Origin: Armatimonadota bacterium
GTDB lineage: Bacteria; Armatimonadota; Fimbriimonadia; Fimbriimonadales; Fimbriimonadaceae
Assembly (NCBI GenBank): GCA_018268395.1
Contig: JAFDWQ010000001.1
Coordinates: 458,306-522,305 of the forward strand
Reading direction: 5' to 3'
Length of the DNA stretch: 64,000 bases
In this document: positions 1 to 64,000 of the stretch, in pieces
Layout: the number at the start of each line of letters is the position of its first letter
Position numbering within the stretch: position 1 is the stretch's first letter
The notes under the pieces: generated by a model
Seen by the model: only the letters and a program-made list of their open reading frames with translations
The model's database searches: none
What the model was told of the DNA's origin: nothing
Translations under genes and position numbers: made by a program

Positions 1-87
1 CGGGGGTGGAGCATTCCGGAGGGGCCCCCAACGGCGCAATCGCCCTACAATGGGAACCGACGTCGCCCCGCAGCGTTCTTTGGAGGA

Positions 88-684
88 GTGGATCGATCGC
101 GTAAGGTCTTGCTCCTCGCGACCGGCGGAGTCGCCGGAGCGGTGCTCGTCGGCGTCCTGAACCGGAACGAGCCCACGAACGTATCGGACCGGAAGTTGCC
201 CCTGGTGTTGCGCGGCGTCCAGGCGCTGGGCACTCTCCATACGGCCCGGCACACCTACGAGAACGTCTTCGAGTACTCGACCTCGCGACAACCCCTCCAA
301 TGGGTGGCGATGGTGCCCGGTGGAGCGGAACTGGTCCGGACGGGGACGCGCAACGTCGTCCTGGTCTCGGCTACGGGCGAGATCGAAGCAGGCGTCGACC
401 TCGCTCGAGCAACGGTCGAAAGGTCGGGGGACACCGTGACCGTCCGGCTACCCAAACCGCAGTTGTTCGAACCGAAAGTCGACGCGAAGGTCCACTGGCA
501 AAAGTCGGCGGTCTTCTGGAGGGACGACAACATCGCGCTCAAGGCCGTCCGCGACGCGGAAGACCGCATCAAGGAGGCGTCGCTCCGGCAACACATCCTT
601 GAGACCGCCGCCGACGTCGCGGGCAAGCGGGTCAAATCGCTGGCCCGCGACATGGGGATGGACGTCTCCGTAGCGTTCGGCTAG
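88..684 (+). CDS. DUF4230-like membrane-anchored protein
   Basis: 198 aa from a GTG start preceded by GGAG at 82-85. A single N-terminal hydrophobic segment (about residues 7-25, VLLLATGGVAGAVLVGVLN) should anchor it in the membrane or act as an uncleaved signal. The remainder resembles the DUF4230 family: a region about gaining an 'EAGVDLARATVERSGD' strand pair followed by 'VTVRLPKPQLF', the family's typical alternating beta pattern with the conserved LPKP turn. The function of DUF4230 is unknown. A TACAAT hexamer at 46-51 may be the -10 element. It stands alone, with no operon partner visible upstream because the window begins here. Confidence 0.7.
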   Translation: MDRSRKVLLLATGGVAGAVLVGVLNRNEPTNVSDRKLPLVLRGVQALGTLHTARHTYENVFEYSTSRQPLQWVAMVPGGAELVRTGTRNVVLVSATGEIEAGVDLARATVERSGDTVTVRLPKPQLFEPKVDAKVHWQKSAVFWRDDNIALKAVRDAEDRIKEASLRQHILETAADVAGKRVKSLARDMGMDVSVAFG

Positions 685-809
685 CCCACGCCGCTTGGCC
701 CAAATCCGTCCGGAGGGCGCCTTTCGTGGCCGACGGAGCAGAGCGCCGAAGTGCCCGTCGACCCCGACTTGGCGCCGGATCGGGAGTCTCTCGTGGTGAG
801 AGGACCATC

Positions 810-1430
810 ATGAGGAACACACCAAACTGGCTCGCACTGGCCGCTTGCATCGCTTTCGGCCTGGTCGCGACGGCCCCGGTCGAGGCGGCCGTACAGACCA
901 AGAAGTCCAAGACCCAGACCTCGAAGAAGGTCAAGAAGCCTGTCAAACGCGCCGCCAAGTCGGCTGCCAAGCCAAAGGCGAAGACCTACGTACCAAAAGC
1001 CCACGTCGTCAACAAGGGCAGCTTCCGGACACTGAAGAACAGTGACCGCATCACGGTGATCACGCGCGGTTCGACGTCGTCGCCCCGTCCCCGGTCCGAC
1101 ATCGAGGCGGCCCGGCGCCGGTCTCAGGTCACCACTCTGCGCACCGTCGCGCCGTCACAAGCCGTCCTGCGCAACCTGACGGTGGACACATACCCGTCCA
1201 CGGCGTTGCTCGTCCGCAATCCGAACACCAGTTGGTGGGGTACGTACGGGCCGCCGAGCACGTCGTACCTCGACCCGACGTACGGTTGGATCACGACCAT
1301 CGGCTATTCCTGGGGCACCGTCATGTACACCTATGGTTACCAAGTGGTGAATTTCTGGAACGGCGGCGGCTATGACTGGGTCGCCTATCCCGGTGTCGCG
1401 GGCGTGGCCTATCCGGTCCTGTACCGCTGA
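810..1430 (+). CDS. Secreted Lys/Ala-rich protein, unknown function
   Basis: 206 aa from ATG 810; the frame is open further upstream, but this start gives a clean signal peptide (hydrophobic core LALAACIAFGLVA, likely cleavage after APVEA). Residues about 27-70 are extremely basic and low in complexity (alternating Lys/Ala/Thr, like a histone tail). The C-terminal third is rich in Tyr, Gly and Trp, including a final motif VAYPGVAGVAYPVLYR. I recognise no family. The basic tail could bind polyanions such as exopolysaccharide or DNA, but that is inference from composition. Confidence 0.6.
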   Translation: MRNTPNWLALAACIAFGLVATAPVEAAVQTKKSKTQTSKKVKKPVKRAAKSAAKPKAKTYVPKAHVVNKGSFRTLKNSDRITVITRGSTSSPRPRSDIEAARRRSQVTTLRTVAPSQAVLRNLTVDTYPSTALLVRNPNTSWWGTYGPPSTSYLDPTYGWITTIGYSWGTVMYTYGYQVVNFWNGGGYDWVAYPGVAGVAYPVLYR

Positions 1431-1525
1431 CAAGGCTGCTTGCTCACGACCAACGCCCGGCTCTCGAGTGCTTTTCCGTTCGACAGCCGGGAACGTTTTC
1501 GTACCGCTCTCTCGTCGAATCGGGT

Positions 1526-2017
1526 GTGGCGGGGCGAACGACGGGAGTGTTATCCGGGACAGCGCTGGTCCTCCTAACGGCCCTGAGTGGTTGTAGCGGG
1601 ATTTCGCATCTTTTCGTACGCAATCTCAGCTCACAAGCCGTCGACATCGAGTTCCGGTTTCGAGACGGCACGGGTCGGACGACGAAGATGAAGCTTTGGC
1701 CGCACCAGGCGCCGGCCGAAGTGACCGACTTCTTCGGCACGTTGCCTCCGATGGACATTTATCTGGCAAAGGCGGGAGGTCGAACGGAGCGCGTCCCTGA
1801 CCCTTCCCTGTCCCCAGGCTTGTTGAATAACACCTCGTCGTCCGAGGTCTACTTTCTCGACGTGACGGACGAAGGCGTGGTGTACAGGGATCCGAACTTT
1901 TTCGAATCGCGGCAGTCTGCTCTGACGTTCTGCCTGTCCGCGATTTGCCTGGCCCCTGTGGCACTAGTCGCGAGCGCGTCCTGGATCCGTAAGCGGTCAC
2001 AAAACGACGACGCTTGA
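1526..2017 (+). CDS. Putative lipoprotein with C-terminal membrane segment
   Basis: 163 aa from a GTG start. The N-terminus has a hydrophobic stretch ending in the lipobox-like LSGC, so lipid attachment at Cys is likely. A second hydrophobic stretch near the C-terminus (FCLSAICLAPVALVASASW) is unusual for a lipoprotein and is followed by a basic tail (RKRSQ). The middle region (VRNLSSQAVDIEFRFRDG) looks like an extracellular beta domain. No family was recognised. Its last 21 bases overlap the 3' end of the convergent VOC-GNAT gene. Confidence 0.55.
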   Translation: MAGRTTGVLSGTALVLLTALSGCSGISHLFVRNLSSQAVDIEFRFRDGTGRTTKMKLWPHQAPAEVTDFFGTLPPMDIYLAKAGGRTERVPDPSLSPGLLNNTSSSEVYFLDVTDEGVVYRDPNFFESRQSALTFCLSAICLAPVALVASASWIRKRSQNDDA

Positions 2018-2803
2018 CGATGACGTGGCCCGACAAACCCGCTTCATATGAGACGTCTCACGAGAGAAGCCTAGCTTCTCGTAAAAGCCGTTCTGGTACG
2101 TGAAGAGGAACACGTTCGCACCAGGAGACGATTCGTGGATCAGATCGAGGGCCTCTTGCATCATCTTCGAGCCGATCCGGTGTCCTTGCCAGCGCGGAAG
2201 GACACCGACGTCCCAGACGCTGAACCATCCTAGGGCGTCCTGCATGATCCGAACGGTTCCGATCGCTTCACCATCCGGTGAAAGAGCGACGATCCCGCCC
2301 CATGTCGTAGATGACTGGTCGGGAAGGAACGACTTGTTGCCAAAGGCTGCTCCGACGACGGACCGGTATTCGTCGTCTCTCGGGACGCGCCTTTCGATCC
2401 GGACGCCTTCGGGAAACGGCTGCGAAGGTCGTGACGTTCCCAAGGGCGGTCCGGCGAACCGCAGGTGGTAGCCGTTCAGGTCTTCGACCACGTACTCTCG
2501 GAAACCCCACGGTCTGTCTCCCAGTTCTTCCACGATCTTCGCCCCCCTGGCCCGGTGGGTTTCATGAAGCTCGTCGGCGTCGTCCACGTTGATCCAGTGC
2601 TGGTGTCCTTGTATCTTCGCGGCAAGCTCCGGCTGCCGATTGAAAAGGATCGTGGCTCCGCCACTGGACGCTGAGCCGAACGTCGGTGGCTCGCCCCATG
2701 CCCAAACCGTTTCGAACCCCAAGACGTCTTGGTAAAACGCGAGCGTCGCGACGATATCGGAGCACGCGAGCACGGCGCTGGAGCTTTTCACTCCGTTAAG
2801 CAT
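1997..2803 (-). CDS. VOC (glyoxalase/bleomycin-resistance fold) - GNAT acetyltransferase fusion
   Basis: 268 aa with two recognisable domains. Residues 1 to about 117 form a vicinal-oxygen-chelate module (ACSDIVATLAFYQDVLGF at the start, HQHWINVDDADE, VVEDLNGYHLRFAG at the end), typical of small glyoxalase/bleomycin-resistance-like proteins. Residues about 128-257 are a GNAT N-acetyltransferase: VWDVGVLPRWQGHRIGSKMM is the acetyl-CoA loop (Q/R-x-x-G-x-G/A, here GHRIGS), and NGFYEKLGF is the usual C-terminal motif. Either domain is usually encoded alone. The fusion suggests binding plus acetylation of one small molecule, possibly a toxin or antibiotic; the substrate cannot be read from the sequence. 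Confidence 0.8.
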   Translation of the reverse strand: MLNGVKSSSAVLACSDIVATLAFYQDVLGFETVWAWGEPPTFGSASSGGATILFNRQPELAAKIQGHQHWINVDDADELHETHRARGAKIVEELGDRPWGFREYVVEDLNGYHLRFAGPPLGTSRPSQPFPEGVRIERRVPRDDEYRSVVGAAFGNKSFLPDQSSTTWGGIVALSPDGEAIGTVRIMQDALGWFSVWDVGVLPRWQGHRIGSKMMQEALDLIHESSPGANVFLFTYQNGFYEKLGFSRETSHMKRVCRATSSSSVVVL

Positions 2804-2824
2804 ACAGGACGACTAAGTGCGTAC

Positions 2825-3202
2825 TCACTCGGGGCAGAGCACGACGCTCTCCTGCTCGTTCGGATCGGTCCGCGCCAGCACCGCCCGGGCATGGCTGTCC
2901 GACGCGTTATAAGGCAAATGCGGGACGCCGGCGGGGATATAGACGAAGTCGCCTGCCGTCGCTTCCAGGTGCTGTCCGAGGTCGTCGCCATAGTGCATGC
3001 CGACCGTGCCCTCCAGCATGAAGATCGCCGTTTCGTGCGCTTCATGGTAGTGCGCCTTGGCACGGGCGCCGGGCGGGAACTCGACCAGGTGCATGCAGAT
3101 CCCTTGAGAGCCCGTCGATTCGCGTGAGACGCCCTGAAAATAGCTGAGGCCCTGAACCCCTTCGAACCCTTTTTGCTCGCGCACGACGCGGCACTCGTCC
3201 AT
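2825..3202 (-). CDS. Small single-domain cupin
   Basis: 125 aa from ATG 3202. Cupin motif 1 is intact (PGARAKAHYHEAHETAIF...G, with His-x-His, Glu and Gly in the usual spacing), as is motif 2 (GDFVYIPAGVPHLPYN, Pro-x-Gly-x-x-His-x-x-x-Asn). The three His and one Glu should bind a divalent metal. Small cupins of this kind include sugar isomerases, dioxygenases and binding proteins, so the substrate is open. The hexamer TACACT lies 7 nt upstream of the ATG with no Shine-Dalgarno, suggesting a leaderless mRNA. Divergent from the next gene, with about 39 bp between starts. Confidence 0.75.
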   Translation of the reverse strand: MDECRVVREQKGFEGVQGLSYFQGVSRESTGSQGICMHLVEFPPGARAKAHYHEAHETAIFMLEGTVGMHYGDDLGQHLEATAGDFVYIPAGVPHLPYNASDSHARAVLARTDPNEQESVVLCPE

Positions 3203-3241
3203 GCCCCCGAGTGTAGCCTTTGGCAGCCCGGGCGTAACCCG

Positions 3242-3811
3242 ATGGTCGGTCCGTCGCGTCAGAGACGCCAAGTCATGCTCGCCATCGCCGCAGCCGCTAT
3301 GCTCGCCGTCACGCCGGTCCAAGACTCCCCTCAACCTGCCCCGACCCCGATCAGAATGCAGCTGACGGCAGGGCCCGGTGGATCGTTGTCCCTCGTCGTC
3401 AAGAACGCGAACCGTCGCTCCTTAAACGTGAATTTTGGAATCTCCTTGGCGAACGGGTCCGCCCACTATCCGACCAACCTTTTGCTGACGATCGTCGATG
3501 GAGCGAAATCCCGCACGCTTCCTTACGCTCGGGGACGCGGTGTCGTCGGCGGACGGACCGACGACTTCGTCGTCCCCTTCTTCGGCCAATCGAGCTACGA
3601 GTTCCGGTTGGACGTTTCGGACTTCGCCGAACTCCACGATGGTCCCGTCACTCCGGTCCCCGAGACGTTCCGAGCGTTCGTGTCAGTGGTCAGCAAACCG
3701 CTGGAGCACGTGAACCTGGACACCCAAGGGCTCAAACATATGGAGCTGTTCCAAGGCGAGGCCGCGTCGAACATCGTCGACATCGACCTCGCCAAGAAAG
3801 GGACCCGCTAA
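3242..3811 (+). CDS. Secreted beta-rich protein, BsuPI-like, unknown function
   Basis: 189 aa from ATG 3242; ATG 3275 is an alternative that would begin directly in the hydrophobic core. An N-terminal signal peptide (basic GPSRQRRQ, then MLAIAAAAMLAVTP) precedes a beta-sandwich-like domain (GSLSLVVKNANRRSLNVNF, FRLDVSDFAEL, YRFRAFVS-like strands) that recalls intracellular-proteinase-inhibitor/DUF-type Ig-fold proteins. The family is not certain. It overlaps the 3' end of the convergent glycine-zipper gene by 4 bp. Confidence 0.55.
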   Translation: MVGPSRQRRQVMLAIAAAAMLAVTPVQDSPQPAPTPIRMQLTAGPGGSLSLVVKNANRRSLNVNFGISLANGSAHYPTNLLLTIVDGAKSRTLPYARGRGVVGGRTDDFVVPFFGQSSYEFRLDVSDFAELHDGPVTPVPETFRAFVSVVSKPLEHVNLDTQGLKHMELFQGEAASNIVDIDLAKKGTR

Positions 3812-4419
3812 CCGCTGATCTTCTGATAGACGGCGGTGTGCGACTCGGACGACGGATACGTGCCGTCGCGCGGCATCAACGCGAGGATGCCGTTGGGCAC
3901 CGCGCCGTACTTCAAGAGGATCTCCGTGACTTCGGTCTCGGTCACGTCCCCGCTGGGCGCGTCGACCGCGATCAAAGCCCCGCCGTTTTCGACGACGGTG
4001 GCGTACGAGCGCGCCGCATCGTCGTCCACGCCCTGGTCGATCAACGAGCCCGCGACACCGCCCGCGACGGCCCCGGCGACGCCCGTCGCGGCCACACTGG
4101 CAAGCGCCATGGCCAAAGCTCCCCCGCCAAGGACGATGCCCAAACCGGGAACGGCCGTGGCCGCGAGTGCGGCGAGCACGCCGACCCCGAGTCCGATCGC
4201 ACCGCCCCTCTTCGCCCCTTCGAGCGTGTCGGCAGGGGTCGTCACGGTGAACCCTTCTTCGGCTGTGACACGGACGTCGTCAGCCGCGTCAGGGTTGCCT
4301 GGAAAGGCCTTTGCGAAAACACTGATGTCTTCGGACTGCACGCCGCGGTCCATGAGGGCCGCAACGGCCCGGGAAGCCGAATCGGGATCCGGCATCGAAG
4401 CATAGATGAGTTTTTCCAT
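3808..4419 (-). CDS. General-stress-type glycine-zipper membrane protein
   Basis: 203 aa. The N-terminal region (YASMPDPDSASRAVAALMDRGVQ, DISVFAK) matches the ferredoxin-like beta-alpha-beta half of general stress protein 17M/DUF1269-like proteins, which typically reads as 'YDTEAEAEAAVEALRAAG...DIS'. Residues about 75-135 are a long glycine/alanine zipper (GGAIGLGVGVLAALAATAV, GVAGAVAGGVAGSLIDQG) that would form a membrane hairpin. The C-terminal part repeats an Asp/Glu-flanked beta strand (GGALIAVDAPSGD). Probably an envelope stress protein; the molecular role is unknown. Confidence 0.65.
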   Translation of the reverse strand: MEKLIYASMPDPDSASRAVAALMDRGVQSEDISVFAKAFPGNPDAADDVRVTAEEGFTVTTPADTLEGAKRGGAIGLGVGVLAALAATAVPGLGIVLGGGALAMALASVAATGVAGAVAGGVAGSLIDQGVDDDAARSYATVVENGGALIAVDAPSGDVTETEVTEILLKYGAVPNGILALMPRDGTYPSSESHTAVYQKISG

Positions 4420-4575
4420 GGTCTTGCGTCGGGTACGGACGCGCCGCCCCTCTGTCCTCCTCGACGCCGTCCGGCCCTTTCGCTCGGAGTCCCGCCCCGA
4501 TTTCCTACGCGGTCCTTACGTTTCGCCGGGCCGGAAGCCGCAGTGTCGGCTCCGTCGGCCCATACTCCTCCCGAT

Positions 4576-5109
4576 ATGGCGCCGACGTTCGAAGTGGCCC
4601 GGCTCGAACACGCTCTCGACGTGTCCCAGATGCGCGTCGCGGCTGGAGAACGCCTGACCGAACGGTTAGGCCCTGGGAACTGGGCCGGAACCGCCTTAGT
4701 GCCGTCCATCAAGGAACGCATCCGTTCCGCCGACCCGACGCTCCACCGGTCGACCCTCTTCGTCGCCGTCGAAGAGGGACGCGCCCTTGCATCCGTGGCG
4801 CTGAGCACCTTCGCTCCGGGGTTCTGGAAGAAGTCGCTTTGGAGCGAACCGGGAGCTTCGGCCCTCGGAGTCTTCGCGCTCGTCGTCCATCCGGACGTCC
4901 AGCGTCAGGGCCTCGGACGCTTCGTCATGGCGCAGGTCGAAGGCGTCGCCCGAGGACGGGGCATCCCGTTCGTCCGGCTCGACGCCTATTCAGCCAACCC
5001 CGGTTCGAACGCCTTCTACGAGGCTTTGGGTTATGACCGCAGGGCCGTGATCGACCTGCGGGGAACCGGGCTCGTGCTCTATGAAAAGCGCGTCCTGCCC
5101 CGTCCTTGA
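4576..5109 (+). CDS. GNAT-family N-acetyltransferase
   Basis: 177 aa from ATG 4576. The start is chosen because the homologous domain begins at TFEVARLEHALDVSQM and because a CATACT hexamer ends 9 nt before the ATG. Motif A is clear at FALVVHPDVQRQGLGRFVM (acetyl-CoA pyrophosphate loop QRQGLG), and motif B-like SNAFYEALGY follows. Such proteins acetylate amines of small molecules or protein N-termini; the substrate is unknown. Single gene, ending 6 bp from the convergent neighbour. Confidence 0.8.
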   Translation: MAPTFEVARLEHALDVSQMRVAAGERLTERLGPGNWAGTALVPSIKERIRSADPTLHRSTLFVAVEEGRALASVALSTFAPGFWKKSLWSEPGASALGVFALVVHPDVQRQGLGRFVMAQVEGVARGRGIPFVRLDAYSANPGSNAFYEALGYDRRAVIDLRGTGLVLYEKRVLPRP

Positions 5110-5115
5110 CACCGT

Positions 5116-5640
5116 TCAGTCCTTCTTTTTGGGCGGGACCGGAACCGTCTTCCAGGCCATCAAGGCCTTCTCTGTCGCCGGTCCGTTCTTCTGCAGCCAT
5201 TCCGCGGCTTCGTCGCCGGCCTTCTTCCCGTAGACGCGGTGGCCATAGACGAGCGACACACCCTTGCCTTCGCTCATTTTGAAGCGTGCGAACGACACTT
5301 CGATGAATTCCGGCTTCGGAAAGAGGACGACGATCAGGTGTTCGGCTTCGGACGAACCAGAGCGGGGGACCGAGTCTGTCCGCACGACACGTCCACCGTT
5401 CTTCTGATACGCGTCCAGGACGGAATTGGCCGCCTTTGCCAGCGCCTCGCCGTCCTTGACCTTGGCGTAGACGTTCAAGGTCATCATGTCTTTCCATTTG
5501 GCGAGGTCTTCCTGGCCCTGGGGCGTGTATTCGTGAAGGTCGTCTTTCGAGTACCGGTGGAAGAAGCCTTGTCCCATGAAGCTGAAATCAGGTTTCGTCA
5601 TCGGTATCAAAACGGACGCAAGGGCCAGGAACGGCGTCAT
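5116..5640 (-). CDS. Secreted protein of unknown function
   Basis: 174 aa. The first 13 residues (TPFLALASVLIPM) form a short hydrophobic signal-like segment. The body is mixed alpha/beta and the C-terminus ends in a basic/proline tail (VPVPPKKKD). No family was recognised. The repeated phrase FARFKMSEGKGVSLVYGHRVYG looks like a conserved strand-turn-strand core. TATCCT lies 6 nt before the ATG, again with no Shine-Dalgarno. Confidence 0.55.
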   Translation of the reverse strand: MTPFLALASVLIPMTKPDFSFMGQGFFHRYSKDDLHEYTPQGQEDLAKWKDMMTLNVYAKVKDGEALAKAANSVLDAYQKNGGRVVRTDSVPRSGSSEAEHLIVVLFPKPEFIEVSFARFKMSEGKGVSLVYGHRVYGKKAGDEAAEWLQKNGPATEKALMAWKTVPVPPKKKD

Positions 5641-5711
5641 CCGGCGAGGATACTCTCCGTGCCATAAGACGGTGCCGATCCCGCCCTTGCGCGTAACGCG
5701 TTAGACCGGGA

Positions 5712-6218
5712 TCACACCCGGGTGTACACGACCTTCATGAACTGCACCCATTGACCGTCTTCGCCTTGACCGCTCGACGTCAGTGTCCGGTGGTCGCCGT
5801 CGACGATCTCGATGACGTCGCGGTAGTTGGAGGTCTCACCGTCCTTCGTCATGCTCGGACCTTGGCAGTCGAGCGTCATCGACTTGCCGTCTCCGCTCAA
5901 CGTGCCCGTGTACTTCCAAAGGTGGGACGACGCCGAAGCGAACCAGCAGCCCCGGTACTCCTTGAAGGAGACGTCGTAACCGAGTGCGACTTTGTACTGC
6001 ATGCTCTGACCGTCGTGCATCGTCGACTCGCCCTCGCCAAAAGCCCAGAGTCCGCCCAAACTCACGACGGTTTCGCGGCCGGCCATTTTCATGGGAGGAC
6101 CGTCGGGCCCCATCATCGCTTCGGTCTCGGTCGTCCACTCACCGACGAGTTGCATCAGCCACTCGTGTTCGGCGACAGGTTTCGTCGGGCCCATTTCTTC
6201 AGGTGTGGTCTCGCTCAT
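5712..6218 (-). CDS. DUF1579 family protein
   Basis: 168 aa, cytoplasmic (no signal). The opening EHEWLMQLVGEWTTETEA is the hallmark of DUF1579 ('L..L.GtW..e.e...gp'), followed by WAFGEGESTMHDG, GYDVSFKEYRGCWF and the family's late strand LTSSGQGEDGQWVQFMKVVYTR. These proteins are small lipocalin-like beta barrels of unknown function. The length agrees with the family. Divergent from the P-loop gene beyond it. Confidence 0.8.
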   Translation of the reverse strand: MSETTPEEMGPTKPVAEHEWLMQLVGEWTTETEAMMGPDGPPMKMAGRETVVSLGGLWAFGEGESTMHDGQSMQYKVALGYDVSFKEYRGCWFASASSHLWKYTGTLSGDGKSMTLDCQGPSMTKDGETSNYRDVIEIVDGDHRTLTSSGQGEDGQWVQFMKVVYTRV

Positions 6219-6286
6219 GTCAGATCCTTCATACCCTCAGACGTCAAGGTTCGACACGAGCCGCCGGGTCCAGGGACAATCGACAC

Positions 6287-6844
6287 GTGCCCCTCGCCGA
6301 TCACCGACTGACCGCTCGCCGCATCCTCGTCTACGGTGTTTGCGGTTCGGGCAAGACGACGCTCGCCCGGCGGCTCTCCGAACGTTCGGGAATCCCCTGG
6401 CATTCGGTGGACGACCTCACGTGGGAGGCAGAATGGACACCCGTCGGGCCGGACGTCCAGCGGGAGCGGATCGGGAACATCGTCAGCGGGACCGAGTGGA
6501 TCCTCGACACGGCCTACGGAGCCTGGCTCGACGTCCCGCTTTCCCGTGTCGAACTGATCGTCGGGTTGGACTATCCCCGGTGGTTCTCGTTCGCCAGGCT
6601 CTTACGCAGGGCTGTCGTCCGGGCGATCGACCACAGTCCGGTGTGCAACGGCAACGTGGAAAGCTGGCGCAATATGGCTTCCAAGGATTCGATCCTCGTT
6701 TGGCACTTCAAGTCCTTTCGACGTAAGCGGGCCCGCATCCGTCAGTGGGCCTCGGACGGAACCGGGCCGAGCGTCCTCGTGTTCCGGAGCCATCGGGAGT
6801 GCGAACGGTGGTTAGGGTCGCTGGAACGCCGGTTCCCGACATAA
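6287..6844 (+). CDS. P-loop kinase-like protein (adenylate kinase/topology-modulation type)
   Basis: 185 aa from GTG 6287. Walker A is ILVYGVCGSGKTTLARRL near the N-terminus, followed by SERSGIPWHSVDDLTWEAEW, the substrate-side segment typical of the small 'FlaR/DNA topology modulation' adenylate-kinase-like family. A conserved aromatic patch (LDYPRWFSFARLLRRAV) and an Arg-rich lid region (SFRRKRARIRQW) follow, as in that family. Nucleotide binding is well supported; the phosphate acceptor is not known. GACAAT ends 6 nt upstream of the GTG. It ends 23 bp before the subtilase start. Confidence 0.75.
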   Translation: MPLADHRLTARRILVYGVCGSGKTTLARRLSERSGIPWHSVDDLTWEAEWTPVGPDVQRERIGNIVSGTEWILDTAYGAWLDVPLSRVELIVGLDYPRWFSFARLLRRAVVRAIDHSPVCNGNVESWRNMASKDSILVWHFKSFRRKRARIRQWASDGTGPSVLVFRSHRECERWLGSLERRFPT

Positions 6845-6867
6845 AGACCTCGGCGCATAATGTCGGT

Positions 6868-9273
6868 GTGCGGACCGCTGCTTTTGCTTTCCTTGCAGGC
6901 GTCGCCCCGTTCGTCCACGGCCAGCCGGCCCGTTTGGGCGCGGACGTCTTCCCGTCGCAGGCCCGAGGTGTGATCGTCGGGGTCGCGGCGTCGGCTTGGC
7001 GTCCCAACTTGACGCCAGGGAGCACGTTCGCCGGCCGTCGTGTGATCGACGCGAATCCCACGTTGAGGTCCCTCCTCCTGGACGCGCAGACCGTCGAAGC
7101 ATCGGTCATCGCTCGGCGCTCCGGAGTCCGGTACGCCGTCCCGAACCAGACGACGATGGCTTCCTATACGCCGAACGATCCGTCCTTGGGATCCCAATGG
7201 GGCCTTGCCAGGGCCGACTTTTTGGGAATGTGGGACAAGGTCAAGGCAACGGGAAATTCGCCGATCGCCATCTTGGACACCGGCATCCAGACGGACCATC
7301 CCGATTTGGCCGGGCACATCGTCGCCGGAGGATATGACTTCCACAACGGGGACAACGACCCCATGGACGACAACGGCCATGGGACGCACTGTGCCGGTAT
7401 CGCGGCGGCCGTCACGGACAATGCCGTCGGCATCGCAGGCGCCTCGTTCGGCGCGACGCTGATCGCGGTGAAAGTCCTTGGTGCGAACGGCTCAGGGACG
7501 ACGTGGAACGCGGCCCAAGGCATCACGCACGTCGTCAACGACACGTCGGCCCGCGTGATCAGCATGAGCCTAGGTGCGAGCGGGAACGACCCGAACTTGG
7601 AAGCGGCGTGCAACCTCGCCGGGAACGCCGGGATCGTGGTCGTGGCCGCCGCCGGTAACAACGGCAACACGACGGTCCAGTATCCCGCGGGCTATCCGAC
7701 GTGCCTCGCTGTCGCGGCGAGCGACGCGACCGACGGGCGTCCTGCGTTCTCTAACTATGGCCCTTGGGTGCACGTCGCGGCCCCGGGGACGTCGATCTAT
7801 TCGACGTACCTCCCAGACACTTATGCGACCCTACAAGGGACGTCGATGGCGACGCCGTTCGTCTCGGGCCTCGTTTCGGCGATGTACGAGACGCAGGGAG
7901 CGGGCCGGAACCCGGTGAAGGCCTCTTGGGCGAAGAACTTCGTCCTGGCCGGCACGACGGAAACAGGCACGTGGACCCGGTTCGGTCGGATCAACGCCCG
8001 TGACTCCTCGATCTTCGCATCGAACGCGGCCGTTTCCTATTGGAACTTCATCGGTGTCGGGCCCGGCGTGACCGATCCCGACGGCGTCCGGACCGTCATG
8101 GACGCGGCCGGAAACCTCATTGTCGCCACCCGCGTCGGGGCGGACGCTTCGACGGACGTCCTGTTACGGAAGTACGACAAGAACGGCGTGCCTGTCTGGT
8201 CGAAGACGATCGACGGTGCAGGCATGGCCGACGTGCCCCTCGGACTCGCGACCGACACTGGGAACAACGTGTTCTTTACCGCGTCGTCCCAAGGCCCTGG
8301 GACGGGGAGCGACCTGCTGACGTGCAAGGTTTCGGCCGCAGGCGCACTCCTGTGGAGCAACCGCTGGAAAGGGCCGGGCACCGTGGACGACTTCGGACGG
8401 GCCGTCGTCGTTTCAGGTTCGATCGTCGTCGTGGCCGGTCAATCTTCGGCCGGCCCTCTCGCTCAGCCGGACTGCTATCTCTGGAGGTTCAACGCTGCCA
8501 CGGGCGCGACGATCGGGGCCAAGGCGTTCAACGGTACGGCGAACGGCGCGGACACGGGCAAGGCCGTGTCTCTGAGGACGGACGGACGCGTCTACGTCGT
8601 CGCCGACGTCGCCGGAACGGGGACCGGGAAGGACGCTGTCGTCCTCCTCTATACGCCGGGTTCGAACGTGCTCACCCAACTCGTCCGGTTCAACTCGTCG
8701 GGCGTCAACGACGACTGGGTCGACGCTGTCAAGACGACGCCGAACGGAGACTGCGTGGCCATCGGTCGAAGGCCGGGCGGAAGTTTCGTCTTCCGCGCCA
8801 AAGCTGGAGGCGGCTTGGCTTGGTATTGGTTCCAAAACGGGACTTTGAAGTCTCTGGCGCTCGATGCCGCGGGATCGGTGTACACGGACGGGTTCGAGTC
8901 CGGGGCCGGGATCGGAACGATGTTCCGGGTCGTCAAACGGGACTTGTCGAACGGGGCCATTCTATGGCGGAGAAGGATCGCAGGATTCGGCGACGTGGTC
9001 CAAAGCCAATACGTCAACGAGGGACTGGCGATCGACGTGACCGGACAGTCCGTCGCGGTTTCCGGTAAGACGTACGGGGCGACCAACTCCGATTGCGCGA
9101 CCGCGTGGTACGACGCGTCGACAGGGCAGCTCACAAAGTTCGCCCGCTATGACGCCGGATCCGCCAACGACCTCGGTGTCGCGGTCAAGGTATCGCACGT
9201 CACAGGCAAGACCCTGACCGTCTGTCTCACCGCTCAAGCCGCCGGCAAACAGGTCCGGATCTTGCGCTATTGA
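6868..9273 (+). CDS. Secreted subtilisin-like serine protease (S8) with propeller-like C-terminus
   Basis: 801 aa from GTG 6868; the signal peptide starts right there (RTAAFAFLAGVAPFVHGQ). The S8 domain has the full triad: Asp137 in AILDTGI, His171 in GHGTHCAGI, Ser326 in LQGTSMATPFVSG, with the oxyanion Asn264 in AAAGNNGN. A short propeptide-like region precedes it. From about residue 390 to the end are repeated strands with 'DAAGNLIVATRVGADASTD', 'LLRKYDKNGVPVWSK' and similar SBBP/PQQ-like blades, a probable beta-propeller. It should be an extracellular protease. CATAAT ends 6 nt before the GTG, suggesting a leaderless transcript. Confidence 0.9.
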   Translation: MRTAAFAFLAGVAPFVHGQPARLGADVFPSQARGVIVGVAASAWRPNLTPGSTFAGRRVIDANPTLRSLLLDAQTVEASVIARRSGVRYAVPNQTTMASYTPNDPSLGSQWGLARADFLGMWDKVKATGNSPIAILDTGIQTDHPDLAGHIVAGGYDFHNGDNDPMDDNGHGTHCAGIAAAVTDNAVGIAGASFGATLIAVKVLGANGSGTTWNAAQGITHVVNDTSARVISMSLGASGNDPNLEAACNLAGNAGIVVVAAAGNNGNTTVQYPAGYPTCLAVAASDATDGRPAFSNYGPWVHVAAPGTSIYSTYLPDTYATLQGTSMATPFVSGLVSAMYETQGAGRNPVKASWAKNFVLAGTTETGTWTRFGRINARDSSIFASNAAVSYWNFIGVGPGVTDPDGVRTVMDAAGNLIVATRVGADASTDVLLRKYDKNGVPVWSKTIDGAGMADVPLGLATDTGNNVFFTASSQGPGTGSDLLTCKVSAAGALLWSNRWKGPGTVDDFGRAVVVSGSIVVVAGQSSAGPLAQPDCYLWRFNAATGATIGAKAFNGTANGADTGKAVSLRTDGRVYVVADVAGTGTGKDAVVLLYTPGSNVLTQLVRFNSSGVNDDWVDAVKTTPNGDCVAIGRRPGGSFVFRAKAGGGLAWYWFQNGTLKSLALDAAGSVYTDGFESGAGIGTMFRVVKRDLSNGAILWRRRIAGFGDVVQSQYVNEGLAIDVTGQSVAVSGKTYGATNSDCATAWYDASTGQLTKFARYDAGSANDLGVAVKVSHVTGKTLTVCLTAQAAGKQVRILRY

Positions 9274-9297
9274 ACGGCTCACCGACCTTGACCGGCT

Positions 9298-10434
9298 TCA
9301 CTTTCCTGTGATCGTCACCGTCCGGACGAACAAAACCTTGTTCCAAGAGAAGGCGATCGCCCGGAATTCCGGTGCCGGCCACCACGAATCGGCCTGTGCC
9401 GAAACGAGGATGCCGGTCGAAGGGTCTCCGGGACGCAAACCTCGTTCGGCTTTGGCTTGTCGCTGAGGATCGTTGGGAGCCAGCCAAAGTGCGTTCGAAC
9501 CCGCGACGGCTTTTCCTAAGGACAGCGGCGTCAGCTTGGAGTGGACGTCGGGAAGGTCGGTGCGGCCTGGACGCGGTTCGAAGTAGCCCGGGAAGCGGAC
9601 CGGTCGAAGGGCTCCGTTCGAAGGGACGCACTCAAGGACGGTCGCACCCTCGGGAATGTCCGGGCGCATGCGGATGAAAAACCGGGACAGGATCGGAAGG
9701 TTGGAGAGTAACGTCACGCCGCCCGACGTTGTGCTCGATCGATCGATGGCGAGCTCCACCAGAGTTTCCTCGCCGTTCCTCACTTTTTGATCGCTCTTCG
9801 ACAAGTCCAAAGTGAACGACGTTGCGCCTCCGGCAACGGCTGGTCCGGAGAACAACGCCGTACCTGACTTCGACCAATCGGCGAAACTCTGGCCCTGCCC
9901 TTCGGCGGTGGCGATATCCCTGGAAAAGACCACGGTGTTGCCGCCTGCGGCCAAGACCCAGGTTTCTCGGGTCGAAGCGGACGACACCGTCAGCAGCGCG
10001 TGGGCGAGCAACGGAGAGACCTGGACCTCGACCGTAGGCTCTTCTCCGGCATTGAACTTCCGCGTCCAAACTTGTCGGGCCGTGGATTCGTGAGCGTCGA
10101 GCACGGTGACGGACAGGTACGGCCCGCCCGCCTGACCCCTTACGACGAGGACGCCCTTCTTTCCGGCCTTCAACCAGTCGAACGATGCGATCTCCTCGCC
10201 TGCCGCCAGCGTGACGAGAGTGGCACCCTTGTCGGCATCGAGGTCGAACACTCCAAAGGCGGCCGTTCCGGCGTGCGACGTCGTATAGCCCAAGCACTTT
10301 CCGTCATCGGACCAGTTCACGCTTTCGACGTCCGTAGCGACGAACCGCGGCGTTCCGAGAGTGACGCCCGACCACTCTTGAGCGTGTCCGACCGACACGA
10401 TGGTCAAGGCCAAGAAAAGCGAGGCCGCTCTCAT
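9298..10434 (-). CDS. Secreted TolB/WD40-like propeller protein
   Basis: 378 aa from ATG 10434; starting there gives the signal peptide RAASLFLALTIVSVGHAQ. Residues about 40-110 show TolB-like blade sequence (VESVNWSDDGKCLGYTTS, IASFDWLKAGKKGVLVV, where the W-S-D-D-G turn is diagnostic). The C-terminal part carries fewer repeats (LWLAPNDPQRQAKAERG). Probably periplasmic or extracellular, role unknown. TATAAA ends 7 nt before the ATG. It is convergent with the subtilase and 24 bp away. Confidence 0.6.
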   Translation of the reverse strand: MRAASLFLALTIVSVGHAQEWSGVTLGTPRFVATDVESVNWSDDGKCLGYTTSHAGTAAFGVFDLDADKGATLVTLAAGEEIASFDWLKAGKKGVLVVRGQAGGPYLSVTVLDAHESTARQVWTRKFNAGEEPTVEVQVSPLLAHALLTVSSASTRETWVLAAGGNTVVFSRDIATAEGQGQSFADWSKSGTALFSGPAVAGGATSFTLDLSKSDQKVRNGEETLVELAIDRSSTTSGGVTLLSNLPILSRFFIRMRPDIPEGATVLECVPSNGALRPVRFPGYFEPRPGRTDLPDVHSKLTPLSLGKAVAGSNALWLAPNDPQRQAKAERGLRPGDPSTGILVSAQADSWWPAPEFRAIAFSWNKVLFVRTVTITGK

Positions 10435-10837
10435 ACCGTTCTTTATACAGTACGGGCGAAGCAATGATTCCGGATCAGCGCCTTATCCGCCTTTTAAACA
10501 GCGCGCGGTCGACGTCCTTGCCCAAGACCTGGGCTGTCCACGGTGGTCCTGGAGGTGCGCAACGGATTCCGTGATCCTTCACTCTTTCGCCCCAAGAGCG
10601 TCGAATACCGAGTCCCGGTAGGACAAGGGTCGGCCGGCCGTCTCGTTCCCATGGTCTTTTCGCGAGTCGAGGATCCGGTACCAAGGGGACGGTCTCGACC
10701 ACAAAGGGGTTCCCTCCTTACGGCACGTCAAAAACCGTGGAGGGGAGCGCATGTGCCGTTTTGGCTACGGGTGCATTTTTTGCTTCGGTCCCTTCCTCTT
10801 GGTCTTCGACGCTCCTCAGTTCGGAGCGCGGAACGCC
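10435..10837. other. Intergenic, no supported gene
   Basis: About 400 bases between divergent starts. Open frames here lack recognisable protein sequence and a convincing start. The only structure I see is a short hairpin at 10810-10828 (CGCTCC ... GGAGCG) whose 3' arm contains the GGAG that would serve as Shine-Dalgarno for the ATG at 10838, so it could mask translation. Confidence 0.5.
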
Positions 10838-11932
10838 ATGAAAAGCCGTGCAATTTCGTCCTTCGTCTCGCTCGTCGCCGCCGCCCTCGCTTTGTCGGTG
10901 ACTGCCCGAGCCACATACGTCGCCGTCGACCTCGGGACGGGACCGGTCGCCAACGACATCGATCAGGGCTCGCTCGCGGGTTGGATGCCGTTCGCGTCGG
11001 AATTCGGGAACCGCGCCCATGCGTGGACGGGAGCGACTCAGGGAGACGTGACCGATGTGCACCCCTCCTTTTTGGACACGGCGACGACGGCCGGTTCGTC
11101 CTACGCGGCCGCGGTCTCAGGTGGCCTTGCCGTGGGATACGGGGTCGGTTCGCCGACTCTGAACCGGGCCGCGCCGATCGCGTGGCGCAACGGCGTGGCG
11201 TCGTACCTCGATCCGGGGTTCGCCTACTACTTCGGTCAAGCGACCGACACGGACGGGATCCAGATCGTGGGAAACGTCTCGCAACAGGACACCAAGCACG
11301 ACATCGTCACGGGGGGCCCGAGCCATGCGGTCCTCTGGGACGCGGTCACAGGCTCGGCCACCGATCTCAGTCCCGGTAACAAGGGCTACTCCGTCTTCGG
11401 CGTCGGCGGCGGTGTCCAGGTGGGTTACGAGCAGAAGAGCAAGTACGTCGAAGCCGTGCTGTGGACCGGCACCGCCCGTTCTATGGTGAACCTCCATGAC
11501 CAAGACTACGACCTCTCGATCGCGTACGCCACCAACGGACCGACCCAAGTCGGAATCCTGGGGCAGGACCGTCAGTTCTTCGCCGAAAAGCGTGGCCGAA
11601 GGGTCCGGTTCTATACCGCGGTGAGCTGGCACGGTTCGGCCGACTCCGTCTCCTTCTTCGATTCTGGGGCGTATCCGGACTCCTGGGCGGTCGACGTCAA
11701 GGGCGACACGGCCGTCGGATACGGCGCTCTGATCAACTACCTCGGCGTGCCTCAGACTTACAGGGCACTGGCGTGGGTCGGAGCCGGTCATACGCGCGTC
11801 GAACTCCACGCCTTGCTTCAAGGGTCGTTCGCCCACTCGCGGGCCGTCTCCGTCGATGCCGCCGGGAACATCGTCGGCAACGCCACGACGGCCGACGGAA
11901 AAGTCCATTCGATCGTCTGGATCAAGCAATGA
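10838..11932 (+). CDS. Secreted HAF-repeat-like protein
   Basis: 364 aa from ATG 10838 (GGAG 12 nt upstream). Signal peptide KSRAISSFVSLVAAALALSV, cleaved near ARA. The rest consists of recurring blades of the form 'GYG.G..T.NRAAPIAWRNGV' and 'HAVLWDAVTGSATDLSP', closely resembling the HAF extracellular repeat (a motif giving 'AfrWq.G...dLg'). No PEP-CTERM or other sorting tail is present at the C-terminus (ends KVHSIVWIKQ). The function of HAF proteins is unknown. Fairly isolated gene. Confidence 0.65.
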   Translation: MKSRAISSFVSLVAAALALSVTARATYVAVDLGTGPVANDIDQGSLAGWMPFASEFGNRAHAWTGATQGDVTDVHPSFLDTATTAGSSYAAAVSGGLAVGYGVGSPTLNRAAPIAWRNGVASYLDPGFAYYFGQATDTDGIQIVGNVSQQDTKHDIVTGGPSHAVLWDAVTGSATDLSPGNKGYSVFGVGGGVQVGYEQKSKYVEAVLWTGTARSMVNLHDQDYDLSIAYATNGPTQVGILGQDRQFFAEKRGRRVRFYTAVSWHGSADSVSFFDSGAYPDSWAVDVKGDTAVGYGALINYLGVPQTYRALAWVGAGHTRVELHALLQGSFAHSRAVSVDAAGNIVGNATTADGKVHSIVWIKQ

Positions 11933-11953
11933 AACTCGGTCCCCCGCGCCGTC

Positions 11954-12613
11954 TCAGTGGCGGTGCGGCGGATCGTCGAGCGGACGGAAGAAACAGACCA
12001 CCATCCGTCCGTTCGGCGTGTCCATTGCGTTCAAATGGATCTGGACTCGGACCAGCTTCCCGTTGCGGTGCAGGATGTCGACGCCCTCGTCGGAGCTGAT
12101 TTCGATCGGGCCCGGCATCGCGGCCAGGTAGGCCTCGCGGTGCCGGCGGTGCCCGGCACGTACGGTCTCGGGCATGAGTTCCCCGACGTGGAGCCCGACG
12201 AGTTCCTCTTGGCTCCATCCGAAGAGCTCGGCTGCCAGCCTGTTCGCCCGATGGACGACACCCTCGGACGTGACGATCATGACCGGCCCTGGCGCGCTGT
12301 CGAGCATCGCTTCGAAAGTCGCGACCTCGCGGGCGAGCGCGGCGGAGCGCACCGCGGCTTCATCGAGTTGGCCTGCGAGCCTCTCGTTGTTGCTCCGAAG
12401 TTCCGACGCGACCGCCTCTTCCCGTTCTTGGACGAACTTAGCGACCAGCTCGGCGCGGTTGAGCCGTCCGTACTTCTCGCGGATCCGGCACCAATAGGTG
12501 CTGACCGTCGGGACGCTGATCCCGAGATCGTTAGCGATCGCCTGATCGATATGGCCGGACGCCGCAAGTTCAAGGATCTGGCGCTCGCGGCGCGAGAGTC
12601 CCGACCTGCCCAT
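11954..12613 (-). CDS. LuxR-type HTH followed by PAS domain, transcription regulator
   Basis: 219 aa from ATG 12613 (ATG 12640 adds nine residues; CATAAT ends 10 nt before 12613, which favours the shorter form). Residues about 5-62 form a LuxR/GerE helix-turn-helix (LSRRERQILELAASGHIDQA, DLGISVPTVSTYW). A coiled-coil linker rich in Glu/Arg (about 65-105) leads into a PAS domain (ATFEAMLDSAPGPVMIV, ANRLAAELFGWSQEELVGLH). HTH-then-PAS is the reverse of the usual order. The ligand or signal is not visible. It lies convergent to the HAF protein, 21 bp away, and divergent from the respiratory operon. Confidence 0.8.
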   Translation of the reverse strand: MGRSGLSRRERQILELAASGHIDQAIANDLGISVPTVSTYWCRIREKYGRLNRAELVAKFVQEREEAVASELRSNNERLAGQLDEAAVRSAALAREVATFEAMLDSAPGPVMIVTSEGVVHRANRLAAELFGWSQEELVGLHVGELMPETVRAGHRRHREAYLAAMPGPIEISSDEGVDILHRNGKLVRVQIHLNAMDTPNGRMVVCFFRPLDDPPHRH

Positions 12614-12749
12614 CTTCAATCGGATTATGACGCCTGTCATGTCGCGCCGTCCGGCGGCACGATACGGTGGTCTTCATACGACGCAGACCCGCTCATCGGA
12701 CATACGGCCTACCTTGATCCGCGCCCTGAACTGCAAGTGTTACCTGCCC

Positions 12750-12772
12750 GGTTCAGGTTCAATCAGGTTCAA
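12750..12772. promoter_or_regulatory. Tandem GGTTCA direct repeats upstream of respiratory operon
   Basis: GGTTCA occurs at 12750, 12756 and 12766; the longer word CAGGTTCAA is repeated exactly at 12754-12762 and 12764-12772, a 10-bp step, one helical turn. It lies about 80 bp before the start of the next gene, a position suited to an activator or operator. The same 9-mer recurs at both edges of the Fic island (31604 and 32979). Confidence 0.35.
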
Positions 12773-12848
12773 ACGGACTTGAGGGTCTGTTCCAGTCCGC
12801 AAAACCGACGACATTTTTCAGACTTAATCGAATTGTAGAGTTTTGGCC

Positions 12849-13964
12849 ATGGGGCCATTCCCTCACCTTGACCCGATCCCGATTCCGGCTCCGGTCTGGT
12901 TGATGAAGGTGCTCAGCCTCTTGACTCTAGCCCTTCACTTCTCGGCCGTCATGATCCTGGTCGGGACGCTCGTCCTCGTTTTGTGGCTGAACGCCGCAGG
13001 GCGCTCCAAGAAGGACGAAGACCAAGTCTCCGCGGCCTACACGCTCGCCAAACGGATGCCCGTGTTGATGACCTGGGTCATCAACCTCGGAGTCCCGCCG
13101 CTGCTCTTCGCCCAGGTGCTCTACAGTCCGGCGATCTACTCCAGCACTGTGTTGATCGGCTTGCTCTGGATCGCCGTCATCCCGTTGCTCATGTTGGCCT
13201 ACTGGATGCTGTACCGGACGGTGGCCGCCTTCGAAAGCGGCAAGTCCCCCATGATCCCGGCCGCGGTCGCCCTTCTGGTCGTCCTCGGGATCGGCCAGAT
13301 CTACGCGATGAACATGTCGCTCATGCTCAGGCCCGAAGTCTGGGCCGAGATGTACGCGGCGAGCCCGATCGGAGCCAAAGGGCCGAAAGGCGATCCGACC
13401 TTGACTCCACGGTGGCTGTTCGTCATGGCGGGCGGACCGGCCTTTGGAGGCGTTTGGGCGCTTCTCCTCTCCAACATGGCCTACCTGAAGGAGGGAGCGA
13501 AGAAAGCCCTCCGCAAGGCCGGAGGGGCCGCCGCACTCGTCGGCGCCGCCCTTCAGATCGTCCTCGGTGCGATGGTGCTTCAGAACCAACCGGCCTCCGT
13601 GAGAGAAGCGGTCTCGGCCAGTGGCCTGAACACGGTCGCGGGCTACCTCTTCCTCGGCACTGCCGTGGCGACGGGCCTGCTTGGCGGCTTCCAAGCCCTG
13701 CGCGGCGTCTCCGGACTCGCGCTCGGGGTCGGCGGCCTTTTGACGGCCTTTCTGGCGAACGCTGGGGCCGTCATCGTCCGGGACGGTATCCGGGACGCGA
13801 CGCTGAAGGCCAAGGGGTTCGACGTTTGGAACCGGACGGAATCCAGCAACTGGTCCGTCGTGATCATCTTCCTCCTCCTCTTCGTAATCATGTTGGGAGT
13901 CGTGTACTGGCTCCTCAGCGTGATGCGGAAGGCCACTCCTCCTAACGAGCAGGTGTCCCTATGA
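12849..13964 (+). CDS. CydA-like polytopic membrane protein, no c-type haem
   Basis: 371 aa from ATG 12849 (TTG 12843 possible; TAGAGT ends 7 nt before the ATG). About nine membrane segments. The first carries a His (LTLALHFSAVMILVGTLVL) aligned with the haem-ligand His in the first helix of cytochrome bd subunit I. Helices 2-4 align in order and spacing with those of the fourth gene of this operon: the two look like paralogues, this one shorter, without the C-terminal CxxCH. Conserved tail ends in KATPPNEQVSL. Its stop overlaps the Rieske start (ATGA). Probably a membrane subunit of the encoded quinol-oxidising complex; whether it binds haem is inferred. Confidence 0.65.
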   Translation: MGPFPHLDPIPIPAPVWLMKVLSLLTLALHFSAVMILVGTLVLVLWLNAAGRSKKDEDQVSAAYTLAKRMPVLMTWVINLGVPPLLFAQVLYSPAIYSSTVLIGLLWIAVIPLLMLAYWMLYRTVAAFESGKSPMIPAAVALLVVLGIGQIYAMNMSLMLRPEVWAEMYAASPIGAKGPKGDPTLTPRWLFVMAGGPAFGGVWALLLSNMAYLKEGAKKALRKAGGAAALVGAALQIVLGAMVLQNQPASVREAVSASGLNTVAGYLFLGTAVATGLLGGFQALRGVSGLALGVGGLLTAFLANAGAVIVRDGIRDATLKAKGFDVWNRTESSNWSVVIIFLLLFVIMLGVVYWLLSVMRKATPPNEQVSL

Positions 13965-14440
13965 GCGAAAGCGCTGTCCCCCACATCGAACAGGAAGACC
14001 AAGGCTTCACGCGTCGCGGGTTCGTCAAAGTCGCCCTAGGCGGCGTCGGCCTCGCCTACGCGGCGGCCATCGGCTATCCGATCTACCGCTACCTGAATTC
14101 GCCTGTCGAAGCGTCCATCGCCATGGCGGCGGTCAAAGAGGTGACGCTGCCTGACGCCGACAAACTCCCGAAGGGTTCGGCCCTGATGTACAAGTTCGGG
14201 GTCCGACCGGCGATGTTGATCCACCACAAGGACGACACGTGGGTGAGCCTCGACGCGGTCTGCACCCACATGGGCTGCACGGTCGCTTACGATCCGAACG
14301 CCGATATGATCAACTGTGCCTGTCATGGCGGCAAGTACGACGCGAAGACGGGCGAGAACGTGTCCGGGCCGCCTCCTCGGCCATTGACCCGCTATGAAGT
14401 CACCGTCTCACCGGGATCGGTGCTGGTGCAGAGGGCTTAA
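13961..14440 (+). CDS. Rieske [2Fe-2S] protein with Tat-type signal
   Basis: 159 aa. TRRGFVKVALGG at residues 18-28 is a Tat-type twin-Arg anchor. The cluster motifs are complete: CTHMGC (Cys101, His103, Cys106) and CACHGGKYD (Cys119, Cys121, His122), so Cys101/His103/Cys119/His122 can bind the cluster and Cys106-Cys121 form the disulphide. PPPRPLTRYEV follows as in bc/b6f Rieske proteins. It transfers electrons from quinol at the outer face of the membrane to a c-type cytochrome; the cytochrome b partner is the next gene, 2 bp downstream. Confidence 0.93.
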   Translation: MSESAVPHIEQEDQGFTRRGFVKVALGGVGLAYAAAIGYPIYRYLNSPVEASIAMAAVKEVTLPDADKLPKGSALMYKFGVRPAMLIHHKDDTWVSLDAVCTHMGCTVAYDPNADMINCACHGGKYDAKTGENVSGPPPRPLTRYEVTVSPGSVLVQRA

Positions 14441-14442
14441 CC

Positions 14443-15513
14443 ATGGCAAAGAACCCGAACTACCTCATCGAAAGGCTCGGCCTCGAGGACGTCATCGCAA
14501 CGGCGAAGAAGAAGACCGTTCCTCAGCATAGACACAGCGTTTGGTACTACTGGGGAGGCCTCTCGCTTCTCTTCTTCATCGTGCAGGCGCTCTCGGGGAT
14601 CCTCCTTATGGTCTATTACCGGCCAGGCCCTGAAGCCTACGAGTCGGTCCGTCAGATCACGTACCAGATCCACTTCGGGTGGCTCGTCCGCTCGGTGCAC
14701 AACTGGTCGGCGAACCTGTTCCTGATCTCCGTGTTCGTGCACATGTTTTCCGTCTTCTTCATGAAGGCGTACCGCCGCCCGCGGGAGTTCGGATGGTGGA
14801 GCGGAATGGTGCTCCTCTTGCTCGGACTGACGTTCGGGTTCAGCGGCTACCTGTTGCCGATGGACGACCTGGCGTTCTTCGCGACCAAGGTCGGACTTGA
14901 GATCCCTAACGCCATTCCCGTCATCGGCCCGCCGATAGCGAACCTGTTGCGGGGATCGGTCGACGTCAGCGAGTTCACGGTCCAGCGCTTCTTCGCGCTC
15001 CACGCCGTGATCCTGCCCATGCTCTACCTCCCGTTGCTCGGGATCCACGTCTGGCTCGTCCAGAAGCACGGCAACGCCGTCCCTGACTCGGAGGAGGCGA
15101 AACCCGCTTCGGACCGCAAAACGATCCCGTTCTTCCCCAACTTCCTGGTCAAGGATTTCGCGATGTGGCTGATCGGTCTGAACGCGCTCGCCGTCCTGGC
15201 GTCCGTGTTCCCCTGGCAGCTCGGTCCGCCCGCCGACGCCCTGAAGCCGGCTCCCGTCGGGATCCATCCGGAGTGGTACTTCATGAGCCAGTTCCAGACC
15301 TTGAAGATCATGGGCCGTCTCTTCCCCGGAATGGCGGGCGAGGCGATCGGTATGACCCTGTTCACGGTCGGCCTGGTGCTCTGGTTCCTGATCCCGGCGT
15401 TCGACAAAGACAAACCCTCCGGCCAACGAGGCCGCACGACGACCTACTTCGGCCTCCTCGTGGTCGGCATCCTGGTGCTGACGACGGCATGGGGCTACTT
15501 AGGGGTCCGCTAG
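14443..15513 (+). CDS. Cytochrome b6-type subunit fused to subunit IV-like C-terminus
   Basis: 356 aa, ATG 14443. Bis-haem ligands His86/His100 (helix B) and His187/His202 (helix D) have the 14- and 15-residue spacings of b6, not of mitochondrial cytochrome b. The Qo motif PEWY is at 276-279. After it come subunit IV-like helices, so b6 and subunit IV are one chain as in Gram-positive and other bacterial QcrB forms. The position of the b6 Cys that carries haem ci is Tyr35 here (SVWYYWGG), so that covalent haem is not predicted. No c1 or f gene is in the operon; the c-type haem sits on the last gene. Confidence 0.92.
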   Translation: MAKNPNYLIERLGLEDVIATAKKKTVPQHRHSVWYYWGGLSLLFFIVQALSGILLMVYYRPGPEAYESVRQITYQIHFGWLVRSVHNWSANLFLISVFVHMFSVFFMKAYRRPREFGWWSGMVLLLLGLTFGFSGYLLPMDDLAFFATKVGLEIPNAIPVIGPPIANLLRGSVDVSEFTVQRFFALHAVILPMLYLPLLGIHVWLVQKHGNAVPDSEEAKPASDRKTIPFFPNFLVKDFAMWLIGLNALAVLASVFPWQLGPPADALKPAPVGIHPEWYFMSQFQTLKIMGRLFPGMAGEAIGMTLFTVGLVLWFLIPAFDKDKPSGQRGRTTTYFGLLVVGILVLTTAWGYLGVR

Positions 15514-15522
15514 GAGCTATCC

Positions 15523-16896
15523 ATGAACTATCCACTTTGGGACGTCCCTGGACTCGGCGGAGCGTGGGTGATCGGTCTGATCTCGATCTTCCACGTCCTG
15601 ATCGCCTGGTTCGCTGTCGGAGGCGGGATCTACCTGCCTGTCGCCGAATCGAAGCTGTACCGCGAAGGAAAGGAAGCATGGTTGCCCGTCTTGCAGGCCC
15701 ATTCCCGCTTCTTCCTCGTCCTGACGGGCGTGTTCGGCGCCGTCTCGGGCGTCGGCATCTGGTTCGCGATCGGTCTGGTCCACCCTGAAGCCACATCGAC
15801 CCTGATCCACAATTTCGTGTTCGGATGGGCGATCGAATGGGTGTTCTTCGTCATCGAGCTCGCCGCGGCGGCGGTCTACTACTACACCTGGAACAGGATC
15901 CCTCGGGAACTGCACCTCAAGGTCGGCTACGTCTACGCGGTCGCCTCCGTGCTGACCCTGGTCATCATCAACGGCATCCTGTCGTTCATGCTCACACCGG
16001 GCGACGCGTGGCTCCAGGTCGCGGGCACAGGTCAGGAATCGAGCCGCTTCTGGCTCGCGTTCTTCAACCCGACATACTTCCCGTCCTTGATCATGCGGAC
16101 GCTGGCGTGCCTGTCGCTCGCCGGCATCTATGCCTTGATCTCGTTCTCCAGGGTCGACGACGAGTCTCTCAGCGAAATCCGGACTTCGATGATCAAATGG
16201 AGCGCGCGATGGCTCGCTCCGATGGTCCTCCTGATGCCTGTCGTCCTCGTTTGGTTCCTCTTCGCGATGCCGGCCGAGAGCAGGGGACTCCTCCAACTCG
16301 GCATGACGACCATCGGCTCTGGCGCCTTCACCCAGGTGACGCGGATCGCGATGCTGACCGTCATCACGACCGTCACGATCGCAGGTGTCGCGTACTTCTT
16401 CGCCTACAAGGCCCCCAAGGAGCTCTCGGTGGCCCACGGGATCGCCTTGCTCGCGCTGGGCGCGGTCGCGACGGCCTCGACCGAATATGCCCGGGAAACG
16501 GTGCGCAAACCGTACGTCATCGGACGGCACATGTACTCGAACGGTGTCCGGGTCCGGGACGTCGAGAAGTACAACCAAGAGGGATACCTCACGGACTCGA
16601 TGTGGACTCCGAGCATGGACAGGCTTGCCCGAGGAGAAGCCATGTTCCGAGGCCAGTGCGCCAGCTGCCACACGCGTGAAGGCTACCGGTCCATGCACCG
16701 GCTGCTCCAAGGGCGCGACGAGAAGAACATCGTCAAGCTCCTCGAACTTCTCCACAAACCGACGGCCGACTCGACGTACGTCAAGTACATGCCGCCGCTC
16801 GTCGGCAAACCGGACGAGATCGACGCCCTCGCCGGGTACCTGTCCACCCTCTCGCAACCGGCGGCGCCGGCCACGTCGGTCGTCCGACGCGAATAG
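15523..16896 (+). CDS. CydA-like membrane protein with C-terminal cytochrome c domain
   Basis: 457 aa, ATG 15523, 9 bp after the cytochrome b stop. Residues 10-320 hold about nine helices. His24 lies in the first (IFHVLIAWFAVGGG), corresponding to the bd subunit I haem-ligand His; Glu105 and Glu112 in WAIEWVFFVIE recall the AIEG...FFLE signature of CydA. Residues about 365-445 are a cytochrome c domain with CASCH at 379-383 and a Met in YMPPLVGKPDE as likely distal ligand. This would accept electrons from the Rieske protein, taking the role of c1. The Q-loop of true bd oxidases is not evident, so oxidase activity is doubtful. Confidence 0.8.
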   Translation: MNYPLWDVPGLGGAWVIGLISIFHVLIAWFAVGGGIYLPVAESKLYREGKEAWLPVLQAHSRFFLVLTGVFGAVSGVGIWFAIGLVHPEATSTLIHNFVFGWAIEWVFFVIELAAAAVYYYTWNRIPRELHLKVGYVYAVASVLTLVIINGILSFMLTPGDAWLQVAGTGQESSRFWLAFFNPTYFPSLIMRTLACLSLAGIYALISFSRVDDESLSEIRTSMIKWSARWLAPMVLLMPVVLVWFLFAMPAESRGLLQLGMTTIGSGAFTQVTRIAMLTVITTVTIAGVAYFFAYKAPKELSVAHGIALLALGAVATASTEYARETVRKPYVIGRHMYSNGVRVRDVEKYNQEGYLTDSMWTPSMDRLARGEAMFRGQCASCHTREGYRSMHRLLQGRDEKNIVKLLELLHKPTADSTYVKYMPPLVGKPDEIDALAGYLSTLSQPAAPATSVVRRE

Positions 16897-16921
16897 ACCC
16901 TTCGAGGAAGGATCCGACCAC

Positions 16922-16952
16922 GACGCCCCTTCCCGGCCCGGGAAGGGGCGTC
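16922..16952 (+). terminator. Rho-independent terminator of the respiratory operon
   Basis: 14-bp perfect stem GACGCCCCTTCCCG / CGGGAAGGGGCGTC with a three-base loop, followed by CCTTTGTCCTT. 26 bp after the stop of the cytochrome c fusion gene. Confidence 0.75.
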
Positions 16953-16983
16953 CCTTTGTCCTTCCTACCGGGAGGCGGACACG

Positions 16984-17015
16984 ACAAAACGGCCGGTAGG
17001 ACGACCTACCGACCG
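16984..17015 (-). terminator. Rho-independent terminator of the gspG operon
   Basis: 11-bp stem with one wobble (plus-strand arms 16990-17000 and 17005-17015, loop ACGA) followed on the minus strand by TTTTGT. It closes the minus-strand secretion/pilus operon and faces the previous terminator, insulating the two operons. Confidence 0.7.
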
Positions 17016-17058
17016 CTCTTGAAGCAAATCTCGAATGAAGGTTCCGGATGCAGAGGGA

Positions 17059-17529
17059 CTACCAGGTGCTGTAGGCTGTACCGTCGAGGCCGTTGCCTGA
17101 AGCCGAAGAAGAAACCTTACCGACCGTCGGCGACGTCGTCGAATAGGTGATCGCGGCACCGGAAACGGGGTCGGTCGGGACCGATTGGAGGTACGGGCCC
17201 TTATAGTCGGCCGCGGCGATCGACTTCGCGGCTCCCGCACTGTCCTTCCCGGACGCCGGGGCCGTCGTCACCGTCAGGTCGGCCATAGAGGACGGCCAGG
17301 CGGACGTATCGTTGTGGAAGAGCTCGATCGCGTTCCGGCACAGCTTCAAGTTGCCTCGAAGACTCGCTTCCTTGCTCCGCAGGCCCGAATCCATGAACCT
17401 GGGGATGGCGATGGCGGCGAGGACGGCCAGGATGACGATGACGATGAGCAACTCGACGAGCGTGAATCCCCTCATCTTGTGAGCCGGCTTTTGCTTCAGT
17501 AACTGAGTCACAAGGACAATATCGGTCAT
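17059..17529 (-). CDS. gspG: Major pseudopilin/type IV pilin-like GspG
   Basis: 156 aa from ATG 17529, 20 nt after the gspF stop; ATG 17475 would remove an 18-residue extension. The prepilin peptidase site is clear: KMRG^FTLVELLIVIVILAVL with Glu at +5 and the hydrophobic assembly helix. The C-terminal globular part is small (about 110 residues) and has GspG-like CRNAIELFHNDTSAWPSS and GPYLQSVPTDPVSG, typical of T2SS major pseudopilins. Last gene of the operon. Confidence 0.85.
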   Translation of the reverse strand: MTDIVLVTQLLKQKPAHKMRGFTLVELLIVIVILAVLAAIAIPRFMDSGLRSKEASLRGNLKLCRNAIELFHNDTSAWPSSMADLTVTTAPASGKDSAGAAKSIAAADYKGPYLQSVPTDPVSGAAITYSTTSPTVGKVSSSASGNGLDGTAYSTW

Positions 17530-17549
17530 CGAAACTAGACTCTTTAGGG

Positions 17550-18779
17550 TCACTTTACGTTCTGTATCGCAGAATAGATCGGCGTAATGATCGAAACCGT
17601 GATCGTCCCGACCAGGACGCCCATTCCGACGATCATCAGGGGCTCCAAGATCGAGACCAGCGACTTGAGCCGGCCGTCCGCCTCGACCTCCATCTGATCC
17701 GCGCACGAAGCGATCATCGAACCCAGTTTCCCGGTCCTTTCACCGACCCCGATCATCTGGGTGACCACGGGCGGGAACACTTTGTGCTCCTTGAAAGCCT
17801 CGAACACCGATCGCCCTTCTGAAACTGAGGTCAGAGAGCGGCCGATCGCCTCCGCGAGCGACCTGTTCCCCGCCACTTTGGCCCCGTGTTCGAGGGCTTG
17901 GACGATCGGGACGTTGCCGGAGACGAGCGTCGAAATGGCCTGAAGGGCGCGGGAAAGAGCCAGTTTGCTCAAGAGTTCGCCGATCCCAGGAAGGCGATAG
18001 GCGAAGCGGCCGGCGTGCTCGGCGACCACCGGGTTCTTGAACAGGAACCGGATTCCGGTCAGCGTCCCCACAAAGCCGAGGACGCAAGGGACGGGTCTGC
18101 TCCGGATCAGGTTCCCGGCATCAAGCATGAGCCGCGTGGTGACCGGAATCTCCGCGTGCATTTTGAGGAAGATATCGGCGAACTTCGGCATGACGAAGAC
18201 GATCAGGACGAGGACGGTCACGAAGCTGACGAACAACATCACCATCGGATAGAGCATGGCGTTCATCACTTTTCGGCGCAACTCCGCAGAACGCGCCAAA
18301 TAGGCCGATGCGCTCGCCAGTGCCAGGCTCAGGTTGCCCCCTTCCTCGGCGACGCGGACCATGTCGGCAACGACCTCGGGAAAGAGCCCGTCCGCCGCCC
18401 GCATCGACGACGACAGACTTTGACCGCCGACGATCGCCGAGCGCAACGACTGGACGCCTTTGACGATCTGGTCTTTGGCCGCGATGCTCTCGATCGCTTC
18501 CAAGGCTTCGACGAAGGGGACGCCGGCGCCGACCATGACGGACAGGTTCGACAGGACTTCGGCCCCTTCAGCGTCGCTGATCCGGCGACGGGACCGGCGC
18601 TTCGTCCCGACCGAAGAGATCCCTAAGGGCGACCGGGCCGCCTTGGAGGGCTTGACCAGGACAAGGGTGACCTGTTGGTTCGCCATCTTGCGCTCGACTT
18701 CGTCGGCGCTGGTGGCGTTCAGTTCTCCCGTGACCGGGTTGCCGTCGCAATCGTAGCCCTTGTACTCGAACGCCTGCAT
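17550..18779 (-). CDS. gspF: Inner-membrane platform protein GspF/PilC
   Basis: 409 aa, two T2SSF domains (about 75-200 and 275-400), each preceding membrane helices, three predicted in all (VMLFVSFVTVLVLIVFVMP; PVPCVLGFVGTLTG; LMIVGMGVLVGTITVSIITP). Canonical phrases: YKGYDCDGNPVTGEL at the N-terminus, LSVMVGAGVPFVEALE, GERTGKLGSMIASCADQ. It links the cytoplasmic ATPase with pilin insertion. 6 bp follow the gspE stop. Confidence 0.92.
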   Translation of the reverse strand: MQAFEYKGYDCDGNPVTGELNATSADEVERKMANQQVTLVLVKPSKAARSPLGISSVGTKRRSRRRISDAEGAEVLSNLSVMVGAGVPFVEALEAIESIAAKDQIVKGVQSLRSAIVGGQSLSSSMRAADGLFPEVVADMVRVAEEGGNLSLALASASAYLARSAELRRKVMNAMLYPMVMLFVSFVTVLVLIVFVMPKFADIFLKMHAEIPVTTRLMLDAGNLIRSRPVPCVLGFVGTLTGIRFLFKNPVVAEHAGRFAYRLPGIGELLSKLALSRALQAISTLVSGNVPIVQALEHGAKVAGNRSLAEAIGRSLTSVSEGRSVFEAFKEHKVFPPVVTQMIGVGERTGKLGSMIASCADQMEVEADGRLKSLVSILEPLMIVGMGVLVGTITVSIITPIYSAIQNVK

Positions 18780-18785
18780 ACTCTG

Positions 18786-20492
18786 CTATGCCTCCGAAGT
18801 CGCCCGGAGGACTTCCTCAGGCGTCGTCAGGCCGTCAACGACCTTCTTCCGGCCGTCCGTGCGCAAGGTGGTCATGCCTCGGGACACGGCTTGGCGGTGG
18901 ATGTCGGCCGAGTGCTCGCCGGTCAATATCTGCCGCTGCACGTCGCTGTCGACCTCCAAAATCTCGTACAGGCCGATCCGCCCTCGGAAACCCGTCTTGG
19001 CGCAGGCCTCGCATCCTCGACCCTGGAAATACTCGGCCCCGCTGTCCAGGTTCAGTCGGTCAAGGACCGCCGGTTCGGGCCGGTAAGGCTCCATACACTT
19101 CGTGCAGGTCAGTCGGACAAGCCTTTGGGCGATGCTCGTCGTGACGCTCGACGCCAAAAGGAACGGCTCGATCCCGATGTCCATCAAGCGGCTCAACGCG
19201 CCGGCAGAATCGTTGGCGTGGAGGCTCGTGAGGACGAGGTGGCCCGTCAAGGCGGCTTCGATCGCGATGCCCGCCGTTTCGCCGTCGCGGACTTCCCCGA
19301 CGAGGAGGACGTCCGGGTCCTGGCGGAGGATGGCCCGGAGGCCGGACGCGAACGTGATCCCGGCCCTCGGGTTGACGTTCGCTTGCGTCACCCCTTCGAG
19401 CTGGTATTCGACCGGGTCTTCGATCGTGATAATGCTCCGGTGGACCGCGTTCAGGTGGTGGAGGCCCGCGTACAGGGTCGTCGTTTTTCCAGAACCTGTC
19501 GGGCCCGTGACCAAGATGAGGCCCTGCGGAACGTTAAGGAGCCGGAGGAACGTCTCTTGGGTCTGCTCGTCGAGCCCCAACTTCTTCACGTCGATCATCG
19601 CCGAGTTCTTGTCCAAGATGCGGATGACGATCGTTTCGCCGTGGACGCTCGGGTACGTCGATACGCGAAAGTCGAACTCGCCTTGTGACGAGACAAGGGT
19701 GCAACGGCCGTCTTGAGGCATGCGCCGCTCGGCAATGTCCAAACCGGCGAGGATTTTCAGACGCGAGATCAGCGGATGCTGGAGGTCCTTCGGGATCACC
19801 ATGATCTCCTGAAGGAGCCCGTCGATCCTCAAGCGCACCCGGACCTTCCGGGCGTGCGGCTCGATGTGGACGTCGCTCGCCCTCATCGAAATGGCCTTGG
19901 TCAAGAGCGCGTTGGTGAGCTTGATGATCGGTGCGCCTTCGATCGCCTCCTTGAGGTCGATGACCTGGGAGGGCCGCTCGTCCTCGTCCCGCGAAGACAT
20001 GTGAAGGCCTTCGTCGTCCGTCCTCAGAATGGCGTCGCCGACGAGCTCGCCGAGGTCGTCGTACGCTCCGAACGACCGGAAGATCGCCTCACGGACGTCG
20101 TCTTCGGCCGCAAGAAGCGGGTCGATCTCAAGACCCGTGAGGGCTTGGAGCTCGTCGATCGCAGAGAGGTCGAGGGGCCGCGCCATCGCCACGCTCGCGG
20201 CGACGTCGGTCTTTTCGATCGGGATCGCGAGCAGGCGCATCGCGACCGAGTGAGGGATGATCCGGCTTGCTTCGGGTTCGATTTCGACCTGGGTCAAGTC
20301 GACGAACGGCACGCCGATCTGGACCGCGTCGCACCGGAGCTTGTCCTTGGGCGAGATGATCCCGAGTCGGACGAGAACGTCGCCGAGAGGCTCTGTCGTG
20401 TCTTTGCGACGGGCCAGGATCCCGGTCATCTCCTCTTGGGAGATGAGTCCGGACTCGACGAAGATCTCTGAGATCGGGCGGTCGAGGATCAT
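18786..20492 (-). CDS. gspE: Assembly ATPase GspE/PilB with MshEN-like N-domain
   Basis: 568 aa. Walker A GPTGSGKTTT at 330-339, Asp box TIEDPVEY, Walker B VLLVGEVRDGET, His box TGHLVLTSLHAND, and the Zn tetracysteine (Cys463, Cys466, Cys494, Cys497). The first 150 residues form a T2SSE_N/MshEN-like region (two repeats; LGDVLVRLGIIS). Some MshEN domains bind c-di-GMP, which fits the HD-GYP gene at the head of this operon, but binding here is inferred. It powers pilus/pseudopilus assembly. Overlaps the secretin gene by 4 bp. Confidence 0.93.
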   Translation of the reverse strand: MILDRPISEIFVESGLISQEEMTGILARRKDTTEPLGDVLVRLGIISPKDKLRCDAVQIGVPFVDLTQVEIEPEASRIIPHSVAMRLLAIPIEKTDVAASVAMARPLDLSAIDELQALTGLEIDPLLAAEDDVREAIFRSFGAYDDLGELVGDAILRTDDEGLHMSSRDEDERPSQVIDLKEAIEGAPIIKLTNALLTKAISMRASDVHIEPHARKVRVRLRIDGLLQEIMVIPKDLQHPLISRLKILAGLDIAERRMPQDGRCTLVSSQGEFDFRVSTYPSVHGETIVIRILDKNSAMIDVKKLGLDEQTQETFLRLLNVPQGLILVTGPTGSGKTTTLYAGLHHLNAVHRSIITIEDPVEYQLEGVTQANVNPRAGITFASGLRAILRQDPDVLLVGEVRDGETAGIAIEAALTGHLVLTSLHANDSAGALSRLMDIGIEPFLLASSVTTSIAQRLVRLTCTKCMEPYRPEPAVLDRLNLDSGAEYFQGRGCEACAKTGFRGRIGLYEILEVDSDVQRQILTGEHSADIHRQAVSRGMTTLRTDGRKKVVDGLTTPEEVLRATSEA

Positions 20493-22030
20493 GGCGCCGG
20501 CTCTGCGATCACCAACGGCGTGACCGTGATGATCACTTGGGATTTCGTCTTCGTCACCTTACGGTGCTTGAACAGTTCGCCCAAGAGCGGGATCTCGCTC
20601 AAGAGAGGAACCTTTTGCACCGCGGCGATGTCTTCGTCGCTGATCAGGCCGCCCATGACGATCGTCGCACCCGACTTCACCCTCAGGGTCGTCTGCGCCT
20701 CACGGGTCGAGATCTGAGGATAACTAGCCCCGTTGACGGTCAAGTAGCCTGTGATCGTCGAGACTTGCGGATAGAGACTGAGAGTGACGGTCCCGTCTTC
20801 GCCGATCGACGGCGAAACTTGCAGGTAGATGCCGACGCGCTCTTCTTCCTTGCTGAAGATCGGGGCGTTGTTCTGGCTATATCCGACCAGGACGGGGTAG
20901 TTGATCCTGTTGCCGATCAAGACGAACGCCCGCTCGCCGTCTAAGACCGAAACGTTGGGAGACGCCAAGAGCTTGGACTGGCCCTTCTTTTCCATGATCG
21001 ACAATTGGTTGGCGATCGAAAGTGGGCTCCGGTCGAAGCTTCCGAAGTTGATGCCTCGGGTGCCCCGCTCGGTCGTGGTGACGTCGCTGAGGTTCCAAGT
21101 GATGCCGACCTCCCGAAGGGCGTCATTGGAGATGTCGTGGATGGTCACGGCGATGGCGACCTGCTTCCGGGGACGGTCAAGGGACTTGGCCGTCTCTAGG
21201 ACCTTGGCGACGAGATCTCGAGGGCCCGAAACGACGAGCACTCTCGAACTCCCCGCGTCACCACCTCCCTTTTCCAGCATCGAAGTCTCCGTGCCCGTCG
21301 CTTTGGAACTGTCCTGTTGGCCGATCAGCGGCGTGATGGGGTTCGGGCCGGAGACCAAGGTGAGTTCCTTTTCCGGAAAGAGCTTGGAGAGCGATCCGAT
21401 GATCTCGCTGCTCGTGGCGTAGTTCGCCACGTACGTTTCGGTGACCCTTTCGACGGGAACAGCCTCTTGAAGGGCCGGCTCAGGGTGCTGGGCCGACCAC
21501 TCGGGCCCATAAGCCGCTTTCAGTTTGTCCGCCGTCGCGATGACGTACGTTTCGCCGATGCGGATGAAGCTCAACTCGCACATCGCACAGATGTGGCGGA
21601 CCATCTCCGACAGCGGGACGCGCGTCAGGCGTAGCGTCAGCTTGGCGTCAGGCTTGGCCAACAAGATCAGGTTGGCGCCGGTCTGAATGCTCAGGGCTTG
21701 TAGGATTTGGGCCGGGTCCATGCCCGTCACTTCGAGCGAGCACAGCGAGTCGTCGATCTTGCCGCCCGTCGGCTTCGCTTTCACCTCTGCCGGCGCCTTC
21801 GGCCGAGCGTCCGGGACCAGCATGACGTTTTCGGGATCGACGGGCAGAGGCGAGTTCGGCGAGGGCTTGACGGACTTCTGAGCCTTGGAAAGCCCGGGCC
21901 ATTGGCCGGGGTCGATCACGGTCGGGCCCTTCGGTCGGTCTTGCGACGCGAGCGTCGGCCCGAACGCAGCCGGAAGCGGCTGGGGCAATGACGGCTTGAG
22001 CGCCGCCGCGAGGAACACGGCCTGGATCAT
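20489..22030 (-). CDS. gspD: Secretin (GspD/PilQ)
   Basis: 513 aa; no strong cleavable signal is obvious, though residues 1-12 (QAVFLAAALKPS) may act as one. Middle region has short N-domains (DSLCSLEVTGMDPAQILQAL, ETYVANYATSSEIIGSLSKL). From about 300 the secretin domain proper: VSVLDGERAFVLIGN, GIYLQVSPSIGEDGTVTL, QTTLRVKSGATIVMGGLI, VPLLSEIPLLGELF, then VIITVTPLVI. It forms the outer-membrane channel, implying a diderm envelope. Shorter than full T2SS GspD; no S-domain seen. Confidence 0.9.
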   Translation of the reverse strand: MIQAVFLAAALKPSLPQPLPAAFGPTLASQDRPKGPTVIDPGQWPGLSKAQKSVKPSPNSPLPVDPENVMLVPDARPKAPAEVKAKPTGGKIDDSLCSLEVTGMDPAQILQALSIQTGANLILLAKPDAKLTLRLTRVPLSEMVRHICAMCELSFIRIGETYVIATADKLKAAYGPEWSAQHPEPALQEAVPVERVTETYVANYATSSEIIGSLSKLFPEKELTLVSGPNPITPLIGQQDSSKATGTETSMLEKGGGDAGSSRVLVVSGPRDLVAKVLETAKSLDRPRKQVAIAVTIHDISNDALREVGITWNLSDVTTTERGTRGINFGSFDRSPLSIANQLSIMEKKGQSKLLASPNVSVLDGERAFVLIGNRINYPVLVGYSQNNAPIFSKEEERVGIYLQVSPSIGEDGTVTLSLYPQVSTITGYLTVNGASYPQISTREAQTTLRVKSGATIVMGGLISDEDIAAVQKVPLLSEIPLLGELFKHRKVTKTKSQVIITVTPLVIAEPAP

Positions 22031-22647
22031 AATTGGATCGATTCTCCTACGGTCAGAGTCTTGCGGTGCTTGGAAAACTTCAAGTCGACGGCGCCCTCCC
22101 GGATCGCGACGATCACAAGGCCGTCGGCCGGCGAATCACCGATCCGGCAGCGTTTGGGCTCGCCGCCGTCAACGGTCACGAACGCCATCGGGGTGGTCGC
22201 CATCACGATCGCCTGCAATACGACGTTAGGGCCCTTCACAGGGGCGGGATCCTCCGACTTTTGCAGCGTCGTCGGGAGTCCGGCCAAATTGCCGGCGGTC
22301 ATGACGTCGCCGATCGGTAAGGGAGGTGAGCCGAACAGACTGCCCCCTCGGAGGCGGGACGGGGATTCCCCGCCGACCTCCTGGCCCGTCGGTCGGCTTT
22401 CAGGTACCGGTGATTGCCGTTCGGACCGCGGAAGCGCCGGATGGCTGAACGGGTCGCCGTAGAACGTCGTCGGCAAACCGGAACGGGGCGCCTCTTCGGA
22501 CTTCCCCCCGATCGCTCCGGACACGGCGGCGTGGAGGTTCCTCGCAGCACGACCGGCTGCTCCTTGAATCTGAAGGACCATGAAGCCGACGGCGCCGACG
22601 GCGACGACCGAAAGGGCGATCGCCTGACCTTTGTTGCCCATGTTCAT
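22027..22647 (-). CDS. PilP/GspC-like bitopic periplasmic protein
   Basis: 206 aa. One N-terminal helix (AIALSVVAVGAVGFMVLQIQ), a long Pro/Ser/Gly linker (about 50-120), and a C-terminal beta domain (VVLQAIVMATTPMAFVTVDG, KHRKTLTVGESIQL) that resembles the homology-region/HR fold of PilP and GspC. These link the inner-membrane PilNO platform with the secretin, the product of the next gene. Overlaps pilO-like by 4 bp. Confidence 0.65.
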   Translation of the reverse strand: MNMGNKGQAIALSVVAVGAVGFMVLQIQGAAGRAARNLHAAVSGAIGGKSEEAPRSGLPTTFYGDPFSHPALPRSERQSPVPESRPTGQEVGGESPSRLRGGSLFGSPPLPIGDVMTAGNLAGLPTTLQKSEDPAPVKGPNVVLQAIVMATTPMAFVTVDGGEPKRCRIGDSPADGLVIVAIREGAVDLKFSKHRKTLTVGESIQL

Positions 22648-23225
22648 GACGGGTTCCCTGCCTTGACGAGGATCCGGAACGCTAGCCGCAACGCGACCGA
22701 CGTCACTCCTGTTTCGGAAACGCTCTGCCTGGCGATCTCGATCGAGTCCGGTTCGATCGGAACTCCGGAACGGCGCAGGCCTTCGACGGTCGTCAAGGCC
22801 GACGACAACGGTCCGAAGAGGGACAGTCTCACGTTGACCTGCTCCCAGTCTTTCCGGTCGGTCTCCAGACTGAAGGCGGACAGATACGGCGTGCGCTCCG
22901 GGGTCGCTTGAAACTCATTGATCGTGCAGCCCGCCGTCCGCGCCGACTTTTCGATGCTCGACTGAAGTCCCGTCAGGACGCCGCGGGTCGCATCGGCCGG
23001 TTCGGACGGCTCGGCGGGCCGATGGCTGACTTCGAGCCTCAGGTCGTTCAGGGTCTTGTCGAGGTTCGTCGCCTGGGCCGTCGCTTGGGCGACCCGGTTA
23101 CGGGTTTGAACAAGGTGCAGGGCGGAAGCCGAGACCAACACGCCGATGACCAAGAGGGACCCGATCATGGCCTTCCGCATGGCGAGGACGGTGCGGGGGT
23201 TCGCGGCGAAAGAGTCGCGCTTCAT
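22644..23225 (-). CDS. pilO: PilO-like inner-membrane assembly protein
   Basis: 193 aa from ATG 23225, which overlaps the preceding stop (ATGA). Topology is typical: short cytoplasmic tail, one helix (MIGSLLVIGVLVSASALHLV), a coiled coil (about 50-90), and a ferredoxin-like domain (DWEQVNVRLSLFGPLSSALT). PilO heterodimerises with PilN at the periplasmic face. Assigned by order and topology more than by sequence. Confidence 0.75.
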   Translation of the reverse strand: MKRDSFAANPRTVLAMRKAMIGSLLVIGVLVSASALHLVQTRNRVAQATAQATNLDKTLNDLRLEVSHRPAEPSEPADATRGVLTGLQSSIEKSARTAGCTINEFQATPERTPYLSAFSLETDRKDWEQVNVRLSLFGPLSSALTTVEGLRRSGVPIEPDSIEIARQSVSETGVTSVALRLAFRILVKAGNPS

Positions 23226-23818
23226 GGGAGCGGCACCTTCTTCAAGTACTCGAAGCTGACCCCGTTGGAGGACAACAGGGTGCTCGGCCGTGTACTGGAC
23301 AATGTCGAGACCTTGTTCGGCGTCCGTCCGGCAAGGTCGGCGAAGGTCGCGGCCGCTTCGTAGCTCTCGGCATCGGCGCGGCAATTGACGACGATCTCGG
23401 CCGACCGGACCTCGATCTTGGCCGTGGCGAACGCCAAGCCGGTCTTCGCCGCGTCAAGGACGACGTAGAGTTCTCCGAGGAACCTGTCGAACCGACCCCG
23501 AGTCTCGGCCAAGACTTGGGCCCGCTCGACTTTGGGAGCGACGACGTCCTTCTCCGCTTGGACCTGCCGGAGTTGGGCTTGAAGCCCTGCGAGCCGGCTT
23601 TCGAGCGCGCGCTGACGCGACGACTCTTGTGCACCGACCCGTTCGAGGACTGGAACGGTCACGGCGGCGAAAACGAGGGCGAGCCCGGTTACCAGTGCGT
23701 ACCGGCTCATTTCCGCCTTCAACCGCGCCTGGTCCGACGCCCACTCCGTGAGAAGGTTGACGCAGACGTTGATCGAGCGCGTGTTATGCGCCCCGTTTCC
23801 AATGGAACTCAGATTCAC
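23222..23818 (-). CDS. pilN: PilN-like inner-membrane assembly protein
   Basis: 198 aa from GTG 23818, inside the end of pilM (35 bp overlap). The N-terminal tail VNLLTEW is the PilN conserved peptide that binds PilM (classically 'INLLPWR'). Then a membrane helix (YALVTGLALVFAAVTVPVL), a coiled coil with many Gln/Glu/Arg, and an alpha/beta end domain. Here TEW replaces PWR, yet the position and topology are right. Confidence 0.8.
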   Translation of the reverse strand: MNLSSIGNGAHNTRSINVCVNLLTEWASDQARLKAEMSRYALVTGLALVFAAVTVPVLERVGAQESSRQRALESRLAGLQAQLRQVQAEKDVVAPKVERAQVLAETRGRFDRFLGELYVVLDAAKTGLAFATAKIEVRSAEIVVNCRADAESYEAAATFADLAGRTPNKVSTLSSTRPSTLLSSNGVSFEYLKKVPLP

Positions 23819-24965
23819 TGCTTTGACCTCCTTTCGTCTCGAATCCGTGCTCGATCGCAGAGACGGCCAGCCCCACGGACACGGCGTACGTCTCTTGTCG
23901 GAGCGACACTTCCTGAAAACTTTCTGCGTCGACCTCGGCCAACATTCCCGTAAAGGGACGCGCCGTCTCGACCCTCAATCCGAGGTTCTCGCCTAGGAAC
24001 TCGGCGAATCCGCGCAGGCCGACGAGCCCGCCGCACAAGACTAAATGATCGAGGATGCCGGCGTAGCTCCTTTCCGGATGGAGGGAGCGGAAGTACCGCA
24101 AGAGCCTGAGGAATTCCCGGACCAGCTTGTTGAGCTCCCCGGAAATGTTGGCGATGGACGTGCACCCGTCGTCCTCGATCACGACCGTCCCGTCGCGCCG
24201 GAGAGACGTCGTCGGGAGGGCCAAGAAGGCTTGAGCCTCTTCGACCGTGATGTCCAACGAGTTCGCGAGGGCGTTCGAGACCAGTCGAGAACCGAACTTG
24301 ACACTTCGGATGAACTGCAAGGTCTGGTTTTGGACGACGTACATGTGCGTGGTCCGACCGCCGACGTCGATGATCGTCAACGACGCGTTCCACCACAGGG
24401 CGCCCCGCTCCGAGAGCCGACGTTCGACGAGCCTCAAGACCGATTGGGCCTCGAGTTCGGCCGCGATAGGCTGGAACCCGGCGTGAAGGATCGCCTCAGC
24501 CCGGCTGTCGACCACGGAACGCGGAACGGCGATGACGAGCGATTGAGGCGCGTTCTCTCCGTTCGCGGCCGGAAGAGTGGTCGCCTCGACGTAGGCGTCG
24601 TCCACCGGGAACGGGAGATGGCGGCGGACCTTGATCCGGGCCGCGCCCCGAAGCTCTTCGCCTTGGACGGGCGGCAGCGTGACCCATCGAAGCGTCGCTG
24701 CGCTGCTTGGGATCGAGAACACGGTCGGCAATGGGACGACTTCGTTCGCCCTGGCCCACTCCTTCAACTGCTTGCCGAAGGTCTTCGGGTTCTTCAGGAC
24801 GTGGTGGTCCATAGGATCGGACGCCATTTCAAGGGCGACGGCCTTGCGGATCGCCAGACGGTCCGAATTGCTCCGGGCGACGACGAGTTTGGCGTAGCTC
24901 GAACCGATGTCGAGCCCCAGAACGGACTTCGACGTGACGCTCGTGCGGTCGAGCGTGGCCTTCAT
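23784..24965 (-). CDS. pilM: PilM, actin-like ATPase of pilus assembly
   Basis: 393 aa, cytoplasmic FtsA/PilM fold: LGLDIGSSYAKLVVARS (phosphate 1 loop), WVTLPPVQGEELRGAARIKV, SLTIIDVGGRTTHMYVV (phosphate 2), ILDHLVLCGGLVGLRG (adenosine loop). It binds the PilN N-terminal tail. Its start overlaps the stop of the HD-GYP gene (ATGA), so the sensor and assembly genes are translationally coupled. Confidence 0.9.
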   Translation of the reverse strand: MKATLDRTSVTSKSVLGLDIGSSYAKLVVARSNSDRLAIRKAVALEMASDPMDHHVLKNPKTFGKQLKEWARANEVVPLPTVFSIPSSAATLRWVTLPPVQGEELRGAARIKVRRHLPFPVDDAYVEATTLPAANGENAPQSLVIAVPRSVVDSRAEAILHAGFQPIAAELEAQSVLRLVERRLSERGALWWNASLTIIDVGGRTTHMYVVQNQTLQFIRSVKFGSRLVSNALANSLDITVEEAQAFLALPTTSLRRDGTVVIEDDGCTSIANISGELNKLVREFLRLLRYFRSLHPERSYAGILDHLVLCGGLVGLRGFAEFLGENLGLRVETARPFTGMLAEVDAESFQEVSLRQETYAVSVGLAVSAIEHGFETKGGQSSESEFHWKRGA

Positions 24966-26614
24966 GCCGCTTGACGGACCTCCGGTTGCCAGTACTGCTG
25001 GTAACAGGCCTGCATGCGGGCCGACGGCAAGAGCTCACGGAGCGCCTCGACGACGACCGGATCGAACTGGATCCCCGCGCCCCGGCTAAGCTCTGCGAAC
25101 ACCGTGTCGAGGTCCATCACGCCCCGGTACGGCCTCCTCGAACTCATCGCGTCAAAGGCGTCCGCGACGCAGACGATGCGCAACGACGGCGGCAGTTCAC
25201 CGCCTTTCAACTTGTCCGGATATCCGCTACCGTCGAGCTTCTCGTGGTGGTTCCGGATGATCATGAGGACGCCTTCCGGAAGCATCAGCGGTTTGCAGAT
25301 CTCGTACCCGATGACCGGGTGCGACTTCATGATCACGAACTCTTCGTCGGTCAGGCGCCCGGGCTTGTTGAGGACGGCGTCGGGGACGCCGATCTTGCCG
25401 ATGTCGTGAAGGATCGTCCCGATCCTCAGCTCTTCGATGGCCTCTGCGCTGAACCCGAGGTGTTCGGCCAACATGACCGACACGTCGCAGACGCGTTGAG
25501 AGTGGCCTCGCGTGTACTCGTCGCGGGCTTCTAGGGCGGTGGCCAGGCTTTGTAGGGTCCGAAGGAACGTCGAAATCTGGCGGCCCTCCATCCTGGCGTT
25601 CGAAACCGCGACCGCCATCAACGAGCCCATGCTGCAAAGCAGTTCCATGTCTTCGGGCCCGAACGGCGCGCCCGCCGGGTCGCCGACGACGGTCAATGCG
25701 CCTAAAGTCTGTTCGCGGCCGCTCTCCTGCGTCCCGATGAGGATGCGGGAGGAGAGGGGCACGCTGATGACGGAGCGGACGCCCAGGTCGACGCCGTCGC
25801 ATTCCACCGCTTGCCGCTCCTTGTTCCGGAGCGCGATCGGCTGGCTCATTTCGACGACGTAGCCGGAGAGGCCTTCGCCGACCTGCAGCGTCGGCGGCAC
25901 CGGAAACTCGCCCTTTGCGCCATAGGCGACCTCCGTCCGAAGGAGGTCGGTCTGCTCTTCGTCGACGACCATGACGTAACCCGATTCGCCCGCGACCTCG
26001 TCCACGGCGACTTTCAGGATCCGGGACAGCATCGAGATGAGGTCGCGGCTACCGGCCAGCGCCGAGGAACACGAGATCATCGCGCCGAAGCGCCGGTCGT
26101 GCTGGTGGAGCTTCTCTTCGCGGACGCTGAGGAGCAGGATCAGGTACGAGAACACGGCGGTCAAGATCGCGCAGAACTCGATGACCGCGAACTTCATGGC
26201 GGTCACGGCTCCGACCGCGAACGTGACGCCCGTCACCGCGACGACCAGTCCGGCGAAGGCCGCAAGCCGCGGTTTGTCGCGCCTTGCGGAGGCTTCTGAA
26301 ATCAGGAGGGGTACGACGCCCAGCCACATGTTGTCGGACCGGAACGTCGGTGAAAGGGCCAGACCGGAACAGACCACGCAGTCCAGTCCTCGGACGACGG
26401 TCACGATCTTCGAGCCCGTGGCCTCATAGCGCCGCTGGTCGCGGCAAGCCCACTCGGCGACCAGCCCGCCGACGACGAGGAGGCCGAAGACGGTCAGGTC
26501 GATCGGGGTCAAGCGGCTGGAACACCAGAGCGCGGCCAACCCGAGCAGCAAGAGCCACCTTAAGCGAAGGTTGCGGACCTCGAGAAGCCTTTCCCTGTTC
26601 TGTGGGCCGTTCAT
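24962..26614 (-). CDS. Membrane GAF-HD-GYP c-di-GMP phosphodiesterase
   Basis: 550 aa from ATG 26614. The N-terminal 190 residues hold about six membrane segments (LRWLLLLGLAALW, FAVIEFCAILTAVFSYLILLL). A GAF domain (about 210-355: GESGYVMVVDEEQTDLL, VRSVISVPLSSR, LGALTVVGD) precedes the HD-GYP domain (about 365-545), which has HDIGKIGVPD, NHHEKLDGSGYPDKL and VADAFDAMSS; all catalytic metal ligands look intact. It should degrade c-di-GMP in response to a GAF-sensed ligand. First gene of the pilM-gspG operon, so control of assembly by c-di-GMP is the natural inference. Confidence 0.9.
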   Translation of the reverse strand: MNGPQNRERLLEVRNLRLRWLLLLGLAALWCSSRLTPIDLTVFGLLVVGGLVAEWACRDQRRYEATGSKIVTVVRGLDCVVCSGLALSPTFRSDNMWLGVVPLLISEASARRDKPRLAAFAGLVVAVTGVTFAVGAVTAMKFAVIEFCAILTAVFSYLILLLSVREEKLHQHDRRFGAMISCSSALAGSRDLISMLSRILKVAVDEVAGESGYVMVVDEEQTDLLRTEVAYGAKGEFPVPPTLQVGEGLSGYVVEMSQPIALRNKERQAVECDGVDLGVRSVISVPLSSRILIGTQESGREQTLGALTVVGDPAGAPFGPEDMELLCSMGSLMAVAVSNARMEGRQISTFLRTLQSLATALEARDEYTRGHSQRVCDVSVMLAEHLGFSAEAIEELRIGTILHDIGKIGVPDAVLNKPGRLTDEEFVIMKSHPVIGYEICKPLMLPEGVLMIIRNHHEKLDGSGYPDKLKGGELPPSLRIVCVADAFDAMSSRRPYRGVMDLDTVFAELSRGAGIQFDPVVVEALRELLPSARMQACYQQYWQPEVRQAA

Positions 26615-26764
26615 GTGCAGAAACCTGTTGGACGCAGCGCGGTGCCCCCCGTAATGTTGTCGGGGGAGAAATCGATACTCTTCAGGGCGCAAAGGCCCTT
26701 TCCAACCCGACGGTCAGGTTCGGAACGGCTAGAGACAGGGCGAGCGACGACCGACGATTCCGTT
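26615..26764. other. Divergent intergenic leader with two hairpins
   Basis: 150 bp between the HD-GYP gene and the prepilin genes. On the plus strand it contains CCCCCG...CGGGGG at about 26647-26668, AGGGC-GCAAAG-GCCCT at about 26690-26706, and CCGA...TCGG near 26716. The CGCAAAG word recalls c-di-GMP-I riboswitches, but the remaining conserved elements are not present. Confidence 0.3.
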
Positions 26765-27166
26765 GTGAGGCGCTCTCAGCGGACTGCGGGCACGTCGATG
26801 GTCGAGATCTTGATCGCCGTCGCGTTCCTTGCCGTCTGTGCCGTCTCGATCCTGGACGCCGTCTTCTCGGCGAACGGGCAAGCCTCTTACGCCGCCCGTC
26901 GCAACCTCGTCTTGGTCGAACTGAAGAACGAAGTCGAATCGGCCCGGGGTTTGGCCGCCAACGGTGTCCTGACCGAAAGGAACGGCTCGGAAGACCGGGA
27001 GCTCCCCGGAATCCCGGGCAAAGTCACGGTCCAGACCGTGGTCAGGCTTCAAACAGGTTCGCTCACGCTGTTCGACGTCACCTGCCAGGCTCAATGGCAG
27101 GACGAGACCTCGTCCGGCGCAAGAACCGAATCCACAAAACTGTCGACGGTGGTGTGGCAGCCATGA
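26765..27166 (+). CDS. Prepilin-like protein (GspI/PilV type)
   Basis: 133 aa from GTG 26765. The leader peptide RRSQRTAG is followed by the helix TSMVEILIAVAFLAVCAVSI with Glu at +5, so it is a prepilin peptidase substrate. The rest is a short globular domain (VVRLQTGSLTLFDVTCQAQW). By analogy with PilV/GspI it would be a minor tip pilin. The frame extends upstream but without recognisable sequence. It overlaps the next gene by 4 bp. Confidence 0.75.
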   Translation: MRRSQRTAGTSMVEILIAVAFLAVCAVSILDAVFSANGQASYAARRNLVLVELKNEVESARGLAANGVLTERNGSEDRELPGIPGKVTVQTVVRLQTGSLTLFDVTCQAQWQDETSSGARTESTKLSTVVWQP

Positions 27167-27816
27167 AACGGCGCGGCTTTACCATGATCGAATTGATGAT
27201 GACGGTCGCTCTGAGCGCGATGGTCATCGGCGTCATGGCCGGTATGTACGGGTTCACGTCGACCCGATTGGCCGACGCCTACACCAAGGCCGTGCTCGTC
27301 GACCAGACGACGGACGTCGCCGATAGGATCGAAGCGTCGTTCCGGAACGCCACCGTGTGCATCGAACAAGACGGGGGCAACGCCGTCCAGTGCCTGATGC
27401 CCGCCAACGGCGTCGACACCGACGGCGACGGACATTTGGACACCTACTATCCGGACGACAACAACGCCGACGGGACGGGCGCGTACTCGGCCGGCAACTA
27501 CGTCTGGTTCTTCATGGCCGGCGCCAGCAGCACCTACAAGTCAGGGTCTGGCTTCCTGTGGCGTGCGGAAAAGTCCAACAGTTCGGATCCTTCGCTGGGG
27601 GACATCGACCGGACGTTCTCGCACTACTACAACACCAGGCTCCGCTACCCGCTCGTCAAGTCCGTCACCTTTACCGTCGACATGGCCGAACACACCGTGA
27701 CGTTCAAGGTCGTCGGCACGACCCGACTGTCCGAGGAGTCCACGACCAACGCGACCGAGGACGGCACGATCCGGACGATGACCGTCAAGCGCAAAGTCCG
27801 CTGGAGGAACGGATGA
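27163..27816 (+). CDS. Prepilin-like protein (GspJ/PilW type)
   Basis: 217 aa from ATG 27163. MKRRGFTMIELMMTVALSAM is a full prepilin signature (cleavage G^F, Glu at +5). The C-terminal domain has a Ca-binding-like Asp cluster (GVDTDGDGHLDTYYPDDNN) of the kind found in calcium-stabilised pseudopilins and dockerin loops. Likely a minor pseudopilin. Stop overlaps the start of the following gene. Confidence 0.8.
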   Translation: MKRRGFTMIELMMTVALSAMVIGVMAGMYGFTSTRLADAYTKAVLVDQTTDVADRIEASFRNATVCIEQDGGNAVQCLMPANGVDTDGDGHLDTYYPDDNNADGTGAYSAGNYVWFFMAGASSTYKSGSGFLWRAEKSNSSDPSLGDIDRTFSHYYNTRLRYPLVKSVTFTVDMAEHTVTFKVVGTTRLSEESTTNATEDGTIRTMTVKRKVRWRNG

Positions 27817-28898
27817 ACCGAAAGCGCCGAGGCAGCGTCGCCGTTTTGGCCATGGTCATGACCGTCTCGACGACCGCCTTGGCCTTGGCCCTCGTGGCGC
27901 TGAGCGGCTCCGTCCGGACCAAAGAGACGCGCCTTGAAGACCGACGGACCGCGCAAGACGCGTTCGACGGCGCCGTCGACACGATCGTCGACCGCGCCGA
28001 CCGAGGAGTGTTGGTCCTGCCGGACTCCTTGAGCCTCCGGATCGGCGACTCGGAAGTGTCGGTCGACGTTTCCGACGCCACCGGGCTCAACATCGACCTC
28101 CTCGGTATCTCCGTCACGACGAGCGCGTATGCCATCCTCGTCGACGCGTCCGTGAAGACGGCCCACGGGACGTACAAGTACAAAAGAGTGATCGGACGGG
28201 GGCGGCTCTCCAGCCCGTGGTACCAAGCCCTCTATCTGGACGAGGGATTGACCACTCTGCGGGTGATCAAGACCGGATCCCCCGGCCTTGAAGGCGACGC
28301 CTGGTTCAACGGCTCGGTCACCTTTCTCGGACTCGGAACGTCGTTCGACGGCGATCTCACCGCGACCGGGCTGATCCTGCCATTGACGGTCAGCGTCTCG
28401 GGGAAGAAGACCGCGAGCTCCCGACCGATCGCTTTTCCGACCGTCGTCCCGGCCCAATATTCGGCGGTCGCGACGACGACGTATTCCACCGACAAGACCT
28501 TCGACGGACTGGTGTTCGTCTCACCGGGCGCCGGCGCCTACCCTCTGATCTTCGTCAACGGTAACCTCACCATCAAGGGCGACATCACCGGATCCGGCGT
28601 CATCTTTGCGACCAGGGTCACGATCAACGGCAACGTCCGGACGGGCGTGAACGACCACGTGGTGATCATCACGAACGGGAACATGGACATCGATCCTGGT
28701 GCGAACTCGATCGACGCTTACCTCTACTGCGGGAACAAGCTGACGATCGGCACCACTGGGACGATGCGCTCCTTCTTGTCCGGCGTCGTCACCAAGTCGG
28801 TCTCCATCGGCGACAACGTGACCTTTAGCTGTGACCCGTACGTTCGGGACAACCCCGCCGAAGCTTTCAAGTTGAAACTGCCCGGCTTCTGGCCTTGA
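27813..28898 (+). CDS. PilX-like surface protein with beta-solenoid C-terminus
   Basis: 361 aa from ATG 27813. N-terminus RKRRGSVAVLAMVMTVSTTA has the PilX-like layout (short basic leader ending in G, then a helix), but no Glu at +5. The second half is a run of short beta repeats (GNLTIKGDITGSGVIFATRV, TINGNVRTGVNDHVVII, NSIDAYLYCGNKLTIGTT) that look like a bactofilin-like/beta-solenoid fold. Probably a minor pilus or matrix component secreted with the two pilins before it. Its last 32 bases overlap the repeat gene on the other strand. Confidence 0.6.
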   Translation: MNRKRRGSVAVLAMVMTVSTTALALALVALSGSVRTKETRLEDRRTAQDAFDGAVDTIVDRADRGVLVLPDSLSLRIGDSEVSVDVSDATGLNIDLLGISVTTSAYAILVDASVKTAHGTYKYKRVIGRGRLSSPWYQALYLDEGLTTLRVIKTGSPGLEGDAWFNGSVTFLGLGTSFDGDLTATGLILPLTVSVSGKKTASSRPIAFPTVVPAQYSAVATTTYSTDKTFDGLVFVSPGAGAYPLIFVNGNLTIKGDITGSGVIFATRVTINGNVRTGVNDHVVIITNGNMDIDPGANSIDAYLYCGNKLTIGTTGTMRSFLSGVVTKSVSIGDNVTFSCDPYVRDNPAEAFKLKLPGFWP

Positions 28899-29289
28899 AC
28901 CCGCCTTGCACGGCTTTGCGGTCGATCTCAGTGGCTTTGCGGTCGCTTAGCATGGCTTTGCGGTCGATCTCAGTGGCTTGGCGGTCGCTTAGCATGGCTT
29001 TGCGGTCGCCCTGAATGGCTTTACAGTCGCTCTGAATGGCTTTACTGTCGCTCTGAATGGCTTTACAGTCGCTCTGAATGGCTTTACAGTTGCCCTGAAT
29101 GGCTTTACAGTCGCCCTGAATGGCTTTGCGGTCGCCCTGAATGGCTTTACAGTCGCCCTGAATGGCTTTGCGGTCGCCCTGAATGGCTTTACAGTCGCCC
29201 TGAGTGGCTTTGCAGTCGCTTTCAACGGCTTCGAGGCGCCAACGAACGCTCTCCGAGTGCTCGGACGACGTTTTCGTCACATCGGACAC
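28867..29289 (-). CDS. Heptad-repeat protein, probable coiled coil
   Basis: 140 aa from GTG 29289 (a second GTG lies at 29280). The body is built of 7-residue units with consensus SDxKAIQ (variants GDCKAIQ, GDRKAIQ, IDRKATE, SDRKAML), one unit per 21 bp, which would give a long continuous alpha-helical coiled coil. No enzyme domain, signal or membrane segment. The N-terminal 25 residues (SDVTKTSSEHSESVRWRLEA) are unique. No Shine-Dalgarno, so expression is uncertain; all three frames of the repeat are open because 21 is a multiple of 3. Cys occurs in many of the units, so disulphide cross-linking is possible. Confidence 0.5.
   Translation of the reverse strand: MSDVTKTSSEHSESVRWRLEAVESDCKATQGDCKAIQGDRKAIQGDCKAIQGDRKAIQGDCKAIQGNCKAIQSDCKAIQSDSKAIQSDCKAIQGDRKAMLSDRQATEIDRKAMLSDRKATEIDRKAVQGGFKARSRAVST
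28911..29225. repeat. 15-copy 21-bp tandem repeat
   Basis: Fifteen uninterrupted 21-bp units (plus-strand consensus TGGCTTTACAGTCGCCCTGAA). Units 1-4 are of two alternating types (GATCTCAG and GCTTAGCA ends), units 5-14 a third type, suggesting separate duplication events. It keeps the reading frame, codes for heptads, and likely varies in copy number between strains. Confidence 0.95.
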
Positions 29290-29428
29290 GACGACCGGAC
29301 GTGGCGGATCGTCATGGGGCCGGGCTGGACGGTCCGGCCGGCCCAGCCTTGTCTCTTCAGGTTCAGACCATGAGGCCGAGCAGACGTCCGGACCGACGTC
29401 CGAGCGCAGAAAACAGTGAAGAAAGCGG

Positions 29429-29457
29429 TTGACTTGACGCGCGGACAGGGGTAGAGT
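29429..29457 (+). promoter_or_regulatory. Putative sigma-70 promoter for a short transcript
   Basis: TTGACT (29429-29434), 17-bp spacer, TAGAGT (29452-29457). No coding region lies downstream on this strand, only the terminator at 29481. Confidence 0.4.
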
Positions 29458-29463
29458 TGGTTT

Positions 29464-29518
29464 TTGTTTTAGAAATCGCGGTCCGAACCGGCATCCTGGT
29501 TTGCCGGTCGGACTTTTT
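29464..29518 (+). ncRNA. Candidate small RNA, about 55 nt
   Basis: Defined only by the promoter-like sequence 7 nt before it and the hairpin plus T run at its end. It contains no open frame. Its 3' half is the terminator hairpin. It lies beyond the end of the REC-GGDEF-HD-GYP gene on the opposite strand. No known RNA family recognised. Confidence 0.25.
29481..29518 (+). terminator. Rho-independent terminator
   Basis: Arms GTCCGAACCGGCA (29481-29493) and TGCCGGTCGGAC (29502-29513) pair with one bulge; TTTTT follows at 29514-29518. Read on the minus strand the hairpin lacks a T run, so it serves plus-strand transcripts. Confidence 0.7.
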
Positions 29519-29530
29519 CTCCCCGCGGTT

Positions 29531-31117
29531 CTAAGCGACCTGGTCGCCGGCTTCGGCGTCCAAGACCCTCAAGAACGATTCGACGACGTCCGGTGCGAAC
29601 TGTGTGCCGGAACAGGCCCTGATCTCGTCGACCGCCTGCCAGACCGTGACCCCGAGGCGGTGCGGCCGGTCCGCCGTCATGGCGCAAAAGGCGTCGGCGA
29701 CCGCGATCACCCTCGAGGGCAGCGGGATGTCCTCGCCCTTCAACAGGTTGGGATAGCCCTTGCCGTCCCACCGTTCGTGGAGCGCCTCGATGACCGGGGC
29801 CACGAAGCTCAAGGCCGGGATGCGCCCGACGATCTGGGCTCCGACGACGGGATGGGCCCTGACGGTCTCCCACTCTTGTTCGTTCAAGGGGCCCGCCTTT
29901 TGAAGGATGGCGTCCGGGATCGCGACTTTGCCGATGTCGTGGAGCCGGGCGGCCATGCCGATCACGTGGGCTTCCCGTTTGCCGAGCCCCATGTCGGCGG
30001 CGATGCGCAACGCGAGCGCTTCGACGGACTTCGTGTGGTCGCTCTCATAGACGTCCCGCGTCCCGACCATCGTGACCAGGGCTTCGATGACTCCGGCCAG
30101 GGCTTGTTCTTCTCGGGAGCCCTTGGTCTCGCAGAGAAGCGCGAGGCTGGCATCGGCGTCCTTGGTCGTCCGGACCTGGTTCCTCCCGAGCGACTTCGCG
30201 ACGTACATGGCGCGGTCGGCGGCTTCGACGACCGTCCCCAGGTCGGCCCCGTCTTCCGGGATGCAGGCGACGCCGATGGAGCAGGTCACAAGGGCCTCCG
30301 GCGCGGCTTCGAAGCGGTAGCGGCTGACCGCTTGGCGCAACCTTTCGGCGACGGTGAGCCCGATTTCGACGTCGGCACTCGGCAGGACGACGACGAACTC
30401 TTCGCCGCCCCAACGTCCGCAAAGGCCGTCGTTCCGAAGATGGTGCTTTAGGACGGCGCCGAACTCCCGGAGGACCGAGTCACCGCAAATGTGCCCGAAG
30501 CTGTCGTTCAAGGCCTTGAAGTGGTCCAGGTCGAGGAACAGGACGCAAGCGGTCAGGCCTTCTTCCAGACACTTTCGCGACTCTGCGAGGAGCGTCGTCA
30601 CGATGGAGCCGTGGTTCGCAAGACCGGTCAGTGGATCGGTCCTCGCGATGTGCTCGAGCCGGGCGTTCTCCGCTTCAAGACGGGCGGCCTGTCGGGCCAC
30701 TTGCTCGGCGAGTTGCAGGTCTCGGAGTTTGGCGACGTCCTGCGCTTGCTTCAGTTTGAGCAGTGCGAGGATCCGGACGTTCAGTTCGGTGGGGTCGACC
30801 GGGCGGCAGATAAAGTCGTTGACGCCCGCTTGGACCGCGTCCAGGTGGCCTGCCATTCCTGTGACCGCCGTGAGCATGATCACGGGCACGTCCGCGCGCC
30901 CGTGACCGTGGCGCACCTTGCGGGTGAAGTCGATGCCCGAGCCGTCGTCCAACCGCGATGCGACGAGGACGAGGTCGATCGAGGCGTCGAGGGCGTCCCA
31001 AGCCTCTCCGACCGTCCGGCATTTCCGGCACTGGAAGCCCTGGCCGGCCAACACCGAACAAAGTTCGGCGTTACAATCGCCGTCCGGATCGACGACCATG
31101 ATCCACGGTCCGCTCAA
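29531..31117 (-). CDS. Response regulator with GGDEF and HD-GYP domains
   Basis: 528 aa from TTG 31117 (AAGGAG 12 nt upstream); the open frame continues upstream but with degraded codon use, and ATG 31099 is another option. Residues about 5-120: receiver domain (IMVVDPDGDCNAEL, LVLVASRLDDGSGIDF, PVIMLTAVTGMAG). About 165-325: GGDEF with intact RWGGEEFVVV active site and no canonical RxxD inhibitory site at the expected place. About 345-520: HD-GYP with ARLHDIGKVAIPD and ERWDGKGYPNLL. Both synthesis and breakdown of c-di-GMP are thus possible from one protein. No histidine kinase is adjacent. Confidence 0.9.
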   Translation of the reverse strand: MSGPWIMVVDPDGDCNAELCSVLAGQGFQCRKCRTVGEAWDALDASIDLVLVASRLDDGSGIDFTRKVRHGHGRADVPVIMLTAVTGMAGHLDAVQAGVNDFICRPVDPTELNVRILALLKLKQAQDVAKLRDLQLAEQVARQAARLEAENARLEHIARTDPLTGLANHGSIVTTLLAESRKCLEEGLTACVLFLDLDHFKALNDSFGHICGDSVLREFGAVLKHHLRNDGLCGRWGGEEFVVVLPSADVEIGLTVAERLRQAVSRYRFEAAPEALVTCSIGVACIPEDGADLGTVVEAADRAMYVAKSLGRNQVRTTKDADASLALLCETKGSREEQALAGVIEALVTMVGTRDVYESDHTKSVEALALRIAADMGLGKREAHVIGMAARLHDIGKVAIPDAILQKAGPLNEQEWETVRAHPVVGAQIVGRIPALSFVAPVIEALHERWDGKGYPNLLKGEDIPLPSRVIAVADAFCAMTADRPHRLGVTVWQAVDEIRACSGTQFAPDVVESFLRVLDAEAGDQVA

Positions 31118-31570
31118 GTCCGGGCGAGGCTCCTTGGAAGCGTGTCCCCCCGGAGCGCGAGCTGACGATCGGATCGTGCCCAAAGCCCGGCCCCTCGGCC
31201 CTGCAGGGCGAAGGTCGGACTTGCCGTTCTGGCGCCCGCCTTCCGACCGGAAGGCGCGGTACCGGCAAGGTCGCCGGCACCGTCCACATGGCTCTCGAAC
31301 ACCTTCATAATGTCGGTCGGAATCCACGTTCGGTTCAGGGCGGATCAGAGACATTCGAAGGCCTTTCCAACGGCCCTTCCGGGGCGTTTCCAGGGCATGG
31401 GCTAAGAACGTGAGCCTGCATCCCATCGGCTGCAGCGGTTCACGAACGGACGACGGGCCGAGAGCGGGGAGGGCGGACGATCATGACCCCTGACCGGGAG
31501 CGTGCGACCTGTGAGCCGGCCGACGTCTCGCCCGTCAGAGCGCGACCGACCGTCGCGAGGTAAAGGACCG
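31118..31570. other. Leader region, no supported gene
   Basis: About 450 bases. The minus-strand frame of the preceding gene continues to 31426 but the codon pattern is poor. No other gene, RNA or strong terminator seen. It ends at the left border of the Fic island. Confidence 0.4.
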
Positions 31571-31598
31571 TGGTGGAGATGATGGGATTCGAACCCAC
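31571..31598 (+). repeat. Distal att-like copy of the tRNA-Ala 3' end
   Basis: 28 bases identical to 32992-33019, covering the encoded CCA, acceptor 3' strand and T arm of tRNA-Ala. It is not a tRNA in itself: the 5' half is absent. Confidence 0.85.
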
Positions 31599-31600
31599 CG

Positions 31601-31622
31601 ATTCAGGTTCAAGGGGGTGACA
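31601..31622 (+). repeat. Left inner end of the island
   Basis: ATTCAGGTTCAA (direct repeat of 32976-32987) followed at once by GGGGGTGACA, which is the exact reverse complement of 32959-32968. Confidence 0.7.
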
Positions 31623-31668
31623 CTTTAGCCAGTGTTTCAGGCTCGGCGGGCTCGTAGACGTGCGTTTA

Positions 31669-31680
31669 GGGGTGACAGGT
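31669..31680 (+). repeat. Inverted repeat arm GGGGTGACAGGT
   Basis: Perfect 12-bp inverted match to 32956-32967. It is followed by GCCTG, as in the TGACAGGTGCCTGTCA family of REP-like palindromes that move with Y1-type transposases. Confidence 0.55.
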
Positions 31681-31733
31681 GCCTGCAAATCATCGCGCCT
31701 TGGGTCAGCGGCGGTTCGGGCTGAAATTTCCTT

Positions 31734-32867
31734 CTACCGATCGACCGCTACCAGTTCATAACCCGCGCTCCTGCCACCGGCAGCATCCGGCTTGAGAACA
31801 CCCTTTTCGACCAGATCACCGAGGTCTCGGGTCGCTGTCGCATCTGAGCAATCTGTCAGGCGTGCGTACTTCTTGTTAGTCATCTTTCCCTCCCAGCCAA
31901 TCAGCATCCGTGAGACGGCCCTTCGTTGGCGCTCGTTCAACTCGATGTCCTTGTGATTGTGCCAGAACCTTGTTCGAGCCAGTGCCTTGCCGACGGTCTC
32001 CGTGGCGTCGTCTAGGGCCGTAGAAAGACAATTCAAATACCAATCGAGCCATGCTGTGTAGTCTCCAGTTCCCTTTTGAGTCGTCTCCAAAACCTCGTAG
32101 TAGGATTCGCGATCCAGGTGGATGCTTGCTGACAGAGCGTAAGGCCGATGTGGCTCAGCGTCAGCCCTTGCGAGGGTCATGTCCAGGATGTTCCGTCCAA
32201 TCCGTCCGTTACCGTCGTCTAGAGGGTGAAGTGTCTCAAACCAAAGGTGTGCGATGCCGGCCTTCAGGATGAGGCTCGGTTCGTTCTTGGTTTCGTACCA
32301 GTCCAAGAATTGAGCTGTCTCAAGGGCGAGTTTGTCTGCGGAGGGAGCTTCAAAGTGAATGATTTCGCGACCTTTGTATTGGGAGGCGACCACCATTGGC
32401 CCCGTATGGTCGTTCCGCCAGCTCCCGACGGTCACTGGCCCGTCTGCGTTGCGGCCCGTTGGGAACAGTGCTGCGTGCCAGTTGAAGATTCGTTCGGCCG
32501 TCAGGGGCTTTGTATACTGTTGCGCAGCGTCGATTGCCATCTGTACGAGGCCGTCTATGTAATGGTCGTCGCCTGCCAGCCCACCTTTGGCCATGCCGAG
32601 TCGGCGTGCGACCGAGTTCCTGACGGTTTCGAGGTCGAGCGATTCACCCTCGATGGCGCTAGACTTGACAAGTTCGGCGGTAAGGGCCTCGACATTGTGC
32701 TCCTGAAGGCTCTCGAATCCGATTGCCTCAAGGATGCCGAATAGCCTTCCGCGCTTGGTGGTCGCCAGTTCGAGTGGCCGGAGAAGGGCGGTAGCGTCGT
32801 ACGTGTATTCGGGCCAAGTGGGGAGCTCGTGGATGTAGGTCGGCACGGTGTGAGGCGATTGTAGCAC
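31734..32867 (-). CDS. Fic-domain AMP transferase with DUF4172 and winged helix
   Basis: 377 aa from GTG 32867. Residues about 10-90 are DUF4172 (ELPTWPEYTYDATALLRPLE), ending with the inhibitory alpha-inh motif SSAIEG at 69-74 ([ST]xxxE[GN]), so the enzyme is auto-inhibited in cis. The catalytic Fic motif HPLDDGNGRIGR spans 214-225; the invariant His is present and Leu replaces the usual Phe. Residues about 310-370 form a winged-helix DNA-binding domain (KKYARLTDCSDATATRDL). It would AMPylate a protein Tyr/Ser/Thr, target unknown. Sole gene of the island; promoter repeats suggest it binds its own operator. Confidence 0.9.
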   Translation of the reverse strand: MLQSPHTVPTYIHELPTWPEYTYDATALLRPLELATTKRGRLFGILEAIGFESLQEHNVEALTAELVKSSAIEGESLDLETVRNSVARRLGMAKGGLAGDDHYIDGLVQMAIDAAQQYTKPLTAERIFNWHAALFPTGRNADGPVTVGSWRNDHTGPMVVASQYKGREIIHFEAPSADKLALETAQFLDWYETKNEPSLILKAGIAHLWFETLHPLDDGNGRIGRNILDMTLARADAEPHRPYALSASIHLDRESYYEVLETTQKGTGDYTAWLDWYLNCLSTALDDATETVGKALARTRFWHNHKDIELNERQRRAVSRMLIGWEGKMTNKKYARLTDCSDATATRDLGDLVEKGVLKPDAAGGRSAGYELVAVDR

Positions 32868-32913
32868 GTATTCGCCTCAACATATGCGGCGAATAGACGG
32901 GCTAATCGCCTCA
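32851..32913 (-). promoter_or_regulatory. Repeated operator-like motif at the fic start
   Basis: TGAGGCGATT at 32851-32860, ATTCGCCTCA at 32870-32879 and AATCGCCTCA at 32904-32913: three copies of one 10-mer or its reverse complement, the outer two exact, around the GTG start. A natural binding site for the winged-helix domain of the Fic protein. Confidence 0.5.
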
Positions 32914-32955
32914 AATCAATGACGCATCGACGCAACGCCATTGGACCCGGGCTCA

Positions 32956-32987
32956 ACCTGTCACCCCCAAGCTTAATTCAGGTTCAA
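32956..32987 (+). repeat. Right inner end of the island
   Basis: ACCTGTCACCCCC (reverse complement of the left arms) then seven bases, then ATTCAGGTTCAA (32976-32987), the second copy of the 12-bp direct repeat. Confidence 0.7.
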
Positions 32988-32991
32988 ATTC

Positions 32992-33067
32992 TGGTGGAGA
33001 TGATGGGATTCGAACCCACGACCTCTGCAGTGCGATTGCAGCGCTCTCCCAGCTGAGCTACATCCCC
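32992..33067 (-). tRNA. tRNA-Ala (anticodon CGC)
   Basis: 76 nt including encoded CCA. Read on the minus strand: acceptor GGGGATG/CATCTCC with the G3-U70 pair that identifies alanine tRNA, D arm GCTC...GAGC, anticodon stem CTGCA/TGCAG with loop ATCGCAC giving anticodon CGC, T arm GTGGG-TTCGAAT-CCCAT. Fully functional in appearance; the island abuts its 3' end. Confidence 0.95.
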
Positions 33068-33080
33068 ACGAGGACGCCGA

Positions 33081-34085
33081 TTATACCGTGGCCTTTTCCG
33101 CTTCGCCGGGAGCCTCGACCCATTGGATCTTATCGGGACGGACCGGGTACCCCGCGGCCTTCAACAGGCTCCCAAACCGTTGCAGGGCGGCGGCTTCTTC
33201 CGTCCCGATGCGGTACCTCATGTTTTTGACGAGATAGTCTTCGACCGTCTTGGGATCGATCCCACTGAGGTTCACGGCCCGGGCCACGATCCGGCTCCGG
33301 ATCCGTTCCGGCCCTTGTTGCAGCCCCGAGGCGCCGGCCAAGCGTGACCGCCCTCGATGGAACTCTGAGACGTAGGCTTCATGCGTGTCCCGCGGCGAGG
33401 CCTCCGGCACTGGGCCCAAGGCAGGCCTGTCTTCCGGGGACGTCGGCGCCGCGGCGCGCCGCGCCTCGAGGTCCGCCTCGGCTTCCTGCCCCATCCAGGA
33501 CGAGCGGGCCGCGATCTCTAGCATCGAGGCCAAACAAGGATCGAGCTTCTCCCGCCCGACCCAGAGCGCCCAGACGAACGGGAGTCCCTGCCACTTCGTC
33601 CACGCCTGTCCCAAGTCCAGTTTCCAAAGGCCCTTGCCCGGTTCGGTCATGCCGATGTCGCCGATCAAGAGCCCGGCGTCGTGGTCCCGGAGCATGTCGC
33701 TGAGAACGGGAGGCTGGACCGAAGTCTCCGGGACGTTCTTGTAAACGTCCTTCAACAGCAAGCAGCAAAGGGCGTTGCTCGTCATCGAACTGGCGTCCAA
33801 TGCGAGGGTCCGCACCGTCCGGAAGGGCCGCTTGCTGAACAGCCGGACACTGGCGACGGGCCCTTTCGAGCCGATGCACGCCGACGTCGCGGCCCGAAGC
33901 CCGGGCGTGGTCAGCAGATAGTAGCTGGACACGAGGATGGCGTCGACTTCGCCCGAGTCCAACAACTCGGGCAATCGGGACGGAACGGCATAGACGACCT
34001 CGACCCCGAACTCGGGGGATTGCTCGAACATCGCCACCAACGGCACAGCGTTGATGTACGGAACGCAGCCGAGACGGTAGCCCAC
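33081..34085 (-). CDS. mqnA: Chorismate dehydratase MqnA (futalosine menaquinone pathway)
   Basis: 334 aa from GTG 34085 (TAGAAT ends 6 nt upstream). MqnA hallmarks: GYRLGCVPYINAVPL at the start, VDAILVSSYYLL, TLALDASSMTSNALCCLLL, GLLIGDIGM, and the DLGQAWTKWQGLPFVWALWV segment. A roughly 45-residue insertion or linker rich in Ala/Pro/Arg (about 210-255) is longer than usual. It converts chorismate to 3-enolpyruvyl-benzoate, first step of menaquinone synthesis by futalosine, so the respiratory complexes here probably use menaquinol. tRNA-Ala follows. Confidence 0.9.
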   Translation of the reverse strand: MGYRLGCVPYINAVPLVAMFEQSPEFGVEVVYAVPSRLPELLDSGEVDAILVSSYYLLTTPGLRAATSACIGSKGPVASVRLFSKRPFRTVRTLALDASSMTSNALCCLLLKDVYKNVPETSVQPPVLSDMLRDHDAGLLIGDIGMTEPGKGLWKLDLGQAWTKWQGLPFVWALWVGREKLDPCLASMLEIAARSSWMGQEAEADLEARRAAAPTSPEDRPALGPVPEASPRDTHEAYVSEFHRGRSRLAGASGLQQGPERIRSRIVARAVNLSGIDPKTVEDYLVKNMRYRIGTEEAAALQRFGSLLKAAGYPVRPDKIQWVEAPGEAEKATV

Positions 34086-34102
34086 GTGTCGATTCTACGC
34101 CG

Positions 34103-34513
34103 TCATCGGTTCCAATCCGCTCGCCGGTCCTTCCGGACGACGAACTTCAAACCGGACCAAACGTCGTCGACGGCGCAGACTTTGACGTCGACCAAGCCGA
34201 ACGGCAAGACCACCTCGCGAAGACGGTTTTCGTCGATGTCGGTCGGGAGTTTGGACGACCGCTTGGGCCAGGACAGCCAAAGCACGCCCTCGGAATCCAA
34301 GTGGCTGCAGAGGTCGGGAACCCACGATTCCAGGGCGTCGCAGGAGGTGAAGAAGGCATGGACGAACCGTGCGCCCGTCTCGAGGGGCACCGTGACCACG
34401 TCGGTGCCGATCAAGGCCGCATAGTCGGACGGGGCATCGACGGTTACGACGACGGCACCGGTCGCGACCCCCAGCTTCTGCCACAACGGCTTTCCGGAAT
34501 AGCCTACGTTCAC
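34103..34513 (-). CDS. DUF3052-like protein
   Basis: 136 aa from GTG 34513, chosen because it overlaps the methyltransferase stop (GTGA) and because the family starts with GYSGKPLWQKLGV. Further DUF3052 features: LSWPKRSSKLPTDIDENRLR and GLVDVKVCAVDDVWSGLKFV. Function unknown; often found near or within methyltransferase clusters. Transcribed with the two genes before it. Confidence 0.8.
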   Translation of the reverse strand: MNVGYSGKPLWQKLGVATGAVVVTVDAPSDYAALIGTDVVTVPLETGARFVHAFFTSCDALESWVPDLCSHLDSEGVLWLSWPKRSSKLPTDIDENRLREVVLPFGLVDVKVCAVDDVWSGLKFVVRKDRRADWNR

Positions 34514-35232
34514 GGTTTCCGACCTACCGCGACGACACTGCTGCCCCAAGGCAACGAGGTTGGCCCGATCCAACGGCCTTCAGCCTGCATCAGCGACGTG
34601 AGGACACCGTTCAACGGGGCTCCGACTTGGGGAAGCCGCACTTCGGCCCTGCCCCGTCGGAGGCGTTCGAGGGCCCGGATGCAGACGACCACAGGGAACA
34701 GCAGGAACACGCTGTAGGAGACCACCTGGCATTCGAACCCGGTGCTAGCGAGAAGCTCTCTTACCTCGTTCCTGGTGTAGCGGCGAAAGTGCATCAGGGC
34801 CACGTCGTGCGGTCCCCAGAGCCACCGGAAGGCCGGAACGTTGAGTACGATCGTCCCCCCTGGCCGGAGGACGCGGAACGCTTCGGCCATAGCGACTTTG
34901 TCCCGTTCTAGGTGCTCGAACGTGTCCAGGCTCACGACAGCGTCGAAGGAGCCGTCTCCGAAAGGCAACCGCTCGGCGTCGCCTTTGACAAGCCGGGGCA
35001 AGCCGCGCTGCCGGCAAAACCCGACGGCGTGCTCGCTGAAGTCCAGTCCAAACGCGGTCTTGGTCGTTCCGAGTTCGCTCAAAAGGGCCCCCGTTCCGCA
35101 ACCCAGGTCCAAGACGTCCTGGCAGTGTGGCGCCGCTTGGTCGAGAAGGCGGCGGGCCAGGGCGCGGCGGGACACGAACCACCAGTAGCGGTCCTCCAAC
35201 GCGCGCATCTTCGCGTATTCTTCGGTCTGCAA
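34510..35232 (-). CDS. Class I SAM-dependent methyltransferase
   Basis: 240 aa from TTG 35232, 2 bp after the glycosyltransferase stop; ATG 35208 is the alternative. The opening MRALEDRYWWFVSRR is typical of methyltransferases in polysaccharide and lipid loci ('E..HWWF..R'). SAM motif I VLDLGCGTGALL is at about 40-51, then LPFGDGSFDAVVSLDTFEHL and LRPGGTIVLNVPAFRWLWG. Late hydrophobic residues (VVSYSVFLLFPVVV) suggest membrane association. Likely methylates a lipid-linked intermediate together with the family 2 glycosyltransferase. Confidence 0.82.
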   Translation of the reverse strand: MQTEEYAKMRALEDRYWWFVSRRALARRLLDQAAPHCQDVLDLGCGTGALLSELGTTKTAFGLDFSEHAVGFCRQRGLPRLVKGDAERLPFGDGSFDAVVSLDTFEHLERDKVAMAEAFRVLRPGGTIVLNVPAFRWLWGPHDVALMHFRRYTRNEVRELLASTGFECQVVSYSVFLLFPVVVCIRALERLRRGRAEVRLPQVGAPLNGVLTSLMQAEGRWIGPTSLPWGSSVVAVGRKP

Positions 35233-35234
35233 CC

Positions 35235-35972
35235 CTAGGCTTCCCGTTTTTCCATCCGGCCGGACTTGCCTGCCAGGCGGAGTTTGACGAGGTCGCGCAG
35301 CATCCGCGGTCCGTCCCGCATGAGCACGACCTTCGAGCCTTCCTGGTGCCGCCAACGGACCGGCACTTCCGCCGTTTTATAACCGAGGTCGCGGGCGATC
35401 ATCAGTGCCTCGAAATCGAAGGAGAAACCGTCCAATCGGCACCGGGAGAAGACGTCTTTGGCCGCCGTCACCTTGAACAGCTTGAAGCCGCACTGCGTGT
35501 CGTAGATGCCTTTGACGGCAAGAAGTTGCACGGCCTTGTTGAACAGTCGTCCGAGCTGCTCCCTGTACCAGGGTTGGCGGACCTCCAGGTCGCTTTCCTT
35601 GAGCGGTCGGCTTCCGATCGCGATGTCGGCCTCCGGGAGCGCGGCCATGAGTTTCTCGACCTCCTCGATCGGGGTGGCCAGGTCCGCGTCGGAAAAGAGC
35701 AACAGGTCGGCGTCCGTCTCCAGCATCCCCTTACGCACGACGAAACCTTTGCCCCGGTTGGGCCGAGAATCGACGACGGTGATCCGGGGGTCACCGGCGG
35801 CGGCCGTGCGGACGGCTTCGACGGTCCCGTCACGGCTACCGTCACTCACGACGACGATCGCCCAACTGTAGTCTTGGGACGAGAAATACTCTTTCATCCG
35901 GCTCAAGGTCGGGCCGATGCGGCTTTCTTCGTCATAAGCCGGGACGATCACGGCCAGTCGCGTGCGCTCCAA
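35235..35972 (-). CDS. Family 2 glycosyltransferase, dolichyl-phosphate-sugar-synthase type
   Basis: 245 aa from TTG 35972. GT2 features: LAVIVPAYDEESRI, VVVSDGSRDGTVEAV, NRGKGFVVRKGM, DLLLFSDADLATP (metal-binding DxD equivalent), and QCGFKLFK plus SFDFEALMIARDLGYKTAEV, typical of DPM1/polyprenyl-phosphate glucose synthases. No C-terminal membrane helices. It loads a sugar on a polyprenyl phosphate. TAGACT ends 9 nt upstream of the TTG. First gene of a minus-strand operon with the methyltransferase and DUF3052 genes. Confidence 0.88.
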   Translation of the reverse strand: MERTRLAVIVPAYDEESRIGPTLSRMKEYFSSQDYSWAIVVVSDGSRDGTVEAVRTAAAGDPRITVVDSRPNRGKGFVVRKGMLETDADLLLFSDADLATPIEEVEKLMAALPEADIAIGSRPLKESDLEVRQPWYREQLGRLFNKAVQLLAVKGIYDTQCGFKLFKVTAAKDVFSRCRLDGFSFDFEALMIARDLGYKTAEVPVRWRHQEGSKVVLMRDGPRMLRDLVKLRLAGKSGRMEKREA

Positions 35973-36269
35973 GTGGGCGGGAGTCTACCAGTGAGGGTCG
36001 GGCGCCGGGGCGGCCCGAACCGTCGTCGGAGCCTTCGGCGAGCCCTCCGGCCTGAGACAAAAATGTCAAGATAGCGTATGGTGTAACAAGGGCCATCGGC
36101 CCATAGGTCAAACCAATAAGTAGGTACAAAACGTCTAAGGGATTATCGGACGAGGAATGCCGGAAGATTGAAGCTCCTGCAATCCAAATCCTTCACAAAT
36201 CCGTCCAGGATTGGCCGGGTCTAATCTTCACAGTCCTGGGCCCTTGGAACCGGACGAAAGATCGTGCTC
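35973..36269. other. Divergent intergenic region, no gene seen
   Basis: About 300 bases between divergently transcribed operons, locally AT-richer (36055-36200). Beyond the flanking -10-like elements, the only structure noticed is GGGCCATCGGCCC at about 36090-36102, a short palindrome. No open frame with recognisable sequence. Confidence 0.5.
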
Positions 36270-36299
36270 TTGACACGGGAGGGCTACTCGGTCTATGCT
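36270..36299 (+). promoter_or_regulatory. Promoter of the ctaAB-act-cox supercluster
   Basis: TTGACA (36270-36275), 18-bp spacer, TATGCT (36294-36299). The -10 box covers ATG 36295, so translation must begin later, at ATG 36310, 10 nt after the -10 box. Confidence 0.55.
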
Positions 36300-36309
36300 C
36301 TCCGGGTCG

Positions 36310-38256
36310 ATGTCGGACACCGGTGTCAGTCACAGACGGGGGGAATCCCAGACCGCCTTGCATCAAGGCGCCAAGACGGCACCGGAACTCGTGCGCCCTT
36401 CCTTCGCTAAGGCAGCCTGGTGGCTTCTCGCCTATTGTTGCGCCGCGATCCTTTTCGGAGCGTTCGTCCGGGCCTCCTATTCCGGCGACGGATGCGGGAC
36501 GTCGTGGCCGATGTGCGGAGGCAGTCTCATCCCGACCTTCACGGGCGCACCGAGGGCCGTCGAGTTCACGCACCGGGTGACGACGGGCCTTCTGATGCTC
36601 GCGAACATCGCCCTGGCCGTCGCTGCCCGGCGCGCGTTCCCCCGGGGCGACGCGGCACGGAAGGCTGCGAACCTCGCCTTGATCACCGTCCTGATCTCGG
36701 CCGTCATCGGGGCGTTGCTCGTCACGTTCCAGTGGGTGACGGACGACAAATCGGCGGGCCGGGCGCTGACGATGCCCATCCACCTCGTCAACAATTTCAT
36801 CGCGATCGCGGCCCTCGCCGCGACGGCCTATTACGCCGGTACCGGCCGACGGTTCGCGTGGCGCGGGCAAGGCGCGGTTTCGGCCGCGTTGGCCTGGGCT
36901 TTTGGAGCCATGTTCCTCCTCGGGGCCACGGGCGCGTTCTCGGCGCTCGGAAAGACAGCGTTCGAGCACGAGTTGTCGTTCGCCAAGTCGTTCGCCGAAC
37001 GGATGTGGCTCCATGTCGGGCCAGAAGCCCATCCGTTACTGCGGGGCGGGGTGGCCCACCCGTTGATCGCGACGTCCGTCGGCATCCTTCTCATTTACGT
37101 GTGCGGCCTGATCGCCCACGCGAGGCCCTCGGCCCAAGTCAAGGCTTGGGCACGCTGGACGGTCGGGCTCTACATCGTCCAGATGGTGCTCGGCGCGGTC
37201 AACCTGACGGCAAGCGCGCCCGTCGCCCTTCAGATCGTCCATCTCGCGGTCGCCCTCGGCAACTGGCTGACCTTGGTCATGCTGGCGCTGACGGCGCTTG
37301 GCACGGAAGCCAGGGCCGAACGTGCCGAGGATGCGGCTCCGGCCGAAGACGCGCCGTCGCCCCAACCGGCGTTCGTCGCGTCCGTTTCGAGGCGGGCGAC
37401 CTGGAAAGACTATGTGGCGCTCACGAAGCCGCGCGTCATCAGCCTTCTCCTCTTCACGACGGTCGCAGCCATGTTCGTCGGCCATCACGGTGCACCGCCG
37501 CTCTGGCTCTTGGTCGCCGTTTGCGTCGGCGGCTACGCCTCCGCCGGAGCCGCCAACGCCTTTAACATGGTCATCGAAATGGACCTGGACCGCTCGATGG
37601 CGCGGACGTCGCACAGGCCGACGGTCCGTGACGCCGTCACGAAACGCCAGGCCCTGACCTTCGCTTGGATCCTCGCGGTCGGATCGTTCGCGCTCCTGAC
37701 ATGGGCGGCCAACCTTTTGACCGCCGTCATGGCTTTGAGCGGACTGCTGTGCTACGTGTTCGTCTATACGCTCTGGCTGAAACGGCGGACGTGGCAGAAC
37801 ATCGTCATCGGAGGCGCGGCAGGCGCGTTCCCGCCGCTCGTCGGCTATGCGTCGGTGACCGGGACGCTGTCGCCCTTCGCCTGGTACCTGTTCGCCGTGG
37901 TCTTCCTTTGGACGCCCGTCCACTTCTGGGCTTTAGCGCTCCTGATCAAGGACGACTATGCTAAGGCCGGGGTCCCGATGCTGCCCGTCGTCAAGGGCGA
38001 CAAAGTGACCGTCCACCAGATCGGCCTCTATACGGTCCTGACTTCGCTGGTCTCGGTCATGCCGTTCTTTCAGGGGCAAGCAGGGCCGCTTTACCTTGTC
38101 GGGTCGGTCGTTTTGAACCTCGGGCTGATCGTCCAGACGGCCCGCCTATGGCAGAGGCAGGACAAACCTCAGGCGAGGGCTCTCTTCAAGTTTTCGATGG
38201 CCTACCTGGCCCTGTTCTTCATCGTAGCGGCGGTCGATCAGGCGAGGTGGATGTGA
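36310..38256 (+). CDS. ctaAB: Fused haem A synthase CtaA - protohaem IX farnesyltransferase CtaB
   Basis: 648 aa from ATG 36310. Residues about 30-335: CtaA (COX15), eight helices with the haem-binding His residues in EFTHRVTTG, MPIHLVNNF, GGVAHPLIAT and LQIVHLAVALG. A 50-residue Ala/Glu/Pro linker follows. Residues about 365-640: CtaB, with the prenyl-binding NAFNMVIEMDLDRSMARTSH (NxxxDxxxD) and LIKDDYAKAGVPMLPV. One polypeptide thus makes haem O and converts it to haem A for the caa3 oxidase encoded downstream. CtaAB fusions are known from a few lineages, such as Thermus. Confidence 0.94.
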   Translation: MSDTGVSHRRGESQTALHQGAKTAPELVRPSFAKAAWWLLAYCCAAILFGAFVRASYSGDGCGTSWPMCGGSLIPTFTGAPRAVEFTHRVTTGLLMLANIALAVAARRAFPRGDAARKAANLALITVLISAVIGALLVTFQWVTDDKSAGRALTMPIHLVNNFIAIAALAATAYYAGTGRRFAWRGQGAVSAALAWAFGAMFLLGATGAFSALGKTAFEHELSFAKSFAERMWLHVGPEAHPLLRGGVAHPLIATSVGILLIYVCGLIAHARPSAQVKAWARWTVGLYIVQMVLGAVNLTASAPVALQIVHLAVALGNWLTLVMLALTALGTEARAERAEDAAPAEDAPSPQPAFVASVSRRATWKDYVALTKPRVISLLLFTTVAAMFVGHHGAPPLWLLVAVCVGGYASAGAANAFNMVIEMDLDRSMARTSHRPTVRDAVTKRQALTFAWILAVGSFALLTWAANLLTAVMALSGLLCYVFVYTLWLKRRTWQNIVIGGAAGAFPPLVGYASVTGTLSPFAWYLFAVVFLWTPVHFWALALLIKDDYAKAGVPMLPVVKGDKVTVHQIGLYTVLTSLVSVMPFFQGQAGPLYLVGSVVLNLGLIVQTARLWQRQDKPQARALFKFSMAYLALFFIVAAVDQARWM

Positions 38257-38310
38257 GTTTGGGTATGAATGCGGTGGCCCGGCCACCACGGACGGAGGAA
38301 GCAGACTAGG

Positions 38311-39060
38311 ATGGCTCAGTTATTCAAGCCGGCGATGAACACGATCTGCACCGCGAGCATCTTCGGAGGTGCGGCGTTGCCGTTCCTTCTGTTGTTCGCA
38401 GGTTCGCGGATCACAAGGTCGCCTTCGAACACGAAGGTCGACAACCCGATCGACCAGCCGGCACCTTTCAGCCACAAGCACCATGCGTTCGAGCTCGGGA
38501 TCGATTGCCGGTTCTGCCATACGGGCGTCGAGACGGAGGCCCACGCCGGCGTGCCGAGCACCGAAGTCTGTATGACCTGCCACAGCCAGATCTGGACGAA
38601 CAGCCCGAACCTTGAGGCCATCCGCAAGAGTTGGGAAACGGACACGCCTGTCCAATGGAACAAGGTCAACACGGTTCCGGACTTCGTCTATTTCGACCAC
38701 TCCATCCACGTCAACCGCGGCGTCGTCTGCAACAACTGCCACGGCCCGGTGAACCAGATGCCCATCACGTGGAAAGGCCGCGACTTCCGCATGATGTGGT
38801 GTCTCGAGTGCCACGAGGATCCGTCCAAGTTCCTCTACAAGGACGAGAAGGCCGCCCCGGGCTCGACGCCGAGGGAACAGGTCTTCAATTTTTATCGCAA
38901 GCTGGCGGCCGGCGAAGAGCTGACCGCGTCGGAGAAAGACCTCGCTGAAGGGCTGCCTCAGATCGTCCCCTCCGACAAGACCCATGAAGGCGTCGCCCAG
39001 ATGAAAGAACGCGGCGTCAACGTCTCGCAGCTGAAGGACTGCTACGTCTGCCACCACTAG
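38311..39060 (+). CDS. actA: ActA, pentahaem cytochrome c subunit of alternative complex III
   Basis: 249 aa from ATG 38311 (GGAGGA about 12 nt upstream). One N-terminal membrane anchor (ICTASIFGGAALPFLLLFAG). Five CxxCH haem sites at residues 66-70, 87-91, 140-144, 164-168 and 245-249, with additional His in HKHHAFELGIDC and DHSIHVNRG as distal ligands. This is the normal ActA count. A hairpin GGTGGCCCGGCCACC lies just upstream (38274-38288). Confidence 0.93.
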   Translation: MAQLFKPAMNTICTASIFGGAALPFLLLFAGSRITRSPSNTKVDNPIDQPAPFSHKHHAFELGIDCRFCHTGVETEAHAGVPSTEVCMTCHSQIWTNSPNLEAIRKSWETDTPVQWNKVNTVPDFVYFDHSIHVNRGVVCNNCHGPVNQMPITWKGRDFRMMWCLECHEDPSKFLYKDEKAAPGSTPREQVFNFYRKLAAGEELTASEKDLAEGLPQIVPSDKTHEGVAQMKERGVNVSQLKDCYVCHH

Positions 39061-39069
39061 GGCCGCGAC

Positions 39070-42000
39070 ATGAAGGAAAAGAACCCGGTCTACGTCAAGT
39101 CGTTCGAGCAGTTCGAAGACCCGTCGTCGTTTGAATCCGTCAAAGCCGACGAGTTCCCCCATCGGTCTTCGCTGTTGGACATCAATCGGCGCGACCTCTT
39201 GAAGTTCGTCGGCGGCACCGTCGCCTTGGCCGGACTCGCTTCAGGCTGCCGCTATCTGCCGCAACAGAAGATCGTCCCGTTCGTCCAGGCACCGGAAGAC
39301 CGGTTGCCGGGCCAGGAAGCGACCTTCGCGTCGGCCACGACCCTTGGCGGATATTCGACCGGAGTCCTCGTCCGGTCGTACGAGGGACGTCCCGTCAAGA
39401 TCGAAGGAAACCCCCTTCATCCGTCCTGCCTCGGAAGTTCCGATGCGCGGATGCAGGCTGAACTCGCGGTCATGTACGACCCGGACCGCCTCCAACAGGC
39501 GATGGTCGTGGGCGAACCGGCCAGTTGGGAGGAGTTCTACAAAGAGGCGAAAGCCGCCCTTTCTAAAGCGCACGACGGAGCCGGAGCGGCCCTTCTGACC
39601 CCGAACGTCGGTTCCCCGGCGCTCGCCGCCCAGATCTCGGCTTTCCTGGCCGCCTATCCGGGCGCCAAATGGTACCAATACGAGCCCGTCAACCGGGACA
39701 ACGTCTACGAAGGCGCGGTCATGGCGTTCGGGCAGCCCGTCGAGACCGTCTACGACTTCTCCAAGGCCGACGTGGTCCTGACCGTCGATTGCGAGCTCTT
39801 CCTGCACAACCCGGGCAACGTCCGCTATCAGCGCGACATCATGGCCCGTAGGTTCGTCGACGAGCATTCGACGACGATGAGCCGCATCTATGCGGTCGAA
39901 GGGACGCCGACGACCATCGGCGCCGTCGCCGACCACAGGTGGCGCCTGCGCCCGACGATGACCTTGGACTTCGTCCGGGCCCTTGCGTCCCGGCTCGGCG
40001 TCGCAGGAGCGGCGGACACGATGCCGAAGGGTCTCGACGCGAAAGCGGTCGACGCCCTTGCCGCCGATCTTAGGGCGAACCGCGAGAGGAGCGTCGTCGT
40101 GGCCGGAGACCATCTTCCTGCCGACGTCCACGCCCTCGTCCACGCGATCAACCATTCGCTTGGAAACCTGGGTTCGACCGTCCACCTCGGCCGCGCCGTC
40201 CACTTGAAACCGGGCGGCAACCTCGCCGACATCAAGGAACTGGCGACGGCGATGGCAGGGGGCCAAGTCAGCTTCCTGATGGTCTGCGGCGGGAACCCCG
40301 TCTACGACGCCCCTTCCGACTTGAAGTTCGCGGAAGCCCTCGGTAAAGTGCAGACTTCGGTCCACCTCTCGCTTTACGACAACGAAACGAGCGAACTGTG
40401 CCGATGGAGGCTCCCAGAGTCCCACTTCCTGGAGTCTTGGGGCGACGGTCGCGGCCATGACGGGACGGCCAGCATCGTGCAGCCCTTGATCAACCCGATC
40501 TACGACTCGAAATCGGCGGTCGAGGTCCTCGACGGACTGCTCGGAAAAATGCGCGGCGGACTCGAGATCGTCCAATCCGTCTGGAAGTCGCTCCCGGTGG
40601 ACTCCGGTGTGGCGGCGAAGCCGTTCGCAGACCGTTGGGCCGAGATCCTGGCCTCCGGCATCGTCCCTGAGCCGGCGACGGACGACTTGACCCTCGTCCC
40701 GACGCCGAACCTGGCCGTCGGCTTGGCTTCGACCAAATCCAGCGACTTCGACCTCGTGGTCATGCCCGATCCGACACTCCACGACGGACGCTTTGCCAAC
40801 ATCGGATGGCTTCAAGAGCTGCCGAAACCGCTGACCCAGCTGACCTGGGACAACGCGTTCCACATGAGCCGCGGCACGGCGAAGCGGTTCGGAGTCGGAC
40901 AAGTCGTCAAGACCGCGGTCGGTACTCCGTACTACGGCAACTGGGACGTCGTCCGGGTGAGCGCGAACGGAACGACCGTCGAGGGGCCCGTCTACGTCCA
41001 CGACGGAATGGCCGACGACACCGTGGTCGTGCACATGGGTTTCGGCCGTAAGCGGGCCGGCCAGATCGGGAACGTCGGTGACGAGATCCATCAGGGAGGC
41101 GGTTTCGACGCGATGCCCTTGCGGACGACCTCGGCGCCCGTCATCGTGAGCGGCGGGACCCTGGAGAAGACGGGCCGGAACTACAAGCTCGCCAACACCC
41201 AGTTCCACAACTTGCTCGACGTCACCGAGATCGACAGCAAGCGCGACATCATCCGTGAGACGACGCTCGAAGAGTACAAGAAGGATCCCCACGTCCTTCA
41301 CGAGCCGACGACCCCTGTCCAAGAGCGCAAAGGCGAGAAGCACGAGAGCCCGTCGATCTTCAAACAGCCGCCCGGTTACAACGGGCCGGACAACTATCAG
41401 TGGGCGATGACCATCGACCTGAACCTGTGTTCGGGTTGCGGCGCCTGTGTGGCCGCGTGCCAGGCGGAGAACAACATCCCGACGGTCGGCAAGGAACAGA
41501 CCTTACGGCACAGGATGCTGCACTGGATCCGGGTCGACCGCTATTACAGGGCCTATTCCGGGAAGAGTTTCGAGTCCGACGATCCTGTGATCACGTTCCA
41601 GCCCGTCAACTGCATGCACTGCGAAATGGCGCCGTGCGAGCCCGTCTGCCCGGTCGCGGCGACGACCCACAGCCACGAGGGCCTGAACCAGATGGTCTAC
41701 AACCGCTGCGTCGGGACGCGCTACTGCAGCAACAACTGCCCTTATAAGGTCCGGCGGTTCAACTACTTGCACTATACGAAGAAGACCGAAGACGTTCCCG
41801 TCCTGAAACTCCTTCAGAACCCCGACGTGACGGTCCGTGGGCGTGGCGTGATGGAGAAGTGCACCTATTGCGTGCACCGCATCAACAACGCCCGGATCAA
41901 GGCCAAGAAGGGTGACCGGAAGATCAAGGACGGCGAAGTCCAGACGGCGTGTCAACAAGCTTGTCCCAGCCGCGCGATCGTGTTCGGCGACAAGAACGAT

Positions 42001-42129
42001 CCCAACAATGCGGTTTCGAAGTCTAGAGCCTCGAACCGGCAGTACGTACTTCTCGAAGCGGTCAACACCCTTCCCAGGACGACCTACCTCGGTAAGGTCC
42101 GCAACCCGAATCCGGAGCTGGAGGCTTAG
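39070..42129 (+). CDS. actB: ActB, molybdopterin-oxidoreductase-like/ferredoxin fusion subunit
   Basis: 1019 aa with a Tat-type signal (INRRDLLKFVGGTVALAG, then Cys). Residues about 50-700 resemble the molybdopterin-binding domain but act as a scaffold without Mo in this family. The C-terminal part (about 770-1010) binds iron-sulphur clusters: CSGCGACVAACQAEN, CMHCEMAPCEPVCPV, CVGTRYCSNNCPYKVRRF and CTYCVHRINN...CQQACP. ActB1 and ActB2 are fused, as is usual. It is the peripheral electron-relay subunit on the outer face. Confidence 0.95.
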   Translation: MKEKNPVYVKSFEQFEDPSSFESVKADEFPHRSSLLDINRRDLLKFVGGTVALAGLASGCRYLPQQKIVPFVQAPEDRLPGQEATFASATTLGGYSTGVLVRSYEGRPVKIEGNPLHPSCLGSSDARMQAELAVMYDPDRLQQAMVVGEPASWEEFYKEAKAALSKAHDGAGAALLTPNVGSPALAAQISAFLAAYPGAKWYQYEPVNRDNVYEGAVMAFGQPVETVYDFSKADVVLTVDCELFLHNPGNVRYQRDIMARRFVDEHSTTMSRIYAVEGTPTTIGAVADHRWRLRPTMTLDFVRALASRLGVAGAADTMPKGLDAKAVDALAADLRANRERSVVVAGDHLPADVHALVHAINHSLGNLGSTVHLGRAVHLKPGGNLADIKELATAMAGGQVSFLMVCGGNPVYDAPSDLKFAEALGKVQTSVHLSLYDNETSELCRWRLPESHFLESWGDGRGHDGTASIVQPLINPIYDSKSAVEVLDGLLGKMRGGLEIVQSVWKSLPVDSGVAAKPFADRWAEILASGIVPEPATDDLTLVPTPNLAVGLASTKSSDFDLVVMPDPTLHDGRFANIGWLQELPKPLTQLTWDNAFHMSRGTAKRFGVGQVVKTAVGTPYYGNWDVVRVSANGTTVEGPVYVHDGMADDTVVVHMGFGRKRAGQIGNVGDEIHQGGGFDAMPLRTTSAPVIVSGGTLEKTGRNYKLANTQFHNLLDVTEIDSKRDIIRETTLEEYKKDPHVLHEPTTPVQERKGEKHESPSIFKQPPGYNGPDNYQWAMTIDLNLCSGCGACVAACQAENNIPTVGKEQTLRHRMLHWIRVDRYYRAYSGKSFESDDPVITFQPVNCMHCEMAPCEPVCPVAATTHSHEGLNQMVYNRCVGTRYCSNNCPYKVRRFNYLHYTKKTEDVPVLKLLQNPDVTVRGRGVMEKCTYCVHRINNARIKAKKGDRKIKDGEVQTACQQACPSRAIVFGDKNDPNNAVSKSRASNRQYVLLEAVNTLPRTTYLGKVRNPNPELEA

Positions 42130-42132
42130 ACG

Positions 42133-43589
<1,457 letters not shown>

Positions 43590-43590
<1 letters not shown>

Positions 43591-44153
43591 TGGGGCTCTT
43601 CCGTGACACCGCGCCCAAGCATTACGGGACGGTCGCCTCGTTCTTGACGCCCGAGCAGTTGTTAGCCGCGACCCAGCGGGCCAAGGACGCCGGGTTCCGG
43701 GACGTCGACACGTATTCCCCGATCCCCGTCGAAGGCGTTTGCGAGCTGCTGAAGTTCGATGAGACGAAACTCGGCTGGATCACGTTCTTCGGCGGGTTGG
43801 CCGGCGCCGCCACGGGTCTCTGGCTCGAATGGTGGACCTCGACCATCGCCTATGCCCACAACGTGGGCGGCAAGCCGTTGGAGAGCTGGCCCATGTTCTT
43901 CCCTGTCCTCTACGAATGCACGATCCTTTTCGCAGCGTTCGGAGCGACGTTCGGGATGCTCGGCCTTTGCGGGTTGCCGAAGCCTCACCAGCCGATCTTC
44001 AACGCACCGCTCATGGAACGGGCTTCGCAAGACCGCTTCGTGCTCTGCATCGAAGCGACGGATCCGAACTATGACCCCAAGGACGTGGCCGAATTCATGA
44101 AGACCCTGAATCCTGAAGAGGTCGAAACCGTGATGACGTCGGAGGGCTACTGA
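43590..44153 (+). CDS. actD: ActD, DUF3341 membrane subunit
   Basis: 187 aa. DUF3341: FRDVDTYSPIPVEGV near the N-terminus, then two helices in a hairpin (GWITFFGGLAGAATGLWLEWW and FFPVLYECTILFAAFGATFGMLG), and FVLCIEATDPNYDPKDV at the end. It packs against ActC. Start ATG 43590; stop overlaps the actE start. Confidence 0.92.
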
Positions 44154-44926
44154 TGACCGTCCGCCACAAAGCCGCGCTTTTGGGAGCAGCGTCCCTGGTC
44201 CTCGCGGCCGGGTGTCACCAGGACATGTGGAGCCAGCCGAAGGCCAAGGCTCAAAGCAAGAGCGACCTGATCTTCAGCGACGGCAGCAACAGCCGGGGAG
44301 TGGTCGCGGGAACGGTCGCGTTCGGAAGGCCCAAGACCGACCACGTGTTCTACACCGGCTTCGACGACAAGGGCAAGCTCGTCAAAGAGTTCCCCGTCGC
44401 CGTCGACGAAGCGTTCCTCAAGCGGGGACAGGAACGGTTCCGTGTGTTCTGCGTCCCCTGCCACGGCGAACTCGGCAACGGTAAAGGGATGATCGCGAAG
44501 CGCGGGTTCACCCTCGCCCGACCCGTCGGCAACTACCATACGGACCGCCTCCGGAACATGCCGGTCGGACACTTCTTCGACGTGATCACGAACGGTTACG
44601 GAACGATGTACCCGTTCCGGTCCCGCATCCGGCCGATCGACCGTTGGGCGATCGCTGCCTACGTCCGTGTGCTTCAGCAGAGCCAGCACAAGGCGGTCGG
44701 AGAGATCCCGGCCGAAGAGAAGGCGCGACTGGAGGCGATGGCCCCGTCGGCCGACCAGAACCCGGAACCCGAACTTCCCATCGGTGGCCCGCCCGACCGG
44801 CGTGACAACGCACCAGGGCAGATCATCGTCCCGAACCCGAGGACGGGACGTCCGACGGCCGACACCCCTGCGGGCCCGGCTCCCTCCGGAGAAGGCGCCG
44901 CAGTTCCAGGAGGACAGGCACAGTGA
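44153..44926 (+). CDS. actE: ActE, mono-haem cytochrome c lipoprotein
   Basis: 257 aa. Lipobox LAAGC at 17-21, so the mature protein is lipid-anchored. One haem site CVPCHGELGNG at 100-104 and a Met ligand in LRNMPVGHFF. The C-terminal 60 residues are Pro/Gly/Glu rich. It hands electrons from ActA to the downstream acceptor, here probably the cytochrome c domain of CoxB. Stop overlaps actF start. Confidence 0.93.
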   Translation: MTVRHKAALLGAASLVLAAGCHQDMWSQPKAKAQSKSDLIFSDGSNSRGVVAGTVAFGRPKTDHVFYTGFDDKGKLVKEFPVAVDEAFLKRGQERFRVFCVPCHGELGNGKGMIAKRGFTLARPVGNYHTDRLRNMPVGHFFDVITNGYGTMYPFRSRIRPIDRWAIAAYVRVLQQSQHKAVGEIPAEEKARLEAMAPSADQNPEPELPIGGPPDRRDNAPGQIIVPNPRTGRPTADTPAGPAPSGEGAAVPGGQAQ

Positions 44927-46116
44927 GCGAAAACACAGCACCCACGACGCGGATCAACGCGTCGTTCGTCAAGGCCGGAGGCGCCATGTTGATCCTCGGC
45001 GTCGTGCTGGCGCTTGCAGGCATCGGGATGGCGGGCGGCGACATGAAGGCGCTCTCGCACTCCTATATTTTCGGTTGGGTGTTCTGGGCTTGCCTGACGT
45101 TCGGCTGCCTCGGACTGACGCTCCTCCACCATACGTGTCGCGGCCATTGGGGCTTCCCTGTCCTGAGGATCTTCGAATCCGGCGGAAGCGCGATCAACCT
45201 TGCGTTCTTCGGTTTGCTCTTTTTGCCTGTCGTGACGCTTTGGGCCCCGAGCCTTTATCCTTGGGCGAACCCTGCCGAGGTCGCGGTCGATCCGATCCTG
45301 CAACATAAGGCCGGATACCTGAACCAAGGGTTCTTCCTGGCGCGGTACGTCGTCTATTTCGCCGCGTTCGCCTTCTTCGCCTGGCGGTACAAGTCTTGGA
45401 CCGAACTGGAAGAGAAGACCGGCGACGAGAAGTGGTGGAAGAAACGCCAGTATTGGGGCGGCGTCCACACCGTGATCTACGTGGTCATCACGAACTTCCT
45501 TTGGACCGACTTCCTGATGAGCATGTACCCCCACTGGTACTCGACCATCTATGGAGTCTGGATGATGGTCGGCTCGGTCCTCCTCGCTTTCGCGCTCACG
45601 GCGGTCATCCTCGGCACCCAGGCCAAGAAGAAGCCGTACAACGAGGTCGTCTCGCCATGGCTGACGAAGGACATCGGCAACTGGATGCTGGTGGGGATCA
45701 TGCTTTGGGCGTACTTCAGCCTCAGCCAGTACCTCATTATCTGGTCGGGCAACCTGCCCGAGTTCACGGAGTACTTCATCGCACGGGCCAAGAACTACTG
45801 GGGTTGGCTCGGTACGTCCCTGATCCCCTTGCACTTCTTCATCCCGTTCCTCCTGTTGCTCTCTCCACGGATGAAGAGGGAGCCGGGCAGGCTCGCGACC
45901 GTGGGGTTCTACATCTTGGCCGTCCGGGTCTTGGACGTCGCCTACGTCGTCCTGCCGACCTGGAAGCCTGGAGTGGCGAACGTCAACCTGCTCGATGCGG
46001 GCATGTTCCTCGTCTTCGGTGGCGCCTGGTGTCTGCTCTTCGGCTGGCAACTCGCCAAAGCCCCGCTGCTCACGTCCCGACTTCCCCGCCTGAAGGAGGC
46101 CATCGAACATGCATGA
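44923..46116 (+). CDS. actF: ActF, second NrfD-like membrane subunit
   Basis: 397 aa, about ten helices. ActF features: SHSYIFGWVFWACLTFGCLG, LTLLHHTCRGHWGFPVLR, PWANPAEV, ITNFLWTDFLMSMYPHWYSTIYG and WLGTSLIPLHFFIPFLLL. Homologous to ActC but shorter, possibly pseudo-twofold related, without a second quinol site. Overlaps the next start. Confidence 0.94.
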   Translation: MSENTAPTTRINASFVKAGGAMLILGVVLALAGIGMAGGDMKALSHSYIFGWVFWACLTFGCLGLTLLHHTCRGHWGFPVLRIFESGGSAINLAFFGLLFLPVVTLWAPSLYPWANPAEVAVDPILQHKAGYLNQGFFLARYVVYFAAFAFFAWRYKSWTELEEKTGDEKWWKKRQYWGGVHTVIYVVITNFLWTDFLMSMYPHWYSTIYGVWMMVGSVLLAFALTAVILGTQAKKKPYNEVVSPWLTKDIGNWMLVGIMLWAYFSLSQYLIIWSGNLPEFTEYFIARAKNYWGWLGTSLIPLHFFIPFLLLLSPRMKREPGRLATVGFYILAVRVLDVAYVVLPTWKPGVANVNLLDAGMFLVFGGAWCLLFGWQLAKAPLLTSRLPRLKEAIEHA

Positions 46117-46546
46117 CCACGATGAAACCCCGATCGACGCCAACCTCCTGGAGGAAATGGGTTATGAGCGTCGCGACATCAACATCGGGACGATCAACAA
46201 GAGCATCACGTCGTTCATGATCGCGGCGACCGTCATCATGTTCGTCGGCGTCGTCTGTATGTGGATCGCGGCCCCACGGATGGTCTCGTTCCAACAGAAC
46301 GAAAGGACGGCGCCGAAGAAGAGGGTCCCTGAAGACCCGAACCCGCTCATCCAAAGCAACGTGACGGCACACCAGGACTACCTGGACCTCGTCCACGAGC
46401 AGCGGACGGCCCTGACGACTTACGGATGGACCGACCGCAAGAAAGGATTCGTCCGCCAGCCCGTCGATCTGGCCATGAAGGACGTCTTGGCCGCAGGGTT
46501 GCCCGTCCGGGCGAACCCGCGGGTACCGGCAGGTGAATCAGAGTGA
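46109..46546 (+). CDS. Small single-span membrane protein of the ACIII locus
   Basis: 145 aa, one helix (ITSFMIAATVIMFVGVVCMWIA) after a 40-residue acidic N-tail and followed by a soluble domain ending VPAGESE. Its position between actF and SCO1 agrees with a small accessory (ActG-like) subunit, but sequence similarity to ActG is not clear from inspection. Overlaps actF by 8 bp and SCO1 by 4 bp. Confidence 0.65.
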   Translation: MHDHDETPIDANLLEEMGYERRDINIGTINKSITSFMIAATVIMFVGVVCMWIAAPRMVSFQQNERTAPKKRVPEDPNPLIQSNVTAHQDYLDLVHEQRTALTTYGWTDRKKGFVRQPVDLAMKDVLAAGLPVRANPRVPAGESE

Positions 46547-47421
46547 GGGCCGTCGGCCTGACTCTCGCACTCGGGCTAGGGCTTTCGGTCGCGGCCCACG
46601 CCCAGTTCTACGGCAACTACCGCGACGTGTCGCCCCCTGGGAGCCGGCGCGTCGCCGTGTCCGACGCCGGTGTGAACGTCCGGGTCGATCAGCGACTGAA
46701 CGAGTTCGTACCGACCGACACCGAGTTCAAGGACGAGTACGGACGGAGCGTCAAGCTCCAGCGGTACTTCAGCGACAAGCCCGTCGTCATCCTTCCGATC
46801 TTCTATAAGTGTCCTGGAATCTGCGAAACCGAGCTGTTCGGGCTTATCGATAGCCTGAAGGGGTTCAAAAAGGACTTCGCAGGACGAGAGTTCACGGTCG
46901 TCATCCTCGGGATCGATCCGAACGAAGGAGCCGACCTGGCCGCAGACAAGAAGGACACGGCGATCGCGGCCTACATGGGCGCTTCGTCGGACAAGGCCCG
47001 ACGTGCGTTCGCCGAAACAGGCTGGCACTTTCTGACGGGCGACCTCAAGAACATCCGCCGGGTCACCGACGCCCTCGGGTTCAAATTCACGTTCGACGAG
47101 ACGAACGGGACGATCGTGCACCCGTCCGGCCTGATGGTCTTGACGCCGAGCGGGAAGATTAGCCGCTATTTCCTCTCGACGGACTACCCGCAGCAGCTCT
47201 TGCTGGACGCGATCCGCAAGGCCGGAAAGGAAGAGATCGGGGCCCGTGACGACCGTCCGTTCTTCTTGGCCTGTATCGAAGTCGACCCCTTGACGGGTCA
47301 AAAGACGCTGAACATCCTCAATGTCTTGAAGACGATGGGCGTCGTCACGGTTTTGGCCTTGGGCGGTGCGATCTTCCTTTGGAACCGCAACTATAGGGCC
47401 GCGCAAGGAGGCAACGTATGA
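46543..47421 (+). CDS. SCO1/SenC copper chaperone for CuA assembly
   Basis: 292 aa from GTG 46543. Signal peptide RAVGLTLALGLGLSVAAHAQ. Copper site YKCPGICETEL (Cys-x3-Cys) and the remote His in NGTIVHPSGLM, within a thioredoxin fold (SVKLQRYFSDKPVVILPIFY, FTVVILGIDPNEGADL). A C-terminal helix (MGVVTVLALGGAIFLWNRNY) anchors it. Delivers copper to the CuA site of CoxB, the next gene; overlaps it by 4 bp. Confidence 0.92.
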   Translation: MRAVGLTLALGLGLSVAAHAQFYGNYRDVSPPGSRRVAVSDAGVNVRVDQRLNEFVPTDTEFKDEYGRSVKLQRYFSDKPVVILPIFYKCPGICETELFGLIDSLKGFKKDFAGREFTVVILGIDPNEGADLAADKKDTAIAAYMGASSDKARRAFAETGWHFLTGDLKNIRRVTDALGFKFTFDETNGTIVHPSGLMVLTPSGKISRYFLSTDYPQQLLLDAIRKAGKEEIGARDDRPFFLACIEVDPLTGQKTLNILNVLKTMGVVTVLALGGAIFLWNRNYRAAQGGNV

Positions 47422-48514
47422 ACCTGAACGTGCTGAAGTACTTCCCGGTCATGCCGGAGCAAGCGTCCGACAACGCTTTCACTTACGACTTGATCTTCTG
47501 GTGGATCACTCTGCTCGCGGTGTTCTTCGCGACCGTGGTCATCATTCTCGTCGGGTTCCTGGCGCTGAAGTACCGACGCGGGTCGACCGCCGACCGGCGC
47601 AACCCGATCGACCACAGCAAGACCCTGGAGTACCTCTTCATCGGCGTCCCCACCGTCTTGGCCCTGTTCACGTTCTGGTGGAGCATGAACGAGTACATCA
47701 AGTACCGGACCATGCCGAAGGACGGCATCGAGGTCTACGTCGTGGGCAAGCAGTGGATGTGGCACCTGCAGCACACCAACGGCGTGCGGGAGAACAACAA
47801 AGTCCACATCCCTGTGGACACGAACGTCAAGTTCACGATGATCTCTCAGGACGTCATCCACGCGTTCTATCTCCCCGAGTTCCGCGCCCAGTTCCACGTC
47901 GTCCCGGGCCGCTATACCGAGCTCTACATTAAGCCGAAGAGGACGGGCACCTTCCGAATGCTGTGTGCGATGCACTGCGGCACCCAGCACTCGGAGATGG
48001 TCGGCCAAGTCGTCGTCATGTCGAAAAAGGACTACGCGGAGTGGCTGGCCAACGGAGGCGACGACAAGGACGTCGCGATGAATCCGGTCGAGGCGGGCAA
48101 GAAGATCTGGGACAGCAAGAACTGCGGCAGTTGCCACGCGTCGGTGGACACGACCCGCGGCCCCTCGCTCGTCGGCATCTTCGGAAAAGCCCGGCCGCTG
48201 GAAGACGGGACTCAGGTCGCGGACTCCACTTATGTCCGGGACTCCATCCTCACCCCCTGGCGAAGGATCACAAAAGGATACGACCCCACCATGCCGGCCT
48301 ATCAAGGCCAATTGGTCGAGGACGACATCCTGAGCCTGATCGCCTACATCAAGTCGCTCTCGAACACGGGCGCCCCCGGGGCCAAAGCGCCATATGCGCC
48401 GACGGCACCTGGCGGGAAGAAGAATCTGTCGGGCAGCGGCCCGAACTCCACAGAAAGGACCAACGCAAGCGGATCAGCAGGAATGACACAGTTTGAGGAA
48501 GGAGCAAGCAAACA

Positions 48515-48518
<4 letters not shown>
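47418..48518 (+). CDS. coxB: Cytochrome c oxidase subunit II (CuA) with cytochrome c domain, caa3 type
   Basis: 366 aa. Two N-terminal helices ([36 protein letters not shown]). CuA ligands: His148, Cys183, Cys187, His191 and Met194 in [13 protein letters not shown]. In most subunits II the second residue after the first Cys is Glu, which is Met here. A C-terminal cytochrome c domain (about 222-330) has CGSCH at 236-240 and Met in TMPAYQG. The last 40 residues are Gly/Ser/Asn rich. Accepts electrons from ACIII. Confidence 0.94.
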
Positions 48519-50205
<1,687 letters not shown>

Positions 50206-50206
<1 letters not shown>

Positions 50207-50889
50207 TGGCCGCCCACGCGCACGCCGGAACCGTCGACCCGAACGCGCCTGTCGTCTACGAACAGTACGAATCGATCGACCAGCAACAGGAGACGTACAT
50301 CCTCGGGATGTGGGCGTTCCTCGTGACCGAAGTCATGATGTTCGGCGCCCTGTTCCTCATTTACACCCTGTACCGATGGGGCTTCAAAGGCGAGTTCTTC
50401 ATCTACCACGAGGAGCTGAACTGGTGGCTCGGCGGCATCAACACGATGAACCTGCTCACCAGTTCGTACCTGATGGCCAAAGCCGTCCGGCACGCCCAGC
50501 TCAACGAGACCCGAAAGCAGCTCCAGTCGCTCTGGCTGGTCGTCGTCTGCGGCTTGATCTTCTTGGTCATTAAAGGGTTCGAGTACGCGCCGAAGTTTCA
50601 ACACCACCTGTTCCCGAACAACACCTTCCACTGGCCGCCAGAGCCAGGGATCGGCGGGAGCCCGGAGCACGCCCGGATCTTCTACTCGCTGTACTTCTCC
50701 ATGACGGGCCTGCACGGCGTGCACGTCCTCGTCGGAATGATCATCATCGCCACGCTCGCGATCATGGTCAAGAAGAAGGCCAAGGTCATCACGGACTACA
50801 TCCCGACAGAAATGGTGGGCCTGTACTGGCACTTCGTCGACCTCGTCTGGATCTTCCTCTACCCGCTGTTCTATCTCATCCCTAAGTAG
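50206..50889 (+). CDS. coxC: Cytochrome c oxidase subunit III
   Basis: 227 aa; ATG 50206 shares one base with the coxA stop (TAATG). Five helices: LGMWAFLVTEVMMFGALFLIY, INTMNLLTSSYLMAKAV, LVVVCGLIFLVIKGFEYA, SLYFSMTGLHGVHVLVGMI, LYWHFVDLVWIFLYPLFYL. The Glu/His of MTGLHGVHVLVG and the final YWHFVDLVWIFLYPLFYL are invariant family motifs. Confidence 0.96.
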
Positions 50890-50895
50890 GCCACC

Positions 50896-51420
50896 ATGTC
50901 AGAAGCACACGCTGAAGCCCACGCCGGACACGCCCATCACGTCGTTTCGGAGAAAGTCCTGAAGAAGACCTTCGGGATCTTGACCGCAATGATGCTGTTG
51001 ACCATTTTCGCGGCCCGCGCCCCGATCGACGGTCCCCGCCTGATCCCGTCCATGGCTCCGATCTTCGAGCAATGGTCGGGTTTCTGGGCGCTGACGAACG
51101 CGATCGCCCTCGGTATCGCCGTGTTCAAAGCCATCTGGGTCATCCGGTTCTTCATGGGCGCCCAGTACGCCTCCAACCTGGTCAAGCTCTACGTCGTCGG
51201 CGGCTTCATCGGCTTCTCTTTGCTCTTTATCTTGTTCTTCGACTACGTCGGCCGAGCGTTCGAACCCGTCCGGGGCTGGGAAAGGGTTCCCTCGTCGTCC
51301 TTCCCAAGGACTCAGACAGACGATGCCGGCGTACCCTTCAAACAGTTCCCGACGGCCGAAGCCCACGGCGGTGGCCACAGTCCGGAACCGACCGAAGGCA
51401 CCGCGCCTTCGGGACACTGA
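50896..51420 (+). CDS. coxD: Cytochrome c oxidase subunit IV (bacterial CoxD)
   Basis: 174 aa. His-rich N-terminus (EAHAEAHAGHAHHV), three helices (TFGILTAMMLLTIFAAR, FWALTNAIALGIAVFKAIWV, VGGFIGFSLLFILFFDYVG), and a disordered His/Pro/Glu tail. FKAIWVIRFFMG matches the COX4-pro family core ('aKA.lV..fFM'). Last gene of the supercluster; no clear terminator follows. Confidence 0.85.
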   Translation: MSEAHAEAHAGHAHHVVSEKVLKKTFGILTAMMLLTIFAARAPIDGPRLIPSMAPIFEQWSGFWALTNAIALGIAVFKAIWVIRFFMGAQYASNLVKLYVVGGFIGFSLLFILFFDYVGRAFEPVRGWERVPSSSFPRTQTDDAGVPFKQFPTAEAHGGGHSPEPTEGTAPSGH

Positions 51421-51486
51421 CAGAGCGGAGAGCGGTCGTCATCGGGCCGTGACCGTCAGGCCGAAAGGGTATCCTGACGTCTACCG

Positions 51487-53700
51487 ATGACGGCCGCTTT
51501 CGACGTCACTTCCCTCAACCCGGAACAGCGCGAAGCCGTCCAATGGCCGGGCGGCCCTCTCATGGTCTTCGCCGGCGCCGGATCCGGCAAGACCCGCGTC
51601 ATCACCTGTCGGATCTCGCGCTTGATCGCCGAAGGGTGCCCCCCCGGGCGGATCCTTGCCGTGACGTTTACGAACAAAGCCGCGCGCGAGATGAAGGAAC
51701 GGATCGTCGAGATGGCCGGGCCTCAAGCGAGCGGACTCTGGATGGGGACGTTCCATTCTGTCTGCGCCAAGCTCCTGCGCATCGACGGCGCAGCGATCGG
51801 CCTTGACCCGAACTTCGTCATCTACGACGACGGCGACCAGGTCAGCCTCGTCAAAGAAATCCTCAAACAGCGCGGTATCGACGACAAGTCCGTCCAACCC
51901 AGGGGCGTCCTGAACGAGATCAGCCGGGCAAAGGAGCGCTTGATCGGCCCCGAGCGCTATGAACGCGAGTCGGCGGGCTTCTTCGAGAAGATCGTCGCCC
52001 AGGTCTATCGAGACTACAACGCCGCGCTCGCTCGGGCGAACGCGCTCGATTTCGACGACATCCTCATGAAGGCCGTCCGGCTGTTCGAACAAGCCGAACA
52101 CGTCCGGGAGAAGTACCAAGACCGCTTCCTCCACGTCCTCGTCGACGAGTATCAAGACGTCAACTTCGCGCAATACCAGTTGGCGTCGCTCCTCTCGGCC
52201 AAGCACCGGAACATCACCATCGTCGGTGACGACGACCAGTCGATCTACGCCTGGCGCGGTGCCGATGTCTCGCTTATGATGCGGTTCAGCAGCGACCACC
52301 CGGACGCCAAAGTCGTCACGCTGTCCCAAAACTATCGTTCGACCAAGAAGATCTTGGACGCCGCCTATCACGTGATCCGCCACAACCGGGGACGTGCCGA
52401 CAAGAAGCTCTGGACGGAAAACGTTTCGGGCGAACCGATCACCGTGAGCGAAGCCGGCACGGAGCAGGACGAGGCGATGCAGATCGCCGACGTCGTTCTC
52501 CGCGAAGTCCGCTCCGGAAGACGCGGTTGGGGAGACTTCGCCGTCCTCTATCGGACGAACGCCCAAAGCCGTGTCCTAGAAGAGGCGTTCCTCACGATGC
52601 GTATCCCCCATGTGCTCATCGGCGGCCAACGCTTTTACGAGCGCAAAGAGATCAAGGACGCCATCGCCTATCTCCGCCTCGTCTTGAACCCCGTCGACGA
52701 CGTCTCCGTGCGGCGTGTCGTGAACGTCCCGGCCCGTGGCGTCGGTGCGACCACGTTGAAGAGCTTGGACACATGGGCCGCAGCGCGCTCCGCGAGTTTG
52801 TGGCAGGCGATGACGGACACCGCCGTTCAACAGGAGCTCGCGAAGAAGACGCTGTCCGGCGTCCGTGCCTTCACAGGTCTCATCGAGGACGCGGCCCATC
52901 TCGCTCAAGCCGGGCCGGTGACGCCCGTGCTCAAACACGTCCTCGACCGGAGCGGCTACCTCGAGGAACTCCGGGCGCAACGGGACGACGATTCGGTCTC
53001 GCGCTTAGAAAACCTGCAGGAGTTGGTCAATGTCACGGCCGAATACGACGAGAGCGCGGACGGGCCCTCCTTGGGAGGGTTCCTCGAAAACGTGGCCCTC
53101 ATCGCCGACGTCGACTCATTGAACGAGTCGGGAGAGGCCGTCACACTCATGACCCTGCACTCGAGCAAAGGCCTGGAGTTCCCTGTCGTCTTCCTGATCG
53201 GCCTCGAGGAAGGCGTCTTTCCCCATTCCCGGTCGATGAGTTCCGACACGGAACTCGAAGAGGAGCGACGGCTCGCATATGTCGGGATGACCAGAGCGCG
53301 CGAGGAACTCCATCTGACCCACGCCACCCGAAGGTCGCTCTATGGACAGCCGTCGTTCAACCGACGTTCCCGGTTCCTTGACGACATTCCGAACGAGCAC
53401 GTCCAGTCGCTGTTCGGTTCACGGACGTCGTCTCCACCTCCAGGGTTGACCACCGTCCGCCAGATGCGCACCGGAGAGTACGCGGTCATCGAACCGTCCC
53501 GGCCCGCGGACGCGCCGCCACGACCGTCATGGACACCGCCGTTCAACGTCGGCCAAAAAGTCCAGCACCGAAAGTTCGGCGTCGGCGTCGTCGTCGCGTG
53601 TGGGCCCCTAAAGAACGATGCCGAAGTCACGGTCGCGTTCCCCGGTGCCGTCGGGGTCAAAAAGATGGTCCAAAGCCTCGCCAAACTGGAGGCGGTCTGA
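51487..53700 (+). CDS. pcrA: UvrD/PcrA/Rep-type superfamily 1 DNA helicase
   Basis: 737 aa. All SF1A motifs: LNPEQREAVQ (Q motif), AGAGSGKTRVIT (I), TFTNKAAREMKERI (Ia), VDEYQDVNFAQYQL (II), VGDDDQSIYAWRGAD (III), LSQNYRST (IV), TLHSSKGLEFPVVFLIGLEEG (V), EERRLAYVGMTRAREEL (VI). The C-terminal PcrA Tudor-like domain is present (NVGQKVQHRKFGVGVVV). 3'-5' helicase in mismatch and excision repair. TATCCT ends 11 nt before the ATG. Confidence 0.95.
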   Translation: MTAAFDVTSLNPEQREAVQWPGGPLMVFAGAGSGKTRVITCRISRLIAEGCPPGRILAVTFTNKAAREMKERIVEMAGPQASGLWMGTFHSVCAKLLRIDGAAIGLDPNFVIYDDGDQVSLVKEILKQRGIDDKSVQPRGVLNEISRAKERLIGPERYERESAGFFEKIVAQVYRDYNAALARANALDFDDILMKAVRLFEQAEHVREKYQDRFLHVLVDEYQDVNFAQYQLASLLSAKHRNITIVGDDDQSIYAWRGADVSLMMRFSSDHPDAKVVTLSQNYRSTKKILDAAYHVIRHNRGRADKKLWTENVSGEPITVSEAGTEQDEAMQIADVVLREVRSGRRGWGDFAVLYRTNAQSRVLEEAFLTMRIPHVLIGGQRFYERKEIKDAIAYLRLVLNPVDDVSVRRVVNVPARGVGATTLKSLDTWAAARSASLWQAMTDTAVQQELAKKTLSGVRAFTGLIEDAAHLAQAGPVTPVLKHVLDRSGYLEELRAQRDDDSVSRLENLQELVNVTAEYDESADGPSLGGFLENVALIADVDSLNESGEAVTLMTLHSSKGLEFPVVFLIGLEEGVFPHSRSMSSDTELEEERRLAYVGMTRAREELHLTHATRRSLYGQPSFNRRSRFLDDIPNEHVQSLFGSRTSSPPPGLTTVRQMRTGEYAVIEPSRPADAPPRPSWTPPFNVGQKVQHRKFGVGVVVACGPLKNDAEVTVAFPGAVGVKKMVQSLAKLEAV

Positions 53701-53714
53701 GGAGACTTGCCTGG

Positions 53715-54248
53715 ATGGCGGCACTCGCAGCCGTGGGAGGCTGTCAGGACCAGGCGACAGGTTTGATGCCGCTGTCCAAGAAGGCGGTTTGGACGTACTC
53801 CGTCCAAGGCGACTTCGACACCTATGTCGCGACGCTCAAGGCAGCAGACCGCGTGCCCGTCGGGCCGGCCGAGGGCTGGAAGCTCGACGGAACGATGGGT
53901 CCGAGCCGCTTGGGTTGGGCAGGCGGGACGCTGTACGCCTCCGAACTCGCGGGCCAAGGCTTCGAGCCCCCGTTGCCTCTCTACTCCCCTTCGCCCGTCC
54001 GTTGGAAAGGCCGCTGGAGCATGGGGAACCGATCGGCCGAATTAGAAGCGACCGTCGAGTCCAAGAAAGTCAAAGAGCAGGTCGCGGGACGGAGCACGGA
54101 CGCGGTCATGTCCGTCGTCCAGCTCAAGGGGCGCGGGTTTTCGTCGCGGCTGACGACATGGTTCGTCCCCGGCATCGGCGTCTACCGTCAAGAGCAACGG
54201 ACGGGCGACAGGCGCACCGTCCGCCTCGATTACTTGAGCGGCCCTTAG
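53715..54248 (+). CDS. Putative lipoprotein, unknown function
   Basis: 177 aa from ATG 53715, just 14 nt after the helicase stop; a CTG at 53697 in frame would add a basic n-region (RRLAW) and complete a signal peptide, so translation may start there, coupled to the helicase stop. Lipobox AAVGGC. The mature domain is beta-rich (LKGRGFSSRLTTWFVPGIGV, RRTVRLDYLSG). No family recognised; the last 4 bp overlap the end of lexA. Confidence 0.55.
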   Translation: MAALAAVGGCQDQATGLMPLSKKAVWTYSVQGDFDTYVATLKAADRVPVGPAEGWKLDGTMGPSRLGWAGGTLYASELAGQGFEPPLPLYSPSPVRWKGRWSMGNRSAELEATVESKKVKEQVAGRSTDAVMSVVQLKGRGFSSRLTTWFVPGIGVYRQEQRTGDRRTVRLDYLSGP

Positions 54249-54874
54249 AAGGCCATGCCTTCGTAGTCCCGCATCAGACCGACGATCCGACCGATGACGC
54301 GGGCGTCTTCCCGGTCGACGATGATCGGGTCATAGGCGGGGTTGCTCGGCATCAGCCGGACTTGGGGCCCGTTGAAGTGGATCCTCTTGACCGTGGCCTC
54401 GTCACCCATGAGGACGGCGACAAGGTCGCCATGGTTGGCCGACTGTTGAGGTTTGACGACGACCAGGTCCCGCGGGTTGATGCCTTCGCCCGACATCGAA
54501 TCGCCTTTGACGCGCAGGAGGAACGCACCCTGAATGTTGCGCACCATGTCGTTCGGGACGGGAACGAGGTGTTCGACGTGTTCGGAGGCCAAGATGGGCG
54601 TGCCTGCTGCGATCGTTCCGACGAGCGGGAGCATCATGACCTTGTTGCCGGACTGATAGGCGGGGTGCTTGATCTTGATCGAACGGGGCGTGTTCGACCG
54701 TTCGATGTACCCTTTGCGCTCCAAGGCGTCCAAGTGGACGGTGACCCCCCGCAGAGAACCGATCTTGAAGCGCTGGCCGATCTCGCGGATCGACGGAGGG
54801 TAACCCTCGGCCTGTACGTACTCCATTACGAACTGAAGGATGTCTTCTTGCCTCTTCGTGAGTCCCTTCGCCAT
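54245..54874 (-). CDS. lexA: LexA repressor
   Basis: 209 aa from ATG 54874 (GGGAG 8 nt upstream). N-terminal winged helix (GLTKRQEDILQFVMEYVQAE, PPSIREIGQRFKIGS, LDALERKGYIER). Cleavage site Ala90-Gly91 (GTIAAGTPILA), catalytic Ser126 in KGDSMSGEGI, Lys163 in ATVKRI, the correct spacing for self-cleavage. Helix 3 (RFKIGSLRGVTVHLDALERK) departs from E. coli, so the operator will differ. The UvrD gene sits head-to-tail beyond the lipoprotein gene. Confidence 0.95.
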   Translation of the reverse strand: MAKGLTKRQEDILQFVMEYVQAEGYPPSIREIGQRFKIGSLRGVTVHLDALERKGYIERSNTPRSIKIKHPAYQSGNKVMMLPLVGTIAAGTPILASEHVEHLVPVPNDMVRNIQGAFLLRVKGDSMSGEGINPRDLVVVKPQQSANHGDLVAVLMGDEATVKRIHFNGPQVRLMPSNPAYDPIIVDREDARVIGRIVGLMRDYEGMAF

Positions 54875-54915
54875 GTGGCGCTCCCTGCTGTCGGTTTCCA
54901 CCTTTCAGCGAACGG

Positions 54916-54944
54916 ATTATAGCCTATTCCTGTCTACCTGTCAA
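54916..54944 (-). promoter_or_regulatory. Consensus sigma-70 promoter of lexA
   Basis: TTGACA (minus-strand reading of 54939-54944), spacer of 17, TATAAT (54916-54921): both hexamers perfect. The spacer contains GACAGG twice, 8 bp apart (GACAGGTAGACAGG), overlapping the -35 box, a candidate LexA operator. Leader about 35 nt. Confidence 0.8.
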
Positions 54945-55018
54945 GTCCTTTCGCCCTTCGAAGTCCAAGCCCCCGTGCCATAATCGGCCCGGCCAGAGGG
55001 CCAGAGAGGTTCAAAGCG

Positions 55019-56749
55019 TTGTCGATCACGAAGATCCGTTCCATGTTCGAAAACAAGGGGTGCCAGGCCGTCCTTTACGTGATCGGAGGCCTGACCGTCA
55101 TCGGCCTGCTGTACACGGGGACCTGCTCGAGCATGATGCCGTGGGCCCAGCCTCAAGCGCAGAACCAGAACGTCGCCCTCGTCGCCGAACTGGACGGCAA
55201 GAAGGTCGGTTCGGACGACGTGCTGAAAGTCGCCGACGTCCTTCGCCGCGACCGACCGACGAACGGCGACCCCCGGCAAGAGTTCCGCTTGACCGTCGAC
55301 GCCCTCGACCAATCGCTGACCTTGATCGCGATCGACGGCCTGGCGAAGCTTAAAGGCGCTTCCGCAGACGATAAGACCATCGCGGAATACGTGGAGAACG
55401 ACTTTCGCGAGCGGGCGGCACGGGTCAAGGCCTCCTACATCGCCACGAAGAAACTGAAGCCTGACGCCACGGACGCTGAGTTCGAAGCCGTATTCAAGAA
55501 GGACCCGCAGGCGGGAGGCAAGACGTTCGATGAAATCAAAAAGGCCGCCGTCGAGCAAGGACAGACGTTGGCGAACGACCCCGAAAACGGCGCCGTCTTC
55601 CGGGCACAGGTCCTCGTCCACGCCTTGACCAAGGCATACGCCGCCTCGGTCGAGGCCACGCCGGAAGCCTATAAAAAGTCGACCGAATCGTTCGAAACGA
55701 AGTCTCTGCCGTTCGACGACGTGAAGGTCCCTCTCGATGAACGGAAAGCCACGGCCGACAAGGCCCTTGCCGATCTCAAGGGCGGTATGAAGTTCCCGGA
55801 CGCGATCAAGAAGTACGCGCCGAAAAAACCCGACATCGCACTGCCCATGCCCCGGGCCTTGGTGGAAGCCAGTCCTGAACTGGCGCCGATCCTCTCCATA
55901 AAGCCGGGCCAAGTGTCCGACGTCATCGTCTTTCAGGGCAACCCGACGATCTATATCGTGGACTCGGTGAAAGCGAACGTCCCGCCGGACTTCGACAAGA
56001 AGCAGAAGTTCTATCTGGACACGTACAAGACGTCCCAGGCGACCAAGCAACTGGGCAAAGACCTGGAAGAGGTCAAGAAGTCCGTCAAGTGGCACAGCGA
56101 CGTCTGCCGGCTCAGCTTCGAACTCGGCGTGCTCGAATCCAAGGGCCCGACCGAAGGCATCGACGCTTTCCACGCCGCCCTCCGTGACATCGCTTCGAAG
56201 CTCAAAGATGCGAAACCGACCGACCTTCTCGGAGCCAAGCTCCAGGCCATGGCGAAGTTCGAAGCGTTCGAGACCGTCTTCTCGTCGTCCAAGCCCGAAG
56301 AGAAGAAGGAAATGCGCGCCGAAAGGTCGGAAATGATCCGGGACGTGCTGTCCGACACCGAATCGGTCGTCCTGCGACTGGAACTCTTCGACAACGAGGC
56401 CGAGGCCGGAAACTTCGAAGCAGCCGGTGAAGCCCTTGTCGACGCCGCCAAGAACAACACGGGTTCCGATCCCATCGCGATCGATCTGAACCAGCAGATC
56501 ACGACCAAGCTGGAAGCCGCCCGTACGGCGAAGAAGATCGATACGGCCGTGCTCGACGCGGTCCAGAAAGAGATCGACAACTTCAAGAAGGGCATTCTCC
56601 AAGCCGAACAGGACAAGGAGGACGCCGCGAAGAACGCGGCCAAGGTCGACGACGAACTGAAGAAGCTGGACGAAGGCGGCTCGGGCGGACAGTCGAAGGG
56701 CGGCACCGAGAAGAAGCCTCAGGACGCAGGAAAAGGCGCGGGCAAGTAG
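55019..56749 (+). CDS. SurA/PpiD-like periplasmic foldase
   Basis: 576 aa from TTG 55019 (AGAGAGG upstream). A single N-terminal anchor (AVLYVIGGLTVIGLLYTG), then LVAELDGKKVGSDDVLKVADVL, the typical start of SurA N-domains. A parvulin-like region follows (about 200-320: KSLPFDDVKVPLDERKATAD, MKFPDAIKKYAP, SIKPGQVSDVIVFQGNPTIY) with the family's 'l.pGqvS' end. The last 200 residues are a helical repeat-like domain with many Lys/Glu and a Gly/Lys tail. Catalytic competence of the PPIase domain is uncertain. Divergent from lexA. Confidence 0.7.
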   Translation: MSITKIRSMFENKGCQAVLYVIGGLTVIGLLYTGTCSSMMPWAQPQAQNQNVALVAELDGKKVGSDDVLKVADVLRRDRPTNGDPRQEFRLTVDALDQSLTLIAIDGLAKLKGASADDKTIAEYVENDFRERAARVKASYIATKKLKPDATDAEFEAVFKKDPQAGGKTFDEIKKAAVEQGQTLANDPENGAVFRAQVLVHALTKAYAASVEATPEAYKKSTESFETKSLPFDDVKVPLDERKATADKALADLKGGMKFPDAIKKYAPKKPDIALPMPRALVEASPELAPILSIKPGQVSDVIVFQGNPTIYIVDSVKANVPPDFDKKQKFYLDTYKTSQATKQLGKDLEEVKKSVKWHSDVCRLSFELGVLESKGPTEGIDAFHAALRDIASKLKDAKPTDLLGAKLQAMAKFEAFETVFSSSKPEEKKEMRAERSEMIRDVLSDTESVVLRLELFDNEAEAGNFEAAGEALVDAAKNNTGSDPIAIDLNQQITTKLEAARTAKKIDTAVLDAVQKEIDNFKKGILQAEQDKEDAAKNAAKVDDELKKLDEGGSGGQSKGGTEKKPQDAGKGAGK

Positions 56750-56756
56750 GGCCGGA

Positions 56757-57458
56757 GTGGACGGTCGGCTCGTCCTTGTCGCCACTCCGATCGGGAACTT
56801 GGAAGACCTGTCCGACCGGGCGCGGCGCGAGCTCTCCGAAGCCGAGTCGTGGATCGTCGAGGACACCCGCGTCAGCGGCCGGCTCCAGACCGTCCTCGGC
56901 GTGAAGAAGCCCATGAGAGTGCTCAACGAGCACAGTCATCCCCGACAGGTCGCTGCCCTCGTGGAACTGGCCCGGACGGAGCGGACCGCCCTCCTGACCG
57001 ATGCAGGCAGCCCTGCGGTCAGCGACCCTGGCACCGAACTGGTCGACCTCTGCCTGGACGAAGGGATCGAAGTCGACGCCGTTCCCGGCCCGAGCGCCGT
57101 CACGACCGCCCTCGCCTTGGCCGGTTTCTTCGCCCAACGGTTCGTCTTCCTCGGCTTCCTGGCGCGTAAACCCGGCCAAGTCTCCGAGACCCTGCGCCCG
57201 TTCGCAGACTCCACCATGACGGTCGTCCTCTTCGAAAGCCCGCACCGCGTCGACAAAACCCTGGAGGCCTGCGCCAGGGACCTGGGCTCCAGGAGATACG
57301 CGCTTTGCCGAGAATTGACGAAGATGCACCAGCAAGTGTGGCGCGGGACCCTCCCCGGGCTGCCTTCTTCGACGGACGTTCCGCGTAAAGGGGAATTCAC
57401 GATCGTGGTCGAAGGGAAGCGAAAGGGGCAGGACTTGGATAGAACACCAGGTGTATAA
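56757..57458 (+). CDS. rsmI: 16S rRNA 2'-O-ribose methyltransferase RsmI
   Basis: 233 aa from GTG 56757, 7 bp after the foldase gene. RsmI signatures: LVLVATPIGNLEDLSDRA, IVEDTRVSGRL, LLTDAGSPAVSDPGTELV, VPGPSAVTTALALAGF, TVVLFESPHRVDKTL, LCRELTKMHQQVWRGTL. Methylates C1402 of 16S rRNA. Slightly shorter than the family (usually 270-290), lacking the C-terminal extension. The TAA stop lies in the -10 box of the following gene. Confidence 0.93.
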   Translation: MDGRLVLVATPIGNLEDLSDRARRELSEAESWIVEDTRVSGRLQTVLGVKKPMRVLNEHSHPRQVAALVELARTERTALLTDAGSPAVSDPGTELVDLCLDEGIEVDAVPGPSAVTTALALAGFFAQRFVFLGFLARKPGQVSETLRPFADSTMTVVLFESPHRVDKTLEACARDLGSRRYALCRELTKMHQQVWRGTLPGLPSSTDVPRKGEFTIVVEGKRKGQDLDRTPGV

Positions 57459-57459
57459 T
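57454..57459 (+). promoter_or_regulatory. -10 box TATAAT before the export protein gene
   Basis: A perfect TATAAT overlapping the rsmI stop codon (GTATAA). No good -35 is seen 16-18 bp upstream. Leader about 32 nt with AGGGA Shine-Dalgarno at 57486-57490. Confidence 0.4.
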
Positions 57460-57496
57460 GCGGGCGAATGCGGATTTGCCGCCGCAGGGAAGCGAA

Positions 57497-58411
57497 ATGA
57501 AGCGGTTATTGACGCTCTTGGTCTTGTCGGTCTGCGCGTGTTGGTCATGGGCGCAGTCTCAGAACGGGACTTATCGGATCCAGGAGGACGATAGGCTCGG
57601 CATCGCCGTGTTCGACGAACCTCAGATCGCAGCGTCCGTCACCGTGCTTCCCGACGGCAACATCGTCGCTCCCTTCGCCGGGATCATCCGGGCGATCGGC
57701 AAGACGACGGCCGAGTTGGAGACCGAGCTGGCCGACATTTACGTCAAAAAGCTCCAGCTCCGCAATCCCAAGGTTTCGGTCACGATCCTCGCTGTCCGCG
57801 ACATCCAAGCCACCATCAACGGGGCCGTCGCAAAAGCCGGCACGTACCGTTTCCGCCCGGGCCAGACCGTCCGGGACCTGATCGCCCAAGGGGGGGCCGC
57901 GCCCAACATCGGCGATTGGAAGCGGGCGACGTTCCGGAGGAAAGGCTGGAACGAACTGATACCCATCGATCTGGACGCCCTCATCACGAGGGGCAACCTG
58001 AGCCAGAACTACGAGATCAAAGACGGCGACGAGCTCGTCATCCCTGAAAGGCTGCAACCCGTCATCCCCGTCGTCGGCGACGTCCTGAACCCCAGGAGCA
58101 TCGCTTACGACGACAGCATGACCCTGCTCACGGCGATCTCTGCGGCCGGCGGCATCAACCCGAACCGCGGCAAGAAGTCCGGCATCCTCGTCATCCGTCC
58201 CAAGAAGGGTTCGGAAGACCAGTACTACCTGATCAAGTGCGACCTCGTCGCCTATGAAAAGGGAGACTTCCAGCAGAACATCCCGATCTTGCCGGGCGAC
58301 TCGATCGTCGTGCCCAACAACGGGTCTCCCGACTTCAGCATCCTGAACCAACTGGCGAACGCGATCTACGTGCTCGACAGGTTCGGGATCCGGCTGTTCG
58401 GAGCCCCGTAG
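57497..58411 (+). CDS. Polysaccharide export protein, Wza-like
   Basis: 304 aa from ATG 57497. Signal peptide KRLLTLLVLSVCACWSWAQ. Poly_export domain (YRIQEDDRLGIAVFDEP, VLPDGNIVAPFAGIIRAIGK, TAELETELADIYVKKL, PKVSVTILA). Two SLBB domains follow (INGAVAKAGTYRFRPGQTVRD; VVGDVLNPRSIAYDDSMTLL), the second with KKGSEDQYYLIKCDL. C-terminal amphipathic end (IYVLDRFGIRLFG) may be the short outer-membrane helix, though it is not a full Wza barrel helix. It exports capsule or exopolysaccharide; neighbours here are not its usual partners. Confidence 0.9.
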   Translation: MKRLLTLLVLSVCACWSWAQSQNGTYRIQEDDRLGIAVFDEPQIAASVTVLPDGNIVAPFAGIIRAIGKTTAELETELADIYVKKLQLRNPKVSVTILAVRDIQATINGAVAKAGTYRFRPGQTVRDLIAQGGAAPNIGDWKRATFRRKGWNELIPIDLDALITRGNLSQNYEIKDGDELVIPERLQPVIPVVGDVLNPRSIAYDDSMTLLTAISAAGGINPNRGKKSGILVIRPKKGSEDQYYLIKCDLVAYEKGDFQQNIPILPGDSIVVPNNGSPDFSILNQLANAIYVLDRFGIRLFGAP

Positions 58412-58418
58412 ACCGGCG

Positions 58419-58841
58419 CTAGCCCTCTTCGATGATCCACTCGCTGTGGACGGCGACCTCCCGTCGGAGGCTGTCGGCCACGGCGCAGTACTTTTCGTCG
58501 CTCAACTGGACGGCCCGGGCGACCTTGTCCGGATCGAGCCCTTCCCCCTTCAGGAAGTGTCGGACGGTGACGGTCAGGAACCCTCTCGGATAGACGCCCT
58601 CGGCCGGACGCTCCCCTTCCGCCTCGAGCCTGTACGACGTGACCTTCTGCCGCTGCTTCTCCAAAATGGACACGACGTCCATGCCCGTGCAGGCCGCCGT
58701 CGCCGCCATCAACGCCTCCATCGGCGTCGGTCCGGCCGCTTGTCCCGGCTCGTCGTGGTAACCGTCCATCGTGAACCGGACGCCGCTCGGCGGCGCGGCT
58801 TCGAAGACCATGGCGCCCTTCCAATCCAAACGCATTCTCAT
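58419..58841 (-). CDS. OsmC/Ohr-family peroxiredoxin-like protein
   Basis: 140 aa from ATG 58841. OsmC fold: SGVRFTMDGYHDEPGQAAGPTPMEALMAATAACTGMDVVSIL, where Cys of ACTGMD is the first catalytic Cys, and the second lies in DEKYCAVADSL. RGFLTVTVRHF and ARAVQLSDEKY are typical. Reduces organic hydroperoxides, with lipoyl or other thiols as donor. Convergent with the export protein gene by 7 bp. Confidence 0.85.
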   Translation of the reverse strand: MRMRLDWKGAMVFEAAPPSGVRFTMDGYHDEPGQAAGPTPMEALMAATAACTGMDVVSILEKQRQKVTSYRLEAEGERPAEGVYPRGFLTVTVRHFLKGEGLDPDKVARAVQLSDEKYCAVADSLRREVAVHSEWIIEEG

Positions 58842-58954
58842 CGTGCGGTGTACTCCACGGGCCCCCGAGGCCCGCTTTCGTCCCCTTGAAGCCCTCAGTT
58901 TCCCAGAGGGTTCCGGTGCCGTCCGCCGAAGCGGGTACAAAGGACCTCGCGACT

Positions 58955-59049
58955 GGGAGCGCATGGGTGCTGGTGTGCCCCGCGGTCTTCAAAACCGTTG
59001 TGGCGTCCACAAGGCGCCGGGTGGGTTCGATTCCTACACGCTCCCGCCA
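58955..59049 (+). tRNA. selC: Selenocysteine tRNA (tRNA-Sec, anticodon UCA)
   Basis: 95 nt including CCA, the length of bacterial tRNA-Sec. Acceptor arm of 8 (GGGAGCGC/ACGCTCCC, the eighth pair a C-A mismatch), a long 6-bp D stem GGGTGC/GTGCCC with a 4-nt loop TGGT, anticodon loop CTTCAAA (UCA), long variable arm TTGTGGCGTCCACAA-type hairpin, T stem GTGGG/CCTAC. The 8/5 helix arrangement and 6-bp D stem are diagnostic. It implies Sec decoding in this organism; no selenoprotein was recognised in the window. Confidence 0.9.
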
Positions 59050-59079
59050 GAGCCTCCCGCAGGGCGATACACTGTCGGC

Positions 59080-60597
<1,518 letters not shown>

Positions 60598-60995
60598 ACG
60601 TCTCGTCCAAACGTGCACCTGCGCCGGTTGTGGAAGGAGCAAGGAAACCGGGGCCGGCGCCCGGCCAGAAGGTCCGGAAGCCCCTGACCTCCTGCCCCCT
60701 TCTCTCTGCCGCACCTGGGACAAGAAAGGGAGAGGGGATCCGGACGCGCCGGAACCTAGCGGCACCTGTCCTGTCGTCGGCCCTTGCGAAGCGGCGATGG
60801 TCCGAACTTGAGGATCCGAGGGCTCGGTGCGAACGTCGAGACGACAAGGCTGGAACACGCTGTTCCCCTCACCTTCCCGTCACCCCGCCGTCACCTTGCC
60901 GTCACCTCGAGGTGAAGGTGGGTTGTGGGCGAAAAGCGGGCGAAAGGACGGTACAAGCCTGTTGTAGCGGTGCGATGCACCGATAACCACGATAG
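60598..60995. other. Intergenic region with short tandem 11-mers, no gene seen
   Basis: About 400 bases, mixed strands, no supported gene or terminator. At 60872-60915 there are four consecutive 11-bp words of the form CCttcCCGTCA (CCTTCCCGTCA, CCCCGCCGTCA, CCTTGCCGTCA, CCTCGAGGTGA), then AGGTG repeats. Confidence 0.4.
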
Positions 60996-61682
60996 ATGCC
61001 AAGGATCGAAGGAACTGTGGCCGTCGGGGGATTGAGCGGGACGAGCGGGCCGTGCGTGTTCGTACGCCAAAGGGACGGGCGGCAGGTGCTGCGGGTGAGG
61101 ACGACTCCGTCGGATCCCAAGACCGCCGCGCAGATGGCGATGAGGCTCGCGATGCAGCGGGCCGCAGCGACCTTCAGCCAACTGACTCCCGAAGAGCACC
61201 GTGCCTGGCTCGCCTATGCCCGACAGCTCGCCGAAAACGCGTGGTCGGAAAGGCGGACCGTCCCGGTCAACGCGACGAACGCCTATCGAACGTTGGCGCT
61301 GAAGATCCTCCAGCTCGACCGGGAAGCCGAACTTCCCCGGACGCCGCCGTCGACGCCTTTCGGCGGCGACGCCGTGCGTGTCACGGTCGGCGCGGAGCCC
61401 GGCGGCCTCGTGTTCACCTCTGACCGTGGCAACCTGCCAGGCGTGTCGACCGAACTGCTGACCCAGCCTGTGAGGCTGTCGATCTCCCGTACCGATCCTC
61501 AAAAGTTCCGGAGCCAGGGGTTCGTGGCGTTCGGACAGGGCGGCCAAGACGTCCGTGTCGCGGCTCAGCGAGGGTGGGTCGTTCCCGCCTACCGGTTCGT
61601 TTTGGCCGCGACGGGCCAGACGACGCCCCTTTTGCCACTCGAACCCGTATGGGTCGGACCGGCTGGGACTGTGGCGGCGTAA
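60996..61682 (+). CDS. Phage-tail-like/DUF6266-like protein, unknown function
   Basis: 228 aa from ATG 60996. N-terminal GTVAVGGLSGTSGPCVFVRQ then a helical region TTPSDPKTAAQMAMRLAM, FSQLTPEEHRAWLAYARQL, NAYRTLALKIL; this 'recycled tail' pattern (Q..R..f..A...w..Lt...r.aW..yA) is common in phage-derived and DUF6266-like proteins. The C-terminal half is beta-rich (VRLSISRTDPQKF). Could be a prophage relic or a domesticated particle protein. No other phage gene is near. Start has no Shine-Dalgarno. Confidence 0.4.
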   Translation: MPRIEGTVAVGGLSGTSGPCVFVRQRDGRQVLRVRTTPSDPKTAAQMAMRLAMQRAAATFSQLTPEEHRAWLAYARQLAENAWSERRTVPVNATNAYRTLALKILQLDREAELPRTPPSTPFGGDAVRVTVGAEPGGLVFTSDRGNLPGVSTELLTQPVRLSISRTDPQKFRSQGFVAFGQGGQDVRVAAQRGWVVPAYRFVLAATGQTTPLLPLEPVWVGPAGTVAA

Positions 61683-61781
61683 ACGCAACGTCAGACCGGA
61701 CCGGTGTCAAACGAGCGGGCCGGTCGGGCCCGAGCCCGGCCGCAAAAGTGGCGGAGGTCCGGGCCGGTGAGCCTACGGGGT

Positions 61782-61787
61782 TAGAAT
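61782..61787 (+). promoter_or_regulatory. -10 element TAGAAT of the superoxide dismutase gene
   Basis: TAGAAT ends 6 nt upstream of ATG 61794 with no Shine-Dalgarno, the clearest example of the leaderless layout in the window. Confidence 0.5.
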
Positions 61788-61793
61788 GTCTCT

Positions 61794-62399
61794 ATGGACG
61801 TCAAGCTTGTCGCCGTTCCCGAGTCGATCCCGGACAAGGTCTACACGACCGAGAGCGCGGGCATCAGCCGCGCCACCCACGACAACCACCTCACACTGTG
61901 GAAAGGCTACGCCAACAAGACCAACGAGATCCGCAAGGCCTTGGCCGAGATGGACACCGATCCGTCCAAGGCCAATCAGATCTACAGCCAGATGCGGGCG
62001 CTCAAGGTCAACTACGCCTTCGCCTACGGCGGCTACATCAACCACAACGTGTACTTCGAGACGATCGGAGGTCAGGGCGGGCCGGCTGTCGGCGACGTGG
62101 CCGGACTGATCACGGACGCCTATGGAAGTTTCGACGCCTGGGTCTCGGACTGGAAGTCCACCGGGATGGCGGGCCGCGGTTGGGCGTTCTTGGGCTATGA
62201 CCTGGCCGAAGGACGCGTCTTCAACTACATCGGCGACTCGCAGGACACCTTCCCCGCCTGGAACCATAAGGTGCTCCTCGCGATGGACGTTTACGAGCAC
62301 GCTTACTACTTGGACTTCCAGACGGCGCGCATGAAGTACATCGAGGCGTTCCTGCAGGTCGTCGACTGGGACGCCGTGGACCGCCGCCTGGCCAAGTGA
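61794..62399 (+). CDS. Iron/manganese superoxide dismutase
   Basis: 201 aa. Metal ligands by alignment: His32 in HLTLWKGY, His84 in YINHNVYF, Asp165 and His169 in DVYEHAYYLDF. WAFLGYDLAEGRVFNY replaces the usual 'GWgWLv'. The 'GISxxTIxxHYxLYxGY' variant lacks the paired HH of E. coli SodB, as in some clostridial and other SODs. No signal peptide, thus cytoplasmic. Fe versus Mn preference is not readable. Detoxifies superoxide produced by the aerobic chain. Confidence 0.9.
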   Translation: MDVKLVAVPESIPDKVYTTESAGISRATHDNHLTLWKGYANKTNEIRKALAEMDTDPSKANQIYSQMRALKVNYAFAYGGYINHNVYFETIGGQGGPAVGDVAGLITDAYGSFDAWVSDWKSTGMAGRGWAFLGYDLAEGRVFNYIGDSQDTFPAWNHKVLLAMDVYEHAYYLDFQTARMKYIEAFLQVVDWDAVDRRLAK

Positions 62400-62474
62400 C
62401 CTAGGCCGCGTCAAAAACTTCTTACGGATTCCGACCGCAGGAGGCGGGGGGCGTCGTGGATGGCGGAGGCGTTT

Positions 62475-63086
62475 ATGAAAACGATGCGCACTTTCACCTT
62501 GACCGCCCTCAGCGTCCTGACGGCCGTGGCCGCGTTCGCCCAGACCACCTCGCCGCCCCTGAGCGCGCCGGGCTTTAAGCTCAAAGACGCGATGGGGAAC
62601 GACGTCCAACTCTCCTCTTTCCTCGGAAAGTACGTCGTCCTCGAATGGACGAACAAGGATTGCGACTACGTGAAGAAATGGTACGACGCGAAGAAGATGC
62701 AGGGCGTCCAAAAGGACGCCATGGACAAAGGCGTCGTCTGGCTCGTCATCGACTCGACCCCGATGACGGCGGGCGGGTACATGACCATGGACCAGGCCAA
62801 AGACCACTACAGGACCGCCGGCTCCACCCCGAGCTACATGTTGTGGGACAGCGACGGTGCGGTGGCCAAGATGTACGGCGTGAAATTCGCGCCGACGGCC
62901 GTGGTCATCGACAAGGCTGGGAAGATCATTTACCAAGGGGCGTTCGACGACAAATCGCGCTCGTTGGACGCGGACTCGCTCGATAGGGCCCACAACTACG
63001 TGATGACCGCCCTCGAGGAATCCATGTCCGGCAAGATGGTCACGCGCCCGAGCACCGAAGCCTACGGTTGCCCGATCGGCGGCTGA
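62475..63086 (+). CDS. Secreted thioredoxin-fold protein (peroxiredoxin-like), paralogue A
   Basis: 203 aa from ATG 62475, preceded by GGAGG at 62465-62469. Signal peptide MRTFTLTALSVLTAVAAFAQ. AhpC/TSA-like fold: APGFKLKDAMGNDVQLSSFL, KYVVLEWTNKDCDYVKKWY (one Cys), FAPTAVVIDKAGKIIYQGAF. The CxxC of true thioredoxins is missing; CDYVKK carries a single Cys, so a thiol peroxidase-like mechanism is possible. Cys near the end (YGCPIGG) matches paralogue B and may resolve the disulphide. Periplasmic. Confidence 0.8.
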   Translation: MKTMRTFTLTALSVLTAVAAFAQTTSPPLSAPGFKLKDAMGNDVQLSSFLGKYVVLEWTNKDCDYVKKWYDAKKMQGVQKDAMDKGVVWLVIDSTPMTAGGYMTMDQAKDHYRTAGSTPSYMLWDSDGAVAKMYGVKFAPTAVVIDKAGKIIYQGAFDDKSRSLDADSLDRAHNYVMTALEESMSGKMVTRPSTEAYGCPIGG

Positions 63087-63110
63087 CGGGACGTAAGGAC
63101 CGACGACGCG

Positions 63111-63140
63111 ACGGCCGCCTGAGCCCGCTCAGGCGGCCGT
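63111..63140. terminator. Bidirectional terminator between redoxin paralogues
   Basis: Perfect 14-bp stem ACGGCCGCCTGAGC / GCTCAGGCGGCCGT with a 2-base centre, midway between two convergent genes. T runs are short, so strength is uncertain. Confidence 0.6.
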
Positions 63141-63165
63141 TCGACGTCAGCGGAGCCACCCGAGC

Positions 63166-63783
63166 TCAGTACTTGACGTTACAGCCGTAGGGCCGGGTCG
63201 AGGAGGTCGTGACCGTCCGTCCCGCCATCGACTCTTCCAAGGCGAGAAGGGCGAAGTTCTTCGGCGGGGACGTCGCGCCCCTCGGGTTCGGTTGGTCGTC
63301 GATGGCCCCGTGGTATACGACTCTGCCTTGGGGGTCGATGACCACGATCTGCGGCGTGTTGCGGGCGCCATAGGCCCGTCCGACCTTACCGTCGGGATCC
63401 AAAAGGCAGGCGGTAGCGTTCGATCCGACTTCGGAAGAATGGGCTTTGGCCTGAGGCCCGGTCAGGTGGCCCTGCTTGCCCGGGGCGGACGAAACGACCG
63501 TGAGCCACACCGCACCCATGCCCGTCGCCTTCTTCTGGGTCGCTTGCATGTTGCCGCTGCGATAGTGCCGGACCACGTACGGGCAGTCCTTGTTCGTCCA
63601 TTCAAGGACGACGTACTTGCCCTTAAAATCCGTGAGCGAGCGGGCCTGACCGTCCGCATCCGGCAAAGAAAAAGCCGGGGCGTCCGTCCCAGGAGCGGCC
63701 ATTTGCGGAGCCGAAACTTGGGCGTCGACGGCGATGGCGGCTAGAAAGACCGCCGAAAGCGAGAGCACCGTTGCTGTTTTCAT
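63166..63783 (-). CDS. Secreted thioredoxin-fold protein, paralogue B
   Basis: 205 aa from ATG 63783. Signal peptide TATVLSLSAVFLAAIAVDA. Same order as paralogue A: APAFSLPDADGQARSLTDF, KYVVLEWTNKDCPYVVRHY, TPQIVVIDPQGRVVYHGAI, and C-terminal RPYGCNVKY. One Cys at DCPYV plus the C-terminal Cys. About 40% like paralogue A by eye. Redoxins of this type ('EWTN.DCPFVRKHY') are often next to DsbD-like genes. Its ATG overlaps the stop of the upstream gene. Confidence 0.8.
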   Translation of the reverse strand: MKTATVLSLSAVFLAAIAVDAQVSAPQMAAPGTDAPAFSLPDADGQARSLTDFKGKYVVLEWTNKDCPYVVRHYRSGNMQATQKKATGMGAVWLTVVSSAPGKQGHLTGPQAKAHSSEVGSNATACLLDPDGKVGRAYGARNTPQIVVIDPQGRVVYHGAIDDQPNPRGATSPPKNFALLALEESMAGRTVTTSSTRPYGCNVKY

Positions 63784-64000
63784 CGCGACACTTCCGTCAG
63801 CTTTGACGCTTCGATCGGCACATCGATCACCAGCCCGGGGGTTTTCTTTAGAAAAAGATAAGAATCGGGGACGGCCAAGACTCCCCGGAGCCTGTGAGGA
63901 GGTGCCGAACCGAACGTCGACGGCTTGAGCGTCAAGCTCAAAAGCCGACCTGAGACGGCGACGCCTTGACCGTCCGAGTGGTCGAGCGCGTCCTTGTCCG
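63780..64000 (-). CDS. C-terminal part of a DsbD-N-like protein, cut by the window end
   Basis: Open minus-strand frame running off the window; 73 codons remain. The final residues SKLTEVSR overlap the start of paralogue B (ATGA), showing translational coupling. The stretch FGSAPPHRLRGVLAVPDSYL then TPGLVIDVPIEA resembles the N-terminal domain of DsbD, which feeds reductant to periplasmic thiol proteins. The match is weak and only the end is visible. Confidence 0.45.
   Translation of the reverse strand, partial: DKDALDHSDGQGVAVSGRLLSLTLKPSTFGSAPPHRLRGVLAVPDSYLFLKKTPGLVIDVPIEASKLTEVSR

What the first reader, a model, noticed from the sequence alone, without database searches (positions are those of the whole stretch)
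28867..29289. 21-bp, 15-copy heptad minisatellite that encodes a coiled coil
The unit is exactly one heptad (SDxKAIQ), so every duplication lengthens the coil by one heptad without a frame change. Type alternation shows several rounds of expansion. Tail-to-tail overlap with the prepilin-like operon hints at co-evolution or antisense control of the third pilin gene.
Basis: seen in the sequence. Interest (0 to 1): 0.6.

Follow-up and report, generated by a model that had tools for sequence, protein, structure and literature searches.

The report
Non-coding 21-bp repeat after pilin gene
A run of fifteen 21-letter DNA repeats sits just past the end of a pilus-like gene in a Fimbriimonadaceae bacterium; it could be read as a coiled-coil protein, but the evidence says it is an ordinary non-coding repeat array, one of many in this family that start right after a gene's stop codon.

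Summary
The array is real: 15.2 copies of 21 bp at 28912-29231, with a 42-bp higher-order unit, inside a 140-aa minus-strand frame. The coiled-coil gene reading is not supported. In the ORF frame, changes between units are synonymous as often as chance predicts (0.26 against 0.265). Codon usage is at about the 5th percentile of real genes. Unselected ORFs of this length occur every ~670 bp in this genome. No homologue was found in 85 family genomes, 84,980 species genomes or viral contigs. If translated it would be one long helix. The array starts 13 bp after the stop of a prepilin-like gene, but none of 9 homologues of that gene has an array, so co-evolution is not supported. A second, older 21-bp array in the same genome has 17/21 consensus identity, different flanks, and only a 9-bp half conserved. 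A survey of 2.02 Mb from five family genomes gave 74 intergenic arrays. Their periods are commonest at 7, 11 and 20-22 bp, and 22 start within 20 bp of a stop codon (5.8 expected). Best reading: a non-coding, stop-anchored intergenic minisatellite that grew by slippage or unequal exchange. The stop anchoring is the only surprising part.

The parts
28912..29231 (+). 15.2-copy array, unit GGCTTTRCRGTCGCYCTGAAT, 42-bp higher-order structure; orientation given as that of the upstream pilin-like gene
   Evidence: TRF; unit list
28912..28995 (+). pilin-proximal sub-array, units 1-4 (types A, B, A, B'), weak 10/11-bp half-repeat GGCTTTGCGGT + CGCTTAGCAT
   Evidence: lag-11 identity 0.43, p 0.04
28996..29231 (+). 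distal sub-array, units 5-15, C/D types alternating in 42-bp steps
28867..29289 (-). 140-aa open frame through the array, judged accidental
28989..29225 (-). second open frame, 78 aa, through the same array
27813..28898 (+). third prepilin-like gene; its TGA (28896-28898) lies 13 bp before the array
   Evidence: no Pfam or NCBIfam family
29531..31426 (-). response regulator-GGDEF-HD protein, converging neighbour on the far side of the 632-bp gap
   Evidence: Pfam

Best explanation
A non-coding intergenic minisatellite. It lies in the 632-bp gap between two converging genes, and starts 13 bp after the stop codon of the third prepilin-like gene. Shown: array, position, 42-bp higher-order structure, a second diverged array of the same unit in the genome, no protein-level constraint, and a family-wide excess of intergenic arrays starting within 20 bp of a stop codon. 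Inferred: it arose from a short 10-21-bp repeat next to the stop codon and grew by replication slippage or unequal exchange, first in 21-bp and then in 42-bp steps. It is tolerated there because the region only becomes 3' untranslated RNA of the pilin-like operon. The 140-aa heptad frame is a by-product of a stop-free unit whose length is a multiple of 21.
For: Array and higher-order structure. In the ORF frame 12 of 47 changes are synonymous, null mean 0.265, p 0.63. Coding score -0.04 bits/codon, against a gene median of 0.33 and 5th percentile of -0.04. 694 unselected ORFs of 140 aa or more in 464 kb, one per 669 bp. No homologue of the protein, nor of its non-repeat N-terminus. Sister array G000:C10:162,804-163,044 with consensus identity 17/21 (0 of 20,000 random 21-mers reach 17), found by profile at E 7e-7, though that model included it; flanks unrelated. 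74 intergenic arrays in 5 family genomes, 22 within 20 bp of a stop against 5.8 +- 2.3 expected, and 7 near starts against 8.2 expected. 9 homologues of the pilin-like gene have no array.
Against: AlphaFold2 on the single sequence gives one helix, mean pLDDT 93.8, and the non-repeat residues VRWRLEAVE keep the heptad register, so a real coil cannot be excluded. Unit changes are few and not independent, so the test of constraint is weak. The sister array conserves only a 9-bp half (GCTCTGAAT, p 0.015), which hints at selection on DNA or protein rather than pure drift. Array density itself is not special: other phyla gave a similar density.
Confidence: 0.68

Rival explanations
1. A small lineage-specific gene that encodes a 140-aa helical coiled-coil protein, antisense to the end of the pilin-like gene, varying in length by whole heptads.
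For: Open frame of 140 aa through 15 units with flanks in heptad register; AlphaFold2 single helix, pLDDT 93.8. True coiled-coil genes with 21-bp units exist in the same order (L006, L008). Open heptad frames antisense to a gene end also occur at G050 arrays.
Against: Neutral synonymous fraction, poor codon score, no homologue, Arg or Cys at most core a positions, no evident ribosome-binding site before the GTG by eye. Equally long ORFs arise by chance every 669 bp.
Confidence: 0.13
2. A DNA-level functional array: a 9-10-bp motif (GCTCTGAAT) repeated every 21 bp, two turns of the helix, so that a protein binds along one face or the DNA bends.
For: In the sister array 9 of 21 columns stay conserved while the rest decay (permutation p 0.015). 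Both arrays share that motif, and no third array exists in 84 other family genomes except GCTCTGGAT arrays in G050. Intergenic array periods are commonest at 7, 11 and 20-22 bp.
Against: In the window the other half is the conserved one (column entropies uncorrelated). The motif is not enriched outside arrays. The 10.5-bp half-repeat is weak in the window (p 0.11 overall). Most of the 11-bp signal comes from one genome, G022.
Confidence: 0.15
3. A decayed dispersed mobile element of the BrickBuilt sort: leader, tandem array and tail, moved by a transposase in trans.
For: Two arrays of one unit type at distant loci of one genome. In G050 a ~50-bp head plus a 21-bp array occurs at three loci, with a partial copy at a fourth.
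Against: Window and sister array share no flanks, and no terminal inverted repeats bound the window array. Two of the G050 loci come with a duplicated upstream gene, so that copying may be segmental.
Confidence: 0.12
4. A transcribed 3' regulatory or termination element of the pilin-like operon.
For: Position 13 bp after the stop, sense orientation; family-wide excess of arrays next to stops.
Against: RNA of either strand folds no better than shuffles (z +2.06 and +1.27). No Rfam match. Homologues of the operon do without it.
Confidence: 0.1

Closest known systems
BrickBuilt minisatellite-MITE of Porphyromonas gingivalis (PMC4596501)
   Same: intergenic array of a ~two-turn unit (23 bp); annotated ORFs inside it thought not to be translated; repeat number changes between strains in BrickBuilt
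   Different: BrickBuilt has leader and tail with inverted-repeat ends and 19 copies per genome; here no shared leader or tail and one sister array; unit is 21 bp
Prokaryotic satellites surveyed in PMC6749651
   Same: intergenic tandem arrays, species-specific unit families, many units a multiple of three
   Different: the survey reads multiples of three mainly as coding; here the multiple of three looks accidental
TAACTGA intergenic direct repeats of Beggiatoaceae (PMC4679880)
   Same: many intergenic short-unit arrays placed next to gene boundaries
   Different: 7-bp unit, placed just before start codons rather than after stops
Coiled-coil genes with 21-bp heptad units in the same order (L006, L008)
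   Same: 21-bp unit equal to one heptad, in-frame growth
   Different: those have full genes with a conserved non-repeat C-terminal domain and a sister gene in another genome; this one has none

Membership tests
protein-coding coiled-coil minisatellite | uninterrupted frame through all units and flanks | tested here: met
   140 aa, no stop
protein-coding coiled-coil minisatellite | purifying selection in the frame | tested here: not met
   synonymous fraction 0.26 against null 0.265
protein-coding coiled-coil minisatellite | homologous protein or conserved non-repeat flank elsewhere | tested here: not met
   the sister array has other flanks
protein-coding coiled-coil minisatellite | gene-like codon usage | tested here: inconclusive
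   -0.04 bits/codon, about 5th percentile of genes and within the range of wrong frames
protein-coding coiled-coil minisatellite | product made in the cell | not testable with these tools
   no expression data
intergenic minisatellite (VNTR type) | tandem units between genes | tested here: met
intergenic minisatellite (VNTR type) | copy number differs between strains | not testable with these tools
   no second genome of the species among the collections searched
BrickBuilt-like MITE | terminal inverted repeats bounding the array | tested here: not met
BrickBuilt-like MITE | several copies with common leader and tail in the genome | tested here: not met
   one sister array, flanks unrelated

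The most novel reading that the evidence does not exclude
The Fimbriimonadaceae carry a class of intergenic arrays with units of one or two helical turns (11, 21, 42 bp) that are laid down preferentially just after stop codons. This array and its sister are large members in which a 9-bp motif every 21 bp is kept by selection on the DNA.
Probability: 0.15. Interest if true: 0.6.

Novelty: new member of a known kind. Interest (0 to 1): 0.3.

Why it matters
It warns that a 21-bp intergenic array automatically mimics a heptad coiled-coil gene, with a convincing open frame and a confident helix prediction. The side result, that intergenic arrays in this family start within 20 bp of stop codons about four times more often than expected, could point to a mechanism that seeds repeats at gene ends.

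Tried and rejected
Coiled-coil gene: rejected on neutral variation, no homologues and the chance ORF rate. Co-evolution with the pilin-like gene: rejected on 9 homologues without arrays. Structured RNA: no. A strict 10.5-bp half-repeat linking the window to the (GGCTTTGC)n arrays of G022: attractive at first, but weak in the window (p 0.11; 0.04 for units 1-4), and outside G022 the two-unit pattern is no commoner than its reversed control. Sense-only rule for the G022 arrays: not upheld; about half lie sense after a stop, others before or between minus-strand genes. Lag autocorrelation of all post-stop regions: only slight peaks. Protein search hits in relatives: mostly other low-complexity arrays or real coiled-coil genes, not homologues.

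Full report
OBSERVATION. The array exists as described. TRF finds 28912-29231 with period 21 (15.2 copies) and period 42 (7.3 copies, 91% matches, no indels). The quoted coordinates are those of the minus-strand ORF 28867-29289, 140 aa. The unit occurs nowhere else in the 3.72-Mb genome at close identity. Intergenic shuffles of 464 kb of the same genome yield no array.

SETTING. Three prepilin-like genes run on the plus strand. The second has an N-terminal methylation motif (PF07963), the first a weak GspI match, the third no family. The third ends at TGA 28896-28898, and the array begins 13 bp later. On the other side a response regulator-GGDEF-HD protein ends at 29531 on the minus strand. 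The array is therefore in a 632-bp gap between converging genes. From the pilin side the units run A B A B', then C and D types in 42-bp alternation, so there were at least two rounds of growth.

IS IT A GENE? Between neighbouring units, 12 of 47 changes are synonymous in the ORF frame (0.26). Placing the same changes at random gives 0.265. The changes are not all independent, so this is a weak test, but it shows no constraint. A codon model trained on long ORFs of the window gives -0.04 bits per codon; real genes have median 0.33 and 5th percentile -0.04, and wrong frames reach that value in over a quarter of cases. Unselected ORFs of at least 140 aa occur once per 669 bp in this genome. Neither the protein nor its non-repeat N-terminus has a relative in 85 family genomes, in genome contigs or in viral contigs. 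AlphaFold2 gives a single helix of 137 residues with pLDDT 93.8. That shows what the product would be if made, and heptad-periodic sequence tends to fold so in single-sequence mode (own knowledge). In the coil register the a position is Cys, Arg or Ser (read), which is a poor core. Real coiled-coil genes with 21-bp units do occur in the same order (L006, L008). They differ in having a full gene with a conserved C-terminal domain.

DOES IT BELONG TO THE PILIN OPERON? The third pilin-like gene has homologues in 10 of 40 relatives. The 9 that could be read in frame show no array in the 600 bp after the stop. The HD neighbour has no close syntenic counterpart in the three other genomes of the genus. 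Co-evolution is not supported. Antisense control cannot be tested here.

A SISTER ARRAY. A BLAST search with the array gave a weak hit in the same genome at C10:162,885-162,937 (E 0.1). That place turned out to be another 21-bp array of about 13 units, in the same register. The two consensus units share 17 of 21 bases over all rotations and both strands; none of 20,000 random 21-mers, and none of 20,000 genomic ones, reached 17. A sequence profile of 42-bp double units finds only these two arrays convincingly in the genus, with a weak third at C1:866.5 kb (the profile includes the sister array, so its own score is by construction). Their flanks are unrelated, and the sister lies upstream of a different gene. 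In the sister, nine columns (GCTCTGAAT) are conserved while the others have decayed (permutation p 0.015). The homologous reading frame there carries Gly or Pro in most units. So the shared part is DNA, not a protein fold.

THE FAMILY-WIDE PICTURE. I sampled 2.02 Mb from five family genomes, called genes with a codon model and ran TRF. There were 74 intergenic arrays, against 5 in shuffled intergenic DNA. Commonest periods were 11 (19 arrays), 7 (10) and 20-22 (11). Twenty-two arrays start within 20 bp of a stop codon, where random placement gives 5.8 +- 2.3; 7 lie within 20 bp of a start, where 8.2 are expected. Caveats: most 11-bp arrays are from G022. Other-phylum loci show a similar density of arrays (those loci had been chosen for a repeat and were masked differently), so the density is not special. 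The stop-anchoring test was not run on other phyla. In G022 about 40 two-unit (GGCTTTGC)n sites occur, with none for the reversed pattern; several begin 1-20 bp after a stop, but others do not. In G050 a ~50-bp head plus a 21-bp array occurs at three loci with 4 to 10 copies or a different 42-bp unit, so units turn over while the place persists.

CONCLUSION. The most likely account is a non-coding minisatellite seeded next to a stop codon and grown by slippage or unequal exchange, with an accidental heptad frame. A coiled-coil gene remains possible (about 0.13). A phased protein-binding array is possible (about 0.15) because of the conserved 9-bp half in the sister. The nearest published objects are the BrickBuilt minisatellite-MITE of P. 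gingivalis (PMC4596501), the satellites of PMC6749651 and the TAACTGA repeats of PMC4679880. It fails the BrickBuilt tests of common leader/tail and terminal inverted repeats.

Noticed in passing
window 29429-29519 (+): Between the array and the HD gene: a sigma-70-like promoter (TTGACT-17-TAGAGT, 29429-29457) followed within ~30 bp by a hairpin and T-run (29487-29518), like a very short transcription unit or small RNA. No Rfam match.
   Followed up: partly
window 60863-60907: 11-bp array TTCCCGTCACC at a gene end, with a palindrome CACCTCGAGGTG at its edge. Similar 11-bp arrays built on hairpin arms at L076:5903-6039 and L088:7075-7211.
   Followed up: partly
L088 6379-6680 (G000:C1:866.4-866.7 kb): (GGCTTTGC)n array with 11/10 spacing and inverted copies downstream, apparently inserted in frame inside a 326-aa ORF.
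   Followed up: partly
G022 (JACOSL contigs; L029, L070-L073, L095-L124, L191, L199): Dozens of intergenic 11-bp arrays of at least two sequence families, (GGCTTTGCRRT)n and (GGACGATTGTC)n; the latter sometimes faces an inverted partner array.
   Followed up: partly
L285, L289, L297, L298 (G050): A ~50-bp head followed by 21-bp or 42-bp arrays at three loci and a partial, frame-broken copy at a fourth; two loci lie behind paralogous transporter genes and have different repeat units.
   Followed up: partly
L006 1070-1999 (-), L008 1179-2189 (+): Related genes in two genomes of the order, each with 21-bp heptad repeats (SHQxLxE) in a coiled coil before a conserved C-terminal domain that looks nuclease-like; true coding counterparts of the window array.
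   Followed up: no
L003 1573-1710 (G019): About 20 copies of a 7-bp repeat TGATTGC just before a start codon, like the intergenic heptamers of other bacteria.
   Followed up: no
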